A stretch of DNA of 64,000 nucleotides from Sipunculus nudus (Eukaryota; Annelida; Sipuncula; Golfingiida; Sipunculidae): NCBI GenBank assembly GCA_026874595.1, contig CM049306.1, positions 19,707,019-19,771,018 of the forward strand, written 5' to 3'. Positions 1-64,000 of this stretch are shown here, piece by piece (position 1 is the stretch's first letter; each line of letters begins with the position of its first letter). A program made the position numbers and the translations under genes. The notes beneath the pieces are model-generated. The model made no database searches and had not been told where the DNA came from. It worked only from the letters and a program-made list of their open reading frames with translations.

Positions 1-960
1 TTCTTTGTGTATTATTACAACTGGTATTAAGTAACCACATTGATACAGGTAATATATAAAAGTAAGCTGATAAAATACTTTACCAGTGAGCATGTATTCG
101 GGCTACTGATGGTTTAGAATCCATACTCTTTGATAGACCCGTTTAAGCCAACTCTGATTCTGGTTGATTGAAATCCATGTTTGGCCAGTTAGGTTTATCT
201 GCCCAAACCAGATTGCAGTCAGATTTTACCGGTAACAAATTTTTGTTTCATAACTTATAATTGATATCTTATAAATTGGTCTTGATCACAGTTAGTATGT
301 ACTCATGATAACATGGTCTATATGAAAGAGTTTTGACAGAAGACAGTTTTATAAATAACAAACTTGTGCAAGTTTTTCATTTATTCTGAAATTTTTATTC
401 AGTATACATATTTGATACAATAATGTAGAAGTCATCACTGAAACCTGGATATTATATTTTGCCAGATGGATTTACAAATTGCCAGATACAAATTTGCTCA
501 AAATATTCTTTACTGATATATCTGTAGACTCTTTGAAGACTTGTTACTCCTTTAGCTTTAAGAGGACATGAAGTTAGATTGAGGAAAAGGATTGGCATTT
601 TTTGATATCAGTGTAGCCAGACAGACATTATGTATAAATATTGTAGTATGGGAAGTGGTCTGTTTGACATGCACAAGTAGGCCAAGTCAAGAAGGTCATA
701 CTTTGAGGAGACCAGAGTCACAGACCACATGTTAGTGGTATGAAAGTTAAATGTTAAAGAGTAGCCACGGTCAGGTGCAGCTACAGAATACGTTACTGGT
801 AGGACAAAGATCTGATATTAAAGGTAATTGTTTAGGATGGTCACTACCCTGTGCTTTAATAATACAGGCTGTAAAAGAGTACAGAAAGAAAAGTGATTAT
901 TTAATTATTAACCTTTCCTGTTTACATTTATTTTAGATATTGAACAAAATCTTGCACTGT
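1..960. other. Non-coding AT-rich DNA
   Basis: No coding region, RNA gene or clear repeat was seen. The only open frames are short and lack coding character. This could be intergenic DNA or an intron of the FGD gene whose first exon is not identified. Confidence 0.5.
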
Positions 961-974
961 TTGCATATAAACAA

Positions 975-2960
975 GAGTAAGAGGTGGTTGTTGATTACCT
1001 GAGATTCTGTCAGGCGCTATGCATACCTCATAAAAATGTTATAGAATACCCAAATAAAAAACCATGGTTCAACCATTCAATCAGATATAAATTGATTGAC
1101 AGAGACATGGCATATTGAAGTGACGACTCAAACAAATTTAAAAAATCTAAATATGAAGTTAGACGTGCCATCAAATTCGCTAAAATCAAATATACGGAAA
1201 AGCTGGAATCTGATCTACGGACAAAATGATTCCAGGCAGCTGTGGCAGCGTATAAAGGCAATTGTACCGTACAAAAGTAAACTGAGTACTAACTCTATCT
1301 CAGACGATCCAAATCTTCCTGATGAATTAAACAAATTTTATGCTCGCTTTGATCGGCCTGAAACCCTTTCTGGGAAAACATCATGTGACGGTCCGCCTCT
1401 ATTTGTTATAGAAACTTTTGATACTTGCCTGCTTAAACATATGCAAGGCGGCTGGTCCTGATGGTATCATGCCGCGACTGTTAAGAACTTGCACCAGTGA
1501 AATATCTGGTGTTCTCACTCTTCTTTTTAACAGGTCCTTGCAATTGTGTACAGTGCCAAAGCTCTTCAAACTATCAGTGATTATTTCTGTCCCGAAAAAA
1601 TCTCGTGCATCATGTTTGAATGACTATCTTCCTGTTGCATTATCTTCTGTAATCGCCAAGAGTTTTGAGCAACTGGTGTTAAATTATCTCAAATGCTGTA
1701 TTTCAGAAACATTTGATCCTTTTCAGTTCGCCTATCATAGTAAATGCTCAACAGATGACGCTGTATCATTCACACTTTACCATATTTTAAAACATCTCGA
1801 CTTACGAGAATCTACCTATGCAAGGGTTTTAATCATTGATTTCAGCTCAGCCTTTAGCACTATCCTTCCCCATAAATTAATCAGAAAACTATCAAAACTG
1901 GGTCTTAATATTAACATGTGTAACTGGATCTTAGACTTTTTAACAAATCGGCCTCAAGTCAAGTGGTTAAGATTGGTAACATTATTTCCGAAGAATTGGT
2001 CTTAAACACTGGAGCACCCCAAGGTTGTGTTTTTCCCAAAATTGTACTCTCTATTCACCTATGACTGTGTCTCTACTTCTGATGATTGCCTCATTGTAAA
2101 ATTTGCAGATGACACAACAGTTTCTGAGCTCATCCGGGGAAATAACGAAAGTGTTTACCACAATGAAATTAAAACTATAACTTTGTGGTGCTCTGAAAAT
2201 AATCTGGAGTTTAATGTAAAGAAAACCTAGGAGATGATAATTGATTTTAGATGGAAGAAAACTGAAATATTACCCTTAGTAATTAGAGGCTCCAAGGTTG
2301 AAATCGTTGACTGTTTTAAATTTTTAGGAATTTTTATTTCTTCTGATTTGAAGTGGGCCAAAATTGTTAATTACTGCGTAAAGAAGGCACAACAATGTTT
2401 ATTCTTTCTAAGGAACCTAAAAGATTTCCGGCTCAGTCAACCGATTTTTTAAAAGTTTTATCGGGCAGTTATTCAGGGAGTCCTGACGTTGTCAGTCACT
2501 GTATAGGGAGGCAGTATCACAGTCAAGGAAAGGAACTGTCTTTCGAGGGTAGTTAGAACAGCTGAGAGGATCATTGGGGTTCCTTTACCCATAGTTGGAA
2601 CCTTATTTCAAACACGATTGTTGAAGAATGCAAACGACATTATAGAAGACTATAGTCATCCGTTTCCCTATTTGTTTAAAAAAATGAAATCGGGGGTTCG
2701 CTATAGGTCGCTGTCAGGCAATTCCAAAAGAACTCAAAATAGCACTTACGCATCAGCCGTTCAGGAATTAAATATATCACTTGCAGCACAATAATCTAGT
2801 CAAACATTCTTAGTCATACGTCTTTTTTTCTATGCACAATTTTATTTTATTATTTCTTGTTTATTGTGTTTGTTTAAGCAAGCCAGTCAAGCCAAATACT
2901 ATTGTATGTGATGATTTTATTACATATATATAGCAATAAACTATATCTTATCTTATTTAC
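975..2960 (+). mobile_element. 5'-truncated, decayed non-LTR retrotransposon (CR1/L2/Rex1-like)
   Basis: The sequence retains the end of the endonuclease-to-RT linker (from about 985, with the KPWFN motif), the reverse transcriptase and the C-terminal domain. RT landmarks are KAAGPDGI (about 1447), LNDYLPVAL (about 1615), IIDFSSAF (about 1836), a GAPQGCV block (about 2010) and the catalytic FADD (about 2101). Past the RT, the region around 2530-2790 has the RRVVRTAERIIG-type wording common in this group. The frame breaks at least at 1461, 2005, 2230 and 2452, by stops or shifts, so it is dead. The endonuclease domain is missing, as expected from 5' truncation during target-primed reverse transcription. 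The 3' end near 2940 runs into short TATCTTA repeats, typical of CR1/L2 tails. The clade is inferred from motif wording only. Confidence 0.85.
1418..2452 (+). pseudogene. Reverse transcriptase pseudogene of the non-LTR element
   Basis: This is the core of the RT: a first frame (1418-2005) with fingers and palm motifs, then a shifted frame (2027-2230) with the FADDTTV catalytic motif, then a stop (TAG at 2228) and a last frame (2234-2452) with the thumb. A shift between 2005 and 2027 interrupts the GAPQGC block. It encoded the RNA-directed DNA polymerase for target-primed insertion. No intact protein can be made from it. Confidence 0.85.
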
Positions 2961-5900
2961 ATTACAGCCATTATCTTGCCCAGCTTTTGTTGTATCAACA
3001 GTTCTTAAAAAAGAGGGTTTGTAATAGGTTGATGAGAATAATTAAAACTGAAAATAGATATGTAACCTATTTAACCTGAGGGAACTTAAGCATAGGAGGG
3101 TTTTCAAGGTGCCCATTTTGAGTGTGCTTTAGTGAGCCTGTATATAGTAAAGGGTTCCTTGTAGATGACCTTACCACTACTGTTACCAGTAATATAATTT
3201 AGATGCTGTTACATTACAGATAGATGAATTTGTCCTTGAGGATCTTTATAGATGGAGTTGACTGTAACAGCAGTGACATTCTGTTAAAACTGATTAAGCT
3301 TTGACAATTTATTCAATATTGGGCACTTTTTGTTTCCTAGTTCACCACATTTACCAATACTTGAAACTCTTTATTTTACAAAATTGCTATGGATAAATTG
3401 AAATGTTCCTGGTGTATATGATATAAGATATATATATCAATATCCTTCTACCTTTTATGAGCTTAGTAGCAACCAAGCATTTAGAAAAAATGTTCTTCTC
3501 AATGTCTAGTATGACCCTTGAAAAAAATTAATCTTTAGTCCTAAAGTTGGGCATAATACCTGTGGCAGACTGTGTATTAATGGTCTCATTATCAGTGTCA
3601 GCCTTTATTTAATTATAAGCCCATTTTGTCCTGCTTTCACCTACAAGTTGTACTCCTTGACTCTAAATGTTTCTTGTGTTTATGTAATATGTTATGTGTG
3701 ATATTTTATCCTTGACATACAATGTATGTGACTTTCTCCAGTAAAGTTTTCATAAACACCACACATCAGTAACTGTAGAAATAGAATATCAGCTGCCATA
3801 TAGGTCTTTAAACATATTATGATTTACTTATAGCAAGGTTTACCATGGACGGCATAAAATCAGGTCAATGTGCTGCAGTATTTTATGGCTGTTGTGTTAC
3901 CACTGGCCATGCATTACATTCAGTGACACCTTATTAATGACAGGAGGATACATAGTGATGTTGAAGACCAATACAGCCACAGTATATTGTGCTCCATAGA
4001 ATGCTGATATATCCTGACCCAGTCTGACTTACCTGTTGTGGTTATATGGGAGGATCTACTGAAGTGATGTTATTGTGTACCACTGTTATACAATGTAACT
4101 ATATGTGAAGTAGTTACCTGAGTTTCACAAAGTAAGTACAGAATTTCCAAAGAACTGTAGATCATTAGTTCTAAAGAGAATATTTCTCTTCTGTTTATAT
4201 GTTTTTTAGCTTCACAACTAACAACTAACTTTATGCAAAATTCCTGAGAACAGTGAGAAATATAAGAATTTGGACCAGAGTTTTGAGAATTGAGTTAACT
4301 TTAAGAATATGGGCCAAAACTAGATACCCTTAAGATTTTAAATTTTACATAAAAAATTAAGGGGATATTTACAAATTTGCAACAAAATATTGAAAATTGA
4401 GGGAAATATAAGATTTTATACCAAAATCTTAAAAGTCAGGGAAATATAAGATATATAGCATTAGAAATTTAATCAAAATCTTGAGAAATAAGGGAAATAT
4501 AAGAATCTAGCTGGTAAAAAATTTAGATAACTGAGTGAAATATAAGAATGTAAAATTTAAGGGGATTAAACCAAAATATAGGAATAAAAAGAATCACTCT
4601 TATTCCTGATAAATATGAAAAAGAAAAATATCCAATGGTAAAGAAATTAGCAATTCTCAAGAAATTACAACAGAATTAAGTAACTTACATAATTACCATG
4701 TGCTAATGAGAGAAATTAAAAAAAAATCAAATGATCACGAACCATATTGATAAATGCAGATATTATGACATAGAAAACATTTATCAGAAGTTGGCATGTT
4801 ATTGCTTATTTACAGTTCTTTGACTTTGCTTACAATGGTTTGACGAATACAGCCCCCAGTTGGTTCACGGTTCACCTGGTTTAATTACCCTTATATTAAT
4901 TGTGAGAATACAAGTGTCTGAAGTAAGCCATATCAGCTACTGACAAATTAGTTTTTAGCAATGCATCTTGTTTATATCAACCTGTCACTGCTGGTAAAAA
5001 GTCCTACATATATCTGAGCTACTTGATATTTCAGGCAGGTTTCGTAATATCCTGTTGAATGTGATAGATCAGGTGAATGAGGAGCAAAGAATGGTGTTAG
5101 AGGAAAAAATGACTTATTCACAACTGGTATAACTTGGCCATCATGCCATTTAGAGCTCTATGATATAGTACAGGAGATCTGAAGCTAGGTGTTTCAGGTG
5201 ATCCTGTGGGTTTCAGTCAACAGGACAAAGGATCGTAGCAGTAATACTGTAAGTGTGCTGTTATAATTTGGAAAACTGTATTAAAGATAGGCCAAAATAT
5301 TTGTCTGCCTGTAGTGTAATCCATGTAAATATTAAATTACCTGAAGATTATCACAAATATGCTTTGTGCTTCTGCACTGAGAGTTCACTTTAGCCTTATA
5401 TTTTATCCTGTAGAGTAAAATATTTTTTATTCCATCAAAATTTGTTTTCATACTTTTAATTTTATAAATGATACATCCACATGCATATCTTAATGCCACA
5501 AGGCTTTACAACTTCACTGCATCGCAGTGACAGTCAGTCATTCAAGCCGGCATATTGACAAAGTCTAGTTCAGAATTGGGCTCTCAGAATTAATCAGTTA
5601 TGATAATTAGGTACACCACACAGTTTATCAGTTTCTTTCATACATCAGATAAAGAATCCAGTTTGCTTGAATCAGATTTTCGATCTGTTTCCTTGTTATC
5701 GCTCACATAAGTCCATACAACCATTACTTCAAGAGAATAATCTGTCTAAAGCCCTATTGTGAGTTAAGCGTGGGTTTAAATGTTTTAGAGCACTAGTTTT
5801 CTAACTTAAACCACGGATTAAGATAGAGAAATTACATTATGTCTGAACATTTTTGGAAAAGTTGTTTACTAGTACACTAGGGTGAAAAAAGATATTAGTT

Positions 5901-8217
5901 GATTGTCTGTCACAGTTTTTATCTGTTATCCATTTTCCCCTTAAATAATTACTGTTGAACATACAGATGAAAAATCCATATATGGAAAAACATGGGCCCT
6001 CTTTGTGTTTCAGCTGTATCAATATGAATATTCATAAGTCAGATGTCATCATTTCTACAGTAGTGCATACAGTCCTGCATTCAGCAGTGCTACTGAATAA
6101 AGCAACTCCTTGTTTGGAGGTCTGTCCAATTAAGGATGACAATGAGATAATAAGGATGAAGAATGCTGCATGTTGGACATGCTGGTAGAGATGATTTGGT
6201 AGGGGGGTGGTGGGGGGGGGTGGAGGTTTGTCAGCAGGCCTATTGTACATCATGGCAATGAGTAATAGAGTAACTGCAAGATTTTAGTGCACAGGGGACA
6301 ATAAACTCTTTTGTTGGTCAGATGAGGGTGTGATAAGCCTATATCTCATCATGTAATCAAACCCAACACAAATTGAACTCCTGTTCCTGTTAATCTTATG
6401 ATGATGAAATCAACAGTAGCTTAATAATATTTTGAGAGGCAAAAATTTTGTGACCATATGTTGTTTGTATTGACATATAGTTGGTAGCAAATTCCTCAAC
6501 TCATTGTTTCATGACTTGACAAAGAGATATTTAGTCAAACATATCTGTGTTTATTTAAGATTCGACAAAAGGATATGCACCACAATAGATCGGATCAACA
6601 CCATAAAAATAGCATTACTGTATTTATTATTTGTTCATGAACAATATTGATGTTGAATTTTGAATACATTAACCATTCACAGCGTTGGTTAAGCATTATG
6701 TCCTAGTTGTAGTATGCAGATGCTGTCAATTTGTTCAAGAACTTTAAATGATTAGGTATGTGTACCTTGCAGTTTTTAGCATTATTAGACCTTGATCCTC
6801 ACACTGATAAAAACATGATAAACATGTTAAAGGGTTCATAGTACTCAGCTTGAACATCATACATGTTTCATGTGCACATCACTGTTTTGGGTTTACATTT
6901 GCTGCAAAAAAAGTTGGCTCATACACAAACAATAATAGTCTCAGACTATTATTATTGTAGTGCTGAGATTGATAATTTAGGAAAAAAGTAAAGTGTCTTT
7001 TAAGATCGTATAGAAAGAATATATATATATAATGGGTTTGCATAGCTAAGTTGATAAGATACAAAAGGTCCATGTGTTATATACAGCAAAGCCATATATT
7101 GTGAAATTTGATGTAGTGGACACATAAACCTGTCTCAGTGCCTTGGCAACCAATAGAGCCTGGTACGACAGTCATTGCTCTGTTTGTTAACAAGAACTAG
7201 TTACCAGTATACAGACTTGGTGAATAAAATGTATCAAATTACATGTAGTAGGGACTTCATTAAATCTCAACATTAATGCAAATTCCTTTTAGTCCCTTAA
7301 GTCGGTTTTTAAGCAACTGAACTGGATTACTTTATACAGCCATGCAACACTGTTGTGTTAGTAACTAAATGTATTCATACAAACAATATTTTTTTCAGTC
7401 ATACATATAAACATGAAACAGCAATTTACTGCTGTTGGCCTGTGCCAGTAACCGTGTTTTTGGCTGGTATCATGAGACATGATCATGTGTCATCACCAGG
7501 GTAACAGAATACGTCAGTTTACAGTTTATCATATATATGTATCATTTACTCCAGTTACATAGCACATGTAAGTGACATCATAGAGATACTATTGTTAAAT
7601 TAGAGGGATCAGAAATATATAACTGTCACCTATGTTTAAATAAGGAAGCTCAGTTGAAGAAGGATGTTCATAATAACTAGGAGCTCATTAAAGAGACAGC
7701 GGGGTAAGTTTTGAAGATATTTAATGGTTACAACTTTATGTTTATGAACACAGAGCTGTCAAGTGAGGCATAAAGTTGAATTCTGGTTTTCACTATAGTT
7801 ATTTGATTCCCTTCACAAAAGGCAATAATAAACTCTTTAACTAAACAAGCTATATACAATCTTCTATCCAGTCAGTGACCAAATGGTGATAATGATCCAA
7901 TATATGCCATGGTTCCAGATTCTTCAAGGTTAGGAACTAGATAGTAGAATTAGCAAAAGATGAAAAGCAGCTGATCAGGGTGAAAGTATTAAAATTCCTT
8001 AAATTTTCAGCTAGGGTCTTCTTTAAAGGCCATTGCCTTCAGTGATGCAGGAAAGCAAGTTTTTTTTATTATTCTCTTGCTAAACTGGATAATTAAGCTG
8101 TAAGCTGTTAACAATCTGTGTGTATGTATGTGTTGATATACAGCAGGTGCACGTGTGCATTGATATGGGTGCTTGGTAGAGCATGCTGAAACTTTCACCT
8201 ATTTAAAAATGTTATAC
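2961..8217. other. Non-coding AT-rich stretch
   Basis: No gene was recognised on either strand. It holds short simple-sequence runs (TATATA near 3430 and 7020, a G-rich run at 6200-6222) and a degenerate minisatellite at 4245-4600, listed separately. It may be intergenic or intronic. Confidence 0.5.
4245..4600. repeat. Degenerate minisatellite around GGGAAATATAAGA
   Basis: The word GAAATATAAGA recurs at about 4257, 4403, 4440, 4493 and 4539, each followed by similar AT-rich text with CAAAATCTT-like words. Spacing is irregular (about 40-55 bp, once larger), so this is an old, diverged tandem array. No function is suggested. Confidence 0.55.
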
Positions 8218-10159
8218 TTTTTTAGCTCAGCTGACTATAAGTCATCTGAGCTATAGTCGTGGTCCTTTGTCCTTCGTCCGTCTGTCCGGCCGTTAACAGG
8301 GCACGTTTAAAAAAATTTTGCATAATATTAGTTGTCCCCAAAAATCTCCTACCATACTGAAAAATTGTGTCATTAGGACTTCGTTCTTTTGAGATATCAA
8401 GGAAAAACCTCCATTTTCCATGAAAAAGCCATTGTTACACTTCAAGGCTGCCTAATATCAAAACCACTGATCTGTTTTTGATCATATTTAGTATTCATAT
8501 TCTTCCATACATTTTCTATGAACATACAAAAAATTAGGTCAGTGTTGGGTCTTATTTTGAAGTTATGGGCCAAAATATAATGCAATTTTTAAAAAATCAG
8601 GAAACATATTTACTCACCTTACATGAGAATTGCTGAAGCTAGAGACTTTTTTTCAGGAATATAACTTTATTTAATCAAGATTCAATTGTTTACCCAAAAT
8701 TAGATCTGAATTTTGCAAATTTTTCAAGTTATTAGCATAAATAAGAAATCAGTACCTTAAATTTTGTCCAACTTTGGCAATCATGCAGGCACGTTTTTTC
8801 CCAGTAAGTACTGTTGATTTAATTTTCACAGCATATATATACAAGGATTTAATCTTTTAAAACCTGAAATTTCAAAGGAATTGATTGAAAAGGGTAGCTT
8901 TTATTCAAGTTTTCATACAACATGTCAAGTGTTGTTTACATCTAGCCCACCTAGTAGTACAGCCTGCACTTGCGTTATGTAACCCACCCCAGGCTGCATG
9001 CCTTGGCTAAGCTTTGCCACTACCAGCAGGCTTCCCCTCTGCCCTGCACTCCCCCCCCCCCCCAAACCAGATGGTGCATAAACAAGATGATTATTGTTAA
9101 TATGTGTTTATTTTCTGTATTTGATTCATTCTTATTCTAGGCTATGCTACATTTTAAATTTTGTATTGTACCACCAGGGCTACAATGATTAAAGTGCACA
9201 TTTAATTGTGTCCACAAAGTGGTGTATTGCTATGAAAGTGTGGATTTTCATCAGGTAAGTAATTCCTTACTTCAGAAGAGTAAAAACTTCACCACGTGTG
9301 AAATTGACTATTAATTCCAGTAATAAATTAAAGCTGAGATAGTAATTTGCACAATGATATTGTTTGTCCCTCATTCAACCAACAGTGTGTATACTTAATT
9401 TGAAAAGATGTTTTATTTTATCAAATTTACTGAATCTTTTATTTTATTTCAGTGAATAAAATTAAGCATGTACTGAAAACTCCAATGTGCAATAGTGATT
9501 CAAGGAATAATCTTGTAGATGCCATGTTGTGGCATTATTTTCTTTTAAATTCTGTTTAAACCTTTGTGATTTAAAATTAATAAAATATATGTGCATGCAT
9601 AATATGACCCAATATGAGCTACACCCTGGATATATAATGATTGCAGAAATTCTAATATTTTAACTTATATTTCAGTTTTTTTACTCTTGATATATAATGA
9701 TTGCAACTTTTGCAACAATTCTAATATTTTAACTTGTATTTTCAGTTTTTATATTAAAAATTTATAAAACTTGTAAATAAAAAAAAATGATTCAGATAGA
9801 AACTTTTAATGGAAAAAGTGGATATGCTAAAAAAATAGGCTTATATATAAACTTATATGGATTATTCCCATGAAAGTGAAATAAAGGTATTATCCATTCT
9901 GTCCATTTGCCTGTCCATCTGTAAATTTTCATATGCATAACAGTATCTCAAAACTTTTACTTTTTTTCTTCATGACAGTCTTTTCAGAGTATTAGTTTGC
10001 AATCATATATTTAGAACTCCACTATAACCAAGTAGGAGGGCCCCATTCCTCTTAGCTTCTCAAATTCTTATATAAATGATAAACATTACAACAGAATATT
10101 TTGCATTTGCAAAAATTTCAAACTTCAGCTGAGCGCCGTGACCCATTGGTGCCTTGTTT
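8218..10159 (+). repeat. Head-hairpin/tail repeat (body type I), copy A
   Basis: It opens with TTTTTTAGCTCAGCTGACT followed by the inverse arm AGTCATCTGAGCT, a near-perfect hairpin, then a TCCGTC-rich run. It ends with CAGCTGAGCGCCGTGACCC and a GGTGCCTTGTTT tail. The body holds the module with ACACTTCAAGGCTGCCTAA and AAACCACTGATCTG that recurs at 11860, 12880, 32930, 33610 and 62200. The head and the tail share the inverted word GCTCAGCTGA/TCAGCTGAGC. No protein is encoded. This is a non-autonomous interspersed repeat of unassigned class. Confidence 0.75.
9745..10090 (+). repeat. First copy of a 340-bp segment repeated at 16370-16710
   Basis: From the run after ATTAAAAATTTATAAAAC to the block AAGTAGGAGGGCCCC, this segment is repeated with few changes at 16370-16710. 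It is part of the 3' half of the type I repeat body, so it marks two independent family copies. Confidence 0.75.
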
Positions 10160-10193
10160 CCATAAAGACAACATTTCATATTTTTTTCAAAAG

Positions 10194-10569
10194 TTTTAGC
10201 TCAGCTGACTGTAAGTCAACTGAGGTATAGGAATGGGGCTTTGTCCATCGTTCTTCCGGTCGTCCGTTAGTAGGGCACAAATCCTAACTGCTGGTCCTAG
10301 AATCTTCTAAGTAAACATCTATGGAGGTCAATAAAAAATCTCTTTGTAAACTTTAAATTAGGTCACTGTGACCTATATCACCGGAGCTATGGGGCTTGAA
10401 AGTATCCCCCAGAATTATCAAAAATTTGATACAAACCACCAATATTTTGATAATTATTGCATGGATTGTCATGAATCTTGCCTTAAATGTTGACCATGAC
10501 TAGTTTTGTCAGTTCCCGAAAGTGGTGATGCCATCTGTTTTTTGTTATTTTAACGAATATCTTGCTGGG
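10194..10569 (+). repeat. Head-hairpin/tail repeat (body type II), 5' part of copy B
   Basis: It starts with TTTTAGCTCAGCTGACTG and a matching AGTCAACTGAGGT arm. The type II body follows (GGGCACAAATCCTAACTGC, a gap, then a degenerate GTGGTGATGCCATCTG). It is cut at about 10570 by another copy that begins there, so its 3' part was displaced or lost. Confidence 0.7.
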
Positions 10570-13500
10570 TTTTTTAGCTCAGCTGACTGAAAGTCATCTG
10601 AGCTATAGCGATCACCCTTCGTCCGTCATCCCTCCGTCCGGCCGTCCGTCTGGCCGTCCGTTAACAGGGCACAAATCGTAACCGCTGGACCTAGAATCTT
10701 CTCACTTGACATCCAGGGAGGTCGATGAAAAATCTCCTTGAAAACCTGATATTAGGTCTCTGTTACCCATATCCTTCGAGCTATGGCGCTCCAAAGTACC
10801 CCCCCAGAATAATGCAAAATTTGATACAAAAGCTCAAGTATATGAATAACCACTGCATTGATCACCATGATTCTTTGCATGAATATTGATCATGGGATGT
10901 TCCATCACTTCCTGCAGACTGGTGGCGCCACCTGTATTTTTTCCAAATTTTTTGAATTTTTTTCTCTTTTTTCAGATCTGCAATGAAACTGTCATCTGTT
11001 AACATGGCACAAATCGTAACCACTGGACCTGGAATCTTCAAACTTAATATCCAGGGAGATCCATGAAAAATCTCCTTGAAAACCTGAAATTAGGTCTCTG
11101 TTACCCATATCCTTGGAGCTATGGGGCTCCGAAGTACCCCCCAGAATAATGCAAAATTTGATACAAATGCTCAAGTATCTTAATAACCACTGCATTGATC
11201 ACCATGATTTTTTGCATGAATATTGATCATGGGATGTTCCATCACTTCCTGCAGACTGGTGGCACCACCTGTATTTTTTTCCAATTTTTACGAATTTATT
11301 TTTCTTTATTTTTGAGACCTTCAAAGAAGCTGTCATCTGTTAACAGGGCACAAATCGCTTGACCTAGATTCTTCTAACTTGACATCAAGTGAGGTCCATG
11401 AAAAGTCTGTGTGAAAACATGTAATTATACCCATATCCTTCGTAGTAAGTACCCCTCAGAATAATTAAGAATTTGATACAAAAGCTCCAGTATCTGAATA
11501 ACCAATGTATTGATCTCCATGATTCTTTGCAGGTATATTGATCATGGAGTGTTCCATCAGTTCCTGCAAACTGGTGGCACCACCTGTATTTTTTAGCTCA
11601 GCTGACTATAAGTCATCTGAGCTATAGTCGTGGTCCATTGTCCGTCGTCCGTCCGTCTGTCCGTCGTTCCGTCCCTCTGGATGTCCGTCCGTAAGACTGG
11701 CACGTTTCGACACCGTTCGACCTACGAATCTGAAATTCAGCATACAGTGAGATGTCCCCAAAATCTCCTACCATGCCAAAAATTGGGTCAATATGACTTC
11801 GTTCCTTCGAGATATTAAGGAAAAACCTCAATTTTTTATAAGAAATCTATTTTCACACTTCAGGACTGCCTAATATCAAAACCACTCATCTGGTTTTCTT
11901 CATTTTTACCATAAATATTCCTCTATATGGTTCCTATGTACATGCCAGAAATTAAGTCAGTATTATTTAATTTAAAAAAGTTATGGGCCTAAACATAATG
12001 GACTTTGTAAAAAAATGAGGAAAGATATTTTGTCACTTAAGACCAAAAGTGTTAAAGGTAGGAATTTTTTTTTTAGGCCAAAATAAAAAAAAGGTATGGT
12101 TCTCAGGCACTTTTTTTCAGAAATCAATGCGGGCGGGCGCTTTTTTTTATTTTTAATTTGTTGGTATGTTTCGATAAAAATGTCAAATGATAAGGAAAAA
12201 GCATGAAAATAACAGTTTTATTTTGCTAAATAAGTAAAAGCACTACAAAACAAAGGATATTGTATGGTTTAATCTTCTTGAAAGAAATGTCGGAGCGGCA
12301 GCAGTTCAAAATTGGAAAGTTTTTATTGAAAATCAAAATAAAAAGTTTTGATGCGGGGGGTTAAAATTGATGCGGGCGGTGCCTGAGAACCATACCTTTA
12401 ATTTTTTTTGGCCTTAGTAATACTACTTTAAATAATCAAAATTGAATTGTATACCAAAAATTAGATCAAAGTCTGTTAAATTTTTTTTAAATAGTGGCAA
12501 AAATATAAAATTGGTACCTTAAATTTTGCCCAAGTTTGACCATGGCACGTTTTTTTCCTGTAACTGCTGTGGATTTAATTTTCAAAGCATGTTTTTGTTA
12601 CCACTTCAACTGTTAAAACAAAAATTTGTCACCAGTTGATCAAAAACTGTAGATTTTATTCAAGTTTTAAAGCACCATGTCATATATTGTTTACACCAAG
12701 CTAGTGTTATGCAGTTTACTAGAGCTCAGCTCCCCAGCTTCAGCTCTAAGTTCCTTAAATTTTGCATACAGTTAGATGTCCCCCAAATCCTCTACCATAC
12801 TAAAAGTTTGGTCACTAGGACTGCATTCCTTCGAGATATTAAGAAAAAACTTCATTTTTCCATTAAAACCCCATTGTTACACTTTAAGATTGCCTTATAT
12901 CAAAACCACTGATCTGACTTTGATAATATATAGTATACATATTTTTCTATACATTCGCTATGCATATGCCAGAAATGAAGTCAGTATCGTGTAATTGTTT
13001 TAAGTTCTAGGCCCAACCATAATGCACTTTGTAAAAAATCAAGAAATATATTTACTCTCTTAACATTAAAATTGCTAAAGGTAGACATTTTTTGCCAGGG
13101 ATATAACATTATTTAATCAAGATTCAATTGTATTCCCAAAATTAGTTCTGAATTTTTCAAATTTTATAAGTTATTAGCATAAATATAAAATCAGTACCTT
13201 AAATTTTGCCCAACTTTGGCCATGGCATGTTTTTTCCCTGTAAGCACTGTTGATTTAATTTTCATATCTTGCACTGGTAAGGATTTAAGCTTCTAAATTC
13301 TGAAGTTATAAAAGTAATTGGTCAAAAACTAGCTTTTATGAAAGTTTTTATGAGACCATATCACACCTTGGCTGTACTGAAGCCCCTCTTTTATGTCCCC
13401 ACATTGACCTTTCAGGCCAATTATGCATGCTTGAAGCGAGGCACTCTGCAGCCAGCCAGCTCTTGGGTGGCTTCAACTGGATCTAACTGTCCAACCCCCT

Positions 13501-14457
13501 CCACTAGTATTTGTTTAGGCCATAAACATAACAATAAACTTTTTTTTTTAATATTTGGTTTATGATAAGAACTTAAAAAAATGAATGGAAAAGGAATTTA
13601 TAGTTAATGAGTTACAGGGGATTACCTTCAAGTTGCAATTACTGATCATTTATGGATCTTCCATGGATGGCCAAAATTGTATTTCAAATAACACCATGCA
13701 GTCACCATTAGGTATTTTTCATTTCAACCATAAAAATGAAAAATAAATAATTAAAATAAATTGTTGTTTACTATTAGGGATTTTATGAAGCAAGATAATG
13801 ATAGACAAGGATGCAGTTGATTATATTAAATTAATCTAAATTTCCAGGTCTTTTCCAGGTCTTTAACTTGTTGGTTTATATTTATTACAAAATTAAAATA
13901 ATAAATGAATATGTCAAAAATTTAAAATATTACTCAGACAAGTGTTCATTAAAGATTTTAATTTGTTTGACTTATAACTCATGGTTGTATCAGTTGTTAC
14001 ATGAGACTGGCTAAATAATCAAAATTTATATTGCTGGTCCTTTATTTCAGTTCATAAAATTAAACATTCCCAACTCCAGTTTGCTCCTGGTATGATATAT
14101 TGGGTGTTTTGATCCTTGGATTAATTTTAACACATGTATTAGTTTTATAGCTGAGAATACTTTTCTTTTTTTCCTGATACCATTTAAAAAAATATAAATA
14201 TTCAAATTTTTCCTGTTAGTGCTGTGGATATAATTTTCACAGCATGTACACATTAACATTTCATCTGTTAAAATCTGAAATTTGAAACCAATTGATCATA
14301 AACTGTAGATTTTATTCAAGTTTCCAGGTACCATGTCTTCATTGTTTGCATCAGATCAGTATAAATGCAGTGTACTGGGCAGATACATAACACCTTCAGG
14401 TCTGACCTACTGCCACTGTGAGTGTCTTGGTCAGGCTGGGTCAGGCAGTAATTACCA

Positions 14458-14868
14458 AGCCAAGCCAAAAGAAGTATACGCTCATCGAGCAGCTACAGGT
14501 TGCTGCGGTCAAGACCTCAGCCCTGTGCGCTCCTTAAGCACGTTCTCTGAGCCCACATTCGCAGTGCCACGCCAAGCCAAGCAAGGAGCCATAGGGGGCG
14601 CCCTCTTCTCTCCAGGGTTGAAGTCCTTGTTAGAAAGCTACAGCACCCACAGCCACAAAGCCCGAAGCAACCCGCTTTCCCTCTACCGATCCCAGCAGCC
14701 GAGACCCAGCCATGCCATTCGAGAGCAGAACTCGATCCTTGTGAACGACTTTACTTTGAGGACGCAAAGCCCTTTTACTTGCGATTTCGGTCATTTGGAC
14801 CGTTTTAACCAGTTTCCCAGTTATGCAAGTTAACAAGTTTTTTCGTCATCGGCAGGCAGTAATTACCA
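14458..14868. mobile_element. 411-bp GC-richer insert flanked by a 16-bp direct repeat
   Basis: CAGGCAGTAATTACCA occurs at 14442-14457 and again, exactly, at 14853-14868. Between them lies sequence clearly richer in G+C than its surroundings. A 16-bp duplication of this kind is typical of target-primed retroposition (a SINE or processed RNA). I do not recognise the source RNA. The insert has no poly-A tail on either strand that I can see. Confidence 0.6.
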
Positions 14869-14874
14869 GAGAGC

Positions 14875-14961
14875 CTCTCTTTCTCTCTCTCTCTGGCAGT
14901 CTAGGTCTCTCTTTCTCTCTCTTTCTCTCCTCTGCCTTTTCTCTTTCTTTCTCCATCTTTC

Positions 14962-15008
<47 letters not shown>
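14875..15008 (+). repeat. CT-rich microsatellite
   Basis: A long (CT)n and CTTT run occupies this stretch, purest near 14965-15008. It starts immediately after the second copy of the 16-bp direct repeat. Confidence 0.95.
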
Positions 15009-15010
<2 letters not shown>

Positions 15011-15845
15011 AATTGCCTCCCTTGCTCCCTCCATCCCATTCTGTTGACAGGTACTATAAACTAGATACATTAGCTATAAATGTTGATGCAATTTAGAAAT
15101 GTGAATCAACTGAAATATTCACAATCACATGTATGTTATACTGTAAATTTATAGTAACATTCAGAAACTATGATTAAAATTATGTAATGAAAAAAAGGAA
15201 TAAATGCAAATATTGTTAATTTTTTCTTGGCTCAGTAGAATGGGGAAAAAAATTATTTGCTTTGTTTCTCCATCTTTCTTTCTGTTTTAAATATTTAATG
15301 TTCATGAATAAACTTTTTTTTATAAGCACTGTTGAATTAAATTTCATATCCTGTATGTATATGCAAGGGTGTTGTAACTCTCACCATCTCCTTCTTCATC
15401 CCACTGAGGCTTTGCTCCTTGGCACTGTGAACAATAGTTCTGTGGCTATAGCATAAAATTTTATAATTAAAGAAAATATCTACAGAGAGACAGAGGCATT
15501 GTAACTCTGATCATAACACAACACCCCTCCCCCCCCCCCCCCCATCAAGTCATTGCACCTGTGGAATGAGGACGTTATGGCAACTGTATACATATCATAA
15601 AATTGATAAAAAAGGTTTACCAAATAAATTGACAAATGTGTAAACTGTTGAACTGTCAACAGCTTATCAAAAAGGTAACCAATGGAAAGGCATGGTCAGG
15701 TCTCAAATATTATTTGCAACATTTTCTTCAATCATATAAACCAACCATGGCCCAGATTACCTCTTCCTCTCAAACATTATCTACATTTCATCATTTTTTA
15801 AGATTTTAACCTTCCAGGTGGTTCAGTACTGTTGACCATTTGTCC

Positions 15846-17372
15846 ATAGGTACCTATGTACATGCCAGAAATTATGTCAATATTGTGTAATATGTAGACG
15901 TGAGGGGCATCAAAATAATGCACCTTGTCAAGACCGATCTTGTCAAGATATTATGTCATACAGTCACAAATTCATAAATCCCCTCATCAGTATAGTTAAT
16001 CATAACCTTTTATCTGTCAAATTGAACTCTTGCAGTTTTCCATACACTATAGATCCTTCAACAAATAGCCTTATCATCATTATACCACTGCTTAGCATAC
16101 TGTCATTGCATTCATATTTGCTCAAATAAATTGCTTTTTTCGACCCCTCCCAAATAAATAAAAAATAAACCACTATATTTTACTCCATATTAATCCATCA
16201 GTCAGGTTATTTCATATATCATTTACTCACATATTACATTATATTCCTTTATAAAACCCAACATGACCATGATATTCTAAGCTTTATCTACTCAATATAG
16301 TATCACAATGGTGATACATTTATAGACCAATCAGGATCAGCTGAGCGCCGTGACCCCTGGGTCCCTTGTTTTTATTAAAAATTTATAAAACCTGTAAATA
16401 AAAAAATGATTCAGATAAAAACTTCTTAATGGAAAAAGTGGGTATGCTTAAAAAAATAGGATTATATATAAACTTAAATGCATTATTCCCTTGAAAGTGA
16501 AATAAAGGTATTAGTCCATTCTGTCCACTTGCCTGTCCATCTGTAAATTTTCATATGCATCACAGTATCTCAAAATTTTACTGTTTTTCTTCATGACAGT
16601 CTTGTCAGAGTATTAGTTTGCAATCTTATATTTAGAACTTTACTATAACCAAGTAGGAGGGCCCCTTTCCTCTTAGCTGTTCATATTCTTATGTAAATGA
16701 AAAACATTACAATAGAATATTTCTACATCCACCTTCGTGCTGCCCTCACTTTTCCCTTCTCCGAACCCCATCCCAAAGTCAGCCTCAGTAAGCAAGAACA
16801 AGATGAATCAGATATATTCATACTTTAATATTTTGTATAACTATTCGTCCATAGGTACCTATGTACATGCCAGAAATTATGTCAATATTGTGTAATATGA
16901 GGACATAGTGGGCATCACAATAATGTACCTTGTCAAGACTAAAGAGATATTGTGTCATACAGTCACAAATTCATAAATCACTTCATCAGCATAGTTAATC
17001 ATAACATCATATCTGTCAAATTGAAAGCTTGCAGACTACCATACACTTTAGATCCTTCAACAAATAGCCTTATCATCATTCTACTACTGCTTATTACTGC
17101 TGTCATTACATTCATATTTGCTCAAATATATCACAGTTTTCAACCCCTCCTAAATAAATAAAAAATAAACCACTATATTTGACTCTATTAATCCATCAGT
17201 CAGGTAATTTCATTTATCATTTACTCACATATTACATTACATTCCTTTATAATAGCCCAACATGTCCATGATATTCATAAGCTTTATCGACTCAATATAG
17301 TATCACAGTGCAGAAACATTTATAGTCCAATCACGATCAGCTGAGCGCCGTGACCCATGGGTCCCTTGTTTT
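15846..17372 (+). repeat. Tandem duplication of a 1-kb unit
   Basis: The text starting GTCCATAGGTACCTATGTAC at 15846 starts again at 16852 and runs in parallel, through the same AATAGCCTTATCATCATT and CAGTCAGG words, to a tail at 16372 and 17372. The spacing is about 1,006 bp. The second copy has small substitutions throughout, so the duplication is not recent. Confidence 0.8.
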
Positions 17373-17959
17373 CAATTTTGTTGGCATTTTTTCTCTATTT
17401 ATGAGACCTTCGAATGAAGTGGTCATCTGTTAACATGGCACAAACTGTTACTGCTGAACCTAGAATCTTCTTACTTCACATCCAGGGAGACTAATGAAAA
17501 ATCTCCTTGGAAACCTGAAATTATGTTTCTGTTACCCATATTCCCTGAGCTATAGGGCTCATAAATACCCCCAAGAATAATTAAAAATTTGATACAAACA
17601 AAAGCTATAGTATCTGAATAACTAATGCCTTGATAGCCATGATTCTTTGGATATATATTGATCATGGAGTGTTTATCAATTCCTACAGACTGGTGCCACT
17701 CCCTTTATTTTATCAAATTTTTACTCATTTTTTTTCTATTTATGAGACCTTCAAATGAAGAAGTCATCTGTCCAAAAGCCCACTGAAACCCATTTCTAAG
17801 GACTCCTCACAAAATTCATGATTTGTTTGCACTCTGGCAGTCATTTTGCACATTGTTCAACATTCCTTGAATTCAGCTGAGCGCCATGGCCCATGGGCCA
17901 TGTTAGTTTCTCAGCTGTGATTACATCTATTATGTCCAAAAACCTGGTGTCTTTATTGA

Positions 17960-18825
17960 TCACAAGTGAATGCCCTGTACTGTTGTCTGTTTTGTCTGTC
18001 TGTCTGTCTGTTTGTCCATCTGTCCATCAACACAAATTTGTTTCCAGATGATAACTCCAGGTTGGAGTGACATATTGGTTTCAAACTTGACTTACATATG
18101 GCCCACCACTAAGGCAAGAACCTGTAAGGTTTTTGGGTCACAAGGTCAAAGGTCAAGGTCACAGGACTCACTTATAGAAAAAGATTATGGCTGCAATTTT
18201 GGGCCAAGCTTTTTATCCCAAACTTTCCATATTACACATTTATCTGACTTGTCAGTATGGGGAGAGTATAAATGATTTTTTCGGTAACAAGGTCAAAAGT
18301 CAAGGTCACAGGGGCCATCTGTACACAAATTAGTTTCCAGATGATAACTCCACTTTAATTTGACATATTGGTTTCAAACTTAACTTAAATATGGCTCATC
18401 ACTAAGGTAAGAACTGTGTCGAATTCTAGGTGAAACGGTCAAACGTCATGGTCACAGGACCCATTTCTATAAGAAGAATGTGTATTCATTTCAAGCCAAA
18501 CTTTTCATCACAAACTATCCATCTTCAAGATATTGCTAACCTGCAGATAGGGGAAGATACTATTTGATTTTGGGGTCAAAGGGTCAAAGGTCAAAGTCAC
18601 AGGGCCCATCCATTCACAAATTAGTTTATGGATGATAATTCTGCTTTGGATAGACAGATTGGCTTCAAACTTGATTTATTAATGACCCACCACTTAATTA
18701 ATTTTGATTTTCAGGGTCCAGAGCACAAAGTTGAAGGTCACAGGAATGTCATTCTGAAAAATTTCTTAAAAATATGCTTATAAACAAATTCAGCTGAGCA
18801 TCGAGACCCATGGGTTCCTTGTTTT
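17960..18825 (+). repeat. Head-hairpin/tail repeat (body type III), headless fragment
   Basis: It opens with a TGTCTGTCTGTCTG run and holds three modules of about 270 bp, each carrying the AAGGTCAAAGGTCAAGGTCA type of word (about 18140, 18290 and 18575). It closes with the family tail CAGCTGAGCATCGAGACCC near 18791. The head hairpin is not present. Confidence 0.65.
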
Positions 18826-19513
18826 CATAATTTTTTCCATATCCATCATTAGAGGAGGAGGGGATTGGACTACTAAGTCATGTATTACCAGAATGTACTC
18901 AGTGAGACCAAAAGATACATCACATGATTATAATTATTACATTTTGCTGTGATCACTCTTAATTTTCAACAAAAATGACTGGAAATATACAAAATGACTG
19001 AAAATATTCAAATTTTAAAACTCATCAGCTATTACATTATGAAAAACATGCAGATACTATACCTAAAGCATGTTTGTAAGCCACATATGCAGTAACATTT
19101 TTCAAAGGTTTGGCACACTAGTGAAATATTTTTTGTTCTCATAAAATATCAAGAAAAGGCAGTAGCAAATGTTGAAGGTTCTTTTTGCATGTTGGCTTGT
19201 TAAATATATGGTACCTTTAACTGCATAACACTAGCAAAATTGCAAAGATGTTATGATAAAATAAAGTAAAACATATCACAGGATTTTAAGCTGAAGTCAG
19301 TGTTGGTAGTTCAGCTTACATTAAACTGCAAATAGCTGATATTATACATCAGTTTATATACTACTCTTTACAGACACCCAAATGAGGTAAAAATTCATTA
19401 ATACATGTGGAAGTTTCACATGATCATTGCTGACCAAAAACATTTTTTGTATGCTTTGTTTTACTTCTCTGTTTGTATTTTAGATTTATAATAGAGATTT
19501 CTTTGTTTTGCAG
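18826..19513 (+). other. Intron or upstream non-coding DNA before the first recognised FGD exon
   Basis: AT-rich with no coding signal. The 3' end has an intron-like acceptor (TTTGTTTTGCAG at 19502-19513). Confidence 0.6.
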
Positions 19514-19577
19514 TTGGACCAAAACCTCAGCTGCTTCCTAAACCAAAACTCAACCAAACCAGCCCAAAAGTTGACAG
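19514..19577 (+). CDS. FGD6: FGD6-like exon: N-terminal PKP motifs
   Basis: Acceptor TTTTGCAG, donor ACAG/GTACTG. It begins with two bases of a split codon and encodes GPKPQLLPKPKLNQTSPKVD. The PKPxLxPKPKL wording resembles the extreme N-terminus of vertebrate FGD5 and FGD6, where such motifs lie within the first 30 residues. So probably only one short coding exon is missing upstream. It ends in phase 2. Confidence 0.75.
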
Positions 19578-20181
19578 GTACTGTTTCCTTATTTGTGTGC
19601 ATATATGTTGGAGACGTGCTGTAAATGGTGTCATACATAAATATTATGACAAGTGTGAATGAGTATAAATAGGGACTTGAATATCAGATAAAAAAAAAAG
19701 ATAAAAAAGCTACTTTCATGCATGTTCATTTGTTAGTATACAAAGGGAAGAGGTTAAAGCTAAAAGAGATAACCCAGATCAGCAATTTTAATAGGATGAA
19801 AATAAGATATGTAAGTTCTCTGAGCAAAGTTTGCTGACTGTTATATACTTTGAACGTGCTCTGTGCCATTTCTGGTGGTTGAACTGAGAGAATCTTGCTA
19901 TACAAATCAAGGATTATACAAAAAGAGATTTGGGACTGCAGTGTATAACTGCTGTGTTAGGAGCGTAGTTTGTATGGAAAAAAATTTTTTTTTTCACTTC
20001 TCAATAAAAATACACAATAAATACTTTTCAGAAGTTTTATTGATTTTAAATACGATTCGTGTTTTCAAGGAACAATTATGCATGATTCATACTGATATAT
20101 AGTTTGATGACACAGTATATAAATATTAGCTTTAATCGGTAACTTAGATTAACTTAGATTATGTTTTTTTGTTATTTGTAG

Positions 20182-20234
20182 TGTTGGATCAGCTAAAAGT
20201 ACCCCTGATACATCCCCCAGTAAAACAGATGAAG
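20182..20234 (+). CDS. FGD6: FGD6-like exon: N-terminal linker
   Basis: Acceptor TTATTTGTAG, donor GAAG/GTAATA. It completes a Ser codon and encodes VGSAKSTPDTSPSKTDE, then one base of an Asp codon finished in the next exon. Frames agree with both neighbours. Short, Ser/Pro/Thr-rich, no domain. Confidence 0.75.
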
Positions 20235-20294
20235 GTAATACACAGTTTGATGGTTTTTTTTATGCTTTCATTGGTTAGAAGCTCAGTGTGTACA

Positions 20295-21846
20295 CAGGCA
20301 TGGCCAAATTGGGCCAATGATTTTTTTTTTGGCCTGGAGGTTATCCAAACTGGATTTTGGGCGAACAATTTTTCATTCACCTAAATTTCCTGGACAAAAG
20401 CTATGAAAATTATTGAGATTCATAAATATTTCTTGCATATCCTGAATAAATTCTTTCATATAACCAGTCACTTTGTGTTCATTTAAACTAAAAAGTGTAC
20501 CCTTTGCATGCAGAACAACTGGGCATAACCTCATATCTACGGTAACCAATTCACAGCATAATACAGCAGGGCACCAGTCTATGCCATGCCATGATTTGCT
20601 TCAACCCCCTGGTATTGTATGGTATAGAGACTGCCATACAGGGGGTGTTAATGTGCTGGAATAGCCAAAAGCAACTGGGTTGTTCTTTAACACTGTACTG
20701 ACAAACTTTGTGACAATGTCAAATTCCCTCGCTTTAATTTCCCACGAAAATTGACAGTTGTGTGAGTTTGTATGCATTCCCATACATGTACATTTGTATG
20801 CATTCTTCAGATATAAGTCTTGCCTCACCACTCACTCATGGGGCAAGATCATTTTCAGATGCACTCCAAAGAAGTGACATCGAACGAGTGATCTTTCAAC
20901 GTAGTAGGTTCTATAATGAACACAGTCTATCATGAGCTATTGTAACTTATATGTTATATTAATAAACTTTCAAACATGCTTACATATTAGAATTGCTTGT
21001 AAATCAGCAAAATATCATATTTGGATTACCAGTTTTTTCGAGAATTTTGACACAGACAAGCCACTTTGACTACACATACCCCACTGGCCGTCATCATTAC
21101 TTTCCATTGACTTCATTTTATAACATATAATTTCAAATAACAAATCAGAAAGATAAGTTTGTTAAGGATTGGTACAACAATTATAATGAATATCATTGAA
21201 CCTTTGCTTTTAAAAAAAAACTCAATATGTTGTAAATATAATGTGTTTTAAATTGAGACAACAAAAATGCATGTGAACAGGAATCAGAAGGCAAAACATT
21301 TTAATTTGTTGGTCTTCAAATGAACTTTATTTATAATTGAATAGAAAAAAATGCAGATAGTCTTATTATTCTGCATTTTCACAAATGTGTAAGGCACAGG
21401 GGAAGCAGCTTTCATCTGTCCCATTTGCTTGTACAAGCTAGTGCACAATTTTTTACCTATAACTATTTACTTTAAAATAACAACAGCTGCTACTTTATCA
21501 GCATGATTTAGAGTAACATAAATTGGGTGGGTGCTGATACATGTTATGTAAGAAAACCACACTATATTCTTAATTCAGGCAATTTAAGGAATATTTCTAC
21601 CCTGTTGACAGTTGATTGAATAAACTGTATGAAAAAAAAAAATTTATTGCATCTTTATTTCTAACTTTAAGTTATAACAATCACTGGCTCATTCACATAT
21701 TTACTTGTTGGAGTTCAGTGAGGTGAATGTTCCAAGTTGATGTGATCTGATACATGAAATGGGTTACCCAAACAAAATGGGTTATCCAATTTCAAAGTAG
21801 GGAAACCCGAAATGGGTTAACCAAATTTGAAATTTGGCCATGCCTG
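20295..21846. mobile_element. DNA transposon-like insertion with terminal inverted repeats
   Basis: The left end CAGGCATGGCCAAATT (20295-20310) is matched exactly in inverse at the right end (21831-21846). TGTACA flanks both sides (20289-20294 and 21847-21852) and is a candidate 6-bp target-site duplication, though TGTACA is itself palindromic, so the border could be a few bases off. The 1.55-kb interior is AT-rich, has no transposase frame, and carries several AAATGGGTTAACC-like words near the right end. It is non-autonomous and its superfamily is undecided. It lies wholly in an FGD intron. Confidence 0.75.
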
Positions 21847-22174
21847 TGTACAGATGGCAGTGTCAATTTATGATATCTGTAAAGATAACTGGTGTCCATT
21901 TCTAGAGTTAATCAGCAAATTTTGATTGGATATTGTAAAGCAGAGTTATACTTTTGAAGTCGTATTACCAGCATTAGCCAGAATCTGTATAAGAAGCAAC
22001 TGTTTTCTTTTAGCCTGAGAAATAAATATGCACGCTTTGCTTGTCAGACTAGTTAAGTTCTATTTGCAGAAGATCTTGAGTGTCCCTTAATGTCTCGTTC
22101 AAAGACTCTGCTGTTTTATCTGTAGACTGTTTTAATACAAATGAAATGATTCATTACATTCTTGTTTGTTACAG

Positions 22175-25100
22175 ATAAAATCCCACCACCACTTCCAAAA
22201 TTGCCCCCTAATGCATTCAGTGGGCAAAACCATGCTCGACCCCCAGGGGACCAGGTGGTGCCATCTGATACATCCAGCAATGAGACAAGCCCAAACACCA
22301 AGCTAAGTCCAGCCCAGCAGAGCAGACCTAAAGTGTCCCCACGGCAAAGACCAGTCCCAAAGAAACGTGTTACAGTTAAACAGAGGTCAGTTGATTGTGG
22401 CATGAAACTTAACAGATCACACGAAAACATATCTGGTTCCTTTGATAAGCAGGCACCAGTAAAACAGCCCTTGAAAACGTCAAAGTCAGCTATGGAGCTG
22501 TCATCAAGCTGCATGACCTCTAAACAAGGGCAAAGTGAAGCAGTGCCTGAAACAAGTACATCATCTGATGAACTTAAGAGCAGTGAAGTAAAAAGTGGGA
22601 ATTTGTTAAATAAACAGTGTGATATGACAGACACAAAGGACTTTGAAGGGAAACCAGCTGAAACAAAGAGTCGAGTTGATTCAAATGTTGATTCTGTAAA
22701 AGAAACTTTACCTGATAAAATTAACCAGAGCAGTGAAAGTAAAAGTGAAGTGAAAGACACAGAACCATCAGTGATAGAAATGGATCAGAATCATTCTGTT
22801 AAGGACAAAGATCCATCTTTGGAAGACAGTGCAAAGTTAGCAAGTGACAAGAATCAAAATGAAAAACTTACAGAGAATAAGGTTCAAGATGTGAATAAAA
22901 TTGAAATTTTAGTGTCTGGTAAAGTTCAGTGTGGAAAACACAGTGATGAGTCTCCAAAGGAAACAGCATTGTGCATGCCTGAGGAGACAAAGAATCCCAC
23001 AGTGGATAAATTATCAAAGTTCAAGCTGAGGACTACTTCATATGAACTGGCAGTGGTCACCAACTCATCTGGTGAGGAGGATGAGAATGATGATGTGTTC
23101 AGTAAACGAGACAGTCATTTGTTGAAGACTCCCGACTTATCTTTGCCAAAATCAATCACTCTTGAAGTCCCAGGAGAAACAGATGTTGACTCGCTGTTTG
23201 ATTCTGAATCCAAGTCAGTACCTCCCTCAAAAGAATCAGAGATGGCTTCTGTTGAGGCTAGTATTTCACCATCATCAGTTTCAGGGTCACCTGGTAATAC
23301 ACCAGATGCAGACAAAGTAACAGATAGAGTTAAACCTGTACCTGCTAGACCAGCTCCACTTCCTCCAAAAATGAGGAAGAGTAGGCCTCCAATCGCTCCA
23401 AGGAGGTCCAAACCCAGTTTACACAGTCCAGCAGGAGAACCCAGACTGTCTGATCTGTCCCTAACACCAGTACCTCCCTCTAGGGCTGTGTCATTGGACG
23501 ATTATGTCCCCATGCCAACCAGGAAGGCACCACTACCGCCACCTGGTGTTCCAAAGGACATATCTCCAAGATCACCTACAGTACCAACTTCAGTAACGCA
23601 TGCTGAGGCAAGTGTTGATGATGCTGGGTCTGGTGTCCAAGAATCCCGGCCATCCAGACCACCTAGGCAGGCTAGTGATGCTGAGCAAACCAGCAGTGCT
23701 GTGCATGCTGGAGCTGCTAAAGCAGCTGCTGGCAGACCAAAATCAGAGGCATATGATGATCAGCAGTATCTAAAACCATTACTAGAGGATGAGGATACTG
23801 AAACTGAGAAAACCAAACAAGGGGAGAAAACGGAGGTAAACCAAGAGATAGCAGGCAGCTCAGAAAATATTAAGTTACCAACTAAAAAGGAGAAAAAGAG
23901 AACAAGCATCGCAGGATTGTTAAGTCATATGAAAGACAGTATATCTTCTGGTTTCCACACTGTGGCAGGGAGAAAGTCAGCGAGAAAGACTGCTGATGTC
24001 ACTTCATTTTATTTTAGCACAGATCAGTTAGATGAAATATCATCCCACATAGAAACACAAAAACGAATGTCAGTTATATCATCATCATCATCAACATCAT
24101 CCATCGACACTCAGACAGTGAATCGCACCAGAAGTTCAACCAGCCCAGATTCTTTAGATTCTGTGGACAGTGCTGTAGCTGATGTGAGCAGCTCCAGCAA
24201 GAAACATTCCCCCATGAGGGAAAGGGCTCATACTGGGGGAAAATTAGGGAAATTCAACATCACAACATCCTCAAGAACAAAGGTTTTTGTCAGAAGTAAT
24301 AATGATGCGGCCGCAGGGATATTGAGGATGGAATCCCTGACAGAATCAAGGCCAGCACTCAGTACCTCTGCCAGTGCTGATTCACTGTCTACTATGGCTG
24401 CAGATAAGCCAGCCACTCAGTCAATACCACCTGTTGGTAAACTAGTCAAAGCCTCATCTATTGAAGGAACAGCAGCAATAGGTCCAACCTTCTTACAAAT
24501 ACCCACAGCTTCAAAGCATGATGCTGCAACTCCTGAAGATAAAAAATTAACTGTTTGTAGTGTCACAAACTGTGAATTGGACTCTCATCAAAGTTCTGAA
24601 AAAACGACACTAGTCAGTGACATAAACATTAGACCTAGCTCTCATACCAGTTCTGAAAAAGGCACAATATGTGCTGTCAGTTCAAGTGATGCTGTTGCTT
24701 CACAGAGTACAGCAGATGGACAAGTGGAAACAAACATTGTCAACTCAGGGATCTTGACTTCATGTGTTAATGGTCAAATAACTACCACTTTTTCCACTAG
24801 TCCAGTCACTGAATTATCAAAAGAGGATATTTCCACAGAGAAGGCTTCCTCAGATCAAGAGGAAAAGACTGAGGAGAGCCCATCTCAAAGTTGTGCTGTG
24901 GAAGCTGCAGAGGTTGCACAGGGGACTCTGAGTGAGGATCATTATAAAAGTATGGATTTTAATGTTAAAAAGACTCAGGACAAAACTGGTGATGATAAGA
25001 TTGCTGATAAGGTTGAAAGCACTGATGAGGCCACAAATACAAAAGACAGCTGTATTGTAAATTCAGATGATGTGAAATCAGTAGATAAAGAGAGAGATGA

Positions 25101-25971
25101 GAAATCAGGAACAACAAATATTGAAAGTGAAAAAATCAGCTTAAATGTTAAAATTGATAATAAAGCAGATTCTTCTGTGACTAATGCCTTGGTAAATGCA
25201 GAGGATGAAGAACCTGTGCCAGTGGCGCCACCTAGACTTAAGCGTAAGTCTAGAAAGTCACAAGGTATGTTACCATCAGATGGAGGTAGGACGTACGTTC
25301 CCAGCAGGAACTCAATAGAACATCAGATGGACATGCAGTTTAAAGATGAGGGTGTGGGTAGTGATTATATTATGCCTGATGTATTTAATGAGATCACCAA
25401 AAGTGCTAACAAAAAGGGTACACAAAGTGATGTTGAAAGTGATGATTCAGATTATATATACCCTAGTATCAAACAATCTGCTGAAGGTAAGACTAACACA
25501 AATATGAGTGAAAATGTAAAACAAAAAACGGACACAGAAAGTGGTGCTAAGGCAGCTGTGGTTGACACTAATGTGAAAGCTAATGCTGACAGAGCGTTAC
25601 CGCCACCACCACCTTGCATGGGTAAAAAGGCAAACCAGCTATTGAAATCTCAGTCAGTAGATAATACAGAAGACACAGCAGGTTTCAGTATTTATGATGA
25701 GGTGATAATCAAAGAAGATTTTGATAGGACTGAACCTTCCCGTCATACGCTACCTGAGAGACGGCCCTCTAACAAAAGGGAACGTCGCTCATCATCAGGG
25801 GAGATAGAGGAAGTTGACAGTTATATTGACATGGATAAAGGTACGAAGGGCATGGTGAACTCCTGTAGTGTGTTGTCTGACACATCAGTTAACAGTGGAT
25901 TTTCTTCAGCGGGGTATTCTCATGAATCTGGAGTATCTGATGATGAGTCAGAAAAGGAAGAAGATGAAACA
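22175..25971 (+). CDS. FGD6: FGD6-like giant exon: disordered Pro/Ser-rich N-terminal region
   Basis: A single 3,797-bp exon; acceptor TTTGTTACAG, donor ACA/GTAAGT. It encodes about 1,265 residues without a folded domain. Proline motifs that could bind SH3 domains are at 22175-22210 (PPPLPKLPP), 23335-23420 (PARPAPLPPK and PPIAPRRSKP), 23527-23550 (APLPPP) and 25600-25614. A basic amphipathic stretch, KRTSIAGLLSHMKDS, lies near 23893. A serine run follows at 24070-24210. Near the C-terminal end are tyrosine motifs YIMP (25366), YIYP (25453), YDEV (25693) and YIDM (25822). The frame stays open past the donor to a TAA at 26092, so a retained intron would give a short truncated form without DH, PH or FYVE domains. 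A large N-terminal exon is also a feature of vertebrate FGD5 and FGD6. Confidence 0.92.
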
Positions 25972-26667
25972 GTAAGTTACATTCTTTATATCTTGTACAA
26001 GAAACCAACAAATATGCTTCTGCCAGAGGCTGTTTCTGCTCAAAACCAACCTCTTTCTGTTAAGCAGTGTCTCAACTGTCAAACTTTAAAATAAAATTTT
26101 GTTATGTTTCAGCGAAACATCTTCTGTTTACTTTTCAAATATGTATGTTTTTCAAAATATTGCATATTCCATGAAGTACCACAAGAACATCCATGTGCAT
26201 GTTATTCTTCTCCAACATATTCGAACATACTATGTTACCCTCTTCACTAGAATTATACTTGCACCACTGGTGTATTTTGAAGCCCTGGTGCATTGGGGGT
26301 GGCCCACAGACTCTAACCAGCAGAGTCATACTCCAGTTGTGTAAAGTGTGACCGACAAAATAAAGTTCCTGACATGTCTGGATATTGCTTGTAATAGAGC
26401 GATGTTAAAGGCTCTAAAATCTACTATTCATGCGACCACCTTGAATGTCTGTTATTGGTGTCTGCAGTTGAGAAGTGTTCTCAAAAGGTTGTTCTCCTGA
26501 GTATTATATAAATTGTGTTATATTATCATATTTGTCTGATTTATGATCAGATATTTTATAATTTTGAATGTCCTTTTGCTGTACAAGATGAGAGGTTTTG
26601 TAAGGGAATTAACATAACCTTGCTTTTTGAGGAAACCGATTTTGATGATGATATTTATGATTGACAG
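25972..26667 (+). other. FGD6-like intron
   Basis: AT-rich; no repeat or RNA gene recognised. The open frame that continues from the exon stops at 26094. Ends with the acceptor TTGACAG. Confidence 0.8.
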
Positions 26668-26772
26668 GAGGAGGTGAAACAGGAAAGAAGAAGAAAAAAA
26701 CTATTTTTTATTGCCAAAGAGATTATGACATCAGAGCAGTCATTTGTTGATGATCTGATATTACTTAGTAAG
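26668..26772 (+). CDS. FGD6: FGD6-like exon: start of DH (RhoGEF) domain
   Basis: 35 codons, phase 0 on both sides. A basic run (KQERRRKK) is followed by LFFIAKEIMTSEQSFVDDL, the first helix (conserved region 1) of Dbl-homology domains, where the Glu in ExxxSE contacts the GTPase. Donor AAG/GTAAGA. Confidence 0.9.
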
Positions 26773-27532
26773 GTAAGATGTGATTACAACATTTACTTTT
26801 ATGGAGTTTATATGTTGTAAAGGCGTTGCTAAAGAATTTTACTAAATTTTTTTGTTGCCTACATTATTACCGTATAACTTGATGACCTGGTAAGCAGATT
26901 TCATTTTTATGCAGGCATGGACACTTAGATGATTTGGTTAAAGTATATTTATATATTATTGTTATATCTCTTGGTTTTGATATCAATGCTCCATTTAGCA
27001 GTGCTGTATATAGTGATATTTAAGTCAGTTTAGCTCCACTTATTACATGTTTGGATTAACAGTATGTGTACACTATTATTGCTGACATTCCTTAAGTTTC
27101 CAACAATACTTTATATCATATTTCAAACAAAGAGCTTATTAGATTGGGCAGGAATGGCTTGATAGAGGTTTCTAAAATTTGTCATCCATCCTAGGCTTTG
27201 ATAGCTAACTGTCCTACCATTTTATTATTACAGATGTGTATTTATTCAAAATTCTCAGGGTTACCTACATGAATTATATTTTGTGCCCATTGTGTGCTTA
27301 TTCATCTTGGATAGATTTATCCAGTGACTGAGACTTGTGGTGCCACCTGCTTAGCGATTCAGATATAGAAGACGTCAGATATAGAACACATCAGAAGTTT
27401 CAGGTTAAATACATGTACTTACTTCTTATATAAATGTAACTCACATGATAAAGTGCCAAGAGAGACAGTAACATTTAATATTATGCTTTTGCTTATAACA
27501 TCTGAGTGAGGTTCTTTATTCTACACTGAAAG
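26773..27532 (+). other. FGD6-like intron
   Basis: AT-rich. One GTGGTGCCACCTG word (about 27331) belongs to the palindromic motif shared by the repeat families. No gene seen. Confidence 0.75.
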
Positions 27533-27684
27533 GATCTGCGAGATGCTGCATATCGAGTCAGTAAGATGCTGGGGGTGCCCATCGTACCTGGCCAGGTGCT
27601 GGATCAGATACTCAGGTATTTACCTGAGCTGCTGCAGCTGAACCAGAGCATCCTTCAGGACCTGTGTGGCAGAATCAATAACTG
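27533..27684 (+). CDS. FGD6: FGD6-like exon: DH domain, middle
   Basis: Encodes DLRDAAYRVSKMLG, then LPELLQLNQSILQDL, matching the second and third DH helices. It ends inside a Trp codon completed in the next exon (NNW/EKV). Its DNA is richer in G+C than the neighbouring introns. Confidence 0.9.
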
Positions 27685-28290
27685 GTAAGTCTGATGGGCT
27701 ACACAGTCTAGATGGTGACACCAGTATAATTATCAACAAGTGTTTCAGTAATCAGTGACTTGATATTAAAGTATAATCAAGAATTTAAATAAACTATTTA
27801 GAAGAACTTTAAGTACAAGATGTACAACAGAGGGAACACTATTTAGAAAAACTTATCTGTAGTGAATGGAAAAACATTTAAACATTGTGGCAGCCTTATT
27901 TTTCTATTAATTTGACTCCCCTTGAGTGGTACCTTGAATTAATCAATCTAGAGAATAAATATCTATGATTATTTGCTTCAACAAAACAAGTGGGATAATT
28001 CTTCCATTATCAGCTGTGTCTTTGTAAATGGGAGGTTTGGTTATTTATTGAAACTTTACAGTCTGTCACTTCATAAAATTATTGATATTCTATACATAGC
28101 TTTATGTCAGTTATAGCTGCTAAAATTTCTCGAATTGGCCATCCCCAACTTTATGGATAATTTACAGGTAAACATAGGCCAATAGATAATATTGACATTC
28201 TCTGGAGAATCAGTCTAAGGGGAAGTAGTAAGACTTATACTGGTACTGCTCATCCCATTGATACAAAGTTTCATACAAATGTGTTTTCAG

Positions 28291-28447
28291 GGAGAAGGTG
28301 CCAAAGGTAGCAGATATTTTTGTGAAGAAGGGACCGTTCTTGAAGCTATATGTTAGCTACATCAGAGAATTTGAAATTAGTACGGCATTGCTGGACGATG
28401 CCATTAAAAAATACCCAGACTTTGCCAAACTTATAAAAGATTTTGAG
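28291..28447 (+). CDS. FGD6: FGD6-like exon: DH domain, middle
   Basis: Encodes EKVPKVADIFVKKGPFLKLY, then YIREFEISTALLDD, the conserved segment of FGD-type DH domains. Acceptor TGTTTTCAG, donor GAG/GTAAGT; ends in phase 0. Confidence 0.92.
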
Positions 28448-28635
28448 GTAAGTAAATTTTCTAAGTTCAATTACTTCCTTTATTCTTTTTTATTCATTGT
28501 ATAAATCACAGCTTTTGATGCTATGTTGTTACTTTGATTAATTTATTTTGACTTCTATTGTAGAATAATAAATTGTTAGGTTAACATATTCAGGGCGGAT
28601 TTTTTTGCAATTTAAGTAATATTTTTATTTATCAG

Positions 28636-28723
28636 TCTGGTCCCCGATGTGCAAACTTGGCTGTGAAGCATTATATGTTGAGACCAATCCAGCGAATACC
28701 ACAGTACCGCCTTTTACTTCTTG
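28636..28723 (+). CDS. FGD6: FGD6-like exon: DH conserved region 3
   Basis: Contains HYMLRPIQRIPQYRLLLL, the hallmark DH conserved region 3 that forms the long helix contacting switch regions of Rho GTPases. Acceptor TTTATCAG, donor TTG/GTAAGT, ends in phase 1. Confidence 0.95.
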
Positions 28724-28857
28724 GTAAGTAAATTTCACTACTCGACAATTTGTATTCATCTGAATTTTGTAATGTCTACAGAGATATAATCATCACCTAA
28801 CAGAATAAAATCAAATCAAGAGTTATTATGTAAAATAATTGGATGAAGGAGATTCAT

Positions 28858-29195
28858 AAACACTCCTCATACAGCAGTTCCTTTCCATTCCTGTAATCAA
28901 TTTCATTCAGCACACTGCTCCCATGGGGACTGCATGTCATGGACTGCCACCAGGAGGACCCCTGTATATTGTCATGCTGTGCCAAGCATGGCTGTTGGGC
29001 AATCTTTGGGCAATAAAACACAATTAAAAAATGTTTGGACAAATGAGAGAGGTGCATTCCTGGGTTCTGGTGAGGTAATCACCCAGACATTTCACTCTTG
29101 GTGGTGGTCCACAGCAAACGTTCCCTGTGGGAGCCTTACATCAAATGAAATGGATGACAGGAATGGAATTGGACTACCGCATGAGAAGTGTTTTA
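28858..29195. mobile_element. Foldback (inverted-repeat) element, MITE-like
   Basis: About 66 bases at 28859-28925 are matched in inverse at 29128-29195 (for example TTCCATTCCTGTAATC against GATGACAGGAATGGAA), with roughly a quarter of positions changed. ATTCAT lies on both outer sides and may be a target-site duplication. No coding capacity. The transcript could fold into a long imperfect hairpin within the FGD intron. Confidence 0.6.
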
Positions 29196-29502
29196 ATTCA
29201 TGCTCGTTACGTACGAAGAATTTGATGGATTTCAATGAAACTCACCATGAATGCCTCCCAGTTAAGCAGCTTACCTGATTTTGATTTTCAGCAAAACCTT
29301 TTCATTTTCAATGATGTCAGGGTCAAGAGACTTAAAAATAATTAATAAGTGTGTCATGCACTCTTGCAGCACTCTTTGTTTTGTATTTCTAGAATTTGGT
29401 AAGATATGAGTAATTATTTGAATTAATAAATGTCATTTATAAATATCAGATGATCCGTTCACACATACTGGTTTATTTATATAAGTTATTTGCATAACTG
29501 AT

Positions 29503-29971
29503 CAGTGATGTAGGACTCGAGTCCACTTTTTCAAAGACTCGGACTCAGGGACCTTGGATTTGGACTTGTACTCGGACTAGGAGGTAGGACTGGAGAAATA
29601 AGGCTGAATCCATTTCAAGTCCAGTAGAAAAGAAAGCTCTGTGACATACTAAACGATGGTACAAAAGGGTGAACTACTAACAGAATATTACAATAAATAC
29701 AACTAAATATACCAATCTTTAGCTGTGCATCAAGGGCTAAACTTATTAAACATTCAAGTAAAGGCACTTGTAAACTAACATAAAATTTGCATGATTATCT
29801 CAAATATCCTTTAAGATTTTTTTTTAATAAGAATATTTGTATTGGACTCAATCTTGGACATAGTTTCCAAATGACTCAGACTCAAAGATGATGGACTTTG
29901 ATTCGGACTCGGATGTTGGGAACTCAGATTTGCACTTTGACTCACATGGTGTGGACTCGACTACATTACTG
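29503..29971. mobile_element. hAT-like MITE with 8-bp target-site duplication
   Basis: The 469-bp element starts CAGTGATGTAGGACTCGAGT and ends GTGGACTCGACTACATTACTG in inverse, with one mismatch and a 3-base gap. TAACTGAT lies exactly on both sides (29495-29502 and 29972-29979). An 8-bp duplication with CAGTG termini fits the hAT superfamily. The interior repeats the word GGACTCGGACT many times and has no transposase. It lies in an FGD intron. Confidence 0.88.
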
Positions 29972-30034
29972 TAACTGATAGCATGTAGGGGCACTGTTGC
30001 TTGAGAATAATACAAATTTCTATATTTTTATCAG

Positions 30035-30085
30035 ATTATTTGAAGCATCAGGATGAAGACTCCATAGACTACAAGGATACACAGA
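30035..30085 (+). CDS. FGD6: FGD6-like exon: DH domain, late
   Basis: 51 bp. Encodes DYLKHQDEDSIDYKDTQT across its borders, directly following the region 3 helix. Acceptor TTTTATCAG, donor CAGA/GTAAGT. Confidence 0.88.
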
Positions 30086-32284
30086 GTAAGTTAATACAGC
30101 ACTCATTGATATACACACATATATGTTAAAGATAAAACGTAAGCATCTTATCTGAATGCTATGCAGTCCTTGTCCTAATAGGAATCTGCAATCTTTAACC
30201 CCATTGGAAGCTTCATCAGCACAATTCATATTAGGGCTGTAATGATAAATTCTCTTATGGTACAGATAAGGCTGGGGCGATAAACTTATTTTCTAAGTAC
30301 CTATCAACATGCAAAGTCAATATGGTTTGTGATATGCTTTGCATGCTGTGTTGGTTGTATTAATGAATCAAAGTGACTGCTATGAAATATGGATACAAGT
30401 ACAACTCAAGCCTTAACTGACACCTTAACTATATATAAAGCTAAAGCTACTCAAAGTTCTATTTTTAATTTTAAGATTTAAGACTTTAATAAGGTCAAAT
30501 ATATTGCCATTTGATAGATTGGCTTGAAAATATATATACATATATATATATATATGCATGTCATTACTAAATGACAAGCCAGTATTTGTGAGTGACAGTA
30601 GAGGAATATTGATAATGGTTTTTGATATATTATATTGCCTATTGAAACCATTATATTGATTATTTAAGATCTCAGTGTTTTGCTTTATCATCTGGTACTT
30701 ACCTGATTTAATTTAAGCTTCACTGCAGCAATTTCTCAAGGTCCTTTTATACTTATGTAATCAATGGTCAAATTCTCAGAAATATATAAAATTTGTGTAT
30801 TTATTTAACATTTAAAAGATAGCGTATAATAACAAACAAGATATACTTTCATTCAGAAATTTATACCTGAAGCAAAATAAACTGTATTGTCAATGGATAT
30901 CTGGTGTTGCCCGAAGTGTATTGCAGTATGGGTTGCATCTAAATAGGCTGACCAGAACCCAGCCAAAGATGCAGTGTTGTTATACTTCACTCAACATGAT
31001 ACCATACATACAGGGTATGTTATGGTTTAGATTCCAGACCAATATTTTGTGTTTGTCACAGAAAGATAACCAAACAACCAAACATTAGTTATTTCCAAAC
31101 CATAAAATATACCAAACCAATCACAATTTATTAGGGAAAATTGTTTATGCCTCTAGAATTAGCTTTCTTTAGTCCTGTTTGATTGAGTCATCTCTGAGTT
31201 CTGCAGTTATTCATATATATTAACACTATTGATACATGGACACCTGATAATACAAGTACAATATTTGACTTCAGATCATGATGTATTGTTACTATCCTAA
31301 TTCTTAGTTTCATAATTCTCCTTCTCATTTGATATATTAAATATATTATTCATATATGTATTAACTCCAGTTAAATCTGGAAAGCAGAAGATTTTTATCA
31401 CTAGGTCAGTCAGTGCAAACCCAAAAAATGAGATCTGTTAGCTCTGATAAATTGGAGTATTTCCATCCCAACAGGAAATGTTTTTTGATAATCAGCGCAC
31501 ACATCTTTTATCTACCATGTGATCTGTGAGGGACTGCATTTATGTAAACTGACACAGAGTATACATGTAAAATCATCATTTTTATTTATTTATATATTCT
31601 ATTTATTTAAAAATAGAAAAGGACTGAATCTAAAGAACAAATTAGTTTAAAAAAAATCCTTTATAAATGAATTGTTTGTCATGAAACTATTGGAAATAAG
31701 ATGCTGTATTATCTATTTACTGGTAACTGTGTAATTCATTAGATACCTGAAAAGGTTTTTTAGTATTTTTTAAGTGTGTTATAAATTTGATAAAGAACCA
31801 TGTTAAATTTGTTTATTTTGTGAATGTATAAGCATTGAATTTCAAACTCTTTGTCCTTACCAAAGTCCAAGTAAATTAAATAGAAAATAAATGTAATTCT
31901 TATAAATAATCACTTTTGTAAAATAGAGATTCGTTCTTTTCTGTAAACTGACTGTTATGTTCCATGTGTGAGGAGCTGTAACCTACATAGTCTGTCCCTG
32001 CTGTTCAATATTCTAATTCATCATAGTGCACATAAAGCTGAAGATCTAGTGTGAGGTTTAAATGGCAACTCTTCAGTAACTAGTCATTGTATTTACTATC
32101 AGTAAAACAGCATTTTAATTAGAAATGAAATGACATCAAATGTTGATTTGTAAAATTGCTGATCCTTCCAGATGTGTGTTTCCTAACAGCCCCATTTTCA
32201 GGCAATATTTATGCTTTGAATATAATGAATAGTATCTTATTCCAGTAAATCAGACATAATATTTTATTTTATTTCTTGTTGTAG
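30086..32284 (+). other. FGD6-like intron, no gene seen
   Basis: AT-rich, with an ATATAT run near 30530-30555 and a short inverted repeat around TATGGTTT (31014-31034 against 31095-31118). No further element identified. Confidence 0.7.
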
Positions 32285-32343
32285 CTGCCCTGACCATAGT
32301 GAGTGAAGTGGCAGACCATGCAAATGAAAGCATGCAGTACGGA
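32285..32343 (+). CDS. FGD6: FGD6-like exon: end of DH domain
   Basis: Encodes ALTIVSEVADHANESMQYG, the last DH helix. Acceptor TTGTTGTAG, donor GGA/GTAAGT; phase 0 at the end. Confidence 0.9.
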
Positions 32344-32664
32344 GTAAGTGAACAAGTTGATTTGTGTATCCTGGTCACATATATACCATGGCAATTTGCT
32401 GTAGTTTGATTTGATCTTATAGTCGTTGTTTAAATACCATAGTTTTTGTCAGACATTCTTTATGGATAAAGTGTCAATGCTGTAAATAATTATACAGTAT
32501 CTCAATTATATGATTAAATAGTGATTTATATATTTAAATTAGTTTCTTGTATGATAAATATCAGTGAAAATTAATCTCCAGTGGCATTTTGTAACTTTAT
32601 CATTCTGCGTAAAGCTGATCAAATATTTTAATGTGATATTTATATGGAAAACATTTGTAAATTA

Positions 32665-35293
32665 TTAGCTCAGCTGACTATAAGTCATCTGAGCTATAGT
32701 CGTGGTCCATTGTCCGTCGTCCGTCCGTCTGTCCGTCCGTCCATCCGTCCGTCCGTCCGTAGATGTGGCACGTTTTAAAACCGTAATACCGAGGAATCCA
32801 AAATTCAGCATAATGTTAGATGTCCCCAAGATCTCCTACCAAGCCAAAAACTGGGTCTTTGCGACTTCGTTCCTTTGAGAAATTAAGGAAAAACCTCAAT
32901 TTTTTATTAAAAACCTATTTTCACACTTCAGGACTGCCTAATATCAAAACCACTCATCTGTTTTCCCTCATATTTAACATAAATATTCTTCTATATAGTT
33001 CCTATGTACATGCCAGAAATTATGTATGTATTATATAATTTAAAAAAGTTATTGGCCCAAACATAATGCATTTTGTAAAAAATCAGGAAAGATATTTGAT
33101 CACTTAACACAAAACTTGTTAAAGCTATGGACTTTTTTTCCAGTAATATAACTTTAATTTATCAAAATTAAATTGTATACCAAAAATTAGATCAAAATCT
33201 TTTAAATTTTTTAAAATATTAACAAAAATAAAAAATTGGTACCTTAAATTTTGCCCAACTTTGACCATGGCACGTTTTTTTACTGTAAGTACTGTGGATT
33301 TAATTTTCTCAGCATGTTTTTGTTAGCATTTTGTCTGTTAACACCAAAAATTTGAAACCAGTTGATCAAAAACTGTAGATTTTATTCAAGTTTTCAAGCA
33401 CCATGTAACAAATTGTTTACATCAAGCTAGTGTTATGCAGTTTGCAAGAGCTCAGCTCCCCAGCTTCAGCTCTCAGTTCCTAAAATTTGGCATACAATTA
33501 GATGTCTCCAAAATTCCCTACCATGCCAAGAATTTGGTCACTAGGACTTAATACCTTCGAGATATTAATGAAAAACTTCATTTTTCCATTAAAAACCCAT
33601 TGTTACACTTCAAGACTGCCTAATATCAAAACCACTGATGTGACTTTAATCATATATAATATACATATTTTTCTATACATTCTCTATGCATATGCCAGAA
33701 ATCATGTCAGTATTGCGTAATTGTTTTAAGTTATGGGCCCAAACATAATGCACTATGTAAAAAATCAAGAAATATATTTACACCCTTAACAAGGGGATTG
33801 CTGAAGCTAGAGTTTTTTTGCCAGGGATGTAACATTATTTAATCAAGATTCAATTGAATACCCCAAATTAGTCATGAATTTTTCAAATTTTATATGTTAT
33901 TAGTATAAATATAAAATTAGTACCTTAAATTTTGCCCAACTTTGACCATGGCACATTTGTTTCCTGTGAGCACGGTTGATATAATTTTCATATCATGCAC
34001 ACAAGGATTTCAGCTTTTTAGTTTAGAAAGCTGAAAGAAATTGACCAAAAATTGTAGCTTTTATTAATGTTTTTATGAGACCATGTCAGACCTTAACTCT
34101 CTCCAGCCCCTCTTGAGTCACCTGTATGTTGACCTTGTTGAACTTTCAGCAAATTATGCATGCTTGAGGCGAGCCATACACTGTTGCAGGTAGGCAGCTT
34201 ATGGCCAGCCACAGTTGATCCAGGTGTGCAACCCAACTCATCTAGTAGTTTTAACCAACAACATAACAATTAACAATAAATTAATAAATTTTTATTGTTT
34301 TTTAAAAATAAAAAAGAATTTGTTAGTTTATAATAACAGGAAATCAACTTGCAGTTACTGATGATAAAAGAATGTTGTATCGATGGATAGAATGTCAGGT
34401 ACTCCAAATAACACCATGCAGTCACCTGTGGTATTTTTCAGTTCAATTTTAATGATAAAAAAGTAAATCATATTATTCATTACTAATCATTAGGGATCAT
34501 ATGAAGGAAATTAATGATAGACAAAGATGCAGTTGATATTATTAATCTAGATTCCTACTGTGTCTAGTGTGTACATTGATGTGAAATTAGTCCAAAATGA
34601 ATATATTACATTTTTTTTTAATATAAATAAAAGCCATAAAACCAGGTACTTTAGATCATAATTTAAATGTGTGAATTTTGTATATTCTGGATTTCAACAT
34701 AATTGTTTGGTGAAAACTGAATAAATGCCAGTAATGGTGGGAAAACTTTGCAATTGTATTTAAATACGAATATGAATATGTACTCCATTATAAAATGTCT
34801 TGCTTAAAGAATTGGAATTCAGGTAAAAATGAAAGTATATGAATACCAGTGCAAATACTTTCAAAATGTATTCATGAATGCATTCATGAATATATTCTTT
34901 AATATTATTTAATAATCATTTCAGTTATATTTTATTTTAAAAAATCATAAGATTCTCTTATTATTTTTAATAAAAATTATATTTGGGACAATATTTGTAA
35001 TTTTTTTTTAATAAATAGTTAAACTCTTATATCATATGTTCTGCTTTTAAGTTATATGGCCAAGTCAAAATCTGTGTGACAATAGTACTCCATTTGTTAA
35101 TAAAATAAATGAAATCAATCCTCTTCCCTGTCTCCAAAGATAATATCATAATCATACATAAGCTAAACACCAACAACTCATAATAAAGCTTATATTTATT
35201 ACCACACCAAACCAGCATATGCCTCATTTCTAAATCATATTTTTGAATCATATATAACAGCTGAGCGCCGTGACCCATAGGTCCCTTGTTTTA
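32665..35293 (+). repeat. Head-hairpin/tail repeat (body type I), full copy
   Basis: The head hairpin TTAGCTCAGCTGACT...AGTCATCTGAGCT is at 32665, then TCCGTCCG repeats. Two consecutive modules follow (about 32770-33480 and 33480-34260), each with AGATGTCCCCAA/TCTCCAA, CACACTTCAGGACTGCC and GACCATGGCAC words. An AT-rich 3' part follows and the tail CAGCTGAGCGCCGTGACCC ends near 35293. This is the cleanest complete type I copy in the window. It lies in an FGD intron in the sense orientation. Confidence 0.8.
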
Positions 35294-35459
35294 AAAGCTA
35301 AAATATCAGGAATGGAAAGACCATTTAAAAATTATTTTCATGTGTTAAGCGTATTACATACATGCATGTCATGTCAATATAGTACATAAGGCATCTTAAA
35401 ACTTTTGTATTTAATAATATTCAGTGGTGCATTCAGTTATGTCCATTATTATATTACAG

Positions 35460-35531
35460 CATAATTGCAAAAAACTGCTTGAGATTCAGAACAACCTGAT
35501 AGGCCAGTTTGAAGTGGTGCGACCAGGCAGG
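35460..35531 (+). CDS. FGD6: FGD6-like exon: DH-PH linker
   Basis: 24 codons, encoding LLEIQNNLIGQFEVVRPGR after HNCKK. The VxPGR end before the PH domain is typical of FGD proteins. Acceptor ATTACAG, donor AGG/GTGAGT. Confidence 0.92.
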
Positions 35532-36112
35532 GTGAGTGTTCTGGTTAAATGGGTTTCAGTAAATTTTGATATGATGCCAACTGTACCTGGGTTTTGTGAG
35601 AACTCTTGTATATCCAAAAGCTGTGTTGTTTTACATTGCTGTCAGGGGACTACTGTATCTTATCAATATTAATGTATGTCTATTTTTTATAGGCCTAAAA
35701 AAATTGAAAGAAACCCTAACAGTATCATGTAAACTCTTTAGGTAATGCAGTAAAATCATTTTATTAGATTACAGTATATTTTTCACAATATGTCATCCCA
35801 CTGATGAGGACCATTGGTGAGAGGTCCCATTTACAAAGAACTACATTAAAACTTCTGATTGATTACTTTGTTTAAAAGGTAATATAAAAAATGTAAGTTT
35901 AAAATCTAGGATGAGAATTCATGGCAGACACCACAAGATCCTGAAGAATCAAAAGTTATGAAATTTTCCATTTGATATTGGACCTTGGCTATCTCATCCT
36001 CTTTATTGTTAAATCATGTTAAACAAATTAAGTTTGAGAGAATAATTTGCCAAATTTCAATGGGCACCCAGTTTACGAACAGACTACAGCATTATAATTT
36101 TCTGTTTTTCAG
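35532..36112 (+). other. FGD6-like intron
   Basis: AT-rich; no repeat family or gene recognised. Acceptor TTTTTCAG. Confidence 0.8.
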
Positions 36113-36181
36113 TACCTGATAAAAGAGGGAACTCTAAACAAGTTGTCTAGGAAGGAGATGCAGCCACGAACATTCTTCCTG
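36113..36181 (+). CDS. FGD6: FGD6-like exon: start of first PH domain
   Basis: 23 codons: YLIKEGTLNKLSRKEMQPR then TFFL, the first two strands of the PH domain. The wording LSRKxMQPRxFFL matches FGD6. The donor is CTG/GTAAGT, and a 54-bp minisatellite begins right at this donor. Confidence 0.93.
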
Positions 36182-37050
36182 GTAAGTTATCAGATACCAC
36201 AAAACACACAGAGATATGAACATACACTGATCTCAGTAAGTTATCAGATACCACAAAACACACAGAGATATGAACATACACTGATCTCGGTAAGTTATCA
36301 GATACAACAAAACACACAGAGATATGAACATACACTGATCTCAGTAAGTTATCTGATACCACAAAACACACAGAGATATGAACATTCACTGATCTCAGTA
36401 AGTTATCAGATACCACAAAACTCACAGAGATATGAACATTCACTGATCTCAGTAAGTTATCAGATACCACAAAACACACAGAGATATGAACTTACACTGA
36501 TCTCAGTAAGTTATCAGATACCACAAAACACACAGAGATATGAACATACACTGATCTCAGTAAGTTATCAGATACCACAAAACACACAGAGATATGAACA
36601 TACACTGATCTCAGTAAGTTATCAGATACCACAAAACACACAGAGATATGAACATACACTGATCTCAGTAAGTTATCAGATACCACAAAACACACAGAGA
36701 TATGAACATACACTGATCTCAGTAAGTTATCAGATACTACAAAACACACAGAGATATGAACATACACTGATCTCAGTAAGTTATCAGATACCACAAAACA
36801 CACAGAGATATGAACATACACTGATCTCAGTAAGTTATCAGATACCACAAAACACACAGAGATATGAATGTACACTGATCTCAGTAAGTTATCAGATACT
36901 ACAAAACACACAGAGATATGAACATACACTGATCTCAGTAAGTTATCGAGTACCACAGTACACAGAGAAATATGAACATACATTGCTTCTGGTAAGTTAT
37001 TATATACCGCAATCAAGAGAAATATCAATGTGTATTGATCCTGGTAAGTT
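36182..37050 (+). repeat. 54-bp minisatellite carrying copies of the splice donor
   Basis: A GTAAGTTATCAGATACCAC unit recurs every 54 bp from 36182 to 36992, with one last degenerate unit at 37044. That gives about 16 units, most of them almost identical; the last two are diverged. Because 54 is divisible by three and units lack stops, both strands show long open frames; these are artefacts of the repeat. Each unit keeps GTAAGT. The last two units have CTGGTAAGTT, like the true exon end. Confidence 0.95.
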
Positions 37051-38063
37051 TTATAAATCACATATAACACACACAAACATGAACAAATGGGTGTTCATGT
37101 ATGTGCAATTTTGTATAACTTGGAAATTTTATTGAGTCTCCATATATACCTATAATAAGCATTTAAAATATTTTTTCATTGTTGCCTATTTTTCATAACT
37201 ATTTGATTTGTTGTTAAATCAATATAAAAGCACAGTCATATATATATTTACATGCTGAGATTTTATATAAAGTGGGCCACCAGATGCTCAATTTCATAAC
37301 AAAATCTCACAAAATTAACTAAATATAACATCACTCTAGGCTCCATACTCTTCCATGATTTCCTGGAAAATCCTGGAAAATGGCCATTCCAAAATCCAAG
37401 CCTTGAAAGTCTAGGAAAAAAGGTCTGGAGCTTTGTCTCTGATTTTAGTGAAAGCTTCCTGGAAAATGTGTTAGATCAGGTTTGAACTTACAAATCGCGC
37501 CAGATTCAACAAAGTATTTGTATGTTTTTGAATAGATCTGCCAGCTCAAATAGTATCATTCTTCATAATTTTCAATCATGCATATTTATTAACCTACTCA
37601 AACCTTTGTTTTAACCTAATTTGTTACCTCAAAATATGTCTTCATTATTAATTACAGTAAACTGCTATTTCATCTGCAGGCCATTTGTGTTCATTAATTA
37701 AAACATAAGTTTTAGTAAGGCACTGAAATTGGATAATTCCTTTGAATATGCCTGTACATTTTAGTGGATTGCCAACAAGAAAACATCATGTTTTACTGCA
37801 TTTAGCAGAAATATGATTAAAGCTATCAAAAAGGTAGAAACCTTAAAACTTCTGAATTGTTCAACATTTGAATACTAGATGGCGCTAGCAAAAGTGGTAG
37901 TTCTTGTATATAACAAAAATCTTGTTCAAAGGTACCCCAGTGTAGTTGACTACTCTTATATAATATTCCTGTCTCTTTTGTCACAGTTGTTTAACAAAAG
38001 TTACTCTCTGCAACAATCAATTATTGCCTTTATTTGTCACATTTGAAGCTGTATCATATTTAT
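37051..38063 (+). other. FGD6-like intron, unassigned
   Basis: AT-rich; includes a CTGGAAAATCCTGGAAAATG block (about 37361) and a CTAGATGGCGCTAG word (37875-37888). No gene. Confidence 0.7.
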
Positions 38064-39400
38064 TGTATCCCCAGACAAAGTCTGGGGATACTATGTTTTC
38101 ATGACAGTCCCGCCGCCGCCGCATATAAATCTTGTTGGCGCGATAACTCAAAAAATATTTCACGGATCTTCACCAAACTTGGTATATGTATAGATATGGG
38201 TGAGAGGACGACACCTATTAAAAATGAGGTCATGACCTTTACTGGGGGAGTATCCTCCACCTTGAATATGTCCAATTTTGGGGAAAATCACACAAATTCT
38301 TAAATATCTCAAGAAATCTTGCATGGATTGATTCCAAAATCAAGTTGATCAAAGATCATGGATAGGGTTGTCATGTTCCAGAAACTGGTGGCACCACCTA
38401 TTATTCTTTACTTGTTTTTGTGCCTTTTAAATCCCCTAAAATTGCCACTTGACAGTACTGTGAGCATTATAAGTCAAAAACTAACGGACAGATTTCTTTA
38501 TATTATGCATATACATAGATATGGGTTATTGGATGATGTTTATTTAAATTAGGGTCATGACCTTTCCTATGAGAGTGGCCTTGACCTTGAATATTCCCAT
38601 ATTTGGTGAAATACACACAAAATCTTTAATATCTCAGCAAGGGATACATGGAATGATCCAAAAATCAAATTTAACGAAGATCTTGGATAGCTTTGTCTTT
38701 TGCAGAAGATAGGTGGTGCCACCTTGTGTCATTTTCTTGTTAAAATGATGTTAACGCAATAACTTTGTAAGAATTTAAGGTACAGTCACCAAACCCACAG
38801 GTTTGATGCATCTTATCAACGGCTAGGTCAAGTTTGAACTTGGATGACCTTGATGCATTTTTTCAAGGTGACCACAGCGATTATGCTAAAATGATATTAG
38901 GGCAATAACTCAAAAAGAATTTGTGGTACAGCCATCAAACCTACAGTTTAGGTGCATCTTATCAAGGGCTAGGCCAAGTTCGAATATGGATGACCTTGAT
39001 GCATTTTTCAAGGTCACAGAGGCGATAACACTGAAATGATGTTAACTTTAATATCTCACTGAGGGATGCATGGATTGGTCCAAAAATCAAATTGACATAA
39101 GATCTTTGATAGCATTGTTTTCTGCAGAAAACAGGTGGTGCCACCTTAATGTTGTTTTCTTGCTAAAATGATGTTTAAATGGAATAACTTTGTAAGAATT
39201 TGAGGTACAGTCACCAAACCCACAAGTTTGATGCATCTTATCAACGGCTAGGTCAAATTTGAAAAGAAACCATGGTGGCTGGCCAAGTGTCAGTCTCTGC
39301 ACCTGGATTCAAAATGGGATCCTCCGAGGTGGGGAAGGGGGGGGGGGGGGGTTAATTGTCTGGGGATACTATGGCACCTGCTGTGCCAAGAAATATCTAG
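38064..39400 (+). repeat. Second head-hairpin/tail repeat family (GTATCCCCAGAC)
   Basis: The head is GTATCCCCAGAC-AAA-GTCTGGGGATAC, a perfect 12-bp hairpin (38068-38094). One arm, GTCTGGGGATACTATGG, returns at the 3' end (about 39358). Between them lie degenerate modules, each with TTTGTAAGAATTTGAGGTACAG or AATAACTCAAAAA words and a GGTGGTGCCACCT palindrome (38387, 38712, 39134). A G-run at 39328-39352 precedes the tail. No protein. Same architecture as the AGCTCAGCTGA family but different head sequence. Confidence 0.78.
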
Positions 39401-39538
39401 TTATTTGTCCTGGAAAATGCCACTATATTTTTTAAGGCTTTTTATTCATGAACCCTGCAGACTTATTTGGCCACCTGCCTCAAAAATAAAAGAATAAGAT
39501 TACAGTTCTTGACATTGAAGCTTTGTTTTCTGTTTCAG

Positions 39539-39619
39539 CTGAATGATGTTTTACTGTACACTACACCCCTGGCTTCAGGCTACAGACTGAACAATGCTCT
39601 TCCTCTGACAGGCATGAGG
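39539..39619 (+). CDS. FGD6: FGD6-like exon: first PH domain
   Basis: 27 codons, LNDVLLYTTPLASGYRLNN then ALPLTGMR; the LNDVLLYTTP strand is characteristic of FGD PH domains. Acceptor TTTCAG, donor AGG/GTAAGT. Confidence 0.94.
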
Positions 39620-40068
39620 GTAAGTAGCTTAGTTATAAAATGTATTATACATAATGTATAATTTATATGATTGGGCATGATATGATATATCACAATATAG
39701 ATTGATGTGGTGGGTCAGTTTGGTAATGGATGGATTTGACAAGAATCAAAATGATCATTGAAGATTCAGTGTTTTCATTGTTAGCCCTATGAGAATCCAT
39801 AGGAAAATACTATAGTCATACAGCAAGGTGATATTGCACAAAATACATTGATTAAAAGAAGTTGATTGTCCATCAGTATATTTCCAGGGCAGTCTTTTTG
39901 CTACCTTCATTAAGGTAGTGCAATATTTTCTATTAAATATGGCTTATTTGATCACTGGCATTTAAAGATTTATTAACAAATATTCATGTGGGCAAAACAG
40001 ACAAAAATAATTATATTGATAATTCTCTGTGTCAATTAGAATATGATAATAGTCATTTAATCTTGTAG
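39620..40068 (+). other. FGD6-like intron
   Basis: AT-rich spacer with no recognised element; acceptor TCTTGTAG. Confidence 0.8.
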
Positions 40069-40148
40069 GTGAGCAAACCCAGTAAAGAAGACTTCCAGAA
40101 TGAGTTCAGTATTCACAGCACACAGAGGTCATTCACCATATTAGCCCA
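40069..40148 (+). CDS. FGD6: FGD6-like exon: first PH domain
   Basis: Encodes VSKPSKEDFQNEFSIHSTQ then RSFTILA, PH strands 5 to 7. Ends with two bases of a Gln codon (donor CCCA/GTAAGT). Confidence 0.92.
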
Positions 40149-40699
40149 GTAAGTATTCAAATCCAGATGTATCTTGCAATCTTATTTTTCTCAACATTGC
40201 ATTTATAAACGTTTGAAACATCTACCTTATGTTCCAGTGCTGTTTTCTGCCTGTTTTTTGTAAGGATTAGTTTTAGGAAAGAAAACAAACCACAAAATTG
40301 TTGGCACTATTGTCATTCAAATTACTGAAAGGTATTTCAAAAGGTTAAACAAAATTGACTAAAAAATAATGATAGGTTTCCAACAAGTAAATGTATTGAA
40401 AGTGGCTTTAAAAAAAGAAAATTTCTATAATGATAATGAATATTTATTGTGAAGTTCATAAAATTGCTGTATTTGCGGATGAGTTAAAAAATGACAAGAT
40501 CCTAAAAGGAAATGAAAAGTTGCAATCAGGTTCAATAAGGAGGTCAGTGTATGTCAATTTGCACCAGTAACTGCTACAAACATTATTTAAAAGTAAATGA
40601 AAAGTCATTAAAAATATTCCAAGAGGTTACTATTTCAAGTCAGTATATATTATATATATGTTAACTGTTATAAGCATCCCGTATTCTCCTGTGTTACAG
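40149..40699 (+). other. FGD6-like intron
   Basis: AT-rich; no element recognised. Acceptor GTGTTACAG. Confidence 0.8.
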
Positions 40700-40805
40700 G
40701 ACAGCAGAAGAGAGGGACAGCTGGTTGGAAACCCTGGAGAAAGCCATCCAGGAAAATGCGGAGAAGAGATTCTCATTTCAAGTTGCGAATGCTCAGAATG
40801 TCCAT
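40700..40805 (+). CDS. FGD6: FGD6-like exon: C-terminal helix of first PH domain
   Basis: Encodes TAEERDSWLETLEKAIQE, the closing PH helix with its conserved Trp, then a linker (NAEKRFSFQVANAQNVH). Donor CAT/GTAAGT. Confidence 0.94.
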
Positions 40806-41063
40806 GTAAGTTACACATATATATGCAAAACCACATGACTGTGTATTATTTAATTGTAGCTTGGGGTCATATTGTGTTTGTGATTGTGTTTGTTTACACT
40901 CAGAGATTTTTGACTAACTGTTTATAGTTTGAAGGTATTTGGGGCACCACTGTTGTAAAGAGGCAGCACAACCACTAATACAAATACAAATAAATACATA
41001 TTTCCTGCTGGAATTATCAGGATAAAAAGGTGATTTATTTTATGATAATTGTTTTATTTACAG

Positions 41064-41201
41064 GTTGAGCCAGCCAAGGACTTTAAGTTAGGTGCCTGTG
41101 CCCCTGTTTGGATTCCTGATGCCCGGGTGTCCATGTGTATGTTATGTACAGCTGAGTTCACTGTCACCTTCAGAAGACATCACTGTAGGGCATGTGGCAA
41201 G
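41064..41201 (+). CDS. FGD6: FGD6-like exon: first half of FYVE finger
   Basis: 46 codons. Carries WIPD (the WxxD motif), CMLC (first zinc pair), and [10 protein letters not shown] (the R+HHCRxCG motif that binds phosphatidylinositol-3-phosphate and supplies two more zinc ligands). Donor AAG/GTCAGT, phase 0. Confidence 0.96.
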
Positions 41202-42135
41202 GTCAGTATTAAGGGCACAGCACTGAGTCTCAATAAATCTCAATCTTGTTGAATTATTTATTACATATAGTAGCATATTATCCATTCTTGCATTGTGTCA
41301 GTCACCATTTGGGCTGGGTTCATCAGGTAATGGTTTGTCATGGGGCAAATTCACCTGGTGGACATCCATAGTGTCTGATAGGTCTGATAGATGGTGCTTT
41401 GATATACCTTTTGCCCAATAAAGTCGAATTCCTGATGATTAATAGAAAGAGGTCTTATTTCTGAAGACCATTTTTCTGAAAAATTGTTCATCCAAAATGA
41501 AAACCTGATAACCGAAAATTTGGCAAAATTTCTTGAAAGAGTGGTGTAAAGATTATCTAATTCAAAACAAATGTATCCAGAGCAACGGTGATACATTTTG
41601 CGGACCTAGTGCAGGCAATAGGTGTGAGAAATGCCTGGCAGGTTCCTGTAATCCTCAGCTCACTTTACTCGGAATGCCGAGGATGGGGATAGTTAGCCTG
41701 TACTAAAAAATGGTACAGCTGACCATTACTGAGCACTAGACTGCAGGTTGTAGGTGTGCAAAACTCTGTAGACCTTGGCTCAGGTTTAACCAGGGTGGCT
41801 TTAAAAAGATAACTTTCATCTCTGTTTCACTTGTTAATCTTTCTGCCGAGAGATGGCAGCAATTTAAAGGTCATGGCAGGTCAATCCGATTATCATGGCA
41901 GCCAGTTGTGACATGATGTAGGTACGATACCAATTAATTTCAGGGCAGGGCAGTTTACGAATAAAAATTTTGATGTGTTCTAAATGATACATTTATTAAA
42001 TTGATTGAACATGTTAAAATATTTTGTCTCAGGTTTCTTATGGGTTAGCTTCATTAATTTGGGTGAGTCAGTATCTGATAACGTGTGGAATTCAGAGATA
42101 ATAATAGTGAATCAGTGCCACCACTGTCAGTTATA
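41202..42135 (+). other. FYVE-splitting intron, 5' part
   Basis: No gene or named repeat was recognised. The intron continues to 45085 and holds a short MITE and a full type III repeat. Confidence 0.75.
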
Positions 42136-42313
42136 CAGTGAAACCCCGCCTAATGACCACTTCAGTTTAGCAACCCCCTCAAAATAACGACCACTGATTC
42201 ACAGTCCCAATTCATTTCTGCTCTTAATATAAGACCTCACTTAAACGACCACCTTGAAAATGTTAACACTTTATCGTGGTCCTGTTGGTGGTGGTAATTG
42301 TGGAGTTTCACTG
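42136..42313. mobile_element. pogo/Tc1-like MITE
   Basis: 178 bp with terminal inverted repeats: CAGTGAAACCCCGCCTAATG at the left, and AATTGTGGAGTTTCACTG at the right, its imperfect inverse. TA flanks both ends (42134-42135 and 42314-42315), the duplicated target of Tc1/mariner/pogo transposases. CAGTGAAACC ends are common in pogo/Tigger MITEs. The interior keeps inverted ACGACCAC/GTGGT words. No coding capacity. Confidence 0.85.
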
Positions 42314-42347
42314 TAATACTATAGATTGATATTTCAGAAATATCTAA

Positions 42348-44793
42348 TTTTTAGCACAGCTGACTTTCATTCATGCTGGGCTATAGCGATGGGTCTTTGT
42401 CCGTCGTCCTTCCGTCTGTCCGTCCGGATGTCCGGCCGGCTGTCCGGCCGGCCGTCCGGCCGTTAGCAGGGCACAAATCGTAACCGTAGGGGCTAGGGCC
42501 ATGAACCCTATGCAGTCTTAGAGGTTATAAAAAGATCTCATTGCAAACCTGAAATTAGGTCACTGAGACCTATATTCTCGAAGTTATGGGGTGTGTTTGC
42601 ACCCCCCAGAAATAACTCTTTGAGACAAAATTTTCATCCCAAACCTTCCATCTTTCACATACAGCTCACCTACCAACAGGGGAAGAACCATAATTTTTTT
42701 TAGGTCAAAAGGTCAAAGGTCAAGGTCACAGGAGCCTCTTCTTTGAAAAGCCTGTGGATGCATTTTAAGCCAACCCTTTCATCCCAATTCTTTGATCTTT
42801 CACATATAGCTCACCTACTAAGTTGGAGAAGAATCCTATAGATTTTGAGGTCACAAGGTCAAAGGTCAGGGTCACAGGATCCACTTCTTTGAAAAGGTTT
42901 GGACACATTTCAAGCTAGACTTTTCATTCCAAACCTTCCAGCACTGATATCGCTTCTCTGCCAACAGGGGAAAAGACCTGTTGATTTTGAGGTCAAAGGT
43001 CAAGTTCACAGCACCCACTTCTTGCGTGGAGTCTTTTTCAGGCAAACTTTTCAATCTGTACCTTCCATCTGTCATATATGGCTTACCTACCAATAAGGGA
43101 AGAAGCCTATTGATGTTGAGGTCAAAAAGTCAAAGGTCAAGGTCACAATATTTAATTGTTCTAAATGCTTGTGAGCATATTTCAAGTGTAACTGTTCAAC
43201 CCAAACCTTCAGTCTTTCACATATGCCACATCTATGCATCACTCAGTTTGACTCAAACTTCATATTTATGGGTCTTTTTGCTTGAATAAATAACTTATTG
43301 ATTTTGGGGTCAGCTGGTCAGCAGGTTAAAGGTTGCAGGTCAAAGTTATTCACCCATTGGTTGCCAAGTAATTACACCAGATTTAAGTGGTTAGTAGTTA
43401 CCCATCATTTAGAAAGAATCCAGTTGATATATGGGCAAAAGGCCAAGGTCATAGGTCAGGGATGTTCACAATTACTTATTTTATAGACCATCTCTATTTT
43501 TCTTGTATATATAACCATCCAACTCCAGCTGGTACATCTCCCTGTGTGGCTGTAATTGTGAGTGACACTGGTGACATATGACTCCCTTTTGTATCAGCCT
43601 ATTAAGTGATAAGGCTCAGTGATAAGTACCTCGTTACTTCATAACGAGAATGCTTCAGCCAGGCATTAAGACTATGAGAGTATAGTATTAAGGTTTAGCT
43701 ACTGATTTAAAAGACGATGGGAACATTTTGCAGTTTATTTTATGGAATCCTAGCAATAAACTTAGTTTCCTAGATATCTGAATATTTTAATATATATCAC
43801 CACATATAAAAGCAAGTGTTTGTTCTCATAATATGTGGATGTGTACCTTGATTTAGGATGGCTTTTTGTTTTATTTCAAGACTCTTAGTCATGCTTTCTG
43901 CATTTCTTTTCTTTCAGGTTTGGCAGTTTACCTACCCTGCTGACCCCATTGAAAAGCAGAGTGATAATAAAAAATATTGGACTTACACTTTTTACAATTG
44001 CATATCTATAAATCTTATATGAGGGCCTGGACATGCCTTTTGAATTATTTTGGGCATCCATTACTGGATAATTTGCCCCAAGTTTGGACTCTTATTGGAG
44101 AATGTGGGATATCAAATGTCATACTTGTCAGAAATCCATTATGTCTGCCAGTTAGCCACCTTAGAAATTCTTTCTTCAGTGCAGTTTCAGTAATTTTTCT
44201 TTAATGTTTAGTCCGATTTAGAGAATGTTTGTTGTCTGATTTCAGACTTGTCAGAAGTCCAATATGGACACCAGGCAACCATCTTTTAATTCCTTTTGAT
44301 CATTTTATTTCAAGAACAGTTAAAGTGAATGCAGTTGGATGTATATTTATGTAATCTTGTAAAGGATTGGGTCAAATATTTCTGAATAAATATTACCATC
44401 ATTTATAAAAGTGCAGTACAGTTGGCTTGTATTGAATAAAAATTCACACAGAAGCACCTGTTTCTCAATAATTCTTGCATGTATTTCCTTGATTTTTGCT
44501 ATATATTTTGATCTTATATTTGCCCTTTGTGGTGTTCCTTTTGAGACTGACAGGTTTCAAGCAAGCTGTTGGAATAGTTCCTGATAGCTTAACAATCATG
44601 CATTTTCCTCAGACCATCAATTCACTGTGTTTTGACCAGACATAGGTGATATATATTTCTGTTGTCATAGAAAATTTTCAACAAATTGGCAAATTGGTTC
44701 TTCAAAATTTGACTGGAAGTTGTGAATATCAGTCCATGATGTCACAGGTCATGCTTGGCAGCTGAGCGGCATGACCCATGGGTCACTTGTTTA
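42348..44793 (+). repeat. Head-hairpin/tail repeat (body type III), full copy
   Basis: The head TTTTAGCACAGCTGACTTTC is at 42348, followed by a TCCGGCCGG-rich run. Modules with AGGTCAAAGGTCAAGGTCAC words lie near 42702, 42850, 42990 and 43119. The tail GCAGCTGAGCGGCATGACCC ends at about 44793. A near-identical sister copy lies at 46205-46833 joined to 52104-53854. It sits in the FGD intron that splits the FYVE finger. Confidence 0.85.
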
Positions 44794-45085
44794 TATCTTA
44801 TATTGATAATATATGTCAGTGCTCTGACTCTGTGAGGCCAGTTAAGGAAAATATGCAAAGAATACTAAGTGTTATTTTGATTTATAAGATAAACACCCTC
44901 AGTTATTAAGTATAAATGTGTGGTTAAAAAAGATAATTTGTTTTTCATTTATTATCATCAGTTTGCCTATCAGAAAGTTATAAAGAAAAATAATCAGTGT
45001 TTTGAATTTAAATGCCGTCATTTCATGTTAACATTCATAGATTAGTCTGACATTTGTTTTAGTGTATAAGTTTCTTACATTTTAG

Positions 45086-45185
45086 GTTGTGTGCACCTTC
45101 TGTTCTGATTACCATGCTCCTCTGCGATATCTGAAGTTCAAGGTCATGCGGGTCTGTATCACATGCTATGACCAGCTAATGAAAG
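45086..45185 (+). CDS. FGD6: FGD6-like exon: second half of FYVE finger
   Basis: Starts VVCTFCSDYHAPLRYL, with the third zinc pair CTFC, and ends MRVCITCYDQLMK, with the RVC motif and last pair CITC. With the previous exon all eight zinc ligands are present, so the finger should fold. Donor AAAG/GTCAGT. Confidence 0.96.
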
Positions 45186-45948
45186 GTCAGTTTTGTCAAT
45201 TTGTTTCTTCTGTTGAAATAAATTGAGTGCAGATATTATCCATATCTAGCTATTTACAAAGGTACAAATTGGTATAATATAAGAATAAATTTTTTTTTTA
45301 TAAAACTGTCAGTGAAGAAGATGTTTTCATAACAGTTTGAGAATTATATGGATAACATAATACTGGAAATCTTGATTCCTTGTGTCTGGGAAAAAGTGAG
45401 TGGATGAGACTATTAATTTATAAATTTATTATTAATTAATAAATTTTCCATTCAGAGTTTATTTGAACATTAGAGGTTTCAATTAAGGATTTCCAGGCTC
45501 TCATTGGTGCCACCAGAGATAAGTTCTATAACTCTGCAGTTATCTTCCCCATACAGAATACAATTTTAATAAAGCAATGAATACATATTGTCCCTAAAAC
45601 TGATTTAAGATGCCAACACCCGGTAATACATGAATACATTTAACTGGACTGAGTAGGAACTACTAGTCTTTAAAGCAGTCATTCCAAAACTGCACTGCAA
45701 AAAATAATGAAAAAATATTAATGTCCCAGTTTATTAGTGTGTAAATAAACATGCAAAAGTGATGAAGAGTAAAAGTGAAATAAAAATTTTGATTCTTCAC
45801 CAAGATTTCAACACAGTTAAACATATGATATTAATGTGGCATTTGATATGGTGGTTGACTCTCTAATCACTGGAGGAAAACTGTGCCTCAGCTGCCATGA
45901 TCAGCTATTTTTTTACAATGTAATGACTTGTATACATATTTGCTTTAG
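45186..45948 (+). other. FGD6-like intron
   Basis: AT-rich; no repeat family or gene recognised. Acceptor TTTGCTTTAG. Confidence 0.8.
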
Positions 45949-46094
45949 AAACAAAGAATATGGAAGAATATGCCGATCGGAAGACAGAGGGTGACTCTTT
46001 CTCCAAAACAAATCTCCTAGCCAAGTTCAAGGGCATCCGTTTTGGGAGTGGGCGCAAAAGTGCAGGCCCCAGACAACGACCTGCTGTACTCAAG
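45949..46094 (+). CDS. FGD6: FGD6-like exon: FYVE-PH linker
   Basis: Encodes a charged linker including TNLLAKFKGIRFGSGRKSAG and ending RPAVLK. A basic, phosphorylatable linker between FYVE and the second PH is normal in FGD5/6. Donor AAG/GTCAGT, phase 0. Confidence 0.92.
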
Positions 46095-46204
46095 GTCAGT
46101 TTATGTATTACATAAGTTACAAAAATCTCATTGTAAGCAAGTCAGATAACCTTTATAGTCAAAGTCTTAAAACGTATGGTATCAAAAGTCAAAAGATGTA
46201 CCCT

Positions 46205-46833
46205 TTTTAGCTCAGCTGACTTTCAGTCATGCTGGGCTATAACGATGGGTCTTTGTCCGTCCTCCTTCCGTCTGTCCGGCCGGACAGCCGGCCGGCCGGC
46301 CGTCCGTCCGTTAGCAGGGCACAAATCGTAACCGTAGGGGCTAGGGCCATGAACCCTATGCAGTCTTAGAGGTTATAAAAAGATCTCCTTGCAAACCTGA
46401 AATTAGGTCACTGCGACCTATATTCTCGAAGTTATGGGGTGTGTTTGCACCCCCCAGAAATAACTCTTTGAGACAAAATTTTCATCCCAAACCTTCCATC
46501 TATCACATACAGCTCGCCTACCAACAGGGGAAGAACCATAATTTTTTTTTAGGTCAAAAGGTCAAAGGTCAAGGTCACAGGAGCCTCTTCTTTAAAAAGC
46601 CTGTGGATTCATTTTAAGCCAACCCTTTTATCCCAATTCTTTGATTTTTCACATATAGCTCACCTACTAAGTTGGAGAAGAATCCTATAGATTTTGAGGT
46701 CACAAGGTCAAAGGTCAGGGTCACAGGATCCACTTCTTTGAAAAGGTTGTGGACACATTTCAAGCTAGACTTTTCATTCCAAACCTTCCAGCACTGATAT
46801 CGCTTCTCTGCCAACAGGGGAAAAGACCTGTTG
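46205..46833 (+). repeat. Type III repeat, sister copy, left part (interrupted by DIRS element)
   Basis: Matches 42348-42983 almost base for base, from the head TTTTTAGCTCAGCTGACTTTC to GGAAAAGACCTGTTG, where the DIRS element begins. The match resumes at 52104. Confidence 0.93.
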
Positions 46834-47010
46834 TTTTATTACGTAAACATAATTGTGAGCTGTTTCTGTATTAATGAGAATTTTCTCTGTTAAAGTTTAT
46901 ACGCCAGAGTAAGCCAACCGAAAATTTTCCCTTATTGGGCCTATTATCGCCCATCCCGCCTCGTTCCCGTGTATCTAGGTCACACTTTCGTTACCCATAA
47001 TCACATTTTC
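46834..47010 (+). repeat. Left inverted terminal repeat of the DIRS element
   Basis: From 46857 to 47010 it is the inverse of 51903-52055, including GTTTATACGCCAGAGTAAGC and GTGTATCTAGGTCACAC, with few changes. The outermost 16 bases are instead mirrored in the internal complementary region at 51781. Confidence 0.9.
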
Positions 47011-47129
47011 TTCTGGCGTTCGCCATAATGGACGTGGGATCCCGCTCTGCGAGATTCGTCCACTGTTGGGTTTGTACTAATAAGTTTGCCAACTGAACTG
47101 TAAGTTGTCTTCTTTTTTCCCTTGCCCGC

Positions 47130-48770
47130 CATGGAGAACCCCACTTATTGTGGCTCTTGTGGTTCTTAATCCCGGTTATGACTCCCACCCCCCTTGTTTT
47201 CGTTGCCGCTCCAACATTGACTCCTGCCGTGTTCCGGCTGATCCATGTTTTCACTGCCAGACTTGGACGTCTGACCAGTTGGCACTTTCCCGGATTGGGC
47301 TCATTCCCCTGTACTTGGGGGTTCACCCTCCTGTATTCCATTGTCTGACCCCATGGTTGTCTCCGAGGGGGTGGGGGGGGGGCCTACCCTGGTTGACCGC
47401 ACCACGGCCGTGCTGCGTTCACCGTCCGTTCCCGCAGGTCCTGTCACCTCTCCAGTGGTTTAGACAGTTATATCGTTGAATTCTCATTCACGGAAACGGA
47501 ATTCTTTCCCCGTTCCCGCGGCCTCCCGTTCTGCCAGCACGTCTGCCTATTCCATATTACATTTATTGTCCCGGGTTTGTTAATCACTTATGTCGGATCT
47601 CGACGATTCGTCTAGACCCGATTCTGTCCGCCCGGCGCCCTCGCCGGCGCCCCGGTACTTTCTCCCCGGCTGTTCTCGTCACCGGCTCCTCGCCGGATTC
47701 CTTCCTTATCCCCGGGGCCGGCTGGATCAGCCGATCCCGCCCTGGCACCAGACCAGTGGTCGGCGATCGCGCTGCGCCGCCAGGCTTGGCGTCCGCGCAA
47801 TTCTGCGCTTATGGACCTGGAGGCTACCTCCACACAGGAGGCTAACCCTAGTGGTCCGAAGTTCCGTAGGTACAACCTCAGACTTCCTAGGCGTCAGCGG
47901 CCGGTTCTTCTTTGAATCCTGGCCCCTTCATTCGCCCTCCGCCGCGCCCGCCGTGTGTCTGGTATTACTGACCGCACGGGGGATCTCTTCCGTGGGCCCC
48001 CCGCGGTGGTCTCGGGGTCTTGCTCTACTGGGGCCCCGCTTCCGCCGGTTTCGGATCCACCTTGGTCCCCTGGTACCCTCGGGAGTTCCCTTGGGTACCG
48101 GGCTCCCGGGCTACCTGTTCGTTCGCTTGCTCCCTTTTCCTGAGCTCCCGGATGTTCAGTCTGCTCCGCTGCGCCTCGTGTCCTGCCTGGCACAGCCGTT
48201 TGCGGACGGTCAGTCTTTAATTCCATCCTCTGTCCAGTTTTCCGATCGTCACCTGTCGGATCTGGAGGGGCTCGGCCGGCAAGCGGCCGGTATGGTTTAC
48301 GACTTGCAGACTGTCCCTTGCTTGCTCGCTGTTTCCGGACACGCTCACTCTCCCCGACATATGGCAGGCTTCTGCCCATACTGGCGCTGTGTTCCATTCA
48401 GGTCGTTGGCGCCCGGTTGTAAATTGCATCTTGTTACGCCGCCCGGCTTGCATTCAGTCATTTATGCACTTACGGCCGCGGCTTCTCCGGCGGAGTTGAA
48501 CGAGCTTTATTCTCCGCCTTTCCCGGTTCCCTGCTGTTTGGCGGCCAGTTACGGCCTCTCTTTGACTGCGCCTTGGTGCGCTCGGATCGTCAGGCCCGCC
48601 TCCGCTCGACTTCCCTTGCGCCTCGGTCTTCCTTCCGCGTTCCCCGCCTTCGGCCTCCGGTTGCGGCTTCCGCTCAGCCGCGTCGCGCATCTGCTACCTC
48701 GTCACGTCCTTCAGGACGTTCCAGCCTTTCTCCGCCTTTCGTGGTCGCTCCTCCCAACGAGGTTTGACTG
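47130..48770 (+). pseudogene. DIRS gag-like pseudogene
   Basis: An ATG at 47130 opens a short frame with CGSC. After a frame change the Cys pattern continues with CFRC and PCFHCQTWTSDQ (47200-47280), like the Cys-rich N-terminus of DIRS-type gag proteins. The frame then changes again; 47590 onward gives SDLDDSSRPDSVRPAPSPAP, and a different frame near 47730-47870 gives DQWSAIALRRQAW and PKFRRYNLRL. At least three shifts are needed to connect these pieces. Gag would package the element RNA. The exact borders and shift points are inferred. Confidence 0.6.
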
Positions 48771-48784
48771 AGTAATGACTCTCT

Positions 48785-50530
48785 AGCTCCGATCGGCGCT
48801 CGGCTCAGCGACCGTTTTCCCGCGTGGGCGGGTTTCACCTCCCAGCGGTTAATTCTCAGCGCCCTACAGTTCGGGTTCTGTCTTACGTTTAGCACACTCC
48901 GCCTCCGTCCGATCCAGCAAAACGCCTCGCTTGGCGGAGGCCCCTCAATCTATGTTAGACAATCAGGCTATTTGAGGTTTCCCCATCCACCGTGGGGTTT
49001 CACTCTCGCCTTTTCTTGTTCCCGACCCGCACGGCTGTTGGCGCCCGATCATAGACCTGTAGCGCCTCAATTTGTTCATCCATCCGCCCCCGGTTCGGAT
49101 GTTCATTCTCCATGCTGTCCTCCGCATTGTTCGGCTGATGGCTTAGGCGTTCACATATAGACCTTATGGATGCCTAATTTAACGTTTCCATTCCGGGTCC
49201 ATCCGTTTGGGATCCTCCTGGCCCCCTGGAATTTAGCATCGTTGTTCACACGGTCCCGTGTTCTCTCTGTTCACAGTGGCATTTCTGTGCTCCCTTCTCC
49301 GGACGATTGGCTGGTCCATGCAGCCAATCGCTCCCTCTTACTGTCACATCGCTCCCGGGTTCTCAACTTACTTCGGAACCTCGGCTTCCTGGTCAATGCG
49401 GAGAAATCTCTTCTCACTCCCACCCAGTCCCTCCAATTTCTGGGTGTCACGCTCGATTTTGCGTCCGGCACTGCGTTGCTCCTGCGCGATTTTGCTCTCC
49501 CGCTCCGCCGCCTAATTTGTTCCTTTCTCACGCGGTGCCGTGTAGCCTCGCGCACAGCGGCTTCTCTCCACGGTGCTCTCAACTGGGCTGCGTCTTTCAT
49601 CCCCTTCGGCCGACTGTACCTCCGTCCGATTCAGTCTATCTTGCGCCGTCACGGCCTTCTCCGGTTAACCTCAGTTCGTCCTCCGATCCTCCCGTTTTGG
49701 AGCGCCTGGCGGTCCCTTCGTCCCTGGATGGACCTTTCCTTTCTCCTGACCGGCGTTCCTTTTTCCGGGGATGTTGCTTGCACCATCTATACCGATGCGT
49801 CTCTCCTCGGTTGGGGGGCCCATCTTGCCGATCTTCGCGCTTCCGGGATATGGTCCCCGTCGGGACGTCTGCTCCGTGTCAATTTCCTCGCCCTGCGTGC
49901 CGTCCGTCGCGCGTTCTCCCACTGGTCTCCCCGCTTGATCGGACGTCCCATTCTCGTCCGGCCCGACAATCCCACGGTTGTGGCATATATCAACAAGCAG
50001 GGCGGTACTCGGTCTCCCTCGCTCATACAGGCGACTTCCCTTTTGTTCGATCTATGCCTCTCTCTCCGGGCATCAGTTCGTGCATCCCATCTTCCGGGCG
50101 TGTCGAACATCCTAGCGGACGCCCCTTCACGTCATCCGGCGTCTCTTCCTTCCCCGCCGCTCCTTCCGCTCCCGGTTATTTGGAGTGTTTTCGCTCGCCT
50201 GGGGCGGCCGGAATTCGATCTGTTCGATTTTCCGTCCCCCCCGTTCTCGTGCCTTCCGAGACGCGTCTACGTCCCCTCGCGACCGTCTCCCCGACACGCC
50301 GCCATCCAGGTGGTCTCACCGGTTTCTCTTGCGTTTCCGGCGCCTCCTCTCCTCCGCCCTGTCCTTCTCCGCTTGTCCCGCGCGGCCCAGACTACCCTGC
50401 TTCTCATCCTTCCGTTTCAACCTGTGGCTCCATGGGTTCCTCTGTGGCGCTCGCTTCTCTATCGCCCCCCGCTTATACTACCGCTCCGCATTGCGCCCTT
50501 GTGTTCCCTCGAACGCGTCGCCCGTTTCGG
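48785..50530 (+). pseudogene. DIRS reverse transcriptase-RNase H pseudogene
   Basis: Fragments in three frames follow the DIRS order: GARLSDRFPAWAGFTSQR (about 48798), GCWRPIIDL with a stop at 49060, IDLMDA with a stop (TAA 49175) in place of the usual Tyr, HPFGILLAPW (about 49201), and SPDDWL (about 49300) for the usual Tyr-Leu-Asp-Asp box. From 49170 one frame runs to 50648. The RNase H part has YTDASLLGWGAHL (about 49789), LALRAV where a catalytic Glu normally stands, DNPTVVAYINKQGGTRS (about 49965) and HLPGVSNILADAPSR. A further conserved stretch, FDLFDFPSPPF, follows. It copied the RNA into DNA; it is inactive as it stands. Confidence 0.85.
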
Positions 50531-50533
50531 TCG

Positions 50534-51693
50534 TGCCCTCTATGCGCATGCGTGCTCTCATCGGACACCTCAAGGATCAGGGCATTTCAAGTCCGGCTGC
50601 TCTCCTTGCCTCAGCTCTCCGTCGCCGTTCTTCGGACCGCATCTATGACTCCCGGTGGCATCTCTTCACGGAGTGGGCGTCTTCCCGCGGACTCTCCCCT
50701 TTAGATCCGTCGCTTGCGGCTGTTTTGGATTTTTTCGTGTTCTTACTGCAGGATAAACATTTATCCTATCCCTCTCTGCGTGGCTATCGCGCCGCCCTGC
50801 TGTAGGTGCTCCGTCCGCTGGGTCACGATCGTGTCCTTCATCACCCGTTGGTGTCGGACTTTCTCAAGGGGGTTCAGGCCTGTGCGTCTCGTCCTCAGTA
50901 TGTTGCGCCTTCCTGGTGCCTGGACGTCGTCTTACGTCACCTCCGGGAACCCCCTTATGCGCCGTTGCGTTCGGCCCATCTTCTACCTTTGTCTCGGACA
51001 ACGGTTTTCCTCCTAGCTCTTGCCTTGGCAGGTCGCCGTTCTGAGCTTCATGCCCTCGTGGCTGATTCGAAATTCCAGCAAATTGCGGCCGCCGCTTCGT
51101 CGGCCACCCTACATTTTCCTCCGGACTTTTATGGGAAATATCACAATTTCGATGACCCTCCATCTGCTTGGCACGTTCCGGCACTCCCTACCGGTCTGTA
51201 CCGTACTGGGGATACCCCTTGCCCGGTTCGTGCGTTGCGTTATTATCTACATGCTCCTCCTTCTTTACGGGGGGGGGGGGGGGGGGGGCGCAAGAAGTTG
51301 TTTATTTCTACAAAAGTCACATCTTCCAATTAGGTGATAAGCCCTTTCACCATTAGTGCGTGACTCAACGCTACTATCGTCGCCGCATATGAATCAGCTT
51401 CTCATTCCACATTAGACCAACTTCACTTCAAGGCCCATGACATTCGAGCTAATTCGACTTCCTTGGCCCATTTCTCCGGGATCTCACCTAATCAGTTGGT
51501 CAAGATGGGATACTGGATATCCCCATCTCCGTTCACACGCTTCTATCTGAAAGATGTTCAGCTCCAGGCTTCGGGCCTCTACTCCATGGGCCCTGTGATC
51601 GCGTCGGGTGAGGTCCTACAATTTTCCAGGCCTTCTTCTTCCTCTCCGTCGGTCCCGCCACCGACGTCGACTGCTGCTCCATCACCGCACTGA
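50534..51693 (+). pseudogene. DIRS tyrosine recombinase pseudogene
   Basis: One reading frame carries the whole recombinase: an N-terminal helical part (SDRIYDSRWHLFTEWASS, about 50632), the Arg box AGRRSELHAL (Arg at 51034-51039), the HxxR box HDIR (51436-51447) and the nucleophile in FTRFYLKDV (Tyr at 51544-51546). The catalytic residues are thus visible, but three in-frame stops interrupt it: TAG 50803, TAG 51331 and TGA 51361. A 20-base G run near 51270-51288 sits in a glycine stretch and may vary in length. The enzyme family integrates the circular DNA copy. Confidence 0.88.
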
Positions 51694-51780
51694 GATTCCT
51701 CGTTCCAGCGTTACAGGTAGGTGCCCCCTCCCCAAGGCATGTCTGTTTTTTTCTCATTAATACAGAAACAGTTCACAATT

Positions 51781-51862
51781 ATGTTTACGTAATAAAACCC
51801 CCCCATTCCCTCCCTGTGAATGGTGGTTTTTGTTAGTAAACTGTTGTGAGCTTTTCTGTATT
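51781..51862 (+). repeat. Internal complementary region of the DIRS element
   Basis: The left part, ATGTTTACGTAATAAAA, is the inverse of the element's first bases. The right part, starting after the C run with ATTCCCTCCCTGTGAATGG, is the inverse of its last bases (52041-52103). Read in inverse it gives the join of right end to left end, the expected template for restoring the ends during circle formation. Confidence 0.92.
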
Positions 51863-51902
51863 ACAAACATCGCTCCCTCCCAGTCCTCTTCCTTACGCCT
51901 TC

Positions 51903-52103
51903 GAAAATGTGATTATGGGTAACGGAAGTGTGACCTAGATACACGGGAACGAGGCGGGATGGGCGATAATAGGCCCAATAAGGGAAAATGTTCGGTTGGC
52001 TTACTCTGGCGTATAAACTTTAACAGAGAAAATTCTCATTTATACAGAAAGCTCACAACAGTTTACTAACAAAACCACCATTCACAGGGAGGGAATGGGG
52101 GGG
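51903..52103 (+). repeat. Right inverted terminal repeat of the DIRS element
   Basis: The inverse of the left repeat over about 150 bases, then a terminal segment (52041-52103) that pairs with the internal complementary region and ends with seven G bases. Confidence 0.9.
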
Positions 52104-53854
52104 ATTTTGAGGTCAAAGGTCAAGTTCACAGCACCCACTTCTTGCGTGGAGTCATTTTCAGGCAAACTTTTCAATCTGTACCTTCCATCTGTCATATATG
52201 GCTTACCTACCAATAAGGGAAGAAGCCTATTGATGTTGAGGTCAAAAAGTCAAAGGTCAAGGTCACAATATTTAATTGTTCTAAATGCTTGTGAGCATAT
52301 TTCAAGTGTAACTGTTCAACCCAAACCTTCAGTCTTTCACATATGCCACATCTATGCATCACTCAGTTTGACTCAAACTTCATATTTATGGGTCTTTTTG
52401 CTTGAATAAATAACTTATTGATTTTGGGGTCAGCTGGTCAGCAGGTTAAAGGTTGCAGGTCAAAGTTATTCACCCATTGGTTGCCAAGTAATTACACCAG
52501 ATTTAAGTGGTTAGTAGTTACCCATCATTTAGAAAGAATCCAGTTGATATATGGGCAAAAGGCCAAGGTCATAGGTCAGGGATGTTCACAATTACTTATT
52601 TTATAGACCATCTCTATTTCTCTTGTATATATAACCATCCCACTCCAGCTGGTACATCTCCCTGTGTGGCTGTAATTGTCAGTGACACTGGTGACATATG
52701 ACTCCCTTTTGTATCAGCCTATTAAGTGATAAGGCTCAGTGATAAGTACCTGGTTACTTCATAACAAAAACACTGTTGTCAGAATGCTTCAGCCAGGCAT
52801 TAAGACTATGAGAGTATAGTATTAAGGTTTAGCTACTGATTTATAAGATGATGGGAACATTTTGCAGTTTATTTTATGGAATCCTAGCAATAAACTTAGT
52901 TTCCTAGATATCTGAATATTTTAATATATATCACCACATATAAAAGCAAGTGTTTGTTCTCATAATATGTGGATGTGTACCTTGATTTAGGATGGCTTTT
53001 TGTTTTATTTCAAGACTCTTAGTCATGCTTTCTGCATTTCTTTTCTTTCAGGTTTAGCAGTTTACCTACCCTGCTGACCCCATTGAAAAGCAGAGTGATA
53101 ATAAAAAATATTGGACTTACACTTTTTACAATTGCATATCTATAAATCTGATATGAGGGCCTGGACATGCCTTTTGAATTATTTTGGGCATTCATTACTG
53201 GATAATTTGCCCAAGTTTGGTCTCTTATTAGAGAATGTGGGATATCAAATGTCATACTTGTCAGAAATCCATTATGTCTGCCAGTTAGCCACCTTAGAAA
53301 TTCTTTCTTCAGTGCAGTTTCAGTAATTTTTCTTTAATGTTTAGTCCGATTTAGAGAATGTTTGTTGTCTGATTTCAGACTTGTCAGAAGTCCAATATGG
53401 CCACCAGGCAACCATCTTTTAATTCCTTTTGATCATATTATCTCAAGAACAGTTAAAGTGAATGCAGTTGGATGTATATTTATGTAATCTTGTAAAGGAT
53501 TGGGTCAAATATTTCTGAATAAATATTACCATCATTTACAAAAGTGCAGTACAGTTGGCTTGTATTGAATAAAAATTCATACAGAAGCACCTGTTTCTCA
53601 ATAATTCTTGCATGTATTTCCTTGATTTTTGCTATATATTTTGATCTTATATTTTCCCTTTGTGGTGTTCCTTTGAGACTGACAGGTTTCAAGCAAGCTG
53701 TTGGAATAGTTCCTGATAGCTTAACAATCATGCATTTTCCTCAGACCATCAATTCACTGTGTTTTAACCAGACATAGGTGATATATATTTCTGTTGTCAT
53801 AGAAAATTTTCAACAAATTGGCAAATTGGTTCTTCAAAATTTGACTGGAAGTTG
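52104..53854 (+). repeat. Type III repeat, sister copy, right part
   Basis: Continues the match to the upstream copy from 42984 to about 44733, nearly identical. Small differences include an added ACAAAAACACTGTTGTC-like segment near 52765. The match stops at about 53854, so the family tail is missing here. New sequence follows up to the next repeat. Confidence 0.93.
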
Positions 53855-53937
53855 ACTTGTTAAGTAAACGTGTTAAGATATGTGTACGTGAAAATTTGTT
53901 GTCTAACTAGGTGCAGCACTCAGAAGTGTGTCAGTTT

Positions 53938-55814
53938 TTGTTTTTAGCTCAGCTGACTGTAAGTCATCTGAGCTATAGGGATCACCTTTTGTCCGCCGTC
54001 CGTCCGTCCGGCCGTCTGTCCGTTAACAGGGCACAAATCGTAACTGCTAGAACTGGAATCTTCTTACTTGACATCCTGGGAGGTCAATGGAAATTTTCCT
54101 TGTAAACCTGAAATTAGGTCACTGTGACCTATATTCTTCGAGCTATGGGGTTCCGAAGTACCCCCCAGAATAATGGAAAATTTGATACAAAAGCTCAAGT
54201 ATCTGAACAACTAATACGATCAACATGATTTTTTGCATGGATATTGATCATGGAGTGTTTCATCAGTTTCTGCAGACTGGTGGCGCCACCTGTATTTTTT
54301 CGATTTTTACCAATATTTTTCTCTATTTTTGAGACCTCTTAAGATGCGGCCATCTGTTAACAGGGCACAAATCGTAACGACTACACCTAGAATCTTCTCT
54401 CTTGACATGCAGGGAGGCCCATAAAAAGTCTCTTTGGAAACCTGAAATTAGGTCTCTGTTACCCATAACCTTTGAGCTATGGGGCTCCGAAGTACCCCCC
54501 AGAATAATGGAAAATTTGATACAAAAGCTCAAGTATCTAAACAACTATTGCAGTGATCACGATGATTCTTTGCATGGATATTGATCATGGAATGTGTCAT
54601 CAGTTTCTGCAGTATGGTGGCGCCACCTGTATTTTTTTGTATTTTTTATGAATTTTTTTCTCTATTTTTGAGACCTCATAAGATGCGGTCATCTGTTAAC
54701 ATGGCACAAATCGTAACAACTGGACCTAAAATCTTCTCTCTTGACATGCTGAGAGGCCCATGAAAAGTGTCCTTGTAAACCTGAAATTAGGTCTCTGTTA
54801 CCCATAACCTCTGAGCTATGGGGTTCTGAAGTACCCCCCAGAATAATGCAAAATTTAATACAAAAGCTCAAGTATCTGAACAACTATGCATTAATCACCA
54901 TGATTCTTTGCATGGATATTGATCATGGAGTGTTTCATCAATTTCTGGAGATTGGTGGCGCCACCTATATTTTTATTTTTTTTATTTTTTACGATTTTTT
55001 TTCTCTACTTTTGTGATCTTTAAACATTTGGTCATCTGTAAACAGGGCACAAATCATAATGACTGGACCTAGAATCTTCTGTCCTCACCTCCAGGGAAGC
55101 CCATAAGAGGTCTACATGGAAACCCGAAATAAGGTCCCTGTTACCCATATTCTGTGAGCTATGGGGCTCTGAAGTAGCCCCCAGAATAAAGATTTGGTCA
55201 TATATTAACAGGGCACAAATCATAATGACTGGACCTAGAATCTTCTTTCTTGACATGCAGGGAGGTCCATGAAACATCTTGGAAACCTGAAATTAGGTCT
55301 CTGTTACCCATATCCTTCATGCTCTGGGGCTCCGAAGTACTCCCCAGAATAAAGATTTGGTCATCTGTTAACAGAGCACAAATTATAATGACTTGACCTA
55401 GAATCTCCTTTCTTGATATGCTGGGAGGCCCCTGAAAAGTCTCCTTGTGCACCTGAAATTACATCTCTGTTACCCATATCCTTCATCCTATGCGGCTTTG
55501 AAATACCCCCCAGAATAAACATTTGGTCATCTGTTAACAGGGCACAAATCATAATAACTGGACCTAGAATTTTATTTTTTGCCACGCTGGGAGACCCCTG
55601 AAAAGTCATCTTGTAAACCTTGAAAATAGGTGTCTGTTACCCATATCCTTCATGCTACAGAGCTCCATAGTACCCCAATGAATATTGGATGATTTTATAC
55701 AAAAGGTCAAGTTTGGAAAAAGTATTTCATTCAAATTTGACATTCAGATGATAAAATTACTTTTGTCAATGTCTTCCTGGTCAGCTGAGCGTCATGACCC
55801 CTGGGTCACTTGTT
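53938..55814 (+). repeat. Head-hairpin/tail repeat (body type II), full copy with seven modules
   Basis: The head hairpin is at 53938 and the tail CAGCTGAGCGTCATGACCC ends near 55814. The module opening ACAGGGCACAAATC recurs at 54026, 54360, 54699, 55042, 55208, 55371 and 55537. The first three steps are about 334-343 bp and contain GGTGGCGCCACC (54279, 54616, 54954). The last steps are about 165 bp, because the second half of each module is absent. Confidence 0.85.
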
Positions 55815-56239
55815 GCCACTTCTTTTGACAAAATACATATTGTACATGTTGTATTTTACCAGTAATTTTGAATGTCTTTTGGCTTACTCAGATTAGGGTG
55901 CAGCTGTTAATGTAATTATGTGGAAAACATCAGTCAGTGATGAAAATATATTAAAAATATTCGACCAAGCAAGGTAAAGAAATTGGAGCATAGTGATTTC
56001 ACATTTTCCATGGGATATCTAGTAGTTGTCATGGTATGTACTTAGAATGGTAGAACCGGTGCTAACAGCCACATCTTTTAATACCACCACAATAATGGAC
56101 CATATCTTATATATGGCATGTCATTTGCAAAGTCAGAATTTCACTGCCACAAACCTTTAAGTTTTGCTTAAAAATGAATCTGATTGAGGGTCCACTTCTT
56201 TGAATTTTTTTGTAATCATTTGAGCATTAACCTTACCAG
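55815..56239 (+). other. FGD6-like intron, 3' part
   Basis: No gene or repeat recognised. Acceptor AACCTTACCAG. Confidence 0.75.
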
Positions 56240-56362
56240 GTGCCAGCCAATGCTGAGGATACTAACATGAGTGGTTACCTGAAGCAGTGGAGTGGCAGAA
56301 AGTGGAAAAAGTTATGGTTTGTTCTGAAGGGAAAGGTCCTGTACATCTACAAAGCCAGCGAG
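56240..56362 (+). CDS. FGD6: FGD6-like exon: start of second PH domain
   Basis: 41 codons: VPANAEDTNMSGYLKQWS, then WKKLWFVLKGKVLYIYKAS. The GYL...WKKLWFVLK pattern is the first strands of the C-terminal PH domain of FGD proteins. The donor is GAG/GTAGGA. Confidence 0.95.
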
Positions 56363-56539
56363 GTAGGAAGCAACATGAATGGGAAACTATTAATAAAAAT
56401 GGGAACCTTACCATATATGGGAAACCTTGCATGTTATTTATAAAAAAGGATGTTATCCCAGTCCTTTGTTAGAAATGTTTCCTTGATTCTTTAGGTCTCG
56501 TTCTCTTTAGCTATCATATCGTATAAGCCCAATGGAATT

Positions 56540-57620
56540 TTTATTAGCGAACCTGTGAGCTTATGCGATGGTGTGGCGTCATCTGGCGTCCGTAGTCCGT
56601 TGTCTGTACGTTAACCTATACTATCTTGAAAATGGCAAGAGTTAGCATCACGAAATTTTATGCAAAAAGAAAAAACTCTATCGGATTTTGCTTATTTTTT
56701 GGCTAATTGCATTTTCTTAGATTTTATAGGGAAAAAGCTAAAAAAGCTTTAAAAATCTTCTTCTCCGAAACTGTAGAGCCAAATTGTGCAATATTTCACA
56801 GAAATGATTCCTAGAACAATCTCTCTCAAGTTTGTTCGAATGGTTTAAGTTCGGTGATTTTTGGCCAAGTTACAGGAAGTTGAATATAGTCATCTGTCCA
56901 AAAAAGCATACTAAAATTACAGTCTCAGAAATGGCCAGAGCTATCATCACCAAATTTTATGCCAATGTTGGTCACATGAGTCATATCTGAAATTGAGGTA
57001 TTGGTGTCGCCACCTGCATCGGCCTTTTTTGTATGGGGGTCATCAGTGTTCGTATCATACTGACTGCTACAAAAAACATCTTCTCTGAAACCATATTGCC
57101 GAATTATTTAATATCGCACAGAAATGATCCTAGGGTAGTGTTTTCTGAAGCTTGTTCAAATGGTCTCAGTTCAGTGACTTTTGGCTGAGTTATGGGAAGC
57201 TGAATTTAGTCATATGCCATAATAGCCCATTTTAGCTCAGTGGCTACAAAGAACTTCTTCTCAAAAACCACTGGGCCAATTTCTTAAATCTCACACATAA
57301 ATTATCCTTAGATGTTGATAATTCAAGTTTGTTCAAATGGTTTTGGTTCAGTAAATTTTGGCTGAGTTATGGGAAGCTTAACTTAGCCGTTTTGCTGTAT
57401 TTTCCCCATATGAGTTATAAACCTGCAAAACTTTTTTTGACTGACGCCACTGAGGCCAATTTGTTTAATATTTTACAGGAATGATCCCCTGAATAATTCT
57501 TATAATAATTGCTTTATGGATCCAAAGAATGAATTTTGGCTGAATTATAAAGATTGAATTGAGTCATTTTACCATATATGTTAGCTGTGTGAAGCAGATA
57601 CATCTAGCCTGGCACCAGTT
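56540..57620 (+). repeat. Third repeat family (AGCGAACCTGTGAGC), copy 1
   Basis: Starts with TTAGCGAACCTGTGAGCTTA, then a GGCGTC/TCCG run. Modules carry TCACCAAATTTTATGCCAATG and GGTGTCGCCACC (57003). It has the same overall plan as the other families, without a clear tail. The 3' border is approximate. Confidence 0.65.
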
Positions 57621-57900
57621 TATCAGCATCCATTACATAATGACTCTAGACATTTAGATTTCAGGTTATCTATGGTTAATATTGACAAGAATGTTTTTTA
57701 AAAGCTTTTAAAGAAATGTAGATTTATGCTAAATAAATGCTGTGTTTACAATCACAGGTATACAGCTCTCTGTGGGTGTATAAAGATGGCTGTACATGGA
57801 TTATAAATAATTGGTATCCATACTCAACTTTATTCAAGATTTTGCCATCAATGAGATGTATCTGTATTATAATTTTGCATTCAATATGCATCTGTAGTAA
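57621..57900 (+). other. FGD6-like intron spacer
   Basis: Between two copies of the third repeat family; nothing recognised. Confidence 0.6.
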
Positions 57901-59890
57901 TTTTTAGCGAACCTGTGAGCTAATGTGATGGTTTGGCATCGTCTGTCGTCGTCATTAACCCACACTATTTCGAAAACAACTATTGCTAGTATCATGAAAT
58001 TTGATGCAAAAAATAAGCCATCTGAAAAACTCTGCATTTTCTTAGGTTTTATAGAGAAAAAGCTAAAAAACCTTTAAAAATCTTCTCCTCCGAAACAGTC
58101 AAGCCAAATTGTTCAATATTTCACAGAAATTATCATTTATACCATCTCTCTCAAGTTTGTTCAAATGGTTCAAGTTTGGTGAATTTTGGCCGAGTTACAG
58201 GAAGTTAAACTTAGCTAACTGTCCAAAAAAAGCATACTAAAATGGCAATCTCAGAAACGGCTGGAGCTATCATCACCAAATTTTATGCCAGTGTTGGTAA
58301 AATGAGTCATATATGAAATTCAGGTATTGGTGGCACCACCTGCATTGACCTTTTTTTGTACGGGGGTCATTGGTCATCTGTACATTAACCCATAATTTCT
58401 CAGGAATAGCAGGAGCTACCATTCCTAGATTTAATGCAATAATCTGTCACATATCAAATGTTGTGGGATTCAGCTTAATTTTTTGCTATCTGCATTTACT
58501 TAGATTTTATAGGGAAAAGCCTGAAAAACCTTTAAAAGTCTTCTTCTTGTAAACGGTCCAGCCAGATTGTTCAGTATTTTACAAAAATGATCCCAGAGGC
58601 AAGCCCTTTCAAGTTTGTTCAGATGGTTTGCATTTGATGAATTTATGTAGTGTTACACAAATTTGAACAGTGATTTGGCCAATTAAGCATACTGACATAG
58701 TAATCTCAGAAATGACAGAAGCTAGCATTACCAAGTATTGTGCAAATGTTGGTCACATGACTCATATTTGAAGTTGCAGATTTTGTGGTGCCATCTACAT
58801 TGACCTGTTTTTTTTATGGGCAAAAAACCTCGTAATTTTAGCCTCTTTCAGCGTAAAATTTTATGATGAAACTGTCAAGTTGAATTGTTCAATTTTTCAA
58901 AAGAATTATCCTAGGACATGGTTCTTTCAATCATATCAGAAAAGCTTAAGTTGGTCTTATGGCCATTATTATGTCTATTTCAAACTGAGGACTGCAAAAC
59001 TGTTCTTCTACAAAATTATTGTTTCAATTATAACTTCTGTAACATTGCACAAAAATTATTCTTAGGTGGCCTTTGTTCAAGTTTACTTGAATTATTTTTG
59101 GCAGAATTATTGGACCTTTAACAATGAAAGAACTGCATCTTTTGTTATTTTAGATATTTTGATAATAAGTTTATGAATATGTCAGCTTGAAAAAAAGCAT
59201 TTTAGCCAAAGTCTTTCTGTATGTGTAAACAGATTGACCAACAGACCCAGATTGTGTTTGTATCTTTAAATAGGTTGAGAAACTGCTAACTGTTTCAGAT
59301 TTGGCAACAGATCAAGAGTTCATTCAGTGCAGCCAGATATAGGTCAAAAGTTCAGTCAGTGCAGCCAAGCACAAGGCATGTGATCACCTCATGGGTGACA
59401 TGTGAACACCTCATGGCCACCATGTGATCACCTCATGGGTGTCATGCCCCTCAGGGCTGCATGTGGACTACCAACTGTGTCAGATTATGCAACAGGTCAA
59501 GAGTTCACTCAGTGCAGCCAGGTACAGGTCGAAAGTTCACTCAGTCTAGCCAGGTGCAGGTCATGAGTTCACTTAGTGCAGTAGCCTGAGCCAGCTAGCA
59601 AATTTGTCACAGTTCAATCGGGGCAACTGCCTTTCTCACCTAAGCCTGGTCAGCCCCATGCATCAGACTCAAGGTAAGTTTGATGGATTGGCCTGATATT
59701 TTGACCAGTCTATGTGTCTTTGATGGCTTTCTCGTTCACAAGACAGGTGTCGCCACCTACAATGACTTTTGCGCAGTGTATGTGTCTGCTTATTTCTACA
59801 GAGGAATTTGATATATCAGCCTGAAATATATCTCTGATAGCTTTGTTGTATACAAGACTGGTGGTGCCAGCTACAATCATTTTTATGTTG
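57901..59890 (+). repeat. Third repeat family (AGCGAACCTGTGAGC), copy 2
   Basis: TTTTTAGCGAACCTGTGAGC at 57901 repeats the start of copy 1. GGTGGCACCACC (58329), GTGGTGCCATCT (about 58785), GGTGTCGCCACC (59746) and GGTGGTGCCAGC (59860) recur. A 32-bp minisatellite is embedded at 59313-59581. The 3' border is uncertain. Confidence 0.6.
59313..59581 (+). repeat. Compound minisatellite: 32-bp units around a 22-bp triple repeat
   Basis: Units of 32 bp (CAAGAGTTCACTCAGTGCAG type) lie at 59313-59344, 59345-59376, 59498-59529, 59530-59561 and, partial, 59562-59581. Between them, CATGTGATCACCTCATGGGT repeats three times at 22-bp steps (59377, 59399, 59421). The two 32-bp blocks and the text before them are offset by 185 bp. 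Confidence 0.9.
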
Positions 59891-60359
59891 TGTGCACCCA
59901 TGCCAGAATATCAGCAGTGATGTTTGTGTAATTGTTTCTTATTCAAAATGTTTAGTACTTGCATTGTTCATATACATGAGAAGTAATGGTCCAGCATTGA
60001 AGCATTATACCTGGTGTATTTCCTAATGCACAGGTTCGCACTAGGCCTGTAGGCCTTGTTAGACCATGTTCTGGTATAGAAGGTCATTTGAGTTTTCTTT
60101 GTTGCATGGTAAATTTGTCAGTGGAATCCTAATATACATTTTAAATGGTGACAGGGAGTTCTTATTAACATTTTGAACAAGCTTGAGTGTTAAATTATTT
60201 GATGAGAGAACCATAAAATATTTTATCACAAAAATGTACGCTTCAGATTTTAACATGCTGAAAAAATGCTGAAAGAACAGAAATATAACATGAAAAATAA
60301 CAAAATAACTGATGAGAGTTACAGCTGGTATAATATTCTGTTTTCCTTGATTTGTGAAG

Positions 60360-60419
60360 GATGCTGCTGCCTCAGAGAGTAAGGTCCTGCTGGGGTATGA
60401 AGTCCGCCATTATGCCAAG
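60360..60419 (+). CDS. FGD6: FGD6-like exon: second PH domain
   Basis: 20 codons, DAAASESKVLLGYEVRHYAK. The SExxxLLGYxV wording continues directly from KASE of the previous exon, as in FGD5 and FGD6. Acceptor TTTGTGAAG, donor AAG/GTTAGT. Confidence 0.9.
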
Positions 60420-61297
60420 GTTAGTATACTACCATATTTCAGAATAGCCTAACAAACATAACCAAACAAAACCCTGTCACCTGTTTTGTTGCAGCTTTAT
60501 ATTTGCAGTTTTTGATCTGTATGTTTACGGTGCAAGATTATTTTTTACACTAAATCTTAGGAGTGCACATATCTTTTTTGGTGTTGGTAAGCAAGACTAC
60601 ACAGGAATGAGTTGTTTTACCCTGCTTATATCTAGAGCACCCTCCGTGTAATTTTTTATTCAGAATTATTCATAAATATTTATCCTTATGAATAGTTAGC
60701 ATCAGTAAGACTTTAGTAAAGGGACAAACTGGATATCTTCAGTACATCTAGGCTTCGATACAAATGGGTAAGACACGTTGTTAGGTGGGCAGAATTTGGC
60801 TGGGTACTACAGCAACACACTTTTGTGCAAAGACTATTTGACTGAAATTACTTAAAACCATTTTGTGGTGCACAGTGTGGTCTGTGGGTTCATTTCTGCC
60901 AAACAGGTAGTGGTTGCCATGGAAACATAAAGAAATTTGCTGTGTGCCTTTTTAAAGAGGATTGAGTTCAGAAAGCCACATTAGCTAATGTGTATATCAA
61001 AGGTGTTCACATGTGAAGTCACACCACCTCTACACAAGTGAACACTTAGCTTTAGTCCTTTACTCGAAAACATGGCCTGTAAGGACACTTCTTTTGGGAC
61101 AAAGCTATCATGTACACTTGTGTCCTCTTCTCTTATATTTACATTTTATAGCTTAGAAATCCCTTTATTTGCAGACATTCATGATGACCAAATTTGATAT
61201 CTGTGGAATCTGCTGTTGTTAGGATATTTTTTATTCTTTGTTATGTTTTTAATTATTTTAAATGCATGCTTACTGTTTAATTTTTCCACTTTGGCAG
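60420..61297 (+). other. FGD6-like intron
   Basis: No recognised repeat or gene. Acceptor CACTTTGGCAG. Confidence 0.75.
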
Positions 61298-61321
61298 GAA
61301 CACCATCCTAATGATGATGAG
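61298..61321 (+). CDS. FGD6: FGD6-like microexon (8 codons)
   Basis: 24 bp encoding EHHPNDDE between TTTGGCAG and GTATCT, phase 0 on both sides. It would lie in the loop after the third strand of the second PH domain, where length varies between family members. It may be alternatively spliced. The donor is weak. This is the least certain exon, called from splice sites, phase and position. Confidence 0.6.
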
Positions 61322-61637
61322 GTATCTTTGTTAATTTTCAGTTTATTTTAACTTATCTAACTGCACTTCTTACTCTCCCTTTTCTCATCTTTGTCTCTGG
61401 AATGTCACTCACATCCTTAATTGCATGACCATTTTTTGAATATACCAAGAGAGATCAGCCTGGTACAGGGGATGCAGGGTCACTCGAGAGACCTAAACAC
61501 TGGTATTTTTGGTACCTGTGAAGAAACACCACAAAAAAATCATTTAAATTTGAATTTGAAGTCAAAAACTGACATCAGATTTTATCATCTGTTGAAATAG
61601 TCAATGCAGTATTGTGCATATATTTTGTAAATAAATG

Positions 61638-61652
61638 CCACCAGGGGGCAGC
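61638..61652 (+). promoter_or_regulatory. Candidate CTCF-like motif
   Basis: CCACCAGGGGGCAGC matches the core consensus known for bilaterian CTCF at every position. It lies in an FGD intron. Only the sequence match supports it. Confidence 0.35.
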
Positions 61653-61955
61653 ATCATAGCTGGTGTGAATAGCTCCTTTGAACCATCTACAACACAAAAC
61701 ACTAATCTCGTTGAACTTTATTTCATATAATTATGATACAAAATTGCATAGATGTATCCAACAGATGATTATATATTGAGTTATGACACTTTTTGGCTTA
61801 AATCTGATGTGGGTGTTTCAGGGTGTTTTTTCACGTTTCCAGAAAGCAAGATTTTGATCTTGGAATGCATTCAGTCTTGCTAATTAGGTATTAAGTCACT
61901 GGTCCAGTTTTAGATTTTCTTGACATTTTTCGAGTGATTGTAGTGATAAACTGAT

Positions 61956-62310
61956 TTTTAGCTCAGCTGACTACAACTCACCTGAGCTATAGCAATGGTC
62001 CTTTGTCCATCATCTGCCCAGCCGGCTGTTCGGGCGTCCATCCCTTAACAGGACATGTTTTGAAACCATTGAAACAACAAATCTGAAATTTGGCATACAG
62101 TCCCCAAAATCTCCTACCATACTGAAAATTTGGAATGACTTCTTTCCTTCAAGGTATTAAGGAAAACCCCAATTTTCCATTTAAAACCCATTGTTACACT
62201 TCAAGACTGCATAAAATCAAGGAAATTAAAAGAAATTAGGTCAGTATTGTGTTTCTTGAAGTTGTGCGCCCAAACAGTATGCACTTTGTCAAATCCTACT
62301 TGTGTGACTA
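61956..62310 (+). repeat. Head-hairpin/tail repeat (body type I), 3'-truncated copy
   Basis: The head TTTTTAGCTCAGCTGACTAC with the CACCTGAGCT arm is at 61956, followed by type I text (CTCCTACCATACTGAAAA, ACACTTCAAGACTGC). Similarity fades near 62310 and no tail is seen. Confidence 0.75.
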
Positions 62311-64000
62311 TCTGAAAATAAGGCCAAGATAAAATATGAATATCAGCTAGGTGACCGACTGTAACTGGTGACTGCAAATCACTATTGAAAAATCAGCCTT
62401 ATCAGAGATGAAGCATGAACATAGGCAAAAAAAAAATAGATACTATAGATTTCTTTTTTCACTGATCTCCATGCATGTGCAGTCACAATTTTATGAATTT
62501 CAATTAGGAAAGTTGGTGGATGGTCTTGTTCTCCCCTCAAGACATCATTCCCAATAGTTTTATTTTACTTTTTATAGAGAAAATATATTTAATTGTATGT
62601 TTTTATGGTAGGTGTTCTATAATTAGCCCTGTGATATTGATAGCATACTCATGCCTTGTTATTTCAGTGATTCATTAATACTAATAAATAATATGTGTAC
62701 AGGCAGAGTTGTTATAAATTACTGAAACAGTGTGTAGGTCACTAAACTTGTGAGAAGCATGATGCATGGGGCATGTTGTGTTAATACTATTAAATTATGG
62801 GGATTTCAGAAAATAAAATATTATAATTTTTTTTAGTGTTTTTTCAATGTTTTGTTAAATGTGAAGGTGCAATGTTCATATACACTAAAGAAACAAGCCA
62901 TCTTGCTGCATAATATAGCCAGGACCTGGAAGTTTCCATGTTAAGCAAAAATTGGGAGAAATGCTGAGATTGACACCTAACAGAAAGATTATTTAGGCTT
63001 TGTAGCAATTCAAACATTGATAACTCTTCCTTGACTATTCCTTCATTTTTTGTTAGTCTTTTTGTGCATGTTCCCTTTCCTAAGTGGAGACTAGTGAAAC
63101 ATGTCTTCTTACAAAATTCTGAATGAATCATTTTGGCTGTTCAACAAACTATATACAGGATCTTTAGAGGCAAAGAAAAACCCTTTCTATTCAAATGCTG
63201 AATGATTTTACCTGAAGCATATTCACTTGAAGCACACTCATTTGATTTTCAGCATTGGCAGAAATTCTTTTTTAATGCTAATTTATATCAGTCACAATTA
63301 ATGCACAAATCAATGCATTATGATAGCAAACTCAGCCAGCTGTATATGAACCAGAAAACATAATTAGCAACAAAATAAACAGAAATGTGATTTAAATAGA
63401 ATGTTCCTGCTGAAGTTCTTGATCTAATACTAAGCTGTAATTGACTCCTAGATAAGGTAACTCCTGCTTGTGTTGAGACCCTAACTGGTGATTTGGTAAA
63501 GATTTGATATAAAAAAGCATGCATATTTCTGTCTGGCACATTCCATATTTTAATTATATATAAGTATTATGTATGATGTAGCTTAGTGGTTAAGGCTTTG
63601 GACTTTTTAGTCAGAATTATAGAATTTTATTCCTGTCAGAATCTGAATGCTCTTTTAGCTTAAATTATTAGGATATATATGTCATAGTACCAGGAGTAGT
63701 TCCTTGTTTACTCTTAGCTCTGTATATAACAAAGGTTGAGTGCCAAAGGCTCAGTCATTACATATCATTCTTACAATACATTTACCTTCAGATTCAGTCC
63801 ATAGACAAGGCAGCCTGCCTGTTGTTTGCCTGTTCTGTATGAAAAAGTAGAGAGAGAGAAAAAGTAGAGCAGCATGACCTAATTTTCTTGGAAAATCTCT
63901 TTTTCTTATTTAGTCACACAGATGACAAATGATGCATGGCTCTAACGTAAATGATATCACTTAGTTCATGGGTTTGAATGATATTGAAAGCTTTCAGACT
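62311..64000 (+). other. Non-coding DNA to the end of the window
   Basis: No further FGD exon could be recognised, so the end of the second PH domain must lie beyond the window or in an exon too short to see. AT-rich, with short AG runs near 63850. Confidence 0.55.
63578..63645 (+). repeat. Possible degenerate tRNA-like (SINE head) sequence
   Basis: TAGCTTAGTGGTTAAGGC resembles the A box and D arm of a tRNA, and a 34-base-downstream AATTTTATTCCTGTC could be a decayed B box. The acceptor stem does not pair and the B box fits poorly, so it is at best a relic. Confidence 0.25.

Follow-up and report, generated by a model that had tools for sequence, protein, structure and literature searches.

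A DIRS1-like element of Sipunculus nudus with a readable empty site, and the short target word preferred by its family

The stretch of DNA analyzed here (the window; 64,000 nucleotides of Sipunculus nudus, assembly GCA_026874595.1, contig CM049306.1, positions 19,707,019 to 19,771,018 of the forward strand) contains a DIRS1-like element of 5.27 kb that interrupts a repeat, and an intact sister of this repeat lies in the same window, as the preliminary description had proposed (Table 1). The element is bounded by inverted terminal repeats (ITRs) with conserved arms of 148 nt, and it carries an internal complementary region (ICR) that matches both ends, its two halves (48 and 66 nt) overlapping at the circle junction. 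Within the ICR this junction appears as AAAA/CCCCCCC at 51794-51804, which in the sense of the element is seven G followed by TTTT, and which can also be read as GTT/AAC. Self-comparison of the element returned a lone direct match (52 nt, 79%, between the right end and the internal region); the ends are inverted, and split direct repeats, a trait of PAT-like and Ngaro elements, were not found. Neither direct LTRs nor a short target duplication, as are typical of LTR retrotransposons, were found at the element.

Table 1. Features of the element and of the two copies of the repeat (positions in the window)
Feature	Position	Strand	Remarks
Uninterrupted sister repeat	42348..44722	+	contains the empty site 42983/42984
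Interrupted repeat, left part	46204..46833	+	last letters CCTGTTG
DIRS1-like element	46834..52103	+	G at 46833 (target) and last G at 52103 form an ambiguous shared base
Left end outside the conserved ITR	46834..46862	+	first letters TTTTATTACG; 29 nt
Left ITR, conserved part	46863..47010	+	98% complementary to 51903-52050
Open frame, 395 aa, placed where a gag-like ORF1 would lie (putative)	47584..48771	+	no Pfam match
Open frame with RT C-terminal half and weak RNase H match	49161..50648	+	RVT_1 3e-5, RT_RNaseH 0.097
Putative tyrosine recombinase remnant	50605..51690	+	stops and 20-G run in frame
ICR, left half	51751..51798	-	reverse complement of the left end
ICR, right half	51798..51863 (about)	-	reverse complement of the right end
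Right ITR, conserved part	51903..52050	-	partner of 46863-47010
Right end past the conserved ITR	52051..52103	+	finishes in seven G
Interrupted repeat, right part	52104..53854	+	first letters ATTTTGAGG

Profile searches for DIRS-type proteins gave a mixed picture. The reverse transcriptase (RT) model RVT_1 matched the C-terminal half only, with a score of 24.3 bits (E = 3e-5) that lies under the curated cut-off of 29.6, and by eye the RT pieces fall in two frames, the N-terminal part lying upstream in another, stop-bearing frame. RT_RNaseH was also below its cut-off both in the window and in a second copy (L215, E = 2.4e-4), and the Pfam scans listed no methyltransferase, a domain of pol in DIRS1-like elements. 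The recombinase frame is broken by three in-frame stops (TAG at 50803, TAG at 51331 and TGA at 51361) and includes a run of 20 G at 51269, and it retains the catalytic layout AGRRSEL ... HDIR ... W ... Y. This residue pattern was written after the sequence had been seen; the R, HxxR, W, Y layout occurred in 0 of 20,000 shuffles, and the box II part alone in 987 of 20,000. Pfam searches of the recombinase with E limits of 1 or 10 matched no model, even for two copies whose frame is unbroken, and neither NCBIfam nor PDB sequences gave a meaningful match. Comparison with three bacterial Xer proteins produced nothing usable, between 35 and 73 of the 874 shuffles scored against an Xer profile (2,000 made) were equal or better, and two structure predictions made without an alignment were too poor (mean pLDDT 38). 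A search with PF00589 provided no bridge to the family, its 12 loci having been taken from contigs numbered C61 and above, which carry Xer-like proteins. A DIRS1-like retrotransposon fits the weak matches to RT and RNase H and the residue layout of the putative tyrosine recombinase.

The proposal that the ITRs are well kept while the genes are broken holds for the window copy, but the genome also has copies with an open recombinase frame: 14 of 127 matches span at least 360 of the 362 query residues free of stops. None of 10 sampled copies had the recombinase region in one open frame, which had prompted the idea that the family is wholly non-autonomous and mobilized in trans. As stated, this idea was rejected because of the 14 stop-free matches and because differences from distant copies fall mainly at third codon positions. 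Over the C-terminal part of the recombinase frame, the window copy differs from two distant relatives at 13/8/47 (L185) and 18/12/47 (L186) first, second and third positions, a bias toward the third position; close copies (L187, L191 and L192) differ from the window evenly over codon positions, and the bias is absent between L185 and L186. The left end is 98-99% conserved among its best full-length matches; for a piece of the recombinase region, the corresponding value among the best matches is 94-96%.

Alignment of the two repeats in the window recovered an exact empty site. The left arms (42348-42987 and 46204-46837) are 95.95% alike and the right arms (42983-44722 and 52103-53854) 97.9%, and the sequences flanking the element are contiguous at 42983/42984. 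The empty site reads CCTGTTG^ATTTTGAGG (a caret marks the point of joining here and below), and the filled site reads CCTGTTG^TTTTATT at its left junction and GGGGGGG^ATTTTGAGG at its right. Flank duplication is absent, and no target base was lost or duplicated, as had been claimed. The host repeat is dispersed in the genome, and a 211-bp query spanning the empty site was used to score 40 of 220 first-look candidates; all 40 were unbroken over 1-211 at 98-100% identity. In the eight of these that were cut and read, which include the window's own empty copy, the site letters were identical to the joined flanks. Entry without duplication or loss is thus shown for this site, and the family data are consistent with it. 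The empty allele here should be CCTGTTGATTTTGAGG, with no base lost, and that at most other sites G[TA]T[TC].

What is new is a family-level view of target word and junctions. The DIRS-type family has left hundreds of traces in the 1.4-billion-base genome, including 419 left ends, and 86 left and 69 right junctions were sampled. As read from these junctions, insertions of the family show a preference for a single short word, G^[T/A]T[T/C], which is entered between the G and the letters that follow; A is favored 8-9 bases upstream (62/86 at -8, 52/86 at -9). A terminal G was present in 81 of 86 left flanks, and past the G-run the right flanks had T or A at +1 (68/69), T at +2 (66/69) and T or C at +3 (64/69). 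The triplet following the G was TTT, strictly identical to the circle junction, in 41 of 69 right flanks, and ATT (11), TTC (7) or ATC (4) in 22. The possible shared G of the preliminary description is a single shared base, and it forms the core of this family-wide word. The absence of target duplication extends to 47 paired insertions (48 read, one dropped), in which the longest shared stretch was 0, 1, 2 or 3 letters in 1, 36, 9 and 1 pairs, respectively, close to shuffles.

The structure of the element closely resembles that of the DIRS1-like elements described by Piednoel et al. 2011 (PMC3266345), which likewise have inverted ends with a less similar outer part, a right extension, two overlapping ICRs that have the circle junction in common, and no target duplication. 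GaDIRS1 of stickleback, as given there, is 5322 bp long with GTT termini, an AAC circular junction, a divergent ITR of 19, a conserved ITR of 148, an rE of 27 and an ICR of 46-56, compared with 5.27 kb, a conserved ITR of 148 and an ICR of 48 + 66 here. Two differences are apparent. The rule published for DIRS1-like elements is that target and junction triplets are identical, whereas here identity is not obligatory (TTT in 41/69), and for the mollusc elements of that paper no long pol/recombinase overlap is reported, whereas the open frames of one copy here (L214) overlap by about 0.56 kb (coding in both is putative). PAT-like and Ngaro elements are tyrosine-recombinase retrotransposons too, but are described as bounded by split direct repeats, in contrast with the inverted ends and ICR found here. 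Dictyostelium DIRS-1 (PMC5633606) shares the inverted ends, the ICR and the circle model.

We consider it highly likely (probability about 0.9) that the window element is an inactive DIRS1-like copy that arose by recombinase insertion of a cDNA circle at G^[T/A]T[T/C], as in the published DIRS model. Recombinase-mediated circle insertion, already suggested in the preliminary description, is supported as the best reading, and we infer the circle, the enzyme and the order of events from structure and junctions. RNA of the element would be reverse-transcribed and the ends joined to a circle, GGGGGGG^TTTTATT, with the ICR serving as template or splint, as the published DIRS model would have it. 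The recombinase would then recombine the circle junction with a genomic G^[T/A]T[T/C], in many cases preceded by A at -8, -9 or both. The element would thereby enter between the G and the base after it without duplication or loss, and mutation would later break the genes. Because of the same junction word, the ends and the internal region of the family itself would be hit now and then.

Among the 419 left ends, five are located in sites of the family itself that resemble the circle junction. Two (L027 and L140) are head-to-tail joins at the circle junction, two (L039 and L139) entered an ICR at its copy of that junction, and the fifth (L143/L144) reads GGTGG^TTTTATT. For Dictyostelium DIRS-1, too, insertion into copies of itself has been reported (PMC5633606), whereas most of the insertions sampled here hit other DNA and show a clear preference for the word. 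It is quite conceivable, if somewhat less probable than choice of the junction word, that tandem and nested copies result from circles recombining homologously with copies already in place: the joined ends and the ICR have about 113 bp in common, head-to-tail joins follow whenever a circle recombines with such a copy, and the same product is expected in four of the five self-insertions, all except L143/L144. That fifth case, however, joins sequences with only a few common letters, and the same word is used by insertions in other DNA. A 277-bp class with six exact matches was considered as six nested insertions and set aside, since three are the normal word with point changes; two of these, at C17, are two occurrences of a single locus (99.9% alike), and the third (C3:40183288) sits at the word position of a normal right end. 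The remaining 277-bp tandems are at C6 (units 98.2% alike) and C13 (units 1 and 2 98.9% alike, 92% to unit 0). C2:54179772 was ruled out as a tandem, its flank being unrelated.

Pairs with a mismatch between target and element at positions +1 to +3 bear on the point of exchange. The left junction had the element's letters in 23 of 24 such pairs, although many had been picked via left ends already starting with TTTT, and without that bias the figure is 6 of 7. All 38 left junctions printed begin with TTTT, though 28 of 69 right flanks have a triplet other than TTT. Other left letters occurred in 4 of 53 pairs; one of them, L172/L177, with CTTT on the left and TTTA on the right, agrees with the opposite outcome, and L156 (left ATTT), whose right end was not found, is a possible second case. 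A single exchange point thus appears in nearly all informative pairs, and resolution seems to take place at a single position. This near-uniformity and the TTTT starts, together with left flanks that end in GGG in 1 of 86 cases and in a longer G-run in none, would also suit a scheme in which DIRS retrotransposons integrate like integron cassettes, the circle entering as folded single-stranded cDNA whose joined ends form an imperfect hairpin, with one strand exchanged at G^[T/A]T and replication completing the process. If so, a single strand exchange followed by replication would explain why there is hardly any mixed junction, duplication or loss. PMC10127599 and PMC4792948 describe an integron integrase that requires little more than GNT and cleaves between the G and the next base, with recombination through folded single strands and replicative resolution. 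Integron cassettes (IntI, attC/attI) share with the family G^[T/A]T, one exchange point, a foldable junction and AAC opposite GTT, and the joined ends here are predicted to form a long, imperfect hairpin that places AAAAC opposite GTTTT. However, any inverted-end element folds, so that the hairpin is weak evidence, and the bias toward TTTT left ends and the exceptional pairs also weigh against the scheme. Integrons are, moreover, bacterial and lack a reverse transcriptase, and the resemblance is an analogy rather than a sign of membership. We regard integron-like entry as improbable. Placement by an LTR-type integrase or by target-primed insertion can be dismissed as very unlikely, given the lack of duplication at the window site and in the 47 pairs and ends that are inverted rather than direct repeats, even though DIRS RT and RNase H resemble those of Ty3/Gypsy (PMC3266345).

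In the available portions of the published accounts, target choice and joining by DIRS elements follow a model that rests on structure and is not fully proven experimentally. Hundreds of well kept ends and many uninterrupted sisters of one site make this model measurable in terms of the word that is targeted, the point of exchange, the lack of base loss and the frequency of self-insertion. If entry were integron-like, the strong conservation of the ends would reflect selection on a folded recombination site, and if one-point exchange holds in very young copies, the standard double-strand recombinase reaction, with its overlap of 6-8 bp, would be hard to keep for this group.

Comparison of the interrupted repeat with its uninterrupted sister by BLAST gave two main pieces, 42348-42987 against 46204-46837 (95.95% identity) and 42983-44722 against 52103-53854 (97.9%), and the letters at the empty site are CCTGTTG|ATTTTGAGG. 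Searching the genome with a 211-bp query that spans this site gave 220 first-look candidates, of which 40 were scored, and all 40 matched at full length with 98-100% identity. Eight of these were cut out and read, one being the window's own empty copy, and in all eight the site equals the joined flanks. At the window's insertion site, no base is duplicated or lost. The preliminary description was right. The 'possible shared G' that it mentioned does exist, and its status is that of the core of the target word. The interrupted repeat (sister copy 42348-44722) is itself dispersed and carries AGGTCA-like words; its 211-bp stretch across the site has 40 or more copies at 98-100% identity. Just past the interrupted copy, at 54019-54500, lies a 148-nt direct repeat whose copies are 83% alike and start 334 nt apart.

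The anatomy of the element is that of DIRS1-like elements. Its internal region carries copies of both the left and right ends, and therefore spells the joined ends of the circle junction on the opposite strand, as seven G followed by TTTTATTACG. The stickleback element GaDIRS1 resembles it closely in its length, in its conserved ITR and ICR, and in its junction, according to PMC3266345 (Table 3), where a DIRS model is already set out in which the circle recombines at a 3-bp junction without target duplication.

Structural features of the element, in window positions
Feature	Position	Remark
DIRS1-like element	46834-52103	
ITR arms	46863-47010 and 51903-52050	98% complementary
Internal reverse complement of the left end	51751-51798	
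Internal right-end repeat	51798-51863	

In the genome searched (1.43 Gb, 153 contigs, with the window on contig C1), the left-end 61 nt were found at 419 places with at most three mismatches, and a 22-mer shared by left end and internal region at 641; both figures count ends rather than whole elements. Left flanks were read at 86 insertions, namely the window, 37 of the loci L001-L038 (without L027, a tandem), and 48 more, leaving out L039 and six internal regions (L157, L160, L165, L167, L168, and L171). Position -1 was G in 81 of the 86, T in 3, and C in 2, with A at -8 in 62 (chi-square p 5e-14) and at -9 in 52 (p 1e-8). In one pair of left flanks at least 22 of 30 letters agreed, and the target word is therefore not one repeat counted repeatedly. 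For the right side, 69 of 71 stretches were used, L110 and L180 being dropped because their right end was too poor; four more (L181-L184) had no recognisable right end and do not enter the counts. These flanks carried T (50), A (18), or C (1) at +1, T (66) or G (3) at +2, and T (53), C (11), G (3), or A (2) at +3; G at +2 came in all three cases from copies having the G run broken by another letter. The run itself was seven G in 47 of the 69. Such runs expand, reaching 16 G at right ends of other copies and 20 G at 51269-51288 in the window's recombinase frame.

Paired flanks gave no sign of target duplication. Among 47 of 48 paired insertions (one dropped without a right end), the longest shared stretch was 0, 1, 2, or 3 letters in 1, 36, 9, and 1 pairs, compared to means of 1.3, 35.2, 9.4, and 0.8, plus a small tail, for shuffled partners. 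With six more pairs entered by hand, including the pair L163/L180, whose right end is poor, and two whose broken G runs were read by eye, the target differed from TTT at +1 to +3 in 24 of 53 pairs, and the left junction carried the element's TTT in 23 of these 24, a result favoured by the picking of many left ends by exact match to the first 61 nt. In the subset found by the 22-mer only (15 pairs), element letters stood at the left in 6 of 7 (p 0.06). All 38 left junctions in the set ranked over 267 nt (37 of L001-L038 plus the window) start with TTTT, whereas 28 of 69 right flanks are other than TTT. Exchange by a tyrosine recombinase across a 6-8 bp overlap should leave both junction classes. 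The pair L172/L177, with CTTT at the left and TTTA at the right, fits the opposite exchange outcome, and L156 (left ATTT), whose right end was not found, may be another case.

A true circle junction was present at 4 of 46 places examined. Head-to-tail joins occur at L027 and L140, and at L039 and L139 the insertion lies at the circle-junction copy in another element's internal region. Homologous recombination of circles can explain these four, but does not easily account for a fifth self-insertion, L144, at GGTGG|TTTT within an internal region (exact match). Assuming four such sites per element, the word GTTT predicts 0.04 self-insertions among 419; the figure becomes 0.18 if each site is given a weight of 740, calculated by hand from the flank counts. 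Separately, L040 and L143 carry tandem 277-bp units (equivalent to 51827-52103) with exact joins at G|TTTTGTTAG and neighbours 98.2% and 98.9% alike. L148 and L149 (G000:C6:10427449 and C6:10432722) are left ends that point the same way and lie 5,273 bp apart, near one element length; they are absent from the G-run matches.

The coding regions are decayed. An RVT_1 match at 49161-50648 covers the C-terminal half (E=3e-5, 24.3 bits against a cut-off of 29.6), and the RNase H match in the window is at 0.097. Three stops and the 20-G run lie in the recombinase frame (50605-51690), and no profile or sequence library recognises it, but it carries AGRRSEL, HDIR, W, and Y in the tyrosine-recombinase layout. 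H, W, and Y are invariant across six aligned pieces, the R after H being lost to a stop in two. The two-box pattern, written after the sequence had been seen, occurred in 0 of 20,000 shuffles, and the second box by itself in 987. In the C-terminal part, distant copies differ from the window mostly at third codon positions, the counts at positions 1/2/3 being 13/8/47 (L185), 18/12/47 (L186), and 8/9/29 (L190), and for L193 in the recombinase core 43/43/96. The bias was confined to the C-terminal part in L194, weak in L188 and L189, and absent between L185 and L186; differences of the close copies L187, L191, and L192 from the window were even. From these alignments, we read the third-position pattern as selection on the frame in source elements, with decay after insertion. 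None of ten sampled copies had the region in one open frame; in the genome search (113 scored of 1,729 candidates), 14 of 127 matches span 360 or more of the 362 residues with no stop. Over 267 nt, the best full-length matches of the left end reach 98-99% identity; those of a 501-nt recombinase piece reach 94-96%. Across 1.5 kb of the recombinase region, identity to the window is 66-95% in ten copies whose ends are well kept. The comparison of ends with interior leans to well kept ends, since the ends were the basis on which copies were picked.

Other recombinases were also seen in the assembly. Xer-like recombinases that match Phage_integrase strongly lie on contigs C61-C128 (e.g., L198-L209); twelve contigs share the score of 161.2 bits, and those from C61 upward look like bacterial contigs. 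The stretch G000:C5:22953061-22979078 holds four Phage_integrase matches, each with a 432-aa open frame and all on one strand, at a spacing of ~8.5 kb, which resemble a recombinase-coding unit repeated in tandem. One more match, with an identical score, lies at C16:45400111.

The target word G|[T/A]T[T/C] can be set beside the integron crossover. PMC4792948 describes integron recombination sites as folded single strands that carry AAC at the crossover and are resolved by replication. The joined element ends also fold (z -8.1 on one strand and -8.7 on the other, 0 of 200 shuffles for each), with AAAAC opposite GTTTT, partly because the element has inverted ends at all. No comparison of DIRS and integron integration was found in the literature searched, which reached few subscription papers. 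The resemblance is a likeness in the exchange point, not membership. The element family is ordinary in kind, and its integration record is unusually clean.
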